A stretch of 39,076 bases of DNA from positions 1 to 39,076 of IMG/VR virus record IMGVR_UViG_3300010389_000045; one strand, 5' to 3'. The stretch's first letter is position 1, and each line of letters starts with the position of its first letter. The notes under the pieces were generated by a model that had not been told where the DNA came from, made no database searches, and saw only the letters and a list, made by a program, of their open reading frames with translations. Positions 1 to 39,076 of the stretch are shown piece after piece. The position numbers and the translations under genes are program-made. This DNA comes from a virus.

Positions 1-44
1 CACGTAAGGAGTCGTCGGCAGCGTCAGATGTGTATAAGAGACAG
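1..44 (+). other. Illumina Nextera adapter with i5 index (artefact)
   Basis: Bases 12-44 match the 33-base Nextera read-1 adapter, ending in the transposase mosaic end (AGATGTGTATAAGAGACAG). Bases 4-11 read GTAAGGAG, which is the Nextera i5 index 505, and bases 1-3 (CAC) are the end of the P5 arm. This is untrimmed library sequence, so phage DNA begins at about base 45. Confidence 0.97.
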
Positions 45-151
45 GTATTATTATCCTTGGATCTGCAGATTGTAGCACAGTTTCTGAGTGCTGTCCGCTT
101 TATTGTCCGTTTGCTTAGTTAAATGTTGAAATTGATGGACGCCGTCTGTGT

Positions 152-203
152 GATAAGTAGCTTATCGCTTACGCTCGGCGGGACGCCCCCCAGGCGGCCC
201 GCC
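152..203. other. Two adjacent stem-loops in the left leader
   Basis: GATAAG (152-157) and CTTATC (161-166) form a perfect 6-bp stem around TAG. Directly after, GGCGGG (177-182) pairs with CCCGCC (198-203) and, inside it, CGCC (184-187) pairs with GGCG (193-196), giving about 10 bp with one mismatch. There is no T-tract, so a simple terminator is unlikely. They may belong to a packaging or processing site. Confidence 0.5.
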
Positions 204-232
204 TGCTGCGACGCTTCACTGGCATTCGGGTG

Positions 233-264
233 TTGGACGACTGTGTAATGTCGTGTGCTAGACT
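233..264 (+). promoter_or_regulatory. Putative promoter for the late operon
   Basis: TTGGAC (233-238) and TAGACT (259-264) are separated by 20 bases, which is long for a sigma-70-type promoter. The case is helped by the minus-strand counterpart at 34339-34369, which has TTGACG, 19 bases and the same TAGACT, also just upstream of the same leader hairpin. Confidence 0.4.
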
Positions 265-295
265 CTCCAATGCTGAACGTGCTGTAGTAGCCCCA

Positions 296-332
296 GCATT
301 CGCCGCCCCCTGGAGGGGCGGCTCATTGAATG
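296..332 (+). ncRNA. Leader hairpin element, copy 1
   Basis: GCATTCGC leads into GCCGCCCC (302-309), a loop, GGGGCGGC (315-322), then GCTCATTGAATG. The same outer sequences flank a differently spelled stem at 34291-34325 on the minus strand. This copy lies in the presumed 5' leader of the terminase operon. No T-tract follows the stem, so it looks like a leader RNA element rather than a terminator. Confidence 0.55.
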
Positions 333-408
333 TCATTGTTGCAGGCTTTCTAGATGCCCGTCAGGGCGTCTACAACGCCCCACGCTGGACGATGTCCACG
401 GGGTGGAC

Positions 409-882
409 ATGGAAGCTGATGAGAATCCGAATGACTTCAGATGGACTTACAACTCGTCTACGGGCGAAGAAGAACCTCACCCGTTGGTTCACCAGTATTT
501 GGAAAACCTGACGTGTGTGGGGCACGACAGGCTGTCTGACAAAGAGTGGGCTGCTCGGCATGGCCTTGCGGATCGGACGTTGCGTCGTTGGAAGAAGGAC
601 GAGCGGTTCCGTAAGTTGTGGGCGAAGATGGCTGACGAGTCGGTGTTGGGGCCTGATGCGTTGTCTCCGATCTATCAGGCTGCGTTGAAGATTGCTGCGG
701 ATCCTGATCATCCGAAGTGGGATGCTGCGTCGAAAATGATTCTGTCGTTGGCTGACAAGGTGCGGCCACCGCAGATTCAAATTTCGGTGTCTGCTGAGGA
801 TAGGTTTCAGTCAATGTCGGATGAGCAACTCCAGGCGTATCTGGCTCAGGGCAAGGACGTGTTGGAGATTGGGCCTGCTTGA
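409..882 (+). CDS. Putative terminase small subunit
   Basis: A 157-residue protein directly upstream of the large terminase. The middle (DKEWAARHGLADRTLRRWKK) reads as a helix-turn-helix, as expected for a small subunit that recognises packaging-site DNA. The rest is charged and helical without a recognisable catalytic motif. ATG 409 is preferred because GGGG lies five bases upstream; an in-frame GTG at 403 is the alternative. The stop overlaps the next start as TGATG, so the two are translationally coupled. The call rests on the HTH, the size and the position, not on detailed family recognition; a regulatory HTH protein is possible. Confidence 0.65.
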   Translation: MEADENPNDFRWTYNSSTGEEEPHPLVHQYLENLTCVGHDRLSDKEWAARHGLADRTLRRWKKDERFRKLWAKMADESVLGPDALSPIYQAALKIAADPDHPKWDAASKMILSLADKVRPPQIQISVSAEDRFQSMSDEQLQAYLAQGKDVLEIGPA

Positions 883-2462
883 TGTCGGACCAGTTGGAGC
901 TTGCTCGTAGGGAGGCTGCGTGGCGTCGTGGCGCTACGGATCCTCATTGGGTGGCTGAGAACTGCTGGATGATCCAGCATCCTCAGGGAGAGCGCCTGTT
1001 TAACCTCAGGCCGTCTCAGGCTGCCGCTTTAACCCGTTGGGTTGACGGCGAGAACAGCATCACCCTAAAGGCCCGTCAGATTGGCTGGTCAACGCTGGTG
1101 TCGTTCTATGTGTTCTGGTTGGCGTATTGGCATCCGAACACTCGGGTCATGCTGCTTTCCAAGGGTGAGCGTGAGGCGCAGGAGTTGTTGGGCAAGGTCA
1201 AGTTTGGGTTGGAGCGTTTGCCTGGCTGGGTGCTTGCTAGGGGTGCTCGTGTGACTACGTCGAACTTGACGAAGGTTGAGTTGTCGAACGGCTCAGAAAT
1301 TTTGTCGTTGCCGTCGGGCAACAACCCTGCCCGTGGTTTTACAGGCCGCCTGATTGTGGTGGACGAGTTTGCGTTTTTGGAGAACGCTGGTGAGGCGTGG
1401 GCTTCGATTGAGCCGACCGCCGATATTGGCGGTCAGCTCATTCTGCTAAGCACTGCGAACGGGTCTGGCAACAAGTTCGAAGATTTGTGGGTGCGTGCCC
1501 AGTCAGGCAAGTCGGTGTTCAAGCCGATGTTTTACGGCTGGGATTCTGTGACTGAGCGTGACGACGCTTGGTATGAGCAGAAACAGTTTGATTTGCCTGA
1601 GTGGCAGCTGCATCAGGAGTACCCGTCGAACCCGACTGAGGCGTTTATTCGTTCGGGCATGATGGTGTTCAACGCTGAGTTGTTGGAGGAGTTGAACAAT
1701 GATGCTGTTGAGCCTGAGTGGACGTTGAACCTTGAGGGGCCTGGGCCTGAGTTTCCTCGGACGTTTGAGCCTGTTGAGAACTTGGCTTCGTCGTCGTTTG
1801 TGCATGTGTGGGAGCCGCCTGAGGAAGACACGGCGTATGTGATTGGTGCTGACGTTGCTGAGGGTTTGAAACATGGCGACTACAGCAGCGCTCATGTGTT
1901 GGCGGTGGGTGACGAAACTCGGATTGTTGCTGAGTGGCATGGCCACATCGAACCTGACTTGTTTGCCTATGAGCTGTTCAAGTTGGGGACGTGGTACAAC
2001 ACGGCACTGATTTTGCCTGAGGTCAACAACCATGGCCTGACGACTGTGACTGAGTTGCGGAAGTTGGGGTACAGGCGCATTTGGCGTCGTATGGCGTTGA
2101 ACTCGACTACGAAAAAACGGCAGATGGAGTGGGGTTGGAAAACGACCCGTGTGACGAAGCCGTTGATGATTGACGAGTTGCACAAGTGGTTGCGTGAACG
2201 TCGCTCGGACGGGGTGCCGTCCGTGGCGACGTGTGCGGAGCTGTCACGGTTTACTCGTAACAGCCGTGGCGGCATGTCTGGTTCGCCGCACGATGACCGT
2301 GTGATTTCGTTGGCGTTGGCTGTGCACGCTTTGCAGTTTGCCTACGCTCCTGAGTATCAGGAAGAGGTTGAGTATCCGTACATGTCGATGGCGTGGTATG
2401 AGCAGGAGCTGCAGAAGTGGGAAGGCAGCTTTGCTGAGGACGATGAGTGGGTAATTACCTAG
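882..2462 (+). CDS. terL: Terminase large subunit (packaging ATPase/nuclease)
   Basis: A 526-residue packaging motor protein that drives DNA into the prohead and cuts it. The N-terminal ATPase has a Walker A region KARQIGWST (about residues 63-71), Walker B LIVVDEF with D161/E162, and a coupling motif LLSTANG. Walker A is the variant with the lysine displaced upstream of RQ, as in many phage terminases. The C-terminal RNase-H-like nuclease shows VIGADVAEG, an acidic EVNNHG segment and SPHDDR, which would supply the metal-binding acidic residues. ATG 882 overlaps the preceding stop; a TTG one codon upstream is less likely. The length is normal for the family. Confidence 0.95.
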   Translation: MSDQLELARREAAWRRGATDPHWVAENCWMIQHPQGERLFNLRPSQAAALTRWVDGENSITLKARQIGWSTLVSFYVFWLAYWHPNTRVMLLSKGEREAQELLGKVKFGLERLPGWVLARGARVTTSNLTKVELSNGSEILSLPSGNNPARGFTGRLIVVDEFAFLENAGEAWASIEPTADIGGQLILLSTANGSGNKFEDLWVRAQSGKSVFKPMFYGWDSVTERDDAWYEQKQFDLPEWQLHQEYPSNPTEAFIRSGMMVFNAELLEELNNDAVEPEWTLNLEGPGPEFPRTFEPVENLASSSFVHVWEPPEEDTAYVIGADVAEGLKHGDYSSAHVLAVGDETRIVAEWHGHIEPDLFAYELFKLGTWYNTALILPEVNNHGLTTVTELRKLGYRRIWRRMALNSTTKKRQMEWGWKTTRVTKPLMIDELHKWLRERRSDGVPSVATCAELSRFTRNSRGGMSGSPHDDRVISLALAVHALQFAYAPEYQEEVEYPYMSMAWYEQELQKWEGSFAEDDEWVIT

Positions 2463-2514
2463 ACACCGTCCAGGGTGCTTTGAACATGTTCTGTCCCTAG
2501 ATTCGGGAGTTGTA

Positions 2515-2757
2515 ATGGGTCCAGACAAACTGCAGTACGACAGCACTGGTGCTGGCGAAATGGTGAAGTCGCATGACGGCGAAGTTATGGGTGGTTTTGC
2601 GGCGCCTGGCGGCGCTTCGTCGCTGCCTGGCAACGCTTCGGGTGGGCCTGTGCCTGTCAGTGGCCACCATGATGGGTCTGACGTTCGCACGATTGAAGGC
2701 GCTGCTGGTGGCCCGATCGGCGGATTCGCCAAGCCTGGCGGCGCTCAAGACATTTGA
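2515..2757 (+). CDS. Small glycine-rich protein of unknown function
   Basis: An 80-residue protein between terminase and portal, preceded by GGGAG seven bases before the ATG. It is rich in glycine, alanine and proline and contains two copies of a GGFAxPGGA-like motif (residues about 26-34 and 69-77), so it may be flexible or arise from internal duplication. No catalytic motif or membrane segment is visible. Its place in the head gene block suggests a minor head protein or packaging accessory, but this is inference. Confidence 0.6.
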   Translation: MGPDKLQYDSTGAGEMVKSHDGEVMGGFAAPGGASSLPGNASGGPVPVSGHHDGSDVRTIEGAAGGPIGGFAKPGGAQDI

Positions 2758-2769
2758 TACGTTTGCCTG

Positions 2770-3114
2770 ATGGCAACACGAGACGCTGCACCTGAAGAAC
2801 CACTGCCGAACGAGTGGGATCTGACGTATGAGCCGTGCCCCATTGGGGGCACGGCACAGCGTTACCACCGAGAAAGCAAGACTTTCTTTGAAGTGCCGTG
2901 CGAAACAAGCATTAGCGGATCTCGTTTGTGTTGGACCTGCAAGATGGGGCACATGCACAAAGAGTTTGCTAGCGGCCGTGACCCTATTGGTAACGGCGGC
3001 ACGCCTTTTGCTACGTCAGCACGAGAGGGCTGGACACAAATGGGCGCTTTGAAGGAATCAACGGATTACGCACGCGCTAACGGGGTTGAGTTGCAGCGTG
3101 CTTCACGCTCGTAG
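2770..3114 (+). CDS. Cysteine-containing protein of unknown function
   Basis: A 114-residue soluble protein ending eight bases before the portal start. The cysteines at about 23, 44, 54 and 57, the last two as CWTC followed by KMGHMH, could bind a metal. No good ribosome-binding site precedes ATG 2770, and it lies 12 bases after the previous gene, so reinitiation is likely. I do not recognise the family. Confidence 0.6.
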   Translation: MATRDAAPEEPLPNEWDLTYEPCPIGGTAQRYHRESKTFFEVPCETSISGSRLCWTCKMGHMHKEFASGRDPIGNGGTPFATSAREGWTQMGALKESTDYARANGVELQRASRS

Positions 3115-3122
3115 GAGACAAC

Positions 3123-4976
3123 ATGCCTGTTTTCGGGCGCAAACCGAAGCAGAAGCCACAGGCAGAACTTCTGTCGTACTACGGGCAGGAACTTGAGCGT
3201 TCCAAAGAGTGGCGGGAAACCGAAGGTTACGATGACTGTTGGACCGATATGGTCGACCTTTACCGTGGTGAGTCCATCTTTCCCACGGCAGGACGGTCCT
3301 CCGAAGATCGTATTGCGATCAACCAGGCGTTTTCGACGATCAACGTCATTTACCCTGCCATTTCTGTTTCTCGACCTGAGATCGTTGTAGCCGCAAACCA
3401 GCCCGATCTAGAAACTCGGGCTGTGTTTGTGCAGGCCATGATCAACCACCAGTGGGAACGTTACCGCATGCAGGAGCCGTTCCGCCGTGCCGTTAAAGAC
3501 TCGCTGATTGTGGGTCACGGCTGGTGCAAGATGCTGTGGTCTTACGAAGAAACCGAAAAGGATCTGACGGACGAAGAGTTTGCTATTCGGTTCCAAGCAG
3601 CAGCTTTGGACGAAGAAGCAATCGCTAGAGAAGAAGACCGTGACCCTGTCACGGACGAAGAACTGGCCCGCCAAATTATTGGCGCAGCCAAAGAAACAAT
3701 TGTTGACCGACCTGTCATGGAGCGCATTTCGCCCCACGACATGTTTGTTAACCCTGAAGCCACGTCGCTGGAAGACGCCCGTTGGATTGCGCAGCGCATT
3801 GTGCGCCACATTGACGACGTAAAGACCGACCCTGCTTACAGCCGCAAAGCCCGTGACAACGCTTTGCCTGGGCTGACATTGGCAGACCCGCACTACGCTC
3901 GCCATCAGGAAAACTACGAGTCCAACGAACTTATTGAGGTGTTTGAGTTTTATGACTTGGCACGTCAAACGATGTGTACGTTTACGGCTGGCGCTACCGA
4001 GTACCTGATTCGGCCTCGCAAGATGCCGTATGCGTTTGGTCATCCGTTTGAGATGATTCGCAACTACGAGGTGCCTGACCACTTCTACCCGATGGGCGAT
4101 CTGGAAATGATTGCTCCGCTGGTCAAAGAACTATCGAAGACTCGTTCTGAAATGATGAACCACCGTGCCCGTTACGCACGGAAGTACTTGGCCCGCAAGG
4201 CTGCAATTTCTCAGTCGGACCTGACCAAGATTGCTTCAAAGCGTGACGGCGAAGTGATCTTTGTTGAAGACGACAGCGTGCCGCTTGCTGACGTAATCCA
4301 GCCTGTTAACCAGATCGGCATGGACCCTGGCCTGTACAACTGGTCGCAGGCTATCGAAAACGACATTCAAGACATTTCAGGCATTACCGAGTTCATGCGT
4401 GGTGGCGGCGGCCAGATCCGCCGCACCGCCACCGAAGCGAGCCTGCTGCAGGACGCTGCTAACGTCCGTACTGCCGAGAAGCTGGATCGTGTCGAAACGT
4501 TCATTGCAAATTTGGCTACGAAGCTTCTACAGATCAACCAGCAGTACGTTACGGGTCGACAGGCAGCAAAGATTATTGGTCGTGACGGTGCAAACCTGTG
4601 GGTTCCGTACACCCGTGAAGACATCAAGGGCCAGTACGACTTCCGTGTAGAAGCGGGGTCTACTGTTCCGAAGAACGAAACGTTCCGTCGCCAGTCTGCC
4701 CTAGGCATGCTGCAGGCTTTAGGTCCGTTTATCCAGACGGGGCAGGTCAACGTTCAAGAGTTGTTGCGTGTTGTGCTACGTGACGGCTTTGCGATTAAAA
4801 ACCCTGAGAAGTTTTTGCAAACAGAGCCGCAGCAGCCCCAGATGGGGATGCCTGCTGGCGTGAACGGTCAGGCTATGCAAGCCTTGGGTGCGGGCGGCGG
4901 CGTGGGCGCCGACGCTCCGCAGCTAGAACCGCAAGCACAAGCCGACGCTGACGCTGCTGCTCAGCTAGGCATCTGA
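3123..4976 (+). CDS. Portal protein (P22/SU10-like)
   Basis: A 617-residue protein forming the dodecameric ring at the packaging vertex, the docking site for terminase and later for the tail. The order terminase-portal-scaffold-capsid is classic. The region around residues 415-470, with DISGITEFMRGG, then a TATEAS segment and a long helix (TAEKLDRVETFIANLATKLL), is the pattern of podovirus portals, where it forms the stem and wing. An acidic segment at about 140-185 and a proline/glutamine/alanine-rich tail after about 565 flank the core. AGGAG precedes ATG 3123 at good spacing. Length is in the usual range for short-tailed phage portals. Confidence 0.9.
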   Translation: MPVFGRKPKQKPQAELLSYYGQELERSKEWRETEGYDDCWTDMVDLYRGESIFPTAGRSSEDRIAINQAFSTINVIYPAISVSRPEIVVAANQPDLETRAVFVQAMINHQWERYRMQEPFRRAVKDSLIVGHGWCKMLWSYEETEKDLTDEEFAIRFQAAALDEEAIAREEDRDPVTDEELARQIIGAAKETIVDRPVMERISPHDMFVNPEATSLEDARWIAQRIVRHIDDVKTDPAYSRKARDNALPGLTLADPHYARHQENYESNELIEVFEFYDLARQTMCTFTAGATEYLIRPRKMPYAFGHPFEMIRNYEVPDHFYPMGDLEMIAPLVKELSKTRSEMMNHRARYARKYLARKAAISQSDLTKIASKRDGEVIFVEDDSVPLADVIQPVNQIGMDPGLYNWSQAIENDIQDISGITEFMRGGGGQIRRTATEASLLQDAANVRTAEKLDRVETFIANLATKLLQINQQYVTGRQAAKIIGRDGANLWVPYTREDIKGQYDFRVEAGSTVPKNETFRRQSALGMLQALGPFIQTGQVNVQELLRVVLRDGFAIKNPEKFLQTEPQQPQMGMPAGVNGQAMQALGAGGGVGADAPQLEPQAQADADAAAQLGI

Positions 4977-4990
4977 CAACTAGGAGCACA

Positions 4991-5761
4991 ATGCGACCGA
5001 TCATTACACGTTCGGGCTGGGGCGCCCGCATGCCCCGAAAGCCGTTTACCCGCCTGAAGCCATCCAGGGTTGTAGGCATTGTTCTGCACCACAGCGGTGT
5101 GCAGAACGGCCCTAGCGGCCCTAAGGCACTCAAGGCGTTTGAACGTACTCACATGGATACCCGTGGTTGGAACGCTATTGCATACAACTGGCTCGTTGAC
5201 GAAGAAGGTGTCGTCTACGAGGGGCGAGGTGGCGGCATTGTTGGTGGCGCTACCCGAGGCTGGAACAGCCGTACCGAATCTATTTGCTACACAGGGTGGG
5301 GATCTGGCCCTGTTCCTGATGCAGCGTTGAAGTCAATCCGCTGGACTATGGATCAGATCCAGAATCGGTACGACAACAAACTTTGGATCAAAGGCCATCG
5401 AGACAAGGCGTCTACGAGCTGCCCTGGCAGCGAGTTGTACGCATGGTTGCAGCGTGGCCGCACCCTGCCCAACGACCCCAAGGTTGGGGATTTTGGTGTC
5501 GACTGGGCAGCTGTTGCTGCCTACGTCGCTGCGCTGGGAGAACAGGTTGCTGCAAAGCCTTTGAGCCGTCGCCGTCGTTCTCGTGGCAAAGCTGTCGAGT
5601 TGGTGCAGCGTCAACTGCGAGACAAAGGGCACGATCCTGGCAGTGTTGACGGCGTTTATGGCCGCATGACTGCAGCTGCTGTTAAGGGTTTCCAACGCCA
5701 TCGTGGCCTGAAGCCCGATGGCGTTGTTGGCAGGAACACTTGGAACGCTTTGTTCTCCTGA
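4991..5761 (+). CDS. N-acetylmuramoyl-L-alanine amidase with peptidoglycan-binding domain (endolysin)
   Basis: A 256-residue lysis enzyme that cuts the amide bond between muramic acid and the stem peptide. Residues about 1-155 are an Amidase_2/PGRP fold: RSGWGAR start, LHHSG (H33/H34), Y65 in AYNWLVD, H136 in GHRD and C144 in TSCPG, giving the zinc ligands and catalytic tyrosine. Residues about 190-255 are a PG_binding_1 domain (VQRQLRDKGHDPG, then FQRHRGLKPDG and NTWNALF). There is no signal peptide, so export would depend on a holin, or the protein acts from the virion. It sits between portal and scaffold, far from the holin-like gene at 23595. Confidence 0.95.
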   Translation: MRPIITRSGWGARMPRKPFTRLKPSRVVGIVLHHSGVQNGPSGPKALKAFERTHMDTRGWNAIAYNWLVDEEGVVYEGRGGGIVGGATRGWNSRTESICYTGWGSGPVPDAALKSIRWTMDQIQNRYDNKLWIKGHRDKASTSCPGSELYAWLQRGRTLPNDPKVGDFGVDWAAVAAYVAALGEQVAAKPLSRRRRSRGKAVELVQRQLRDKGHDPGSVDGVYGRMTAAAVKGFQRHRGLKPDGVVGRNTWNALFS

Positions 5762-5781
5762 ACATTGTCTAGGTTCCCATA

Positions 5782-5856
5782 GGAGCAACCCGCCCGTGGA
5801 CTCCTAAGGAGCAATCCGTGATCCAGACCGAAAGTGGACTCCAAGACGGAGCAACC
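5782..5856 (+). repeat. Short direct repeats across the scaffold start
   Basis: GGAGCAAYC occurs three times (5782-5790, 5808-5817 with one extra base, 5848-5856) and GTGGACTCC twice (5796-5804, 5834-5842). The second GGAGCAA is the scaffold ribosome-binding site. The first, followed by GTG GAC TCC TAA, could start a three-codon leader peptide ending in the true ribosome-binding site. Confidence 0.6.
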
Positions 5857-6618
5857 GCCCAAAGTCAGCAGCAGCCAAACGAAGGAATCACTCTCCCAGA
5901 CGGAACAGTGATCACCCTGGAAGAGGCGGCACAGGGGTACATGCGTAACAGGGATTACACCCAGAAAACGCAAGACCTCGCAAACCAGCGTCGAATCGCC
6001 CAAAGAGGACTTGATCTTCTTCAGGCGCTTGACCAAGACCCCAAAGCAACCGTTGAGTTGATTGCCAACACCTACAAGGTTCAGCAGCCTGTAGCAGCTA
6101 CGGCTCCTGCAGCTACGAACGAGTGGGGGGAGCCAGTCGAGGCTCCCGCAGACACCCCCGAGGTGGCTGCGTTGAAGGCAGAGATCCAGCAACTTCGGGG
6201 AACGGTCGGGACCGTCGCACAGCAGCAGCAGCGTTCAGCTTTGATGAATGAAATTGCTGATGTTCAGAGTCGCTACGGCGACTTCGATCAAGATGTGGTT
6301 CTTCGGCACATGCAGGCGAACGACATTCCTACGGTTGAGATGGCGTATCGCGATTTGAACTGGGTCGAACTTCAGGAGTCGGCTGCTACGCAGCGGGCAA
6401 TTGAGGCAGAGCAGCAGCAAGTTCTGGAAGAAAAGCGGAAGATGCAGGGTGTTGTGGCGGCAGGGGCTGGTATCCCTGGCGGCAACGTGGATTCTGGTCC
6501 GAAGGACTATTCGCCTGCTTCCCAGGGTTCTTGGCGAGACACTCTCGCTGAGGCTCTCCGAGATTCGATGGCCGAAAACGGCGTGTCGGACCTTAGAGAT
6601 CCGCTGCTGAACGGCTGA
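5818..6618 (+). CDS. Putative capsid scaffolding protein
   Basis: A 266-residue protein between portal and capsid genes, where scaffolds are expected. The N-terminus (about residues 25-65) carries a TLEEAAQGYMRNRDYTQKTQDL segment common in phage scaffold proteins; the rest is glutamine-rich and helical (about 95-215) with a glycine-containing break and a helical tail. Scaffolds guide capsid assembly and leave the prohead. GTG 5818 is chosen because AAGGAG lies six bases upstream. No protease signature is visible, so a separate or host protease, or no cleavage, must be assumed. Confidence 0.8.
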   Translation: MIQTESGLQDGATAQSQQQPNEGITLPDGTVITLEEAAQGYMRNRDYTQKTQDLANQRRIAQRGLDLLQALDQDPKATVELIANTYKVQQPVAATAPAATNEWGEPVEAPADTPEVAALKAEIQQLRGTVGTVAQQQQRSALMNEIADVQSRYGDFDQDVVLRHMQANDIPTVEMAYRDLNWVELQESAATQRAIEAEQQQVLEEKRKMQGVVAAGAGIPGGNVDSGPKDYSPASQGSWRDTLAEALRDSMAENGVSDLRDPLLNG

Positions 6619-6659
6619 CGTTCGGCTGATCCCGTCCCTACTCTCCTTAGGAGTACATC

Positions 6660-7652
6660 ATGGCTTTCGGTTACAAGGACACCGATGCTAACTGGTCAGA
6701 CATTCTGACCACGACCTTTGCCAAGGTCACCCCCCAGTTCATTGATCAGGTCTTCCAGGCCCGTCCGCTGGCTTACTTCCTCGCTCGTGCGGGGCAGGTC
6801 ATCCAGATTGACGGCGGTGCTCGCATTCAGGAAGCGCTGATCGCTCAGGACAACTCGACCAACACGATCACTTACTCGGGTGTCGGTACTATCGGCAACA
6901 CCCCGCAGGAAGAGGTCACCTCGGCTATCTACGACTGGAAGCAGCTTGCTTCGACCGTGTCGATTTCGGGTATTGAAGAGGCTCAGAACAGCGGCGAAGC
7001 TGCGTTCCTCGACCTTCTCAACACCAAGATCGAGGTCGCTCGTGAGTCTGTTGTTCAGAAGATGAACGAGATGTTCTACGCTGCTGGTGGCGTTTCGGGC
7101 AGCAACCCGAACGACTTCCACGGCATTGGCCTCCTGATTAAGGACACCAGCACCGTGGTTGGCGGTATTGACCCCGCTAACAACACTTGGTGGCAGAGCC
7201 AGGTCCACGACGCAACCAGTGCGGCTGCGTTCGATCACACGGACGCTACTGAGCTGGACCGCACCATGATGACCAACGTGTTTAACGACGCGTCGGTCGG
7301 TGGCGACACCCCGCAGTTCGTCATCACCACCCAGGCGCTCCACGAGAAGTACGAAAGCCTGCTTCAGGGCAACGTCCGTTACATGGACACCGCTCTTGCT
7401 GACGCTGGCTTCCAGTCTCTGGAGTTCAAGGGCCGCCCCGTTCTCTTCGACGAGGACTGCCCCGCTGGCGAGATGTACTTCATCAACCCGAAGTACCTGC
7501 GTCTCAAGGTTCACCGTGACCGCTTCTTCAAGGCTGGCCCGTTCATCCAGCCTGTCGACAAGGACACTCGGACCATGAAGATGCTCACCTACGGCAACCT
7601 GACGATCAACAGCCGTCGTCACCAGGGCTGCATCACTGGCCTTACCGTCTGA
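6660..7652 (+). CDS. Major capsid protein
   Basis: A 330-residue protein after the scaffold gene. The pattern is that of HK97-fold capsid proteins: an early FIDQVFQARPLAYFLARAG, a hairpin-like segment at about 55-95, a long spine helix at about 105-140 (EEAQNSGEAAFLDLLNTKIEVARES) and a C-terminal beta-rich part with LEFKGRPVLFDEDCP. AGGAG precedes ATG 6660. Codon use is richer in C-ending codons than in its neighbours, as expected for a highly expressed gene. A terminator-like hairpin follows, which also fits high expression. Confidence 0.88.
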   Translation: MAFGYKDTDANWSDILTTTFAKVTPQFIDQVFQARPLAYFLARAGQVIQIDGGARIQEALIAQDNSTNTITYSGVGTIGNTPQEEVTSAIYDWKQLASTVSISGIEEAQNSGEAAFLDLLNTKIEVARESVVQKMNEMFYAAGGVSGSNPNDFHGIGLLIKDTSTVVGGIDPANNTWWQSQVHDATSAAAFDHTDATELDRTMMTNVFNDASVGGDTPQFVITTQALHEKYESLLQGNVRYMDTALADAGFQSLEFKGRPVLFDEDCPAGEMYFINPKYLRLKVHRDRFFKAGPFIQPVDKDTRTMKMLTYGNLTINSRRHQGCITGLTV

Positions 7653-7672
7653 TAATCAGGCATAGGTTTGGC

Positions 7673-7702
7673 GGGGCAGGTCAGCTACGGCTGGCCTGCC
7701 CC
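7673..7702 (+). terminator. Terminator-like hairpin after the capsid gene
   Basis: GGGGCAGGTCAG (7673-7684) pairs with CTGGCCTGCCCC (7691-7702), 12 bp with one G-T pair, around a six-base loop. A modestly T-rich stretch follows (TGATCTGATTGTTT). It probably reduces transcription past the capsid gene. Confidence 0.75.
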
Positions 7703-7726
7703 TGATCTGATTGTTTGGAGAGGCCC

Positions 7727-8431
7727 GTGGCGTACAACCTGGCAAAGTTTCGTGAACTGATTCGACTGACGCTGGACTTGGATGCCACGGACCTCCCGAA
7801 CACGCTTGTGGACGAGTGGGTTCGTGATGGAGCTACTCGGGCACAGACCCGTCGCCAGGAATGGCCGTTCTTTCAGTACGACTGGACGTTTACTGGCGTT
7901 AGCGGGCAAAGCAATTACACGTTTGCTGAAATCGAATCTGAAGACGGTTCAGGCAACGAAATTGCTGAAATCCGTCAAGTCCGTGGACCTTCGTGGGATC
8001 TACGATGGCAAGACATTGCCACCCGTGACCGTTACAGGTCACGAGACAGCAACAACACAGGCAGCCCTAGCTACTGGTCGGTGTGGAACAACGGCGAGCT
8101 AGTGCTTGACCCTGCACCTGCCAACTCTGATGACACGTTCGTGATCCGTGGCTACAAGAAGCCAAAGGATTGGGTCGCTGACGGCGACTCTGGCGTTTCC
8201 GACATGCCCAAAGACTTTGATAGCCCGATTCTGAACTGGGCGCTGGGCAGGGCATACGCACAGCAGGACGAGCCGCAGATGGCTTTGTACTACGCCGATC
8301 TAGCTGACTTGCGTTTACGGGAGCTGGTTCGGTTCTACGACGATCCTTCTCCCACTATTAGCGTGACGATGGGCGGCAACTACAACCGCAACATGTATCC
8401 GTTGATGGATCCTCGCTTTGCATGGGAGTGA
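7727..8431 (+). CDS. Head-tail adaptor protein (SU10-type)
   Basis: A 234-residue protein that would sit under the portal and attach the tail. The pattern fits the podovirus adaptor family: an N-terminal helix bundle (KFRELIRLTLDLDATDLPNT), an aromatic EWPFFQYDW segment, a beta-rich middle with GSPSYWSV and LVLDPAP, and a C-terminal helical part (ALYYADLADLRLRELVRFYDD). GTG 7727 is preferred because GGAGAGG lies six bases upstream; an in-frame TTG at 7715 lies before that site. The gene opens the tail part of the operon. Confidence 0.8.
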   Translation: MAYNLAKFRELIRLTLDLDATDLPNTLVDEWVRDGATRAQTRRQEWPFFQYDWTFTGVSGQSNYTFAEIESEDGSGNEIAEIRQVRGPSWDLRWQDIATRDRYRSRDSNNTGSPSYWSVWNNGELVLDPAPANSDDTFVIRGYKKPKDWVADGDSGVSDMPKDFDSPILNWALGRAYAQQDEPQMALYYADLADLRLRELVRFYDDPSPTISVTMGGNYNRNMYPLMDPRFAWE

Positions 8432-8436
8432 TCTGA

Positions 8437-10158
8437 ATGGCCGTTCCCATTAGGCGTCCTGGCCGTGGTCCCAGCGTGAGGCTTGATCCTCAAGTTGATT
8501 TCACTGGCGGTTACAACGCTATCGAAGACAAGTTCATGCTGGCTGTTAACGAGTCGCCTGACATGTTGAACGTGGACGTTTCACGCCGTGGCGGCGTGCA
8601 ACGTCGCAAAGCCGTGTCTGACTGGGGCGACCATCAGCCGTTTGGCAACACAACTACGCCTGAAAAGCTGTTTGAGCATCGAGATCAGGTCAACAACACG
8701 TCGAAGGTTGTTGCGACTGCTGGCGGCGTTGGCGCAACAAACATGGCTTACGGTATTGGTGCAGGCTGGACCAGCATTACGAACACTGGCGACTGCGAAA
8801 TCCTTGACCACGCCATGATGAACGGCAAGTCATGGTTTGCTTGCGGTTTGGATCTTACTCAGTCGTGGGGCACGCCTTTGGGTACGCCCGATTCCGCTAC
8901 TGCTGAGGTGCCTGACGCTCACGCGTCGTACCAGAACGACTACGCCACTGCTGCAGGCAACATCTTTCCTAAGTGCAAGTTTGTGGCTTCGCACGGCGGG
9001 TTCATGTGGGCTGCGCACACTGACGAAGGCGTCAACGTGCATCCAACTCGGGTGCGGTTCTCGCACCCTGGCTACGCTGATCGTTGGGCCGAAGACGACT
9101 GGATCGACGTTGGCGACGAAGACGGCGACGAAATCGTCAAGATCGCATCGTTCCGTGACCAGCTACTGGTATTCCTGAACCGTTCCGTCTATGCCGTGCT
9201 CGGGTACAGCCGCCAGAACTTTCAGGTCGTCAAAGTCTCGTCGTCTGTAGGCGCCACAAACGCCAACGGCGTATGCGTCAACCCTGACGGTGTCTGGTTC
9301 TTTTCGCCTGACCGTGGCGTCTACTTCTACAACGGCGACGGCGAACCCCGCTGGGCGTTCGAAAAGGTGTACCCGCTCATGGAGCGGGGCGAAGTAGACA
9401 GCGACAACCTCGACAACGTGTACGTTGCCGCAGTCAAAGGCCGTGTTTGGGTCCGTGTACCTATGGAAGATTACACGTCCCGCTGCTTTGTATTTGATCC
9501 GTCAACTGCCGCTTGGGTCGTGTACGACATTGACATGCTGGCTAACGTCGAGTTTCAGAACGCTGACTATGAAGTCATTCATGTGGCGGCTACAGGTCAG
9601 GCTGCTGGGCTGGTACAGCTTGAAGTCGACACCGCTTATGACACGTTCAATGACGCTGCGACATCGACACTGACAGGCGTCGATTCGTACTTCAAAACCC
9701 GCTGGCTAGACAGCGGGTCGCCGTTCTTGCCGAAACGGTACAAGACGCCTGAGTTTATTATGGCTGGCCCGTCGGCTCACACGGTTCAGACCGAGGTGTA
9801 TTTCGACTACTACGATGGCGAAGTCCGCAAGACGTTGCTGATCAACGTGGCTGGTACGGGTTTGCCTAACAACCTTGCGTGGGACGACGATGATGGTGAT
9901 GCGCCGTATGTCACTGTTGATCATGGCACAGCTGAAAATCCAGATGTTGTGGATCACTCTGCCGATAACTCTGGTTCGTTCTGGGGAAGTCGCCAGTGGG
10001 CGTATTCGTCTGCTGCTACTCAGGACGAAGTGATTCGTTCTGGAAGCATCGGGGGCACGGGCCGCTCTGTTGCTTTGAAGTTCCGTGGCCCAACCAATGT
10101 CCAATGGGAAATTAGAGGCTTCACCCTCAAGTACCTGCCGAAGAAGCCGAGGTCGTAG
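8437..10158 (+). CDS. Putative tail nozzle/stabilisation protein
   Basis: A 573-residue protein directly after the adaptor gene. The N-terminus (FTGGYNAIEDKFMLAVNESPDMLNVDVS followed by a RRGGVQRR turn) is typical of podovirus tail hub or nozzle proteins that begin with a beta-propeller. Repeated segments with alternating hydrophobics and tryptophans (SWFACGL, GVWFFSPDRGVYFYNG, GRVWVRVP) support a propeller. In short-tailed phages such a protein closes the DNA exit channel. The call rests on position and overall pattern; a different beta-rich tail protein is possible. Confidence 0.7.
   Translation: MAVPIRRPGRGPSVRLDPQVDFTGGYNAIEDKFMLAVNESPDMLNVDVSRRGGVQRRKAVSDWGDHQPFGNTTTPEKLFEHRDQVNNTSKVVATAGGVGATNMAYGIGAGWTSITNTGDCEILDHAMMNGKSWFACGLDLTQSWGTPLGTPDSATAEVPDAHASYQNDYATAAGNIFPKCKFVASHGGFMWAAHTDEGVNVHPTRVRFSHPGYADRWAEDDWIDVGDEDGDEIVKIASFRDQLLVFLNRSVYAVLGYSRQNFQVVKVSSSVGATNANGVCVNPDGVWFFSPDRGVYFYNGDGEPRWAFEKVYPLMERGEVDSDNLDNVYVAAVKGRVWVRVPMEDYTSRCFVFDPSTAAWVVYDIDMLANVEFQNADYEVIHVAATGQAAGLVQLEVDTAYDTFNDAATSTLTGVDSYFKTRWLDSGSPFLPKRYKTPEFIMAGPSAHTVQTEVYFDYYDGEVRKTLLINVAGTGLPNNLAWDDDDGDAPYVTVDHGTAENPDVVDHSADNSGSFWGSRQWAYSSAATQDEVIRSGSIGGTGRSVALKFRGPTNVQWEIRGFTLKYLPKKPRS
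9246..9255 (+). repeat. TGTAGGCGCC decamer, one of five exact copies
   Basis: The same 10 bases occur at 9246-9255, 11746-11755, 24079-24088, 26579-26588 and 28961-28970, always in this orientation on the plus strand. All copies lie inside genes, in several reading frames, so they are not explained by one protein motif. Confidence 0.5.
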
Positions 10159-10160
10159 CA

Positions 10161-11330
10161 ATGGCTAATCCAGTTTCAGTACCCAACGTGTTTGTTGCTG
10201 CGACCGATGCGGTCGCTGCAGAAGTCAACGCCAACTTTGATTCGCTGGTGGATTACATCAACGACAACATGGTGACGGACGACGGCACCGTTTCGATTAG
10301 CGGCACCCAGACGGTCAACAATTTGATCGTGGAGGGCACGTTGACCGCTCAAGGCAACTTAGATGTTGACGGCACCCTGAAGGGTGACGTTGTTGCCAGC
10401 GACGGCAGCAGCATCGTGCTCAGCAACGGAACTAACGGTTCCAACGCTACGTTTAAGGGCGACATTCTGAACGCTAGCGGCACGGTCATTGTTGACGTGT
10501 CGGCAGCTACGTTTAACGGCAACGCTACGACTTCGTCGTCTACGACTGGTAATGCTGCTACTGCTTCTAAGTGGTTGACTGCCCGCACTTTGACGGTTGA
10601 CGGTGACATGACGGGCAGCGTCAGCATTGATGGTGACGCAAACGTTACGTTGACGCTTGCGGCAGATTTGGAAGCTGCCGATATTCCCGATTTGAACGCC
10701 AGCAAGATTGATGCTGGCACGTTCGGCACAGGCAACTACACGTTCCCTAACAATTTGTCTGTAAACGGCTTGTTGAATGTCAGCAGCCAGAAGAAGATCG
10801 AGTTTGGTAACGAGAACGATCAGATCAGGTTCGACGACGACGATGATGAGTTTTCGTTTTGGATTGACGGCAACAAACAGTTTCAGATCGGTGGCGCTGT
10901 AACTGAAAACGACGTTGTTACCAGAGCCACTGGTACGTTCAAGTCGAACGACAGCGGCTCCCAGTTTCCGACTGGCAGCGGCACCGCTGCTCACATCATC
11001 ACTGGCTTTGGCTTGTCTGCTTTGGTCAAGAACTCTTCGGTTGCCGCCGACAAGGAAAACATTTCGACGGATCTCGGCAGTTACTTGACTGCCGACATGA
11101 TTGACTCTGTCGTTCCGAAGATGTGGAACCGTATTACTGCTCCTGGGTATCCCGAGATCGGCCCGATTGCTGATGACATGGAAACGGTTTCGGAGTTTCT
11201 TGCTAGCCACGGTACTGATGAAAACGGCGATCAGATTCTGATGGGTGTTGATCAGACGGCGTGGATGTCGTTGATGACGTTGGCAATCCAAGACATTCGT
11301 ACTCGTTTGGCAGCTGTCGAGGCAGCATGA
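10161..11330 (+). CDS. Tail fibre-like protein with S74-like C-terminus
   Basis: A 389-residue, glycine/threonine/asparagine-rich beta-repetitive protein two bases after the nozzle gene. The N-terminal ~40 residues look like a virion attachment part, the middle (about 45-270) like a trimeric beta-helical shaft. The last ~100 residues resemble the Peptidase_S74 self-cleaving chaperone: SSVAADKENI (S293, K298) matches the family's Ser-Asp-x-x-x-Lys-x-Asn-Ile start, followed by IGPIADDMETVSEFLA and a terminal helix IQDIRTRLAAVEAA. Such domains trimerise the fibre and then cut themselves off. Receptor binding is inferred. Confidence 0.75.
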   Translation: MANPVSVPNVFVAATDAVAAEVNANFDSLVDYINDNMVTDDGTVSISGTQTVNNLIVEGTLTAQGNLDVDGTLKGDVVASDGSSIVLSNGTNGSNATFKGDILNASGTVIVDVSAATFNGNATTSSSTTGNAATASKWLTARTLTVDGDMTGSVSIDGDANVTLTLAADLEAADIPDLNASKIDAGTFGTGNYTFPNNLSVNGLLNVSSQKKIEFGNENDQIRFDDDDDEFSFWIDGNKQFQIGGAVTENDVVTRATGTFKSNDSGSQFPTGSGTAAHIITGFGLSALVKNSSVAADKENISTDLGSYLTADMIDSVVPKMWNRITAPGYPEIGPIADDMETVSEFLASHGTDENGDQILMGVDQTAWMSLMTLAIQDIRTRLAAVEAA

Positions 11331-11331
11331 C

Positions 11332-11556
11332 ATGGCTGAGTGGGCAGCCATCTTTGGCGGCACGGGAGCAGCTCTGGTAACGGGCCTGTTTGCTGTCTTT
11401 GCTGCCAGGTTTCGGCGGGAGAACACTGACCAGCACGCCGCTAATCTGCGGCGGCTGGATGACATTTCGGAACGGATTGGTGAAGTTCGGGACGACGTTA
11501 AGGAAGTCCGTCGTCGTCAAGACGACCACCTAGAATGGCACGCTGAAAATGGGTAA
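11332..11556 (+). CDS. Small membrane-anchored coiled-coil protein
   Basis: A 74-residue protein with one N-terminal hydrophobic segment (about 6-25, [20 protein letters not shown]) and then a charged helix ([30 protein letters not shown]) likely to form a coiled coil. One membrane segment plus a cytoplasmic helix is seen in some holins, spanins and superinfection-exclusion proteins; none can be chosen from sequence. It lies between the two fibre genes and overlaps the next gene by eight bases. Confidence 0.6.
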
Positions 11557-14443
11557 CTGGGTAGACCGTCAGTACAACCTGAACTCTGACGAACCTTCAG
11601 TTCAGGTCAACATTTCGGGCGGGCCTGACTACGTCGGCACCTACAGTTCGTCGGCCACCTATGACATTGGTGATGTCGTTGCCGACGGCAACGGCAACAC
11701 GTTTGTGTCTCGCACTAGTTCTAACACGGGCAACGCTCTGCCGTCTGTAGGCGCCTCTAACACGAACTGGCAGACGTTGGCGCAGAAGGGTGCGACTGGC
11801 ACGCAGGGGGCGACAGGGCCGACGGGAGCGACTGGTGCGACAGGACCGCAGGGCGACACGGGTGCTACTGGCCCTACGGGTGCAGCTGCAACCATTGCTG
11901 TTGGGACGACGATTTCTGTTGATAACTCTGGAACTGCGAGCGTTACTAACAGCGGCACTTCTGGCGCTGCGGTCTTTGATTTTGTTCTTGTTGATGGCCC
12001 CACTGGTCCTACTGGTGCAACTGGCCCCACTGGCCCAACTGGCCCGCAGGGGCCTCAAGGTGATACTGGCGACACGGGACCGACTGGCCCTCAAGGCATC
12101 CAAGGCATCCAAGGCCCCCAGGGAGATACGGGCGCTACGGGGCCTGCAGGTGCCGACGGTGCAGATGGTGCAGATGGTGCGGCTGCGACGATCGCTGTCG
12201 GCACTACCACGTCTGTCACGAACGCTGGCACGGCGTCTGTCACGAACAGCGGCACCTCTAGTGCCGCCACCTTCGACTTTGTTCTGAGAGACGGGCCGAC
12301 TGGCCCGACAGGCCCGACTGGAGCTACTGGCCCTCAGGGTCCACAAGGCGACACAGGTCCGCAGGGACCGCAAGGTGATACAGGTGCGACTGGCGCTACG
12401 GGTGCAACAGGCGCTACTGGCCCGCAGGGGCCAGCAGGCGCTGACGGTGCTGACGGCGCTGATGGCCTAATTACGACAGTTACGGCTGGCACGAACTTGA
12501 ACGGCGGCGGTTCTGCTGCCACCGTGACGTTGAACCTTGACGACGACATTGACCTGACTTCGGTCACTGCCGATTTGTACGGCGCGACCCACATTACGGT
12601 CAAGAACACGTCGGGCGGCACACTTGCAAAGGGTGCTGCAGTGTACGCCACGGGTTCTGTAGGAGCCTCTGGTGCGGTTGAGGTGCAAGCATCAGACGCT
12701 GACAATGCGTCAACGATGCCTGCACTGGGTTTGCTGGACGACCAGCTTGCGAATAACACTGAGGGGTCGGCAACGATTCTTGGCATTATCAAGCTGGTTG
12801 ATACGTCGGCGTATTCGGTGAACGACGAGTTGTATGTGTCGACTACGCCTGGAGCGTTGACGAGCACCCGTCCGACGGGTGCGTCTGAGTTGGTGCAGAA
12901 GATTGGCCGTGTGGTTCGGTCGGATGCTTCGACGGGCGAGATTTTGGTGTTGGGTGCTGGCCGTACGAACGATGTTCCGAACGGGACGTTGTCGAACGAC
13001 ATCAGCGGGAACGCTGCTACGGCCACGTCGGCTACGTCAGCAACGACAGCGACAAACTTGTCGGGCGGGAGTGTTGCTGCGACGACGTTGACTGCTTCGG
13101 GCGATGCGAACTTTGATTCGGGCACGCTGTTCGTAGATGCGTCGACTAACCGTGTCGGTATCGGCACCACGACGCCTGCTACAGCTCTGCATCTTTTCGC
13201 AGGTGGCAATACAGTCGATCAGCTTAGGATTTCGTCTACAGGCGGCACGCTTTCAGAGTATGGATTCGCTGCCCCTGATGCTTCTACGAACTCAATAAGG
13301 TGGGGCTATTGGACGGGAAGCGGATTCGGAAACAATCACTTTGAGGGCAACGTAGGCATCGGCACTGCGTCGCCTGGAGCGCCGCTTGACATAGTGAAGA
13401 CTGGCACGGGCAGTTGGCAGCGTGGTATTCGCATCTTGAACTCTGGCATGGCTTCGGGTGACGAGTTGCTGGTTTCTGCTGGGTTGTCTGACTCTGCTCG
13501 CAACATAGGCCAGATGTATTTCCATTACAACTCGTCGGGGTCTACGTCGAACCGTCTTTCGTTTGGCTTGCACTCGCAAGACGACGTTTTGAATATTACA
13601 GGCGGCGGCAATGTCGGTATTGGTGACACCACGCCGTCGTACAAGCTGGACGTTGCAGGCGAAATTCGTGCGACAAGCAACGTCCGTGCTAACGCATTTT
13701 TGATGGGCACCTCTGATGATGGCCTCGGTCCAGTCACAGGCCAATACGGGTCGGTACAGACCAGGGGTACGGGCGCAGGCAACTGGGAAGGTTACTCAAT
13801 CAACGGCCAGCAGGTGTTCATGGGTAACGGCACCGAAACCTGCGGCATCTACAACGATGTAGATAACCAATGGCTGATCTACTTCGATGCCGACACATAC
13901 ACACAAATTTATGATTCGGACGGCATTGTTGCGTTTGGAGCGAACAACTACACGACGGGTGGTACTGGTTCGGCAGGCAACGGCTACGTTGGCGTGTCTA
14001 CTTACTGCGGTGGTTTCTCTGGAACCACGGCGGTTATGTCAACGCAAACGGTAGCTGGCGTTTCAATGAAACGTCTTGGGTTCTCGGCATCGTCTTACGA
14101 GTTCAAGAGCGGCATTGAAGATTTAGCAATGTCAGACGAGGCGTTTATGTCGCTTCGCCCAATCACGTTCCATCCAAACGGACAGTACGTCGACAGCACA
14201 GGCGAAGTAACTGAGATCGTCGGCGGTCACACGATTGTTCCTGACAACACAGAAGCTGGCGAAACCGATGGGCTGATGCCTCTGCGACGGGCAGGCTTCG
14301 GTCTGGAGGACTTGTATGGCCGTGACGACACGATGATTCTTGCTAGCGAGTTTTCGCCTGATCCGATGGCGATGGTTGCGTTGCTGACGCAGAAGCTGCA
14401 AGAGACAATGACTCGGGTTTCTGCGCTAGAGTCAGGGTCATGA
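11549..14443 (+). CDS. Collagen-repeat tail fibre with S74-like C-terminus
   Basis: A 964-residue fibre. The N-terminus (about 28-78, [17 protein letters not shown] to NTNWQTLAQ) resembles a small carbohydrate-binding module. Three blocks of Gly-X-Y collagen-like repeats (about 83-110, 150-208 and 250-308) alternate with two copies of an [12 protein letters not shown]/TVTNSGT beta segment. A beta-rich shaft (about 310-840) follows. The C-terminus looks like Peptidase_S74: S848/S849, [28 protein letters not shown] and a terminal helix ending TRVSALES. It probably forms a trimeric receptor-binding fibre whose chaperone is released. ATG 11549 lies inside the end of the preceding gene. Confidence 0.88.
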
Positions 14444-14598
14444 ACGTTACCGCTGAAGAAGTAGTCGCCTTTATGCAGAATCGGTTCCCGAAGGAACTAG
14501 AGATCTGCGTTCTGGCTATCCAGAACCAGAAGGCTATGCAGCAGATTGCTGAGTTGTCTGCTGTAGACGCCGAAACCCCTGAAATTGTCGAAGATTAG
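14440..14598 (+). CDS. Small acidic protein of unknown function
   Basis: A 52-residue ORF starting [20 protein letters not shown]; its ATG overlaps the stop of the large fibre gene as ATGA. It is predicted mostly helical and acidic, with no membrane segment. Tight coupling to the fibre gene supports a real gene, perhaps a fibre-assembly helper or small virion component, but no family is recognised. Confidence 0.6.
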
Positions 14599-14636
14599 GC
14601 AAACAATGTCCATGACGTAATGAGGTGGTGACCCAG

Positions 14637-15059
14637 ATGGCTGATCTTTCCCCAATGGAATACGCTGCGTTTGAACAGCAAAGGCAGGCCGTTGATTACG
14701 GGTACGCCCAGAACATTACGAACATTGCTGCTCGCCAGTCCATGTTGGACTTGCAGCGCAGCGAAGAGGAACGTTCGTTGTTTGAGGGGCTGCGTCGTCA
14801 ACGTCAGCAGCTTCCTGGCGCCTACGCTGGGCGGGGTTTGTTGCGTTCGGGCATTTATGGCCGTGGGTTGGCGGATTTCGAGACGAATCGTCTTCGGGCT
14901 GGGCAGCGGCTGGAACGTTCTTATTTGGCTAAGGGGCAGCAGCTTGCTCGTGAGTTGAGTTCTGCTGACATTAACCGTGCGATGTCGTTGGCTGACATTG
15001 AGTTGTCGGAGGCGCAGCGTCGGTCTGCGATTGCTGCGATGCTGCAGGGGAGTTACTGA
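14637..15059 (+). CDS. Putative internal virion/ejection protein, small
   Basis: A 140-residue helical protein rich in Q, R, A and E (for example SMLDLQRSEEERSLFEGLRRQRQQL), with a glycine-rich YAGRGLLRSGIYGRG turn in the middle. ATG 14637 is preferred because AGGTGG lies about eight bases upstream; GTG codons at 14625 and 14628 are alternatives. The stop overlaps the next start as TGATG. With the two following genes it looks like the set of inner-core or ejection proteins carried by podoviruses, but this rests on position and composition. Confidence 0.6.
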   Translation: MADLSPMEYAAFEQQRQAVDYGYAQNITNIAARQSMLDLQRSEEERSLFEGLRRQRQQLPGAYAGRGLLRSGIYGRGLADFETNRLRAGQRLERSYLAKGQQLARELSSADINRAMSLADIELSEAQRRSAIAAMLQGSY

Positions 15060-16405
15060 TGGTTACTCCTATTGCGCAACGTGCTCAAGAAGCTCGTGAG
15101 CTTGTTGAGCCAGCAGCAGCTGGCGTTTTTGCTACTCGGGAAGAGTTGGAGCGTTACACCACAAATCCTGTTGAAGGCACTGTTACTGCTGGCGTGTTTG
15201 CCAGTTACGAGGATCTAGAGCGTTTTACGGGCACATCTTACGCTGATTACGCTGAGCAGCAGGCGCAGGATCAGCGTGCGTTGCAAGAGTGGTTCGATAG
15301 TTTGTACACGCCTGCAACGGCGTCTAGGACGGTTGTTGATCAAGAAGCGTTGGCGTTGCAGACGGCTGCGATTAACGACACTTTGGCTCGTGGTTTGGAG
15401 CAGTTGCAGTCTCAGTTTGATCTGGCTGAAGCAGCGATTGATACTCGTTTGGCGCAGGCTGATGAGCAGATTCAGTTGGCTCGTGCGAAGGCGTTGGAGT
15501 CGTTGACGAGTTATCAGCGTGACATTGAGCAGCGTGGCGCTGCTGCTTCTGCCAGGATTGGCGATGATGCTTTGGCTGCGGCTATGCGGAACGTGGCTGC
15601 GTCGGATGAGGCGTTGCGTCGTGCAGGTTCGATGGGTGGTTTGGTTTCTGCTGGCGGTATGCGTGATATTGCTGCTGCGGGTGAGCAGGAACGTGTGTTG
15701 ATGGCTGGCCAGTCTGAGATTCAGCGGGATTTGAACGAGCGGTTGACGCAGATTGCTAGTCAGCAGTCGAGCCGTCAGCAGGGGCTGACGGAGCAGATTG
15801 CTCAGGGGGCACGTTCAACTGCGGAGACTGAGGCTCAGCAGTTGATTGATGACCTAATTGCTGAGCGTAGCCGCCAAGAGTTTGATATTTCTGAGGCGAA
15901 TCGTCAGCGCCTGTTGGAGTTGGCGTTGAGTCCGCCGACCAAGCAGGTGGGTGGCAGCAGGGCAAGCGGCATTTTGAGTTCGCAGGCTGATGTTCAGATG
16001 GTTGCTCAGTTGATGAAGCGGGGCATGTCTCGTGACGATGCTTTGTCGATGGTGTTGGGTGGTGTTGCGGATAACTACTTCACGACTCAAATGGACATCC
16101 AGCAGTACGGTCAGCAGAAAGAAATTGACAGGATGTATCCTGATCCGTTGACTCCTGGCCAGCAGTTGGGCTTGGCCCAAGATGCAGAGTTTGCTGAAAC
16201 TCTGTTCCTGGCAAACATGGGAAGCCCGTTGAACCTTGTTGAAGGGTTCAACAATGCTGTTAACTCGTTTAACAGCTCTACTGCTATTAATCCTGCGTCT
16301 CAGTCCGACATCATGGCGTGGCGTTCTGCAGTCGAAATGGCTGTTGGTTCAGGCATTCTTTCTGTCGACCCTGAAACGGGTGAATACGTCACTCCCGAAA
16401 GGTAG
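15059..16405 (+). CDS. Putative internal virion protein, coiled-coil
   Basis: A 448-residue alanine/glutamine/glutamate-rich protein with long helical stretches, notably about residues 105-290, likely coiled coils. Two near-repeats near the N-terminus, AGVFATREELERYT and AGVFASYEDLERFT (about 21-34 and 45-58), suggest a small duplicated module. No enzyme motif or membrane segment is visible. It is start-stop coupled to the gene before and lies three bases before the giant virion protein, consistent with an ejectosome component. Confidence 0.6.
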   Translation: MVTPIAQRAQEARELVEPAAAGVFATREELERYTTNPVEGTVTAGVFASYEDLERFTGTSYADYAEQQAQDQRALQEWFDSLYTPATASRTVVDQEALALQTAAINDTLARGLEQLQSQFDLAEAAIDTRLAQADEQIQLARAKALESLTSYQRDIEQRGAAASARIGDDALAAAMRNVAASDEALRRAGSMGGLVSAGGMRDIAAAGEQERVLMAGQSEIQRDLNERLTQIASQQSSRQQGLTEQIAQGARSTAETEAQQLIDDLIAERSRQEFDISEANRQRLLELALSPPTKQVGGSRASGILSSQADVQMVAQLMKRGMSRDDALSMVLGGVADNYFTTQMDIQQYGQQKEIDRMYPDPLTPGQQLGLAQDAEFAETLFLANMGSPLNLVEGFNNAVNSFNSSTAINPASQSDIMAWRSAVEMAVGSGILSVDPETGEYVTPER

Positions 16406-16408
16406 TCA

Positions 16409-19400
16409 ATGAGCGACACCGAACCTTCGGGGCAAAATCTGGAACAGCTGTTCGGACCTGACGGCATTGATAAGATCCTTCAGCAAGAGGGAACGCTCGA
16501 TCCTTTTGAGGTTCGTGCTCCTACAGGCGGCGCTGCGGGCACGGTTGTTCCGCAGCCGTCTGGAGGCGCTGCGGAACAGATCGAACAGTATTACGGCGGC
16601 CTTGGTGGCCTTGGCGGTGCGACTCTAACTTCTGAGCAGCAAGAGCAGCTATTTGCTGTGCTGTCTCGTGACAACGCTGTCGACGCTGCTTACGAAGCCA
16701 TGCCTGCGTGGGCCAAGGGCCTGCAGGCGCTGTCTCCCGTCATTGAAGTTCTTGATGCTGGTCGCGCTCTTGTCACGTCGGCGTACAAAGAGTACGGCGA
16801 CATTTTCATGGACGGCGAGCAGGCGTCTTGGTCTGAGTTCAAAGAACAGTTTGATCGCAACATTGGCGGTGGCGAACTAGTCCAGGCTTGGTTCCCTGGG
16901 TTGGGTGAGGTTGAAGTCCTTGGCTACAAGCCTTTGGACAACATCGCTGGTTTCGTTTTTGAAGTTGGCCTTGACCCGTTGTCGTACCTGACTCTTGGTG
17001 CCGCTAACGGCGCCCGCATGGGTTTGGCAGGCGGCGTAAAACTGGCGATGCAAACTGGCGACGTTGCTTTGGCTCGCCAGATTTACACCAAAGGCTTGAA
17101 GTCTTTGACCCCTGATCAGCTGAGAAGGCTGAATAACAACGGCATCGCTCAGGGGTTCATCAAGCAGGGCGAAGAGATCAACACTGGTTTGCAGATGATC
17201 GTGCCTGGCACTGGTGCTGTTGCTCAGAAGTTGACGTTGGGCAGGGTGCGGCAGCGCACGATTACTCTTGCTAGCCGCAACAACGTGTTCCGCAAGGCGA
17301 TTCCTAGCATTCGGCCTGTCACTATGCGGATCGGCAACATTCTGACGCCGCTTCGTGGCGGCGACCGTCGCATTATTCGTCGGCTTCTACGTGACGAAGA
17401 TTTCTTGATCAACCAGGCGTCGTTGGCTACTGACGCAAAGCATGTCTTTACGAAGCTGGACGAAGCTGGCAAAGCAATGCCAATGAGTCCTGACGAGTTG
17501 TGGGGAGCAGCTTGGACTTCGTTGAACGGCAGCAATCTGTCTCGTGGTGTAGAAACCGCAGTTGAAAACTCGTTGTTGAAAAGTTGGGATCAGCTTCGAA
17601 GCAAGCTGATCAAGGCTGGTATTACTGGCCAGCAAGCGTATGACGCTTTGGGCCGCAGCCAGCCTGTTGACGGCATGGATCAGCAGTTGTTTGACGAACT
17701 CAAGCAGTTTGCTGATTTTGTTGCCGACACAGCCAATGAGTCTGCTGGTATCGAGTACATCCTGAAGCGTGCTGACTGGCAGCCTGCAGTTGTTACTGCT
17801 GAGTACTCACAGTACTTGACTTACTCACGCACTCGTGGCGTCAAGTTCGACAAGGCCAGTTTCGAACGGAAGGCCAACATTGTTGCTGGCGAGAACTTCA
17901 TGGGCGAGCGGCTTGTTACCGCTGAACAAGACGCTGTTATTCGGGGAGCCGAAGTCGGTCGCACGCCACGGCAGCAGGCTATTGACATTCTTGAAGAACA
18001 TGCTGCCGCATACGGCGGGCGTGATGTACTCAAGTGGTTTAGCGACGACTTGTTTGAAGCGATGCCTACTCATTTGCGTCGGGTTGCCCGTCGCACTGGC
18101 AACGTTTGGCTTGAGCAGTACCTGATCAGGAACGGCGTTGCCATTGACCGCACTAAGACTGTTGTCGATCGTGCAGGCGAAGCTGCTTACTTGATTGCAA
18201 AGCGCGAGTTGCACAAGGCTGACGAACTTGTTGCGAACCAGACGGCTAAGAACGCTAAAGCTCAGCAGTTGGCTGCCGACGCTACTGCCGCTGAGAAGCA
18301 GGCAGCGGTTGACTTTGAGCAGTCTCAGCGTGACCTGGCAAACGCTGTCGGGCTGGACCCTGTCGACATTCCGCAAGTCTCGATTCTTTTCCAGATCGGT
18401 GAAGAGCTAGACGAGTTGGCCGACGAGGCTGCGTCTGCTCTTGCTAGGTATCTCGATACGTCTTCTGATGTGAACAGGCTGAAAGCGCTAGACGAGGCGT
18501 TGGAAGCTGCGTTGGCTCGTGAAAAGACGTTGGGTTTGGAAGTCCGACAAGTCGAAGAGGCCAGCAGGGCAGTCAAGCAGAAGATTGCTGACCTGTACGA
18601 ACGGGGCAGTCTGAAGGCTGAAGAGTTCGACAAGGGTGTAGACGACACTCTTGAAGCGTTGGAAGAGATTCGCCGTATTGAGCAGGATCTGACTGATCTG
18701 CACGTGATCAAGGGTCAGCTAGACGCTGACATTTTGGCTCGTGCAGGTGACCAGCGAGATTTGCGTCTGGCTTTGGCTCGTTCGAATGCGTTTATCGACG
18801 AGACGGAGAAGCGGGTTCGTGTCTTTGAGTACATTCTTGAACAAATCAGGTTCCGTGATTCGCACTTCAAGCATCTGAGTGGCCAGTCAAACTTCATTCC
18901 GAAGTTTCGTCTACAGGGGGCTGCTTCGTGGCAGACACCTGGCAAGCGGCCCAGCATTGCTGATGCTTATGACAACAAGGGTCTGATTAGTCCGACTACG
19001 GGCAACGTTGAGACGACGTTGGACGACCTGAAGAACCCGTATTTTGTTGGGGCGACTGATGACGCCCCGCAGTACAACTTGAGCCTTGATTGGAACACGT
19101 ACAACGAAGACATCGAACCGTTCTTGCGGGCGATGGGGTTCGATGTTGATGCTGCTGATCCGAAGATTTTTCATCCTGACGGGGTCAGCATCAAGTACGA
19201 GGTGGTCAAGGCTGAGTCTGACAAGCTGAAGGGGATGTTGGCTGCTGAGCATCGCACGAGGCGTTCTTACATCAAGCTGATTGACGCAGGCAATCCTGAC
19301 GTTGAAGAGGGCGTTCAGTGGCTGCGCACGCAGGCACAGTTGTCTCGTCGGCTTGACCGTCTTGTGTCAGGTCTTGGCGCTGACATGATTGCTGATGAGG

Positions 19401-22400
19401 CAGAGGCTGTTCGTGCAGCAATCGAAGGGCTAATTGTTGCGAATAACGGCTACTTGGCTGTTGCTGGCCAGAACGTGTTTTATCACGGCGTGAACGCCGT
19501 GAACCCTCGGTTGGATCTGACGAAGACGTTTATTGATCCGTCGTTGCGGTCAACTGCAGAGTTGGACACGTTTGCTGGTGTTCACTTGGCTACGAACAGG
19601 TCGTTGGCTGAGCGGTTTGGTCGCATGCTGGATGGCGAGAACCCGCTTGTGGTGCAGGCCATGGCGGATTACACGAACAGGCGTGTGAAGTCTGGCTGGC
19701 AGGTTCAGGACTTTGAGTCGTTGCGGTACGACGACGAGTTCATTCGGTTCTTGTTGAACCGTGTGCCTCGGGGCGCTGACATTTGGGATCTGTCTTACCC
19801 TGACGCAGGCAAGCTTGCTGCGGTCAAGGTGCGTGCCAGCAACCCGAAGGTGTATGGCGCTTCGCTGGACAACTTTGTGAACGGCGAACTGCGTCGTGAC
19901 ATTCTTGGCAGCGTTGACGAGGTCGGGCCTGGTGGCCGTGCCCGTGGTTTGGGTCTGGCTGAGATGCAGACCGACATGGTGGACGCTGGGTTCCAGCAGG
20001 GCGTGTTCACGTTGGAGTACATGCAGCGGGCGGGTGTGCCGCACGCTGAACAGATCGACATGCTGGTGCGTGGCGTGGACGAGACGGGCGGTGTAGTCGC
20101 CCCTGAAATGACGTTCTCTGACGCTGTGCTGCAAGTGGTTTTGCGTGAGGCGGATGGCGATCATTGGGACTCGTTCATGCAAGCGTTGGATGGCGTTCCT
20201 GACTTGGCCAGGTTCTCTGACAACTGGGATCTGGAATCGCCTGACGGCATTGCGGAGATGTTGTCTTACGCTCGGGCGTTGGATGTCGAGCTTGACGGTG
20301 AGGTTTGGGATGCGTTGATGGCGATGCAGCCTGAACGTGGGCAGCGCACGTTGCTGAGTGTGGCTCAGCAACGTCTTGATCTTCTTGATGATGCGGCTAC
20401 ACGGGCGCTGGATGACGGGCTGGACCCGTTGTCTCGGGCAGCGATGACGAAAGAGCAGGCGTTGGCTGGCAATGTCGGCGGGTTCTTCGACGATTACGTG
20501 TATCGCCTGTCCAGCAATCACCTGTATCAGGGCGGCGAGATTGGCAGCGACGAAGCTGGCCGTGTGATGGAGTTGGTGCAGCAGGCGTACATTCGTCAGC
20601 TGCGTCGTGAGGGCTATGACTCTGTTGCGTATGGCATGCGTGAAGAGGTCGGCAACTGGGCGGTGTCGCCGTTGCATCCTGCGCAGATTGAGCCTGTCAC
20701 GATGGCCGACTCGTTCGGCGCGTCTGGCATGTCTGAGTCAGAGATGGCTTGGAGGATGTGGGACGAGTCGCAGCAGGCCCAGTCGGAACTGTTGTTCGAT
20801 GGGCAACGCACGTTGGAAGATTTGTCGCCTGAAGAATTGGCCGAAAGGGAACTGGTTGAATATCTGCCTGATGGTGGCGTGACGTTTAACGGGCCTACGA
20901 CCGATTTCCAAGAAGGCTGGATGCGTTCTTTGCAGGAAGCGGCTGACAGCGCAGACAATCTTGCTTTGAGGCAAAACTATGAGCAGGCCCTGAGCGACTC
21001 GATCAACAGAGCGTTTGGTGGTTCTGATCGTGCTGATGATTTGTTGCAGCAAGACGCTGGTCGTTTGTCGTTTGCTGCTGCTGGAGAGAACCAGCTTGCT
21101 TGGAACGGTGTTCTTGATGAGCTTGCACCAGTGTTGCGTGAGACTTTGGAAACGGCTGACAACACGGCTAGGGAAGCGTTTGAGTTGGCTGGCGAGGCAC
21201 GTTCCGATTTGCTTTCTCGCCCCATGGGTCGGCAGACGCTGGGCGAAGCAGTCCAGCAGCCTGAGAATCTGCTCAACCCGAAGGTGTATCGAACGAACGA
21301 CGCGCCTGCGTTGCGTTCGGGCATCTGGTTCCGTGAGCACGTCGACAAGGTGCGGCAGACGATCGAACGGATGGAAGAGGCTCTAGATCAGTTCAGGTTG
21401 GCTCGTGGCGGACTGGCTGTTTCGGGCACTGACGAGGCTGGCCGTTTGGCTGCAGGTCTGGACGAGATGGAGCAGTACCTGTTGCAGCAGCTTGATGAGC
21501 TGTCTGGTTACGGTTTGCAGATTGATCGTCTTGCTCGGACGATGGAAGCGTCGTCGATTACCAGCATGTACGCCCGTTCGTCTGGCGAAGACTTGATTGC
21601 TTGGACTGACACGCTGGTGCGTGGCATTAGGGACCGCAAGACTCGTGCAGCTTGGAAGATGTACGACGAGGCGGCAGAGCTGTCTGACACTCTGCCGCAC
21701 ATGGACGCCTCGGTTGAGTCGGCGTCTCGTAATGCTGCAGCTAACCGAACCAAGATCCGTGCGTTGCGTGGCGAGATGCGTGACATGCAGGGCAGGATTG
21801 AGTGGCGTACAGAACAGGCCCAGATGGAAGAGATGGGTTTCCGTCAGCAGGCAGAAAACATTCGTGATGCTGCTGCGGAGCTGATTGTTCGCAACATTGA
21901 CAAGAATCGTGAAGACATTGCCCGTCTGGGCGCTGCTGCTGTAGAAGCCAACAACGCACGCAATAACTCGATCGTGGATTCGTTGCGTCTACAGGCTGAC
22001 GCTGCTCAGGCTGAGGCTGACTTGATTGCGGCGAAGGTTGATCGTGATGCGGTGGCAGCCAAGTTCTTTGCGATGAAAGCCCCTGAGCAAACTCAGGCTT
22101 TGCAGGAAGTCTTGGCGATGGGTTGGGTGCCGTATGGCACGAACTCTGCTTTGCCGAAGGACATTGCTGACGGGCTGATGCAGGTCAACGAGATCATGGG
22201 TCGTGGCTCTGACAACATCTTTGTTGCGGGCTTGGATTATGTCGTTGAGTTGATGAAGTCGTGGGGTATTGCTTCGCCTGGTTTCTTGATGCGTAACGGT
22301 TTGGGTGGCATTTTCAACAACGCTCTTGCGGGCGTTGACGTTGCGTCGTATCGCAGGTTCCAGAAGATGTACGCTCCTTTGTGGGGCCTTGGTTTCAAGA

Positions 22401-23590
22401 AGGGAGCTGTTCGTGAGGCTTTGAACGCGACGATGATGAGTCCTAGCCAGCAGGCGGATGCGTTTAGAAACTCGCAGCAAGCTCAGCGTGTCATCGCTCG
22501 TCAGGGCGATGAGGGTCAACGGATTGTTGATTCGTTGGCTCAAATGATCGAGATGGGTGTGTTGAACGGCGGCACGGTGCAGGAGCTTGGCACGTACCGC
22601 ATCCGTGATCAGGCCCTGCGTCACACGTTGAACCCGTTGAGCCGCAAGAACGCTGCTGTGTTGTTTGTCCGTCAGGGCAACGCTCACATGGAGAACTTGT
22701 TGCGTGGTTCGTTGGCGTTGGATGTGTTGTCCAAGGGCGGGTCGATGGAAGAAGCTGTCGAAGCCGTGTTCAAGTACCACTTCGACTATGACGATCTGTC
22801 TGGTGTTGAGAAGGGCATCATCCGACGGATGATTCCGTTCTACACGTGGTCACGCAAGAACCTGCCGTTGCAGCTTGAGTCGATGATTGCCAAGCCCAAG
22901 GTTTACAACCGCATGTTCCGTTTCAAGGCTGAGATGGAACGTGAGCAGGAAACTGAGATTGCTTTGCCGAAGTGGATGGACGACAGGTTCAACATTCGCA
23001 TGCCGTTCTCGTGGGGTGGGAACCCTGTTGTTTGGTCGCCTGATTTGCCGTTTAACGAGATCAACAGGATGTCGTTCTTGGTTGATGCGGTGGCGAACAG
23101 GGATCCTGTTGGCGCCGTGTTCCAGCATCCGAACAGCCCAACTGTGCAGTTCTTGGAGATGGCTAACCCGTTGATCAAGACGAGTGCGGAAGGCGCTTTC
23201 GGGCAGTCTGTGTTCTTTGGGTCTAGCTACGATCGGACGTTGGAACCGATGCCTGAGGCTTGGTCCGAAACGTTGGGTCAGGTGCCGTTTGTGTTGCCTG
23301 CGATGCACGCAGCAGGTTTGATCGAACGAGGCAAGTCAGGCACGTACTACACATCGCAGCAGCGAAACGCTCAGATCGAATCGTTCCTGCCTGTGTTGGG
23401 CAACCTGCGCAGGCTGTATCCGTTTGATGACTACGACGAGAAGACGAACCAGCGTTACGTCCAGAACTGGGTGAACTGGACGTTCGGTTTCGGTTTCAGA
23501 ACGATCACGCCTGAGCAGCAGTATTACAGGCAGCGAGAGCTGTTGTTAGACGAGCGAGAGCGGCTGCGTGAGTGGCGCTTTGTGGAATAG
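16409..23590 (+). CDS. Giant polyvalent virion protein with ADP-ribosyltransferase-like region
   Basis: A 2393-residue protein, the largest in the window, last of the virion genes and probably ejected with the DNA. A glycine-rich N-terminus leads to long coiled coils (about 600-820). Residues about 1022-1427 resemble an ART-PolyVal ADP-ribosyltransferase: VFYHG (1023-1027), AGVHLATNRSLAERFG (from 1056), an AAVKVRASNPKVY strand, and GYDSVAYGMREE (from 1402) then a WAVSPLHPAQI ending; the last two parts are separated by a large insertion. More coiled coils lie at about 1500-1920. The C-terminus carries PGFLMRNGLGG (from 1957) and MIPFYTWSRKNLP (2141-2153), motifs of large actinophage virion proteins. 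No lysozyme motif is evident. ADP-ribosylation of a host target is inference. Confidence 0.8.
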   Translation: MSDTEPSGQNLEQLFGPDGIDKILQQEGTLDPFEVRAPTGGAAGTVVPQPSGGAAEQIEQYYGGLGGLGGATLTSEQQEQLFAVLSRDNAVDAAYEAMPAWAKGLQALSPVIEVLDAGRALVTSAYKEYGDIFMDGEQASWSEFKEQFDRNIGGGELVQAWFPGLGEVEVLGYKPLDNIAGFVFEVGLDPLSYLTLGAANGARMGLAGGVKLAMQTGDVALARQIYTKGLKSLTPDQLRRLNNNGIAQGFIKQGEEINTGLQMIVPGTGAVAQKLTLGRVRQRTITLASRNNVFRKAIPSIRPVTMRIGNILTPLRGGDRRIIRRLLRDEDFLINQASLATDAKHVFTKLDEAGKAMPMSPDELWGAAWTSLNGSNLSRGVETAVENSLLKSWDQLRSKLIKAGITGQQAYDALGRSQPVDGMDQQLFDELKQFADFVADTANESAGIEYILKRADWQPAVVTAEYSQYLTYSRTRGVKFDKASFERKANIVAGENFMGERLVTAEQDAVIRGAEVGRTPRQQAIDILEEHAAAYGGRDVLKWFSDDLFEAMPTHLRRVARRTGNVWLEQYLIRNGVAIDRTKTVVDRAGEAAYLIAKRELHKADELVANQTAKNAKAQQLAADATAAEKQAAVDFEQSQRDLANAVGLDPVDIPQVSILFQIGEELDELADEAASALARYLDTSSDVNRLKALDEALEAALAREKTLGLEVRQVEEASRAVKQKIADLYERGSLKAEEFDKGVDDTLEALEEIRRIEQDLTDLHVIKGQLDADILARAGDQRDLRLALARSNAFIDETEKRVRVFEYILEQIRFRDSHFKHLSGQSNFIPKFRLQGAASWQTPGKRPSIADAYDNKGLISPTTGNVETTLDDLKNPYFVGATDDAPQYNLSLDWNTYNEDIEPFLRAMGFDVDAADPKIFHPDGVSIKYEVVKAESDKLKGMLAAEHRTRRSYIKLIDAGNPDVEEGVQWLRTQAQLSRRLDRLVSGLGADMIADEAEAVRAAIEGLIVANNGYLAVAGQNVFYHGVNAVNPRLDLTKTFIDPSLRSTAELDTFAGVHLATNRSLAERFGRMLDGENPLVVQAMADYTNRRVKSGWQVQDFESLRYDDEFIRFLLNRVPRGADIWDLSYPDAGKLAAVKVRASNPKVYGASLDNFVNGELRRDILGSVDEVGPGGRARGLGLAEMQTDMVDAGFQQGVFTLEYMQRAGVPHAEQIDMLVRGVDETGGVVAPEMTFSDAVLQVVLREADGDHWDSFMQALDGVPDLARFSDNWDLESPDGIAEMLSYARALDVELDGEVWDALMAMQPERGQRTLLSVAQQRLDLLDDAATRALDDGLDPLSRAAMTKEQALAGNVGGFFDDYVYRLSSNHLYQGGEIGSDEAGRVMELVQQAYIRQLRREGYDSVAYGMREEVGNWAVSPLHPAQIEPVTMADSFGASGMSESEMAWRMWDESQQAQSELLFDGQRTLEDLSPEELAERELVEYLPDGGVTFNGPTTDFQEGWMRSLQEAADSADNLALRQNYEQALSDSINRAFGGSDRADDLLQQDAGRLSFAAAGENQLAWNGVLDELAPVLRETLETADNTAREAFELAGEARSDLLSRPMGRQTLGEAVQQPENLLNPKVYRTNDAPALRSGIWFREHVDKVRQTIERMEEALDQFRLARGGLAVSGTDEAGRLAAGLDEMEQYLLQQLDELSGYGLQIDRLARTMEASSITSMYARSSGEDLIAWTDTLVRGIRDRKTRAAWKMYDEAAELSDTLPHMDASVESASRNAAANRTKIRALRGEMRDMQGRIEWRTEQAQMEEMGFRQQAENIRDAAAELIVRNIDKNREDIARLGAAAVEANNARNNSIVDSLRLQADAAQAEADLIAAKVDRDAVAAKFFAMKAPEQTQALQEVLAMGWVPYGTNSALPKDIADGLMQVNEIMGRGSDNIFVAGLDYVVELMKSWGIASPGFLMRNGLGGIFNNALAGVDVASYRRFQKMYAPLWGLGFKKGAVREALNATMMSPSQQADAFRNSQQAQRVIARQGDEGQRIVDSLAQMIEMGVLNGGTVQELGTYRIRDQALRHTLNPLSRKNAAVLFVRQGNAHMENLLRGSLALDVLSKGGSMEEAVEAVFKYHFDYDDLSGVEKGIIRRMIPFYTWSRKNLPLQLESMIAKPKVYNRMFRFKAEMEREQETEIALPKWMDDRFNIRMPFSWGGNPVVWSPDLPFNEINRMSFLVDAVANRDPVGAVFQHPNSPTVQFLEMANPLIKTSAEGAFGQSVFFGSSYDRTLEPMPEAWSETLGQVPFVLPAMHAAGLIERGKSGTYYTSQQRNAQIESFLPVLGNLRRLYPFDDYDEKTNQRYVQNWVNWTFGFGFRTITPEQQYYRQRELLLDERERLREWRFVE

Positions 23591-23594
23591 GAGC

Positions 23595-23759
23595 ATGGAC
23601 GTGAGCAAACTGCGCACTGAACCTGTGTTGATCGCCAACCTGATCGTGGCTGTAGCCGCCATCATCGGGCTGGATCTGGACGGTGGCGAGTTGGCTGCCG
23701 CTATCGGCACGTTGGCCGCTACGACTGTCGCTGTGCGACGAGCCGTTACTCCCGTCTAG
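23595..23759 (+). CDS. Putative holin
   Basis: A 54-residue protein with a short polar start (MDVSKLRTEPVLIANL) followed by two hydrophobic stretches (about 11-26 and 32-46) and a basic VRRAVTPV end. This resembles short holin-type proteins of actinophages that begin near PVLI and end RxxVTPV. It would open the membrane for the amidase. TAGGAG sits just before ATG 23595, rather close; GTG 23601 is an alternative. Its stop codon overlaps that of the convergent gene in CTAG. Another membrane function is possible. Confidence 0.6.
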   Translation: MDVSKLRTEPVLIANLIVAVAAIIGLDLDGGELAAAIGTLAATTVAVRRAVTPV

Positions 23760-24199
23760 TCCCAGTCGCAGGTGCCGTCGTAGTTGATTTCCCACACCCA
23801 GGCGTTGTCTCGCAGGTAGATGATGTCTTCGATCTCGTCGGGTGTCAGGTCGAACTCGATTTCGTGCATCTCTGCTAGCTCAGGGTTTTCGATCAGATGA
23901 CGGGCCAGCGGTGCTGCCGCTGGCCGCATCATCTCTTCGATCGTTTGAGCGATCTGCATGATCGCCATCATGCCCATCGGGCACGGGTGGTCGTCTAGGT
24001 GCTTGAGGTGCATCCTCAGGGCTGCGATCCATGACGGTGGCCACCGCAGCACGGTGACCACGTAGCCGTCTTCGCTGATGTAGGCGCCTGACATGTCTGT
24101 GGGCACGACGGGCTGAGGGTCGGCGGGGGTGTTGCAGATGTCGACACCCATCTGGTGCAGCATCTGCAGCCATTTCTCAGTCTCGTCGTTGCCGCTCAC
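23756..24199 (-). CDS. Unknown protein, last gene of the minus-strand block
   Basis: A 147-residue acidic protein with several tryptophans, a methionine-rich helical middle (PMGMMAIMQIAQTIEEMM) and a C-terminal acidic part. No known motif is recognised. It starts with GTG whose last bases overlap the previous stop (GTGA), and its stop shares CTAG with the plus-strand holin-like gene. It is at the far end of the early/middle operon. Confidence 0.65.
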   Translation of the reverse strand: MSGNDETEKWLQMLHQMGVDICNTPADPQPVVPTDMSGAYISEDGYVVTVLRWPPSWIAALRMHLKHLDDHPCPMGMMAIMQIAQTIEEMMRPAAAPLARHLIENPELAEMHEIEFDLTPDEIEDIIYLRDNAWVWEINYDGTCDWD

Positions 24200-24492
24200 G
24201 TCGTCTCAGTCTCGATGTACTCAAACAGGTCTTGCATGTTGTCGTCGTCGAAGATGAGCCAGTCGCCTTCGATTGTTTGAACCAGCCAGTCGGTTGGTTC
24301 AATGTCGAACACTCCGCCGTAGATGAACAGGGTTGCTGTGTTATTGCGGACTTCGTCTTGTTCGTAGTCGGGCGGCATTTCGTCATCAAGAACCCAGTCT
24401 TGTAGGCGTTGTGCGCCGTACACGGTGCCGTCGTATTGGACAGCTGCGGCGGTGCAGCCGAGTCCTTCGAAATATCCCATGGCTGAGGTCAT
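24196..24492 (-). CDS. Unknown acidic protein
   Basis: A 98-residue protein with strong acidic bias and many aromatic residues, ending DLFEYIETETT. Its composition and likely beta structure (GTVYGAQRLQDWVLDD, DWLIFDDDN) recall small DNA-mimic or inhibitor proteins, but nothing specific supports that. AAGGAGACGG precedes the ATG, which overlaps the stop of the sigma-4-like gene as ATGA. Confidence 0.65.
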   Translation of the reverse strand: MTSAMGYFEGLGCTAAAVQYDGTVYGAQRLQDWVLDDEMPPDYEQDEVRNNTATLFIYGGVFDIEPTDWLVQTIEGDWLIFDDDNMQDLFEYIETETT

Positions 24493-25031
24493 TCCGTCTC
24501 CTTGACTGTGTGTCGTTCTAAGTATTCGGCCACTTCGGGCACATCTTCTAGCACGGTTCGGAGCTTGTCCAAACCTCGTGCGACGGTCAGGTAACAGGTG
24601 CTGCGGGGCAGCTTCATTCGTCGGGCTACGGTGTCGTAGGTGTCTTGGCCGAGAACGATCGAAACAAGCGCTTCGGCTTCTCTTGCAGTCAATGTCTCCT
24701 CTATGGCGTCTAGGAGCGCCTCTCGTAGCTCGTGGAGCTTTTCGGCAGTGTACCCACCCAGAGGGTGGTGAGGAGCCTGCATGAGCCTCTCAGTGGCTGT
24801 AAGGACACGTTCGTCGTATCCAAGCACATCAATCAGGTCTGAAGAGATCTCCCGAGGGCCACGCCAGCGGCGGATGCCGTCGGCGTCCTGCTTCGAATCC
24901 CGCATAAACGGGCGTTTAGGTTCTGCTGGTAGTCCTTCGGCCAAGAGTATCCGCTCCCATTTCTCCTGCAGCGCAGCACGGTCCTCAACGGAAGGTTGGG
25001 TGCGTCTACGCCTCGGTTGTGATTGACCCAT
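24489..25031 (-). CDS. Sigma region 4-like helix-turn-helix protein
   Basis: A 180-residue protein with a basic N-terminus (QPRRRRTQ). Residues about 113-158 (LTAREAEALVSIVLGQDTYDTVARRMKLP then STCYLTVARGLDKLR) have the layout of sigma-70 region 4 or a LuxR/terminase-type HTH: helix, turn with a small residue, recognition helix. No region 2 is present, so it is not a full sigma factor. It could redirect host RNA polymerase or regulate phage promoters. The start overlaps the upstream nuclease gene by 26 bases. Confidence 0.7.
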   Translation of the reverse strand: MGQSQPRRRRTQPSVEDRAALQEKWERILLAEGLPAEPKRPFMRDSKQDADGIRRWRGPREISSDLIDVLGYDERVLTATERLMQAPHHPLGGYTAEKLHELREALLDAIEETLTAREAEALVSIVLGQDTYDTVARRMKLPRSTCYLTVARGLDKLRTVLEDVPEVAEYLERHTVKETE

Positions 25032-25497
25032 GGGTTTCGCCTAGCTCTGCCAGAAGGTCGGCAGGGAAAGCCCAGTATGGCTTGGGAGGGTCGTCGTTGA
25101 ATTGATCCTTCTGGATCCGCTTGTCTCTGTCCGAAAGCACTTGGTGCAGATTGTCGAACGGCACGACGATGCACCGTTCGTTGTGTTGGTCGTAGAAGAA
25201 CAGTTCGACGGGATGCAGCTTGTGCCACGAGATCAACGATGCCCAGTCGGCAAGCTTGATCTTGCCTAGCTGGTCCCGCCCGAACCCTTTGCACTCTACG
25301 AGGCTGGCGCTGGTGAGAAAGTCAGGGGTGTGGCGGATGAACTTGGGCAGCATCGACATCCGCAGGGGCGGTCGGTCTAGCCCGTATCGCACCCACCCTC
25401 GGTCGTTGCTGTCGAGCCAGGCCACGCACTGCGCTTCAGCAGCGTCCCCCATGGCCGTGTACCTGTTACTCCACGACTGGTCCCTGAATGCCCCCAT
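25006..25497 (-). CDS. PD-(D/E)xK-type endonuclease
   Basis: A 163-residue protein with the core of a PD-(D/E)xK nuclease: E21 in GDAAEAQ, D59 in TPDF and E68-C-K70 in LVECKG. The spacing resembles Holliday-junction resolvase or VRR-like nucleases that cut branched or damaged DNA. ATG 25497 is preferred because it overlaps the preceding stop (TGATG); a TTG seven codons upstream is the alternative. A role in recombination or host DNA degradation is likely; the RusA gene nearby would make it a second nuclease for branched DNA. Confidence 0.75.
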   Translation of the reverse strand: MGAFRDQSWSNRYTAMGDAAEAQCVAWLDSNDRGWVRYGLDRPPLRMSMLPKFIRHTPDFLTSASLVECKGFGRDQLGKIKLADWASLISWHKLHPVELFFYDQHNERCIVVPFDNLHQVLSDRDKRIQKDQFNDDPPKPYWAFPADLLAELGETHGSITTEA

Positions 25498-25715
25498 CAG
25501 TCCAGCTTCTTTCTCCAATAGATCCAGTTGCCGCTAGCGGCAAACGGCTCGTAGCCGTCGGCTGCGAGGTTCTTCCACTGCAACTGTTCTTCGAACTGGC
25601 GCCGTTTGATGTCCCACGCAGGCTGCGGTTCAGGCGGCGGGGGCGGTGGCGTAGGCGCCACCGCTTTCTTCGTCGCCTTCTTCGCTGCCTTCTTGGTCGG
25701 CTTCTTCGGTTCCAT
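25497..25715 (-). CDS. Small protein with histone H1-like lysine/alanine/proline tail
   Basis: A 72-residue protein. Residues 1-20 are PKKPTKKAAKKATKKA, like the tails of histone H1 and bacterial HU-like proteins, followed by a run of prolines (22-30) and a compact aromatic part (WDIKRRQFEEQLQWKNL to NWIYWRKKLD). The tail should bind nucleic acid non-specifically. The start overlaps the previous stop as TAATG, so the longer in-frame extension upstream is rejected. Function is unknown. Confidence 0.7.
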   Translation of the reverse strand: MEPKKPTKKAAKKATKKAVAPTPPPPPPEPQPAWDIKRRQFEEQLQWKNLAADGYEPFAASGNWIYWRKKLD

Positions 25716-26002
25716 TACCACTTCACCTTGTCTGCCCAGTACGCCGCAGAGCACTTGCCTTTGGCGATGTTCTTGGCGTGACGGGCTTTGAACGACTTGC
25801 GGCGAGCCTTCTCTTTGTCGCTCTTCGGGTTCTTGCCTGCGCCCTTGACGCCCTGCTGCCCGAACCTGATGGTCTTGATCGAGCCGTCATCGCACTTGGC
25901 GACTACGACATGCGACTTGGTCGGGTGGTTGGGCGTGCGCTTCGGCTTGTTGTAGCCAGAGACGCCAGCGCGCTTCAGTCGGGGATCGGGTTTCTTGGCC
26001 AT
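25715..26002 (-). CDS. Small basic conserved phage protein (DUF5872/DUF6321-like)
   Basis: A 95-residue, strongly basic protein. The C-terminal half (GQQGVKGAGKNPKSDKEKA, then FKARHAKNI and SAAYWADKVKW) is a pattern I recognise from many cyanophage and other environmental phage proteins annotated as DUF5872 or DUF6321; the exact family name is from memory. Single cysteines at about 37 and 84. ATG 26002 lies one base after the stop of the upstream tiny gene. Nucleic-acid binding is likely from charge alone. Confidence 0.75.
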   Translation of the reverse strand: MAKKPDPRLKRAGVSGYNKPKRTPNHPTKSHVVVAKCDDGSIKTIRFGQQGVKGAGKNPKSDKEKARRKSFKARHAKNIAKGKCSAAYWADKVKW

Positions 26003-26003
26003 G

Positions 26004-26138
26004 TCACTTACTCTTCTTCGCGGTCTTAGCGGCCCGTCTGAAAGCTGCGTCAGTCGGGGCGCCCTTGTCGCCCTTATTGCGCATCTTCTTGCCAGACCTC
26101 TTCTTGGCATTGATGTTGGCGTACAAGCCTTTAGCCAT
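26004..26138 (-). CDS. Tiny basic conserved phage protein
   Basis: A 44-residue protein beginning MAKGLYANINAKKRSGKKMR and containing KGAPTDAAFRRAAKTAKK. The KGLYANINAK start recurs in many phage and environmental virus proteins of unknown function, often next to proteins like the one encoded just downstream. A strong ribosome-binding site (GAGGAGGAGAAGG) lies within the end of the upstream gene, which overlaps by eight bases. Confidence 0.75.
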   Translation of the reverse strand: MAKGLYANINAKKRSGKKMRNKGDKGAPTDAAFRRAAKTAKKSK

Positions 26139-26277
26139 TTGCCTTCTCCTCCTCTTCCAGATCTACAGGTTCGTCCGCAATCCACTCGCCGTCAAGCATT
26201 CGCTGGGCGACAGCAGGGCTGATGCCTGCCCGTCGCATCACGTCAGCCATGATTCCGTTCAGTACACGCTGTGTCAT
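26131..26277 (-). CDS. Small protein of unknown function, acidic tail
   Basis: A 48-residue protein: an amphipathic start (TQRVLNGIMADVMRRAG), a short second helix and an acidic end DLEEEEKANG. The glutamate codons form the ribosome-binding site of the next gene. Its ATG overlaps the previous stop as ATGA. No family is recognised; overlap on both sides supports a real gene. Confidence 0.6.
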   Translation of the reverse strand: MTQRVLNGIMADVMRRAGISPAVAQRMLDGEWIADEPVDLEEEEKANG

Positions 26278-26429
26278 TGGCAACTCTCACATGTCTCGGG
26301 GTTCTCTAGGTCACAGGCGCCGACGATCTCTTCGTTTGCGTCGTCGCCCCAGTCGATGGCGTCGTCGAACTGCTCGGCCAGATTGCCTAGCACTTCCATT
26401 AGGCGGCGGGGGTGTGTTGGCTCGCTCAC
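26274..26429 (-). CDS. Small acidic protein of unknown function
   Basis: A 51-residue protein (start MSEPTHPRRLMEVLGNLAEQ) with an acidic middle and CDLENPETCESC at the end, where three cysteines could bind a metal. The GTG start overlaps the RusA stop as GTGA, and its own stop overlaps the next ATG. Confidence 0.6.
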   Translation of the reverse strand: MSEPTHPRRLMEVLGNLAEQFDDAIDWGDDANEEIVGACDLENPETCESCQ

Positions 26430-26812
26430 TTGTCTTCCTCAGTTTTCCACAGGTGCCCTGTGGTTGTGGACAATAACACCGAGATCTGTTTGTCATCGAC
26501 ATACGCAATCCCATTCAGTGCATCTAGGACGGCTTTCAGGTAGTTGTCGATGTCTCCCCGCATCAGTGACGGCAGGTCTGTAGGCGCCACCTCTACCCAC
26601 ATGCCGTGTTTGTCGAAGTCGACAGACACCAGAACAGGGCCTTCCAGCGGTTTGCGTCTACCGAACTTCTTCTTCCACAGGGCTGCGATTTCGGCCTCGT
26701 GTTGCAGCGTGGCTGTGGGTGTAAACACTCGCCCACGGCGCCCAAGCCGAGGGCGTTGTTTCACCTTCGGCTTGAGCTGCATGTACATGCGCATGGGCTT
26801 GCGTCTGGTCAT
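26426..26812 (-). CDS. rusA: RusA-family Holliday junction resolvase
   Basis: A 128-residue endonuclease that resolves four-way DNA junctions. The family pattern is clear: basic KQRPRLGRRGRVFTP near residues 19-32, E39, then MRGDIDNYLKAVLDALNG (about 84-101) with D87 and D89, and YVDDKQI with D106/D107. These are the conserved acidic residues of RusA. ATG 26812 overlaps the stop of the WhiB gene; a GTG two codons upstream is less likely. It likely clears recombination intermediates before packaging. Confidence 0.93.
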   Translation of the reverse strand: MTRRKPMRMYMQLKPKVKQRPRLGRRGRVFTPTATLQHEAEIAALWKKKFGRRKPLEGPVLVSVDFDKHGMWVEVAPTDLPSLMRGDIDNYLKAVLDALNGIAYVDDKQISVLLSTTTGHLWKTEEDK

Positions 26813-27078
26813 TGCCACTCAATCCCTTTGGCTTCTGCCTGCTTGATGATGCGGCGTTGCCTGCCTGACTTGCCGCCCCAGATCCCCATCCACTCGTTGT
26901 TGTCCAGAGCGAACCGCAGGCACTCGTCTTTGACGGTGCAGGGGGCACACAGCTTCTCTGCTTGTTTCTGTGCAGAACCGCCCCGCTCAGGGAAGAAGTA
27001 GTCGGGGTTGATGCGGGTGATGCGGCAGTGGGCGTGTTCGACCCAGTCTCGGCTGGTGTTGTTCAGAAACTCACCCAT
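26809..27078 (-). CDS. WhiB-family Fe-S transcription regulator
   Basis: An 89-residue protein with the full WhiB signature: W12 and C18 (AHC), C44-x2-C47 and C53 to bind a [4Fe-4S] cluster, DYFFP before it, and GIWGGKSGRQRR (about 65-76) as the conserved turn and basic DNA-binding end. WhiB proteins are restricted to actinobacteria and their phages, where they act with the primary sigma factor. The gene overlaps the DUF6378-like gene by 16 bases and is coupled to rusA. It could redirect host transcription or block superinfection. Confidence 0.95.
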   Translation of the reverse strand: MGEFLNNTSRDWVEHAHCRITRINPDYFFPERGGSAQKQAEKLCAPCTVKDECLRFALDNNEWMGIWGGKSGRQRRIIKQAEAKGIEWQ

Positions 27079-27377
27079 CGCAGTCGTCCTTCCATACGAT
27101 CTGCATCCGCCAGCGCAGAGGGGTAGCCGCAGGCGGCGTAGCCTGCGATGTCGACGTAGTGGTCTTTCACCTCGGGCGAGGTCTTCATGCGAGCGATCTT
27201 GACCAGCATCATGAACACGGCCACGTCTGCCCGTGTGAACGGCCTGTTCATGTACGCAGACCACAGGTTGGCGATGTCGTTGAAGTTGTCCTCGGGGTCG
27301 CCGTAGTCGGCGTTGCGGTCGCTGCAGACGGCCTCTTCTGCTTCCAGCAGAACGGCACGACGGTCCTGTTCACTCAT
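27063..27377 (-). CDS. DUF6378-like phage protein
   Basis: A 104-residue protein with the pattern RNADYGDPEDNFNDIANLW (about 21-39), TRADVAVFMMLVKIARM and DHYVDIAGYAACG (about 72-84), which I recognise from a widespread phage family annotated as DUF6378. Acidic and histidine residues in helices recall MazG/nucleotide-hydrolase folds, but no function is proven here. The ATG lies inside the end of the preceding small gene. Confidence 0.8.
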   Translation of the reverse strand: MSEQDRRAVLLEAEEAVCSDRNADYGDPEDNFNDIANLWSAYMNRPFTRADVAVFMMLVKIARMKTSPEVKDHYVDIAGYAACGYPSALADADRMEGRLRWVSF

Positions 27378-27498
27378 TGCCCGTCTCCTGTAGCCGCCTG
27401 ATCCACTGAGCGGGCGTTTCCCCTGGACGGATGTCTTTGGACTCTGTGGCCCGCCTGAGCGGTTCGCCTAGTTCGAACTCCAGCTTGTGTTTCGACAC
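27370..27498 (-). CDS. Tiny protein of unknown function
   Basis: A 42-residue ORF (GTG start, SKHKLEFELGEPLRRATESK) ending in QWIRRLQETGNE. AGGAAAGGAC precedes the start and shares bases with the stop codon of the primase gene 12 bases upstream. The stop overlaps the next gene by eight bases. No family is recognised. Confidence 0.55.
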   Translation of the reverse strand: MSKHKLEFELGEPLRRATESKDIRPGETPAQWIRRLQETGNE

Positions 27499-27510
27499 GA
27501 GTGTCCTTTC

Positions 27511-28434
27511 CTACGAGACAGCCCCAGATGCTTTGGCAAGCATCCTGTCGAGCTGTGGTCGTCCTTTGTCTGCACGATGATCCCACTTAGGTGCATGCTG
27601 GTCATGGGCTTCGTACAGAAACTCCTGCGCCTCTGACAGGGACAGGTCGCACTTGGTCAGTTCACGGCTGAATGCCCACAGCCATTCGGAGCGGTCGTCC
27701 TGTCGTCCGCACCCGTGGGTGTACATGTGCCAGGCCAGACCAGACATGCGTCGCCGTGCCGACTTGGCACGGCTCACGCTGCCGCTGCCGAAACTCTTGG
27801 CAGTGACCAGCTGTGGTGCTTTGTACAGGGCTGCCAGTGGCTCCAGCGTGGGGGCGTCTACAGCTGAGGCGTGTGCGGCTGTGACGAACTCGTCGAGCGT
27901 GTGGTCGACGACCATGCGTCGGCGTTCGTCTGCGCCTGGGTTGTTGCCTGGGTACGGCAGTCTGACGTAGTTGCCGACTGCGCCGTCTGCCAGGGTCGAC
28001 TGCTTGGGGTTGATCTCACGGGTGGGTGCTTGTGCGATCTGTGCAGCAGCGAGCAGGGCGTGACGCATGAGTTGTGCGGGCACCCAGTCTTGGGCGAAGA
28101 CCCAGACGTGGTAGCCCTTGGAGCGTGAGCGTTCGATCCAGCCTGTGACACCGAACTTGCGGAGGACGGTGACGATGTTGCTGGCGTGGATCAGCGACGC
28201 TTCTTCGCCTTCGTCTACGTCGATGCAGCCCCAGTGGACGACGAACCCGTCAGGTGTCTGCACCATCGGGTACACGCCTGCCTGTGGCCCTCCGTTCAGG
28301 TGCTGCTGCATCTGCGTGACCCACCAGGCCATGTGGTCGGCGGTGGTCTTGTGGGGGCTGCGCTCGCAGCCGCCTTCTTCTGTGCCGATGACGGCAGGGT
28401 TCCCTTGGAACAGGGTGATGAATGTGTCAGTCAT
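27511..28434 (-). CDS. Archaeo-eukaryotic-type primase (TOTE-like AEP)
   Basis: A 307-residue primase or primase-polymerase. CIDVD places metal ligands at D72 and D74; SRSKGYHVWVF (103-113) supplies the basic residue and H109; EINPKQS (140-146) and GNYVRLPYPG (154-163) match the later AEP motifs seen in TOTE-type primases. The C-terminal part (about 215-307) is helical with a cysteine in HGCGRQ, perhaps a PriCT-like region. ATG 28434 is chosen because AGGGGGGA precedes it. It lies seven bases after the helicase gene, so the two probably work together. No separate DNA polymerase is seen in the window. Confidence 0.88.
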   Translation of the reverse strand: MTDTFITLFQGNPAVIGTEEGGCERSPHKTTADHMAWWVTQMQQHLNGGPQAGVYPMVQTPDGFVVHWGCIDVDEGEEASLIHASNIVTVLRKFGVTGWIERSRSKGYHVWVFAQDWVPAQLMRHALLAAAQIAQAPTREINPKQSTLADGAVGNYVRLPYPGNNPGADERRRMVVDHTLDEFVTAAHASAVDAPTLEPLAALYKAPQLVTAKSFGSGSVSRAKSARRRMSGLAWHMYTHGCGRQDDRSEWLWAFSRELTKCDLSLSEAQEFLYEAHDQHAPKWDHRADKGRPQLDRMLAKASGAVS

Positions 28435-28441
28435 GTCCCCC

Positions 28442-29533
28442 CTAGAACATGGGTCGGTCGGGCACCTCGGCGGGCTGGCTGGCTGCGACCTCGTCCTTGA
28501 GGGCTTGCAGGGCTGCAGCGTTGTGCTCGGCACGTGATGCCGTGGGGCCTGCGCCGTCGTCAATGCGGACGAAACGGTCGCCTTCCTGCATGGGCCTGAT
28601 GGCGCCTGTCTCAGAGGCGATGTGCAGGTCGACGTAGCCTGTCTTCGACGGTGGCCGCTTGTTCTTGACGACACCGACGGTGATGCTGTTCTGCTCAGCC
28701 TCACGCTCGTAGGCGTCCAGCGTCTCGTCCTGACACTTGCGGAACACTTCGACCACGTAGGTCGCTTCGTTCTCGCCGCCGTACCGCATGCCGTCCATGC
28801 CCTTGGCCTGACCACGTTCGCCACGCTTGCCCTGATGCAGGCAGATGACGGGGCGCTTGGTGCCCTTGGCAAACCGCTTGAGTTCCTGCACCTTCCACGT
28901 GACGCCGTCGTGGTCGGCGTCGCCAGGGATCAACTCCAGATAGTCGATGAAGATCCCCTGTGTAGGCGCCTCCCAGTACGCCTCGCATTCCATGACAGCC
29001 TTGCGCATGTCGTTGAAGTCGAGGCCGTCGTCGATGACAACGAGGTTGGGGAAGTCGTCGGCAGCGACGGTGCGCAGCAGCTCGATCATGTCGCTGTCGC
29101 CTGCCTTGATGGCCTGCTCGACATGCTCGGGGTTCAGCCCTCGCATGATGGCTGCGAGCTTCATCAGCACTAGCTCTGCCATCTCGTCAGGGGTGAACAG
29201 GATGAAGCGACCATGTGCGTTGTTGCAGATGGCCTGCATGACCAGCTGCGTTTTGCCGCTGTGTGCTCGTCCCGTGACGAAGCACAGGTCGCCGTTGCCA
29301 ACGCCTCGCATCATCAGGTCCAAGTCTCGGATGCCCCACATCAACCGTCCTTCGGTGTTCTGTAAAGCATCGACCAGCGGGTCTACCGCTGAGTTCAGGT
29401 GACGAACGAACCTCCACTCGGGAGCAGACGCAGAATCTTCCTCTGCGCCTGCTCCCGTGCCATGGGAGGTGGTCTGGGCCGCTTCTATTGCGGCGTCGAT
29501 TGAGTCGTCATCCAACAGTCGTGGCAAAGCCAT
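28442..29533 (-). CDS. DnaB-like replicative helicase (RecA-fold ATPase)
   Basis: A 363-residue ATPase. Walker A is GRAHSGKT (88-95), Walker B IFIDYLE (194-200), and VICLHQGKRG (about 229-238) matches the sensor segment of DnaB/KaiC-like helicases. The DnaB N-terminal domain is missing or reduced to a charged linker of about 60 residues. It should unwind the fork for replication. GGGAGGC precedes ATG 29533. A helicase-primase pair is encoded with the next gene; a RadA-like recombination role is less likely. Confidence 0.85.
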   Translation of the reverse strand: MALPRLLDDDSIDAAIEAAQTTSHGTGAGAEEDSASAPEWRFVRHLNSAVDPLVDALQNTEGRLMWGIRDLDLMMRGVGNGDLCFVTGRAHSGKTQLVMQAICNNAHGRFILFTPDEMAELVLMKLAAIMRGLNPEHVEQAIKAGDSDMIELLRTVAADDFPNLVVIDDGLDFNDMRKAVMECEAYWEAPTQGIFIDYLELIPGDADHDGVTWKVQELKRFAKGTKRPVICLHQGKRGERGQAKGMDGMRYGGENEATYVVEVFRKCQDETLDAYEREAEQNSITVGVVKNKRPPSKTGYVDLHIASETGAIRPMQEGDRFVRIDDGAGPTASRAEHNAAALQALKDEVAASQPAEVPDRPMF

Positions 29534-29557
29534 GTGTGCCTCCCAGGCAGGTTGGTT

Positions 29558-29600
29558 GGGGCAGGGAGCGCCGAAGGGGGGTGTGGTCGCCCCCTGCCCC
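29558..29600 (-). terminator. Hairpin upstream of the helicase gene
   Basis: GGGGCAGGG (29558-29566) pairs with CCCTGCCCC (29592-29600), extended by GCG/CGC across one mismatch, around a loop of about 17 bases. No U-tract follows on the minus strand. It may separate expression of the upstream gene from the helicase. Confidence 0.5.
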
Positions 29601-29614
29601 AGATCGTGGACGGC

Positions 29615-30100
29615 TTACAGCCAGACCGCCAGGCCCGATTCCTTGTGCTTCAGGTCGGGGCTGTTGGGCTTGTACTCGCCAGCCGCCTTCTTCGGGCGGT
29701 TGTCCCAGAACTCGTCGGGTGCCGCCTGGTAGCGGGCGGTGCCCCACGCCTTGTTCGCAGCCTTCTCGGCCTTGTCACGGGTGTCGGCGGCGTGCGGCGG
29801 CATCGGTGACACAGCCGCTGCGGGGGCAGCGGCGGGTGCGGGAGCGGCGACGTTCTGTGCGCCTGGGAACTCCTGATGAACCAGATCTTCAAAGTCAGGT
29901 TCGTAGTCGGGGACAGCCTGCACGACAGGGGCCACGGCACCTGTCTCTGCAGCGATCCGCCACACGACGGAGTCGATGTAGGCGGCAGCCTCTGCCAACG
30001 CCTTGTCTGTCTTGCCAGCGACGATCATGTCGATCGCTCCCTTGACCGCCACCTGTGCGACGATCAGCTGGTCCTTCGGGCTGAAGTCAGCCTTGCTCAT
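29615..30100 (-). CDS. Putative single-strand DNA-binding or replication accessory protein
   Basis: A 161-residue protein in the replication block. The N-terminal helical part (about 5-60) is followed by an alanine/proline linker (about 83-105), and the end KPNSPDLKHKESGLAVWL resembles a short domain found at the C-terminus of many phage proteins, some annotated as ssDNA-binding. There is no clear OB-fold, so the role is uncertain. AGGAGGG precedes ATG 30100 at good spacing; the upstream extension of the frame is rejected. Confidence 0.55.
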   Translation of the reverse strand: MSKADFSPKDQLIVAQVAVKGAIDMIVAGKTDKALAEAAAYIDSVVWRIAAETGAVAPVVQAVPDYEPDFEDLVHQEFPGAQNVAAPAPAAAPAAAVSPMPPHAADTRDKAEKAANKAWGTARYQAAPDEFWDNRPKKAAGEYKPNSPDLKHKESGLAVWL

Positions 30101-30123
30101 GTTGCCCTCCTGTGGGCTATCTG

Positions 30124-30148
30124 TGGGGGTGCTCTGTCTTGCCCCCCA
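30124..30148 (-). terminator. Small GC-rich hairpin
   Basis: TGGGGG (30124-30129) pairs with CCCCCA (30143-30148) around 13 bases. It lies between the RecB-like nuclease gene and the next gene on the minus strand, without a U-tract, so its termination strength is doubtful. Confidence 0.4.
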
Positions 30149-30190
30149 ACTGGTTTCCCAATGTAGCCGCCGCTTTACGCAGCGGTCCAA

Positions 30191-31027
30191 TCATCGGATG
30201 TGTTGGCCCTTGCAGGTGTCCCAGGCGGGGCACCACTTCTGACTGCACAGAGCGTGCTGGTCGTTCTTGGGCCAGGGCACGTCGACACTCATGCCTTCAC
30301 GCATGGCAACGAAGCTGCGCAGCTGCTCCAGCAGCCACGCAGCATGGCCGTGCGTGCGTGTGGTGTCGAACGTGTCTGCGATCGGTTCAGGCGTCTTCGT
30401 GACGACTGCGAACGTGAACGGGATCTCCCATTCGTCGCCACCCCAAAAGATCTCCAGGGCTGTGGCTTCGCCGTGGGCGTCTACAAGATCCTGCAGGCGT
30501 GCGGCTGTGGCGTAGAAGGTGGGCTGGACGTACCAGCGGTCGATCTCCCAGCCGACGTAGCGGTCGAGACGGGCGGCGGTCTTCCAGTCCCAGATGCGTC
30601 CGTGGATGTCACGGGCGTCCCACGTGCCTGCCAGGCGGATCGAGCCATCGGGTGCCAGCGGCACGTTGAAGCTGCGTTCGATCTCGGATGGGTCCACTGG
30701 CGGGACATGCGGGACGACACTCACGCTGAGTCGCCCCGCACACCCCTCCAGCTTGCCCCGCAGGGTGTCATCGCCCTTGATCTGCACACGCTGAAAGTCA
30801 CCAGCTTCCAGCCTTGTGTCCAGCCAGGCCATGGCATCATGCAGGGCTTCCCCGTGCCCCAGCCCATGCAGGCGCCCCTCCATGTACTCATGGACCGCCG
30901 TGCCTAGCACGGTTGCGTCTGAGTCTGGGGAGTCCCAGGCGGGGTCGAACGCTGAACGCCGACCCCGCTCTGGGCACAGCAGGAAGTCCTTGGCCCACGA
31001 CTGGCGGAAGGTGTGGGCAGACTTCAT
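30191..31027 (-). CDS. RecB/Cas4-like Fe-S exonuclease
   Basis: A 278-residue PD-(D/E)xK nuclease. The RecB-family motifs appear in order: LGTAVHEYME with H46, AGTWDARD with D137, IWDWKT with D147 and K149, and VQPTFYA with Q168 and Y172. Cysteines C18, C261, C266 and C272 have the Cas4/AddB arrangement for a [4Fe-4S] cluster. It probably resects DNA ends for recombination or degrades host DNA. The start lies one base after the upstream stop. No CRISPR array is present, so an adaptation role is not supported. Confidence 0.9.
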   Translation of the reverse strand: MKSAHTFRQSWAKDFLLCPERGRRSAFDPAWDSPDSDATVLGTAVHEYMEGRLHGLGHGEALHDAMAWLDTRLEAGDFQRVQIKGDDTLRGKLEGCAGRLSVSVVPHVPPVDPSEIERSFNVPLAPDGSIRLAGTWDARDIHGRIWDWKTAARLDRYVGWEIDRWYVQPTFYATAARLQDLVDAHGEATALEIFWGGDEWEIPFTFAVVTKTPEPIADTFDTTRTHGHAAWLLEQLRSFVAMREGMSVDVPWPKNDQHALCSQKWCPAWDTCKGQHIR

Positions 31028-31028
31028 G

Positions 31029-31541
31029 TCACACGCGCTTTCCACGGGCCAGGCGTGTGCGCTCCGTGTTGATGGCATCGTCCCCGCCGTTGCGATGCAG
31101 GTACTGGTAGAAGGCCCATGTCGTGCCATCGTAGCCCAGGGTTACGAGATGGTCATACACTGCCTTCTTCGTCAGGTGCGGGTTCTGTTTCCACACAGCC
31201 TCACCGTACCTGCAGTACATCTTGCGTACCTGGGTGATGCTCAGGCCACGGGCGGTGTACGACGACTCGTCGTCGTCACGCACACGCAGGTTGAACAGCA
31301 GTTCCATCTTGGCGTCGTAGCGGTCTACGTCTTCTGGCCAGTCAAAGAACTCGTCCATGACAGCCACAAGGTCACGCAGCCGTACCTGGGATTCCAGATA
31401 GTCGAGCAGCGGTAGCTCTTCTGGCACCCTGTACACGCCGTGCGTGACAGGCACAGGTTTGGTGACAGTCACGTCATCTAGGTCTGTGCGTGCGCCGCCT
31501 GCGAGCACGTCTGCGAGCGGCACGTTGTCCATGTATCCCAT
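31029..31541 (-). CDS. Unknown protein, possible C-terminal HTH
   Basis: A 170-residue protein. The N-terminal half has beta segments and prolines, the middle (ELPLLDYLESQVRLRDLVAVMDEFFDW) is helical, and the C-terminus (LTKKAVYDHLVTLGYDGTTWAFYQYL) could be a helix-turn-helix, followed by a basic end. Its place beside the Fe-S nuclease suggests a replication or recombination accessory. ATG 31541 follows GAGGAG, which is part of the upstream gene. Confidence 0.6.
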   Translation of the reverse strand: MGYMDNVPLADVLAGGARTDLDDVTVTKPVPVTHGVYRVPEELPLLDYLESQVRLRDLVAVMDEFFDWPEDVDRYDAKMELLFNLRVRDDDESSYTARGLSITQVRKMYCRYGEAVWKQNPHLTKKAVYDHLVTLGYDGTTWAFYQYLHRNGGDDAINTERTRLARGKRV

Positions 31542-31543
31542 GG

Positions 31544-31762
31544 TCACTCCTCTTCGTCTGGGTCTGGTCCCCAGCAGGGGACGCACATGTATGCGCCTGT
31601 GCGTGCAGCGATCACGATCTCACGCTTGTCTGCGTCGAGATCAGGGAACGCCTTCTGCACAAGCTGGCCTTCGTTGTATGCACGCATGCCTGACCTGGGC
31701 ACGTCGACCTTGTCGACCGTGCCGCAGATCATGCACTTCGCTCGTACCTGTGTTGTGGCCAT
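31544..31762 (-). CDS. Small zinc-ribbon-like protein
   Basis: A 72-residue protein with CMIC at about residues 10-13 and CVPC at about 60-63, a spacing typical of a four-cysteine zinc ribbon, and an acidic DPDEEE tail. Its ATG overlaps the previous stop (TGATG). A role in nucleic-acid or protein binding is likely, with no further assignment possible. Confidence 0.65.
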   Translation of the reverse strand: MATTQVRAKCMICGTVDKVDVPRSGMRAYNEGQLVQKAFPDLDADKREIVIAARTGAYMCVPCWGPDPDEEE

Positions 31763-31896
31763 CACTCCTCCTCTTCACGCCACTGGTCAAAGCGACGCAG
31801 GGCATCCAGGCGCAGGGATGCGCCCGTGCCGTACACGCCTGTCGCACGAGCCTGGCGGGCCTTGCGGCGAGCCCTTTCTGCGGGTGTCTCACTCAT
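31762..31896 (-). CDS. Tiny basic protein with acidic tail
   Basis: A 44-residue ORF: MSETPAERARRKARQARATG then VYGTGASLRLDALRRFDQW and REEEE. The glutamate codons form a GAGGAGGAG just before the next start. Both ends overlap neighbours (ATGA at its start, TGATG at its end). Function unknown. Confidence 0.6.
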   Translation of the reverse strand: MSETPAERARRKARQARATGVYGTGASLRLDALRRFDQWREEEE

Positions 31897-32123
31897 TCGA
31901 CAACCTCGGCTGCGAGCAGACCTGACTGCAGGCGCATGACCTGCGCTTCGGCGGTCCAGCCCGCCTTGTCTTCGCCTTCAACAATGATCACGTTGTTTGA
32001 CCCAGGGAAGCCGTAGCCGCTGGTGGCAACCTCGAAGTTGCTGTACAGGTACTGCTCTGCCCGCTCCTTCGTGTCTTCCCAGGTAGCGGTTTTGCCATTG
32101 ACCAAGATGTAAATGGTCCTCAT
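31893..32123 (-). CDS. Small protein of unknown function
   Basis: A 76-residue protein with alternating beta and helix (MRTIYILVNGKTATW, ERAEQYLYSN, NVIIVEGEDKAGW). It starts at ATG 32123, which overlaps the stop of the membrane protein gene (TAATG). No motif is recognised. Confidence 0.6.
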   Translation of the reverse strand: MRTIYILVNGKTATWEDTKERAEQYLYSNFEVATSGYGFPGSNNVIIVEGEDKAGWTAEAQVMRLQSGLLAAEVVE

Positions 32124-32362
32124 TATTTGCTCCAATCGCTGTAGTTCTCAGGCAACAGGGGTGCCTGCTCTAGTTGGTCTTCATCTGTGTGCAGGTGGCC
32201 TTTCAATCCACCGTTGTAGAGGTTCGGTTGCATCTGCCGCCAGAACTCTTCTGCGTCTGCACGACGCTGCTTGTCACGCTCGTACCACTTGACCAGCGCC
32301 AGCGTGCCGATGGCACACAGGCACAGGATGATGGCGTAGAACGTGGCTATGTAGGAGTCCAA
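32123..32362 (-). CDS. Small membrane protein
   Basis: A 79-residue protein with one N-terminal hydrophobic segment (about 4-26, YIATFYAIILCLCAIGTLALVKW) and a charged cytoplasmic part (ERDKQRRADAEEFWRQ). It starts with TTG 32362, supported by a strong GGAGGTG five bases upstream. A membrane protein made early could mediate superinfection exclusion or alter the envelope; this is inference. Confidence 0.65.
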   Translation of the reverse strand: MDSYIATFYAIILCLCAIGTLALVKWYERDKQRRADAEEFWRQMQPNLYNGGLKGHLHTDEDQLEQAPLLPENYSDWSK

Positions 32363-32409
32363 GTAGACACCTCCGTATGTCTGTGGATGCCCTTGTTGAC
32401 ATCAGCCAA

Positions 32410-32435
32410 CCCGCCGCCCCCGCAGGGGCGACGGG
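32410..32435 (-). terminator. GC-rich hairpin between single-gene units
   Basis: CCCGCCGCCCC (32410-32420) pairs with GGGGCGACGGG (32425-32435). The one mismatch on the plus strand becomes a G-U pair in the minus-strand RNA, so the hairpin suits minus-strand transcripts. It follows the gene at 32447-32638. There is no U-tract. Confidence 0.6.
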
Positions 32436-32446
32436 CTGGGTGTCGC

Positions 32447-32638
32447 CTACAAGTCTCGGGAGTGCATCAGAGGCTTGGGCGCAGGCTGCACAGCCACGCT
32501 CGTGAGCCACCACTTGCGGTTGCCGTCGATGCGAAACTCTGTGAGCAGCTCTTCTGCCACGTCCTCGATTGTGTCCAGATACTCGCCCTTGTCATCGGGC
32601 AAACCGTCCTTCAGGTGGACGTTCACTACCAGGCGCAT
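32447..32638 (-). CDS. Small protein of unknown function
   Basis: A 63-residue protein: MRLVVNVHLKDGLPDDKGEY, a helix DTIEDVAEELLTEF, then beta RKWWLTSVAVQPAP. The beta-alpha-beta layout could be a small ferredoxin-like fold. AAGGAGG precedes ATG 32638. It forms a single-gene unit between two hairpins. Confidence 0.6.
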   Translation of the reverse strand: MRLVVNVHLKDGLPDDKGEYLDTIEDVAEELLTEFRIDGNRKWWLTSVAVQPAPKPLMHSRDL

Positions 32639-32660
32639 GTGCGCCTCCTTCCTGTGGGGG

Positions 32661-32696
32661 TGTGTCTGCGGGGGACCGTAGCCCCCCGCACACACA
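32661..32696 (-). terminator. Strong hairpin after the DUF932 gene
   Basis: TGCGGGGG (32667-32674) pairs with CCCCCGCA (32683-32690), and the stem extends through TGTGT/ACACA to 32661 and 32696 with one mismatch. It directly follows the DUF932 stop on the minus strand. Confidence 0.65.
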
Positions 32697-32700
32697 CTGG

Positions 32701-33669
32701 TCACACGCTCTGCAGGATGCGTGCGGCCTTGTTGGTCAGCGGGAACCGTGCCTGCGCCCACGCCTTGGCCTGGGCGGTCTGCTTGTCACGTCGGGTGGCG
32801 TCCTTGCCGTGGCCCTGATGCCACAGTTCGAACTCGTTGACGGCCTGCAGGAAGTGCCACGCAGTCTCCTGCGAGCCGATGGTCGGCCCGTCGAAGATCT
32901 CACGCAGGGTCTGGCGACGGTTGTGCCAGTTGCTGCGCACACGTGCCGAGGCGTCCGTCTCGGGGCGTGGGAACAGCTGCTCCAGCACCTCGTTGCCGAA
33001 CGTCGCACGGGTGACGTGCTTGTCCATGAGCGAGGCTGCCCAGGCGTCGAACTCGTCGAAGCCTTGGTACGTCTCGACCAGTGCCAGCTTGGCCTCGTGC
33101 AGGCGGTCGTGCGCACCGCTGCGGTGCTGGATGCTGTGGAACAACTCACCGCCCGACTGGGCGATCCTGAGCGTGTTCTCGCAGACGACACGGATGTTGA
33201 CACCCTCGATGCGGAAGGCGCCGCTGCCGTGCCAGGTGGACACGAGCAGCCAGCGGTGCATGGCCTCGTCGGTGCCGTCGAAGCGGGGCGACTCGCCCAG
33301 GTCCGACAGCATCCACACGAACTTGCCGTCCCACATCTGGCCGCACGTCTGGACGTTCAGGCCCAGCGTGTCGGTGATGTCTGCCAGCTCTTCGTTCTGC
33401 AGCACTTCGTACTTGGGAGACACCACGCTGATGTCACGCCCGTTGGAATCCTGCAGGGCCACGTGCCCCTCCACACGCTGCATGTCGTTGGCGCCGTTGA
33501 ACGACTCCGTCATGGCATGCGTGTACAGCGGCACCTTGCGGACGGACCAGTCGATCCCGCCCAGCTCCATGGCCTTGCGCCCATCCACGAACTCGTGGAT
33601 GACCGTGCCGATGCCGTGCCACGGCGTGACGCCGCTGTTGCTCATCATGGTTTCGGGAATAGCTCCCAT
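32701..33669 (-). CDS. DUF932 phage/plasmid-like protein
   Basis: A 322-residue protein of the DUF932 family (phage/plasmid-like TIGR03299). Seen here: the GVTPWHGIGTVI start, an ELADITDTLG segment, DGKFVWMLSDLG, RFDGTDEAMHRWLLVSTWHGSGAF and VNIRVVCENTLRIA, which are typical family segments. Function in the family is unknown; it is common in phages with early accessory regions. AGGAGGT precedes ATG 33669, and hairpins on both sides suggest its own transcript. Confidence 0.85.
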   Translation of the reverse strand: MGAIPETMMSNSGVTPWHGIGTVIHEFVDGRKAMELGGIDWSVRKVPLYTHAMTESFNGANDMQRVEGHVALQDSNGRDISVVSPKYEVLQNEELADITDTLGLNVQTCGQMWDGKFVWMLSDLGESPRFDGTDEAMHRWLLVSTWHGSGAFRIEGVNIRVVCENTLRIAQSGGELFHSIQHRSGAHDRLHEAKLALVETYQGFDEFDAWAASLMDKHVTRATFGNEVLEQLFPRPETDASARVRSNWHNRRQTLREIFDGPTIGSQETAWHFLQAVNEFELWHQGHGKDATRRDKQTAQAKAWAQARFPLTNKAARILQSV

Positions 33670-33764
33670 GTCTGTGACCTCCTGTGGTCGGTTGTGTGTG
33701 AAGCCCTGATGGACTTCGCCCATGCCACAAGGGTACGTGACCCCTGTGACATGGACGCTGCCAA

Positions 33765-33971
33765 TCAGCTGCTCAGGTTCTCCGCACGCTTGAGCATGTA
33801 GCGGATCTGGCCCTGCACGCTGCGCTCCTCACGCTTGGCACGAGCCTTGATGCGGTTGTACATGTCGATGTCCAGCGACAGCAGCACCTTGTGCGTGTCA
33901 CTGTCACGCTCTGCCTGGACGCCAACGATGGCGTCCACGGCTGCGTTCAGGCGTTGTGCCTGTGTGGGCAT
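33765..33971 (-). CDS. Ribbon-helix-helix DNA-binding protein
   Basis: A 68-residue protein. Residues about 28-65 (VLLSLDIDMYNRIKARAKRE then SVQGQIRYMLKRA) fit the Arc/MetJ fold: one beta strand for the major groove, then two helices; it would act as a dimer. It lies one base after the acidic small gene and downstream of two promoter-like sites, so it could repress those or other repeated promoters here. Confidence 0.75.
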   Translation of the reverse strand: MPTQAQRLNAAVDAIVGVQAERDSDTHKVLLSLDIDMYNRIKARAKREERSVQGQIRYMLKRAENLSS

Positions 33972-33972
33972 G

Positions 33973-34143
33973 TCACTCCTCCTCTTCGTCGTCGATGACC
34001 TCGATCACTTCAGCCTCAGGCATGAAGTGCTCGACTGCGAGTTCGTACAGTTCGAAACCGTCTGGCTCCTCGTCTGCCTCGATCTCGTCGTAGCCAAAGT
34101 CCCCGACGAAATTGCAGCTGAACTTGATGACGTACTTGGGCAT
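33973..34143 (-). CDS. Small acidic protein
   Basis: A 56-residue protein, MPKYVIKFSCNFVGDFGYDE at its start and a very acidic end VIDDEEEE. GGAGGC precedes ATG 34143, and its glutamate codons form GAGGAGGAG before the RHH gene. Its charge would suit a partner or antagonist of the basic RHH protein, but that is only inference. Confidence 0.6.
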   Translation of the reverse strand: MPKYVIKFSCNFVGDFGYDEIEADEEPDGFELYELAVEHFMPEAEVIEVIDDEEEE

Positions 34144-34199
34144 GTCTGCCTCCGTGTGTTGTTTCCGATATGTGGTCGGCGGGGGGACCGACGAGGGGC

Positions 34200-34236
34200 A
34201 CGGTACTCGATGCCCTGCAGGACCGTCAAATCAGCC
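34200..34236 (-). promoter_or_regulatory. Promoter-like site A
   Basis: On the minus strand GGCTGATTTGACG (34236-34224) holds a TTGACG -35 box, 18 bases later TACCGT (34205-34200), followed by GCCCCTCGTCGG. The same pattern is at 36706-36741. It would drive the acidic protein and RHH genes. Confidence 0.55.
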
Positions 34237-34290
34237 CCCCCACCGTAGGTGAATGTTTGTTTTGGGCTGCTACAGCCAGCCCCTGGTTTG

Positions 34291-34325
34291 CATTCAATGA
34301 GCGGCCCCGCAAGGGCCGCGAATGC
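34291..34325 (-). ncRNA. Leader hairpin element, copy 2
   Basis: Minus-strand reading: GCATTCGC, stem GCGGCCC/GGGCCGC (34319-34313 with 34307-34301), then GCTCATTGAATG. The flanks match the element at 296-332 while the stem sequence differs but still pairs, which points to a conserved RNA structure. It sits between promoter-like site C and the acidic protein gene. Confidence 0.55.
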
Positions 34326-34338
34326 CTGTGCATTATCC

Positions 34339-34369
34339 AGTCTAATCGTCGGGTCTACCTCCTCGTCAA
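34339..34369 (-). promoter_or_regulatory. Promoter-like site C upstream of the leader hairpin
   Basis: Minus strand: TTGACG (34369-34364), 19 bases, TAGACT (34344-34339). It mirrors the left-end pair at 233-264, with the same TAGACT and the same hairpin following. Confidence 0.45.
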
Positions 34370-34388
34370 AGCCGACCTGTAGCAGCCG

Positions 34389-34676
34389 CTACCAGCCAGC
34401 CCAGCCCTTGCGCTGGATGAGCTTGCGCACTGCCTGGTAGCTGCGGTACTCGTTGCCTTGGCTGTCAACCGCACGGCTGAGCTTGTTCGTGGGCGTGAAG
34501 TTGTCGAACGTGACCTGCACCCAGTCGTCACGGTCGCCGTTGAACGTGATGAGCAGGCAGTCGTCGTCGATGTACCGAGCCTTGTGGCGCCTGATCTGTG
34601 CCAGGTGCATGGTGCGTTGGTGCGAGTTGTAGATGGTTGGGTCCATCGCACCTGAGTGCATGTCGTAGATGGGCAT
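34389..34676 (-). CDS. Small protein of unknown function
   Basis: A 95-residue protein: MPIYDMHSGAMDPTIYNSHQ, a basic helix AQIRRHKARY, a beta part CLLITFNGDRDDWVQVTFDNF and a basic C-terminus VRKLIQRKGWAGW. No family is recognised. The ribosome-binding site is weak. It is the last gene before the regulatory stretch at 34144-34388. Confidence 0.6.
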   Translation of the reverse strand: MPIYDMHSGAMDPTIYNSHQRTMHLAQIRRHKARYIDDDCLLITFNGDRDDWVQVTFDNFTPTNKLSRAVDSQGNEYRSYQAVRKLIQRKGWAGW

Positions 34677-34703
34677 GTGTGTGTTGCTTTCTGCTTGGGA
34701 TTG

Positions 34704-35564
34704 TCAGACGAGGCTGACAGGGACGGGACGGATGAAGCCGTGGTTCTCAGGCTGGCCAGGCACGGGCTTGTAACGCAGGCCCACGATGACGCCTGTCGGA
34801 TCGAGGAACCGCAAGTCGTGCTTGTCGCCGTCGATCACAGGCATGCCGTGGTACTGCGTGAGCATGTCATCCGTGCGATTCAGAGTGAACGGGATGACAA
34901 CGTTCTGGCCTGCGTCAAGCCTGCGTTGGATGTCGTCGATGGGCGTTGACTCAGTGGCACTGAAGACCACGTAGCGGTTGTCGCTGACCCAGCCGTGTGG
35001 CACGTCTGCGTGCTTGGTGTAGTCCGAGAAGATCACGTCTGCGTGCTTGTCAACGATCCACTGCGGGATGTCAACGTCGCTCGTGCCGTTGAGCCTGACG
35101 ACAAGGCGCTTGCCCTTGCGTGTGACTCGTGCCTTGTTGCGGCGGATCTCGTCGTCGACAACCAGCCAGAAGCCGTTGTGCTCGTTGGCAGGGTCATACG
35201 TGGCCATGAGTGCGGTGCGTGCCAGCTTGGCGATGTCAGCCATGCCGAGCCGACCAGCCGCATTCAGGCACGCTGCACGGCAGCCACGTGTAGACGACTT
35301 GCACAGGTTACGCCAGAACATCTTGGCACTTGAGTGTCCCAGACGCTCCCAGGCGAGCTTGCCAAGCCTGTGTGGCAGCAGGTAGCAGACGATCTGCTCG
35401 TACTCGTCTGTCACGTCTGCGTTGTGTGACAGCTTGACGCTTGCGTGCTGGGGTGTGAACAAGTACGGCGACTTGCCACCGCCCAGCATGCGGCTGATGG
35501 CCAGGAACGTGCCCAGGGCCAGCTGCAGGCGTGCCTGCCGCAGGTGATCAGTGATGGTATTCAT
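34704..35564 (-). CDS. Gp88/DUF7227-like phage protein
   Basis: A 286-residue protein of a family widespread in phages (gene product 88-like). The ordered signature is present: cysteines C88, C95 and C99 in CKSSTRGCRAACL, followed by NAAGR, IAKLARTALM, VRLNGTSDV (156-164), DYTK (181-184), YVVFSATEST, and VIDGDKHDLRFLDP (243-256). The cysteines suggest a metal or Fe-S site; the molecular function is unknown. GAGGAGG precedes ATG 35564. Confidence 0.85.
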   Translation of the reverse strand: MNTITDHLRQARLQLALGTFLAISRMLGGGKSPYLFTPQHASVKLSHNADVTDEYEQIVCYLLPHRLGKLAWERLGHSSAKMFWRNLCKSSTRGCRAACLNAAGRLGMADIAKLARTALMATYDPANEHNGFWLVVDDEIRRNKARVTRKGKRLVVRLNGTSDVDIPQWIVDKHADVIFSDYTKHADVPHGWVSDNRYVVFSATESTPIDDIQRRLDAGQNVVIPFTLNRTDDMLTQYHGMPVIDGDKHDLRFLDPTGVIVGLRYKPVPGQPENHGFIRPVPVSLV

Positions 35565-35591
35565 GTGTGTTTGCCTCCTCAGGCATAGGCA

Positions 35592-35613
35592 GGCGGGGGC
35601 TTGCGCCCCCGCC
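35592..35613 (-). terminator. Strong GC hairpin with TG repeat beside it
   Basis: GGCGGGGGC (35592-35600) pairs with GCCCCCGCC (35605-35613) around a four-base loop, GCAA on the minus strand, which is a stable tetraloop. A run of alternating TG (35615-35634) lies next to it. It separates the gp88-like gene from the gene upstream. Confidence 0.65.
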
Positions 35614-35635
35614 CATGTGTGTGTGTGTGTTTGTG

Positions 35636-35917
35636 TCAGACGGTCGGGTCGTCGATGACAAGGATCCAGCCGTTGCGCTTGCGAAGCATGTCGACGGCAT
35701 CTTGCCAGCTCATGTCGTAGTAGCCCTGCCCCCACTCACGGGTGCCAAGCTTGTGGTTGCTGCCGACCACGTAGACCCGCTCAGGGTCGTCAGTGGCCTG
35801 GCACAGGTGCGGTGCGTGGACGATCACGTCCATGAACTGCACAGCGCCCTGGCTGAGCTTGTGACTGGCAGCGATCACGTCGCCACCGTTCAGGGTTGTG
35901 GGTACTTGTACAAGCAT
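35636..35917 (-). CDS. Small protein of unknown function
   Basis: A 93-residue protein with mixed alpha/beta character (MLVQVPTTLNGGDVIAASHK, DVIVHAPHLC, VYVVGSN, WILVIDDPTV). Nothing catalytic is recognised. The start is preceded by CACAGGAGAAACACAC, a leader reused by other genes in this arm. Confidence 0.6.
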   Translation of the reverse strand: MLVQVPTTLNGGDVIAASHKLSQGAVQFMDVIVHAPHLCQATDDPERVYVVGSNHKLGTREWGQGYYDMSWQDAVDMLRKRNGWILVIDDPTV

Positions 35918-35946
35918 GTGTGTTTCTCCTGTGTAGTTGGAACTTG

Positions 35947-36204
35947 TCAGTCTTCGTCGAGTTCGGGCAGGTGGGCTGTGATGACAACCTCGCAGGTGTA
36001 GTACGAGCCTGCGACCTTGTCCCAGTCGATGCAGTCTTGCCAGGCATTCGAGCAGGCGTAGTCGACCTCGCTTGCGAAGCCGTACATGCGCTCTGCCACA
36101 CGTGGCATGTGCTCTTTCTCTGCCAACTGGGCGTTGGTCTTCAGGGCTGCGATCAGGTCAATCGACGGGATCGTGATCGTGTGGACAACTGTGTGTTTGG
36201 ACAT
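35947..36204 (-). CDS. Small protein of unknown function
   Basis: An 85-residue protein: beta start (MSKHTVVHTITIPSIDLIAA), a helix with cysteines (DYACSNAWQDCIDWD), then a beta strand SYYTCEVVITAHLPE and an acidic end. No family is recognised. CACAGGAGCAAACAC precedes ATG 36204. Confidence 0.6.
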   Translation of the reverse strand: MSKHTVVHTITIPSIDLIAALKTNAQLAEKEHMPRVAERMYGFASEVDYACSNAWQDCIDWDKVAGSYYTCEVVITAHLPELDED

Positions 36205-36233
36205 GTGTTTGCTCCTGTGTAGGTGGGTGTGTG

Positions 36234-36653
36234 TCAGCGCTTGCGAGGGCTGAGCGGGATGAACTTGTTGGCAGATGCGACAGCGTCACGCCACGTGGCA
36301 CCGTGGTCCTGCTCCCACTGCACTTCTGCCAGCCAGCACACGATCCTGTACTGGTGTGTCTGCGAGTGCACGTTGAACAGCGTGCGGATGCTGCGAGCGT
36401 GGTCTGGCACCACACCCTGCTCACGCAGGGCTGCGCCTACGATGCAGCCCAGCGGGTTGTACTCGTCAGGTGCGTAGCTGCAGGTGGAACCCAGGGTGCC
36501 ATCCTCCTCACGCACCTCCACGTGGGTGTACTTGAAATCGGGTGCCAGCTTGGCAAACGCCCTGACATCTGCCACGAGCATGCTCATGTTGACATCTGCG
36601 CCGCCAGGCGTGCCATCGTCAAGCGTGGCCCTGTACTCGTATCCGTAATTCAT
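36234..36653 (-). CDS. Unknown protein
   Basis: A 139-residue protein: beta N-terminus (MNYGYEYRATLDDGTP), a helical middle (MLVADVRAFAKL), a CSYAPDEYNPLGCIVGAAL segment, and a C-terminal helix with EVQWEQDHGATWRDAV. The phrase NPLGCIVGAAL with EVQWEQDHGATW recalls proteins often encoded by actinomycetes, but no function is assigned. It follows promoter-like site B. The frame extends to 36734, but ATG 36653 with AAAGG upstream is better. Confidence 0.6.
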   Translation of the reverse strand: MNYGYEYRATLDDGTPGGADVNMSMLVADVRAFAKLAPDFKYTHVEVREEDGTLGSTCSYAPDEYNPLGCIVGAALREQGVVPDHARSIRTLFNVHSQTHQYRIVCWLAEVQWEQDHGATWRDAVASANKFIPLSPRKR

Positions 36654-36705
36654 TGTTGTGCCTTTCTGGCAAGTTGTTTGTGTTTCGGTCGGTGCCGATG
36701 AGGGC

Positions 36706-36741
36706 ACCCTAGTCGGTGGGTGAACGATCGTCAAATCAGCC
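36706..36741 (-). promoter_or_regulatory. Promoter-like site B
   Basis: Minus strand: GGCTGATTTGACG (36741-36729), 17 bases, TAGGGT (36711-36706), then GCCCTCATCGG. Bases 36692-36710 also form GGTGCC/GGCACC. The match to site A covers both boxes and sequence after the -10. Confidence 0.6.
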
Positions 36742-36752
36742 TCCTAGCGTAG

Positions 36753-36872
36753 CTAAACCTCCCAATCGTCGCCGTCGTCGTCGGTCGACGGAGCGAGCAC
36801 TACGAGCCACGCCACGCCCAGTCCCAGGATCACAAGCAGATCCACGCCGTTGAACACACTCGTGGCAAGCAT
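36753..36872 (-). CDS. Tiny membrane protein
   Basis: A 39-residue ORF with one hydrophobic segment (GVDLLVILGLGVAWLVVLAP) and an acidic end DDDGDDWEV. Its ATG overlaps the stop of the preceding gene as TGATG. Such small early membrane proteins can inhibit host processes; no specific function is visible. Confidence 0.55.
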   Translation of the reverse strand: MLATSVFNGVDLLVILGLGVAWLVVLAPSTDDDGDDWEV

Positions 36873-37108
36873 CACGCCTGCTCACGTGACGAGTCGAGTT
36901 CGGGCCACTTGGCATAGGCACACTCAAGGTGTAGCCACTGCCTGTCATCACCCTTGCGCCAGAGCAGGTGCGTGAACTTGCCACACGACTTGCACGGCTG
37001 CGTGCCACGGTTGTTGCTCCACAGCTCCGCACGAGCCTCAGGCTCATGCACGGTCACGCCCTCAGGCGTGATCGTCGCACCTGCGTTGATTGTTTCCCAT
37101 TCAGCCAT
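36872..37108 (-). CDS. Small zinc-binding-like protein
   Basis: A 78-residue protein with CKSCGKFTHLLW (about residues 39-50) and HLECAYAKW later, giving C-x2-C and H-x2-C, a likely zinc site. AAGGAGG precedes ATG 37108 by five bases. The N-terminus is polar. Function unknown. Confidence 0.65.
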   Translation of the reverse strand: MAEWETINAGATITPEGVTVHEPEARAELWSNNRGTQPCKSCGKFTHLLWRKGDDRQWLHLECAYAKWPELDSSREQA

Positions 37109-37146
37109 CACGGCCTCCTTCTGTCAGTGTCGATGCCATCTGCATC

Positions 37147-37191
37147 AGGCAACGCACCGCCTGCTGCCAGGCGATGCGCTGCGAGTTGCCT
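37147..37191 (-). other. Long stem-loop (about 16 bp)
   Basis: AGGCAAC (37147-37153) pairs with GTTGCCT (37185-37191), GCA with TGC (37175-37177), and CGCCTG (37158-37163) with CAGGCG (37168-37173) around a four-base loop, with a small unpaired bulge. It lies between two genes in the 94-base gap and could be a terminator or leader structure. Confidence 0.55.
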
Positions 37192-37202
37192 ACAGCTGCA
37201 GG

Positions 37203-37475
37203 TCAGACACGGCGCATGGCTGCAAACCATGCCTCGTCGGATTCGAACAGCTCGCCACAGCCGTGGCACTTCAGGTGACCCACGGGGATGTCACGCTGCG
37301 ACTCACGGTACAGACCGCCTGGCAACGGACCCTTGCCATCGCCACCGCCCTCCACGTGCTGGTGCGTGCAGATGCCCTGCGCCTCCAACCGTGCCAGACG
37401 ATTCGCCTCACGGGTCATCTCTGCCATCTCGATGTCAGCGTCCTGAAAGATCGCCTCTTCGTCATATCCAAACAT
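37203..37475 (-). CDS. Small zinc-finger-like protein
   Basis: A 90-residue protein. The N-terminal half is helical and acidic (AIFQDADIEMAEMTREANRL), then CTHQHVEGGG and CHGCGELFESDE, giving a C-x2-H/C-x2-C metal site. A CACAGGAGAAACACACAC leader precedes ATG 37475. Function unknown. Confidence 0.65.
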   Translation of the reverse strand: MFGYDEEAIFQDADIEMAEMTREANRLARLEAQGICTHQHVEGGGDGKGPLPGGLYRESQRDIPVGHLKCHGCGELFESDEAWFAAMRRV

Positions 37476-37547
37476 GTGTGTGTTTCTCCTGTGGTTGCAC
37501 GTGCCTGGGCACGTGGATGTCGACGTGCTTGCCAACACCAGGCATGA

Positions 37548-37571
37548 CACCGCCTGCGTCTACAGGCGGTG
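37548..37571 (-). terminator. Perfect 9-bp hairpin
   Basis: CACCGCCTG (37548-37556) and CAGGCGGTG (37563-37571) pair perfectly around six bases. A second inverted repeat (CACGTGC/GCACGTG) lies at 37498-37515. They separate two single genes. Confidence 0.6.
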
Positions 37572-37595
37572 CCATGCGAGCTGCCTACAAGCTTG

Positions 37596-37823
37596 TCAGT
37601 CCTTGTGGTCGTTCAGCCAGCCGAACACCTCGCCACGCTTGTGCGAGTCAGCTGGGCCACCGAACTTGCGAGCGAGCTTGCGCATCTCTGGCAACGTCAG
37701 CCAGTGCAAGTCCACGGTTGCCAGCGCACACTTGACGCAAACCTCCGCAAACCACGGGTCGTTGCCATGGCACCCGTCCTCGTGTGCCTGCAAGGCAGCC
37801 TCGAAATCCTTCTGTGTGGGCAT
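37596..37823 (-). CDS. Small cysteine/histidine protein of unknown function
   Basis: A 75-residue protein with C18-H19 and CVKC (about 29-32), possibly metal-binding, between helical segments (MPTQKDFEAALQAHEDGCHG). The end EVFGWLNDHKD is charged. CAGGAG precedes ATG 37823. Confidence 0.6.
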   Translation of the reverse strand: MPTQKDFEAALQAHEDGCHGNDPWFAEVCVKCALATVDLHWLTLPEMRKLARKFGGPADSHKRGEVFGWLNDHKD

Positions 37824-37862
37824 GTCTTTCTCCTGTCTGTGTCTGTGTGTTGTCAGGGCTTG

Positions 37863-38069
37863 TCAGAGCATGAACTCTGCGTGCTTGTTCATGTCACGGA
37901 CCACGTCACGCATGACCATGCGGATGCGCTCGGCCTTCTGCTTGCCACGGATCGACTCACGCTCAGCGTGCTCGGCCTTGGCAGTGGTCTTGTCAAGCTG
38001 CGCCTGCAGCTCAGCCAGGCGCCCGTTCAGCTGACGGTAGCGCTCGTAGTGGTCGTTGTTACTGGTCAT
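37863..38069 (-). CDS. Small coiled-coil protein
   Basis: A 68-residue helical protein (RYRQLNGRLAELQAQLDKTT then AKAEHAERES) with a heptad-like pattern, so probably an oligomeric coiled coil, followed by a basic helix. GAGGAGG precedes ATG 38069. No function is recognised. Confidence 0.6.
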   Translation of the reverse strand: MTSNNDHYERYRQLNGRLAELQAQLDKTTAKAEHAERESIRGKQKAERIRMVMRDVVRDMNKHAEFML

Positions 38070-38125
38070 TTGTGTTGCCTCCTCTGGCAAATTGTCTGTG
38101 TGATGCCTGTCGACATCGAGCAACC

Positions 38126-38149
38126 GCCAGCACGTGGGGGCGTGCTGGC
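38126..38149 (-). terminator. Perfect 9-bp hairpin after the rightmost gene
   Basis: GCCAGCACG (38126-38134) pairs perfectly with CGTGCTGGC (38141-38149) around TGGGGG. It lies just downstream of the rightmost gene on the minus strand. Confidence 0.65.
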
Positions 38150-38197
38150 AGCTGCGTGTCGCCTACAGGCAGGCGTAGTCGCCCGTGTCAGTCAGGC

Positions 38198-38869
38198 TCA
38201 GGCGTTGATGGCCATCTTGACAAGATCGCAGGTCAGGCTGCTGGCGTTGCCAAGCCCCTTGCCCTCGTAGGCCGTGGCGAGCGACCGAAGGTTGCGCTCG
38301 ACGGTGCGGGTGGCACGCTTGGGCGTGCCCTCGACCAGCCAGCGGGCGGCCGATGCCGTGACACCCGCTGCCAGCAGCTCCTTGTAGACCAGGGCGTCGA
38401 CGGCGTCGCTCGGCTCCCAGGCGGTCTTCGACGGCGCGGGAGCCGTGTGCTTGGGAGCGGGAGCGCCCTTGCGCTGGGCACGCACCTTGGCCATGGCCTC
38501 CTTGGCCTCGACGGAGCCCTTGACGTAGCGGGCCTTGCGAGGGTTCTTGCCAGCCTTCTTCGGTGCCGACTCCTGCGGTGCCGCCTGCGGAGCTTCGCTC
38601 TCCTGCGTGGCACCCTGCGTGTCGGCCGCCTTGACGCCGAAGTTCGACAGGTCGGTGGGCCAGCCCATGGAGCCAGCAAGCTGGCTTGCCTGCGTGAGGT
38701 TGCCAGACTTGATCATGGCACGGATCTCGGCCGAGACAGCCCGACGGACTGCCTTGCGCTGCGCCTTGGGCAGCTGCTGAACCGCATGGGCATTATGCGC
38801 CTGCGGTTCGGCGGGGGTGCCCGCTGGGGCGAGCGTGAGCGTCACGTGGACGGGTGCTTGCTTGGTCAT
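38198..38869 (-). CDS. Rightmost early protein, unknown, basic and low-complexity
   Basis: A 223-residue protein. An N-terminal part with a helical segment (QRKAVRRAVSAEIRAMI), then an alanine/proline/lysine-rich, probably disordered middle (about 85-155), then a helical C-terminus (DALVYKELLAAGVTASAARWL, RTVERNLRSLATAYEGKGL) that could be a DNA-binding domain. ATG 38869 with AAAGG upstream is preferred over longer starts. As first gene of the right arm it could be an early regulator or nucleoid-binding protein; no family is recognised. Confidence 0.65.
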   Translation of the reverse strand: MTKQAPVHVTLTLAPAGTPAEPQAHNAHAVQQLPKAQRKAVRRAVSAEIRAMIKSGNLTQASQLAGSMGWPTDLSNFGVKAADTQGATQESEAPQAAPQESAPKKAGKNPRKARYVKGSVEAKEAMAKVRAQRKGAPAPKHTAPAPSKTAWEPSDAVDALVYKELLAAGVTASAARWLVEGTPKRATRTVERNLRSLATAYEGKGLGNASSLTCDLVKMAINA

Positions 38870-39076
38870 GATTACCTTTCTTGCGGTGCCAACCGTTGGC
38901 AAATCCGCTGCAACCAGCTTAGCACACCACTCAGCGCGCATAATGCGCGCGGTGGTGGCGCATGCGTTGGCGGGCGGGTCTGGCTGTCCGCTGGGCTGCC
39001 GTGCGCATGTGATCACGCATTATGCGTGCGCATGCGCGCGCCGCAGACGGCCCTGCGCTCGGGGGGCGGGTATTGG
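38870..39076. other. GC-rich right end with clustered palindromes
   Basis: No gene is supported here. The stretch contains GCGCGCATAATGCGCGC (38934-38950), ACGCATTATGCGT (39015-39027), several TGCGCA and GCATGC boxes, and CCAACCGTTGG (38889-38899). A third GCATTATGCGC is inside the first gene (38790-38800). These may be operators of the first minus-strand transcript or an origin or end structure. No clear -10/-35 pair was found. Confidence 0.5.

Follow-up and report, generated by a model that had tools for sequence, protein, structure and literature searches.

A duplicated, covarying hairpin in the putative leaders of the middle and late operons of a phage clade

The window analysed here, the whole 39,076-nucleotide stretch of IMGVR_UViG_3300010389_000045 (positions 1–39,076, to which all coordinates below refer), raises the question of what a hairpin does that occurs once on each strand of a phage genome, with the same flanking bases and an unlike stem. 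The phages concerned are ~39 kb long and encode TerL, portal, endolysin, major capsid and tail fibre proteins on the plus strand, and primase, DnaB-like helicase, PD-(D/E)XK nuclease and RusA on the minus strand. The hairpin heads two operons of about 10 and 23 kb, each with an untranslated leader. Relatives of the DUF932 gene lie mostly in actinobacteriophages, and a GP88 gene is also present; by these genes the phages, a small uncultured family, probably have an actinobacterial host. A host search via TerL in genome contigs returned nothing.

Several features of the window are recorded in their own right. The primase (27511–28872, −) has an AEP domain of the TOTE conflict-system family PF22548 (E 1e-15) and overlaps the DnaB-like helicase frame; a plus-strand frame of 2393 aa (16409–23590) is without a Pfam match. 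The minus-strand protein at 24489–25031, which weakly matches sigma-70 region 4/phage sigma factors (Pfam E 0.0016; PHROG 1740, E 5e-6), is a possible middle or late sigma factor. A Nextera/Tn5 adapter at the contig start (8–49) is an assembly artefact present in many phage records.

Two copies of one hairpin in the window

Both copies follow the plan GCATTCG, GC stem, CTCATT(G/A)A and lie at 296–332 (+) and 34291–34325 (−), where the preliminary description had placed them (296–332 and, on the opposite strand, within 34291–34369). The late copy on the plus strand (GCATTCGCCGCCCCCTGGAGGGGCGGCTCATTGAATG; 69.6 bits with the covariance model) comprises GCATTC (296–301), a stem of 302–309 with 315–322 around the loop 310–314, TCATT (323–327) and GAATG (328–332). 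The middle copy on the minus strand (34325–34291, GCATTCGCGGCCCTTGCGGGGCCGCTCATTGAATG; 54.4 bits) comprises GCATTC (34325–34320), a stem of 34319–34312 with 34308–34301, TCATT (34300–34296) and GAATG (34295–34291). In each, GCATTCG and a GC-rich 8-bp stem are followed by CTCATTGAATG, and the exact sequence GCTCATTGAATG is found in the window at these two sites and nowhere else. The stems are unlike, yet eight base pairs form in each, the closing pair of the minus copy being U.G.

An unsupervised search for any two separated hairpins with stems of at least 7 bp and common 6-nt flanks on both sides returns from the window the element pair, with its complement, and one other pair; shuffled genomes give no pair at all (0/40). 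The same search also returns the CATTCG/CTCATT pair in each of three full-length relatives (G003, G011 and G015). The duplicated hairpin in the window is real and exceeds chance expectation. The other pair, at 37166 and 37560 (−) with flanks CTCGCA/TGCCTG, has its members ~390 nt apart.

Folded alone, both hairpins adopt the same shape, with an outer CATTC/GAATG pairing, the inner stem and UCAUU bulged on the 3′ side, and are more stable than shuffled sequences (z of −3.1 and −3.6). In longer stretches z is only −0.7 and −1.8 and other folds compete; free energy alone is therefore not taken as an argument.

Relatives, covariation and invariant flanks

Relatives were taken from viral contigs by TerL identity (84–97%) and scanned with the pattern ATTCG-N(8-34)-CTCATT, the reversed pattern serving as control. 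Each of the three full-length relatives has one copy per strand, at 7609 (−) and 13092 (+) in G003, 634 (+) and 34300 (−) in G011, and 1003 (+) and 35074 (−) in G015; fragments have single copies, and the reversed pattern has no match in the same relatives. A covariance-model search, which the preliminary description had proposed, finds two full matches of 54–70 bits in each of the window, G003, G011 and G015, and the remaining matches there are partial or below 23 bits, several of them arising from the opposite strand of that stem. An absence of copies from related phages, named beforehand as grounds for giving up the idea, is thus contradicted by two full copies in each of three full-length relatives.

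Beyond this group, one more contig with a complete stem (L131) emerges when the viral collection is scanned with a relaxed pattern; in the other new matches the stem has at most 4 pairs. As far as they were scanned, TerL relatives at 40–60% identity and MW202803 do not contain the pattern. An AT-rich contig (L002/L006) matches the strict motif with a short stem and was set aside, about two such matches being expected by chance on our estimate. Host copies were likewise rejected: the 29 relaxed-motif matches in genome contigs are scattered over unrelated phyla and few have full stems, and for those that do (Azospirillum, a Gracilibacteria MAG and a Burkholderiales MAG), where the hairpin occurs once per genome, kinship is not claimed. 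A blast search of the element against 50,697 phage records gives chance matches only; the window is without an Rfam match at the gathering score, and lenient scans of the two leaders give sub-threshold matches only. Judged by sequence comparison, the element is a new structured RNA family, seen in the collection scans only in this phage clade.

The inner stem varies as expected of a pairing maintained by selection. Its eight pairs are always standard pairs in 12/12 distinct copies, and three of the eight change on both sides (C-G/G-C, C-G/U-A and C-G/U-A). Over these 12 distinct copies the covariation score is 0.259, compared with at most 0.059 when the partners are slid and a shuffled mean of 0.109. 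This backs the earlier suggestion that a stem which changes while still pairing marks a selected structure, and it supports selection on the stem as a pairing, in RNA or in single-stranded DNA, either of which covariation alone would fit. Pairing in the outer CATTC/GAATG helix amounts to only 83%, without compensatory change, and the helix fails in G011/G015; relatives show TTAAATG, TTAAAGC and TTAAGAA here. We regard the structure as well supported, and its function as something we infer.

The flanks CATTCG and CTCATT show no variation across copies, even where the outer helix is lost, so the flank residues look as if they are read by sequence and the stem by shape. The flank conservation described earlier accordingly stands for CATTCG...CTCATT, but neither the 12-mer GCTCATTGAATG nor the CATTC/GAATG pairing is universal in the relatives. 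The two copies of one genome agree in the base that follows CTCATT, G in the window and G003 and A in G011 and G015. Taken with the same flanks and unlike stems, this points to a common reader, and one factor probably reads both copies; the shared base might instead reflect common descent.

Putative leaders of the middle and late operons

The minus copy is preceded by a promoter-like sequence at 34369–34339 (−), consisting of TTGACG (34369–34364), 19 nt and TAGACT (34344–34339). By hand reading, every middle copy has TTGACG/TTGTAC, 18–19 nt and TAGACT/TACAAT/TATAAT/TAGAAT, ending 11–23 nt before CATTCG. This conserved −35/−10 pair just upstream supports a position of the middle copies in a 5′ leader. 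In L083 and L085 (G011/G015), an extended inverted repeat GGCTGGAGGGCTGCGTT...AACGCAGTTCTCCAGCC, operator-like, is centred on the −10 of the middle promoter. The plus copy has a similar pair at 233–264 (+), with TTGGAC (233–238), 20 nt, and TAGACT (259–264) preceded by TGC (extended −10). The TTGxxx...TAGACT pairs noticed earlier before both copies are therefore present in the window, with long spacers of 20 and 19 nt. The TGCTAGACT of the late promoter is kept in G003, G007, G008, G009 and G010, and in late copies of the window group the TGC-TAGACT −10 sits 32–35 nt 5′ of the element; sequence reading gives no clear late-promoter counterpart in G011/G015. The window late promoter also contains GACGAC...GTCGTG.

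A possible leader peptide, weakly indicated, adjoins the late hairpin on its 5′ side (270–287, +; ATG CTG AAC GTG CTG TAG, with a second TAG after it). An ATG frame that ends in CTG TAG TAG is common to all late copies, and G011 and G015 differ in it by an in-frame 3 nt. The window frame (270–290) could encode a leaderless peptide M-L-N-V-L, the counterparts in relatives being MALFFYDAGL, MALFFYGSGL and MALLSMAGL.

A motif dispersed over the genome, the asymmetric 11-mer GGC[GT]NCTACA[GC], has copies beside both hairpins. One of them, CTGTAGTAGCC, a copy of GGCKNCTACAG at 282–292 (+), keeps its position in every late copy, and another, GGCTGCTACAG at 34377–34387 (−), is upstream of the middle promoter. 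The window has 16 exact sites against 0.4 expected (11–18 in relatives) and, for GGCTNCTACAS with one mismatch, 29 against 3.8 expected; further sites include 9245, 9585, 21939 and 34265–34275. The motif may be stoperator-like or serve as some other genome-wide site.

Folds place a second stem-loop 3′ of the first in most copies, and the late and middle versions are unlike in sequence. The middle one (34264–34282, −; GGGCTG-GCTGTAG-CAGCCC, containing CTGTAGCAGCC) has a counterpart in all middle copies, weak in G003, in the form GGCTG-loop-CAGCC, its loop containing UGUAG; the pair adjoining the loop, G-C in the window, is swapped to C-G in G001 (GGCTG/CAGCC versus GGCTC/GAGCC). The late one (351–372, +; TAGATGCCC-GTCA-GGGCGTCTA) is kept in the window group, and the late leaders of G011/G015 have a tRNA or tRNA-like stretch in its place. 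Between the late hairpin and terS, L019 (496–570) and L020 (1041–1115), of the G014/G015 group, carry a tRNA-Pro (GGG); at that place L016 and L017 have a tRNA-like stretch not called by ARAGORN. Immediately 5′ of the terS start codon is a small hairpin, GTCCAC-GGG-GTGGAC (394–408, +), kept in relatives with a changed loop, which may mask the terS ribosome site.

The first gene of the late operon is terS (409–882, +; ATG 409), a terminase small subunit by PHROG 2538 (E 1e-4). Early in the other operon is an RHH-type gene (33765–33971, −) whose Pfam RHH matches are below the curated cut-off. The minus copy does precede an RHH operon in the window, as first described, but the first gene is not RHH in all relatives. 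Nor is the label "early" apt for this operon, which should be called middle/replication. The minus copy heads it with ~4.7 kb of other minus-strand genes upstream.

Candidate roles and known systems

The reading we prefer, to which we give a probability of about 40%, is that both sites are one duplicated cis-acting RNA element near the 5′ ends of the middle (replication) and late (terminase/structural) mRNAs, marking both long operons for put/nut-like control of processive elongation. Its core would be a GC stem-loop with exchangeable but maintained pairs, framed by CAUUCG and CUCAUU(G/A)A and usually followed on its 3′ side by the second stem-loop. On leaving RNA polymerase the folded leader would most likely bind to the polymerase itself or to a factor of phage or host origin, and the elongation complex would then resist pausing or (Rho-dependent) termination across the long operons, as with HK022 put or lambda nut. 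What is observed is the sequence itself, its covarying pairs, the arrangement of two copies, one per strand, their orientation with gene direction and the promoter sequences upstream; transcription of the element, factor binding and the effect on elongation are what we infer. Neither operon shows an excess of intrinsic terminator-like sites on its sense strand, so a target of antitermination is not visible among them. No relative of N, Q or NusG was recognised among the phage proteins scanned, and homology searches often miss proteins of the N type.

We suggest only tentatively that the element might represent a new class of phage-encoded processive antitermination or elongation RNA, of an actinobacterial phage lineage and with no sequence relationship to put or nut; one trans reader, RNA polymerase itself or a phage protein, would then recognise the invariant bulged hairpin in both the middle and the late leader and thereby couple both operons. 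To our knowledge, few phage leader RNAs outside enterobacterial phages have covariation support, and the mechanism by which RNA polymerase passes through actinobacteriophage operons of 10–25 kb is largely open. Present exactly twice per genome, the compact element combines invariant residues with compensatory variants that occur in nature and offers a ready variant set for reporter, SHAPE and pull-down experiments.

The position of the hairpin near the 5′ end of both leaders and its strong GC stem would also suit, with a rather low probability, an mRNA 5′-end element, that is, a stability hairpin or RNase processing site by which the mRNAs of both operons would acquire defined and protected 5′ ends. 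The tRNA, which needs 5′ processing, or tRNA-like stretch ~5–50 nt downstream in the G011/G015 group fits such a site. A set of 12 invariant bases, unpaired or weakly paired, would however be superfluous in a generic protective stem, RNase III-type sites are recognised mostly by shape, and a bare stem would be expected more than twice per genome.

About equally improbable, in our view, is a regulated switch, in which transcription or translation of both operons would be controlled through the hairpin by a metabolite, by a translated leader peptide or by a phage regulator such as the RHH protein encoded in the middle operon. The frame ending CTG TAG TAG before every late hairpin, with its in-frame length change between G011 and G015, speaks for a switch, as does an upstream AATGC/GCATT alternative pairing that competes with CATTC/GAATG in several copies; but the middle copies are without a leader frame, and in some copies the alternative partner lies partly 5′ of the likely transcription start. 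The hairpin is followed by no U-tract and is hence not a classical attenuator, and in the window at least ~80 nt separate the hairpins from the first start codon.

Since RNA and single-stranded DNA are not distinguishable by covariation alone, the hairpin might conceivably act in single-stranded DNA, as a site for primase/helicase loading or strand initiation on the lagging-strand template of both fork arms. We think this improbable, although the copies lie on opposite strands flanking a 5-kb segment, a placement that would fit a bidirectional fork, and the phage encodes its own AEP primase and DnaB-like helicase: promoter sequences stand at a near-fixed distance upstream of the middle copies, and the GC skew is equally explained by gene direction.

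Still more remote is the reading in which the element reproduces the antitermination signal of host rRNA leaders, with a boxB-like stem and a true boxA bound by NusB-S10. The stem-then-boxA order is that of rrn leaders, and GCUCAUUGAA resembles actinobacterial rrn boxA (GCUCCUUGAA or GUUCUUUGAA). Against a matrix of 29 usable sites from the leaders of 30 actinobacterial genomes (consensus GTTCCTTGAA), GCTCATTGAA falls within the top 0.05% of phage 10-mers, which is suggestive only once the offsets examined are taken into account. The downstream AACTNAACAG, however, is absent, and the G011/G015 copies score much lower. The strict NusB-S10 reading is weak, CUCAUU having an invariant A where rrn boxA has C or T; the A form occurs in 3/396 actinobacterial genomes and the C/T form in 45/100. 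Since boxA of such hosts hardly ever has this A, we class the element neither as boxA nor as nut. An intrinsic terminator or attenuator is rejected on the missing U-tract, CUCAUURA directly following the stem in all copies, and a protein-coding origin on stem and loop lengths that differ by 1–2 nt among copies and so leave no common reading frame.

The element can be compared with known systems. Cluster K mycobacteriophages carry a conserved repeat, SAS, with inverted repeats at gene starts (SAS/ESAS; PMC3203893). The element is likewise a conserved repeat with inverted repeats, in probable actinobacteriophages. SAS, however, is a 13-bp repeat in 11–19 copies at translation starts, whereas the element has changing stems and two copies in promoter-near leaders, away from start codons, on which ground identity with SAS/ESAS was rejected.

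As in lambda nut (boxA-boxB) and rrn boxB-boxA, a short stem-loop adjoins a conserved linear sequence in operon leaders, and with the linear sequence after the stem the order is that of rrn. CUCAUURA is one base from the boxA-like CUCYUURA, that base being position 4, always A in the element and C or U in boxA. The hairpin loop of lambda boxB is conserved, unlike that of the element, and no N protein was recognised among the proteins scanned.

The put RNA binds the β′ zinc-binding domain and suppresses pausing and termination without other factors. HK022 has two put RNAs of ~70 nt, each with two stem-loops with bulges and one per early operon; putL is directly downstream of its promoter, and the two put operons are transcribed in opposite directions (PMC9378689). 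Where both put operons are early, those of the element are middle and late, its second stem-loops differ between copies and its flanks CAUUCG/CUCAUU are invariant, and put-type activity is here a proposal. The likeness, compared by description, is one of arrangement: two copies, one for each long operon, oriented with the genes and near a promoter, with a pair of stem-loops in most copies. As with put in HK022, one copy stands in each of two opposite operon leaders, in the window and in all three full-length relatives.
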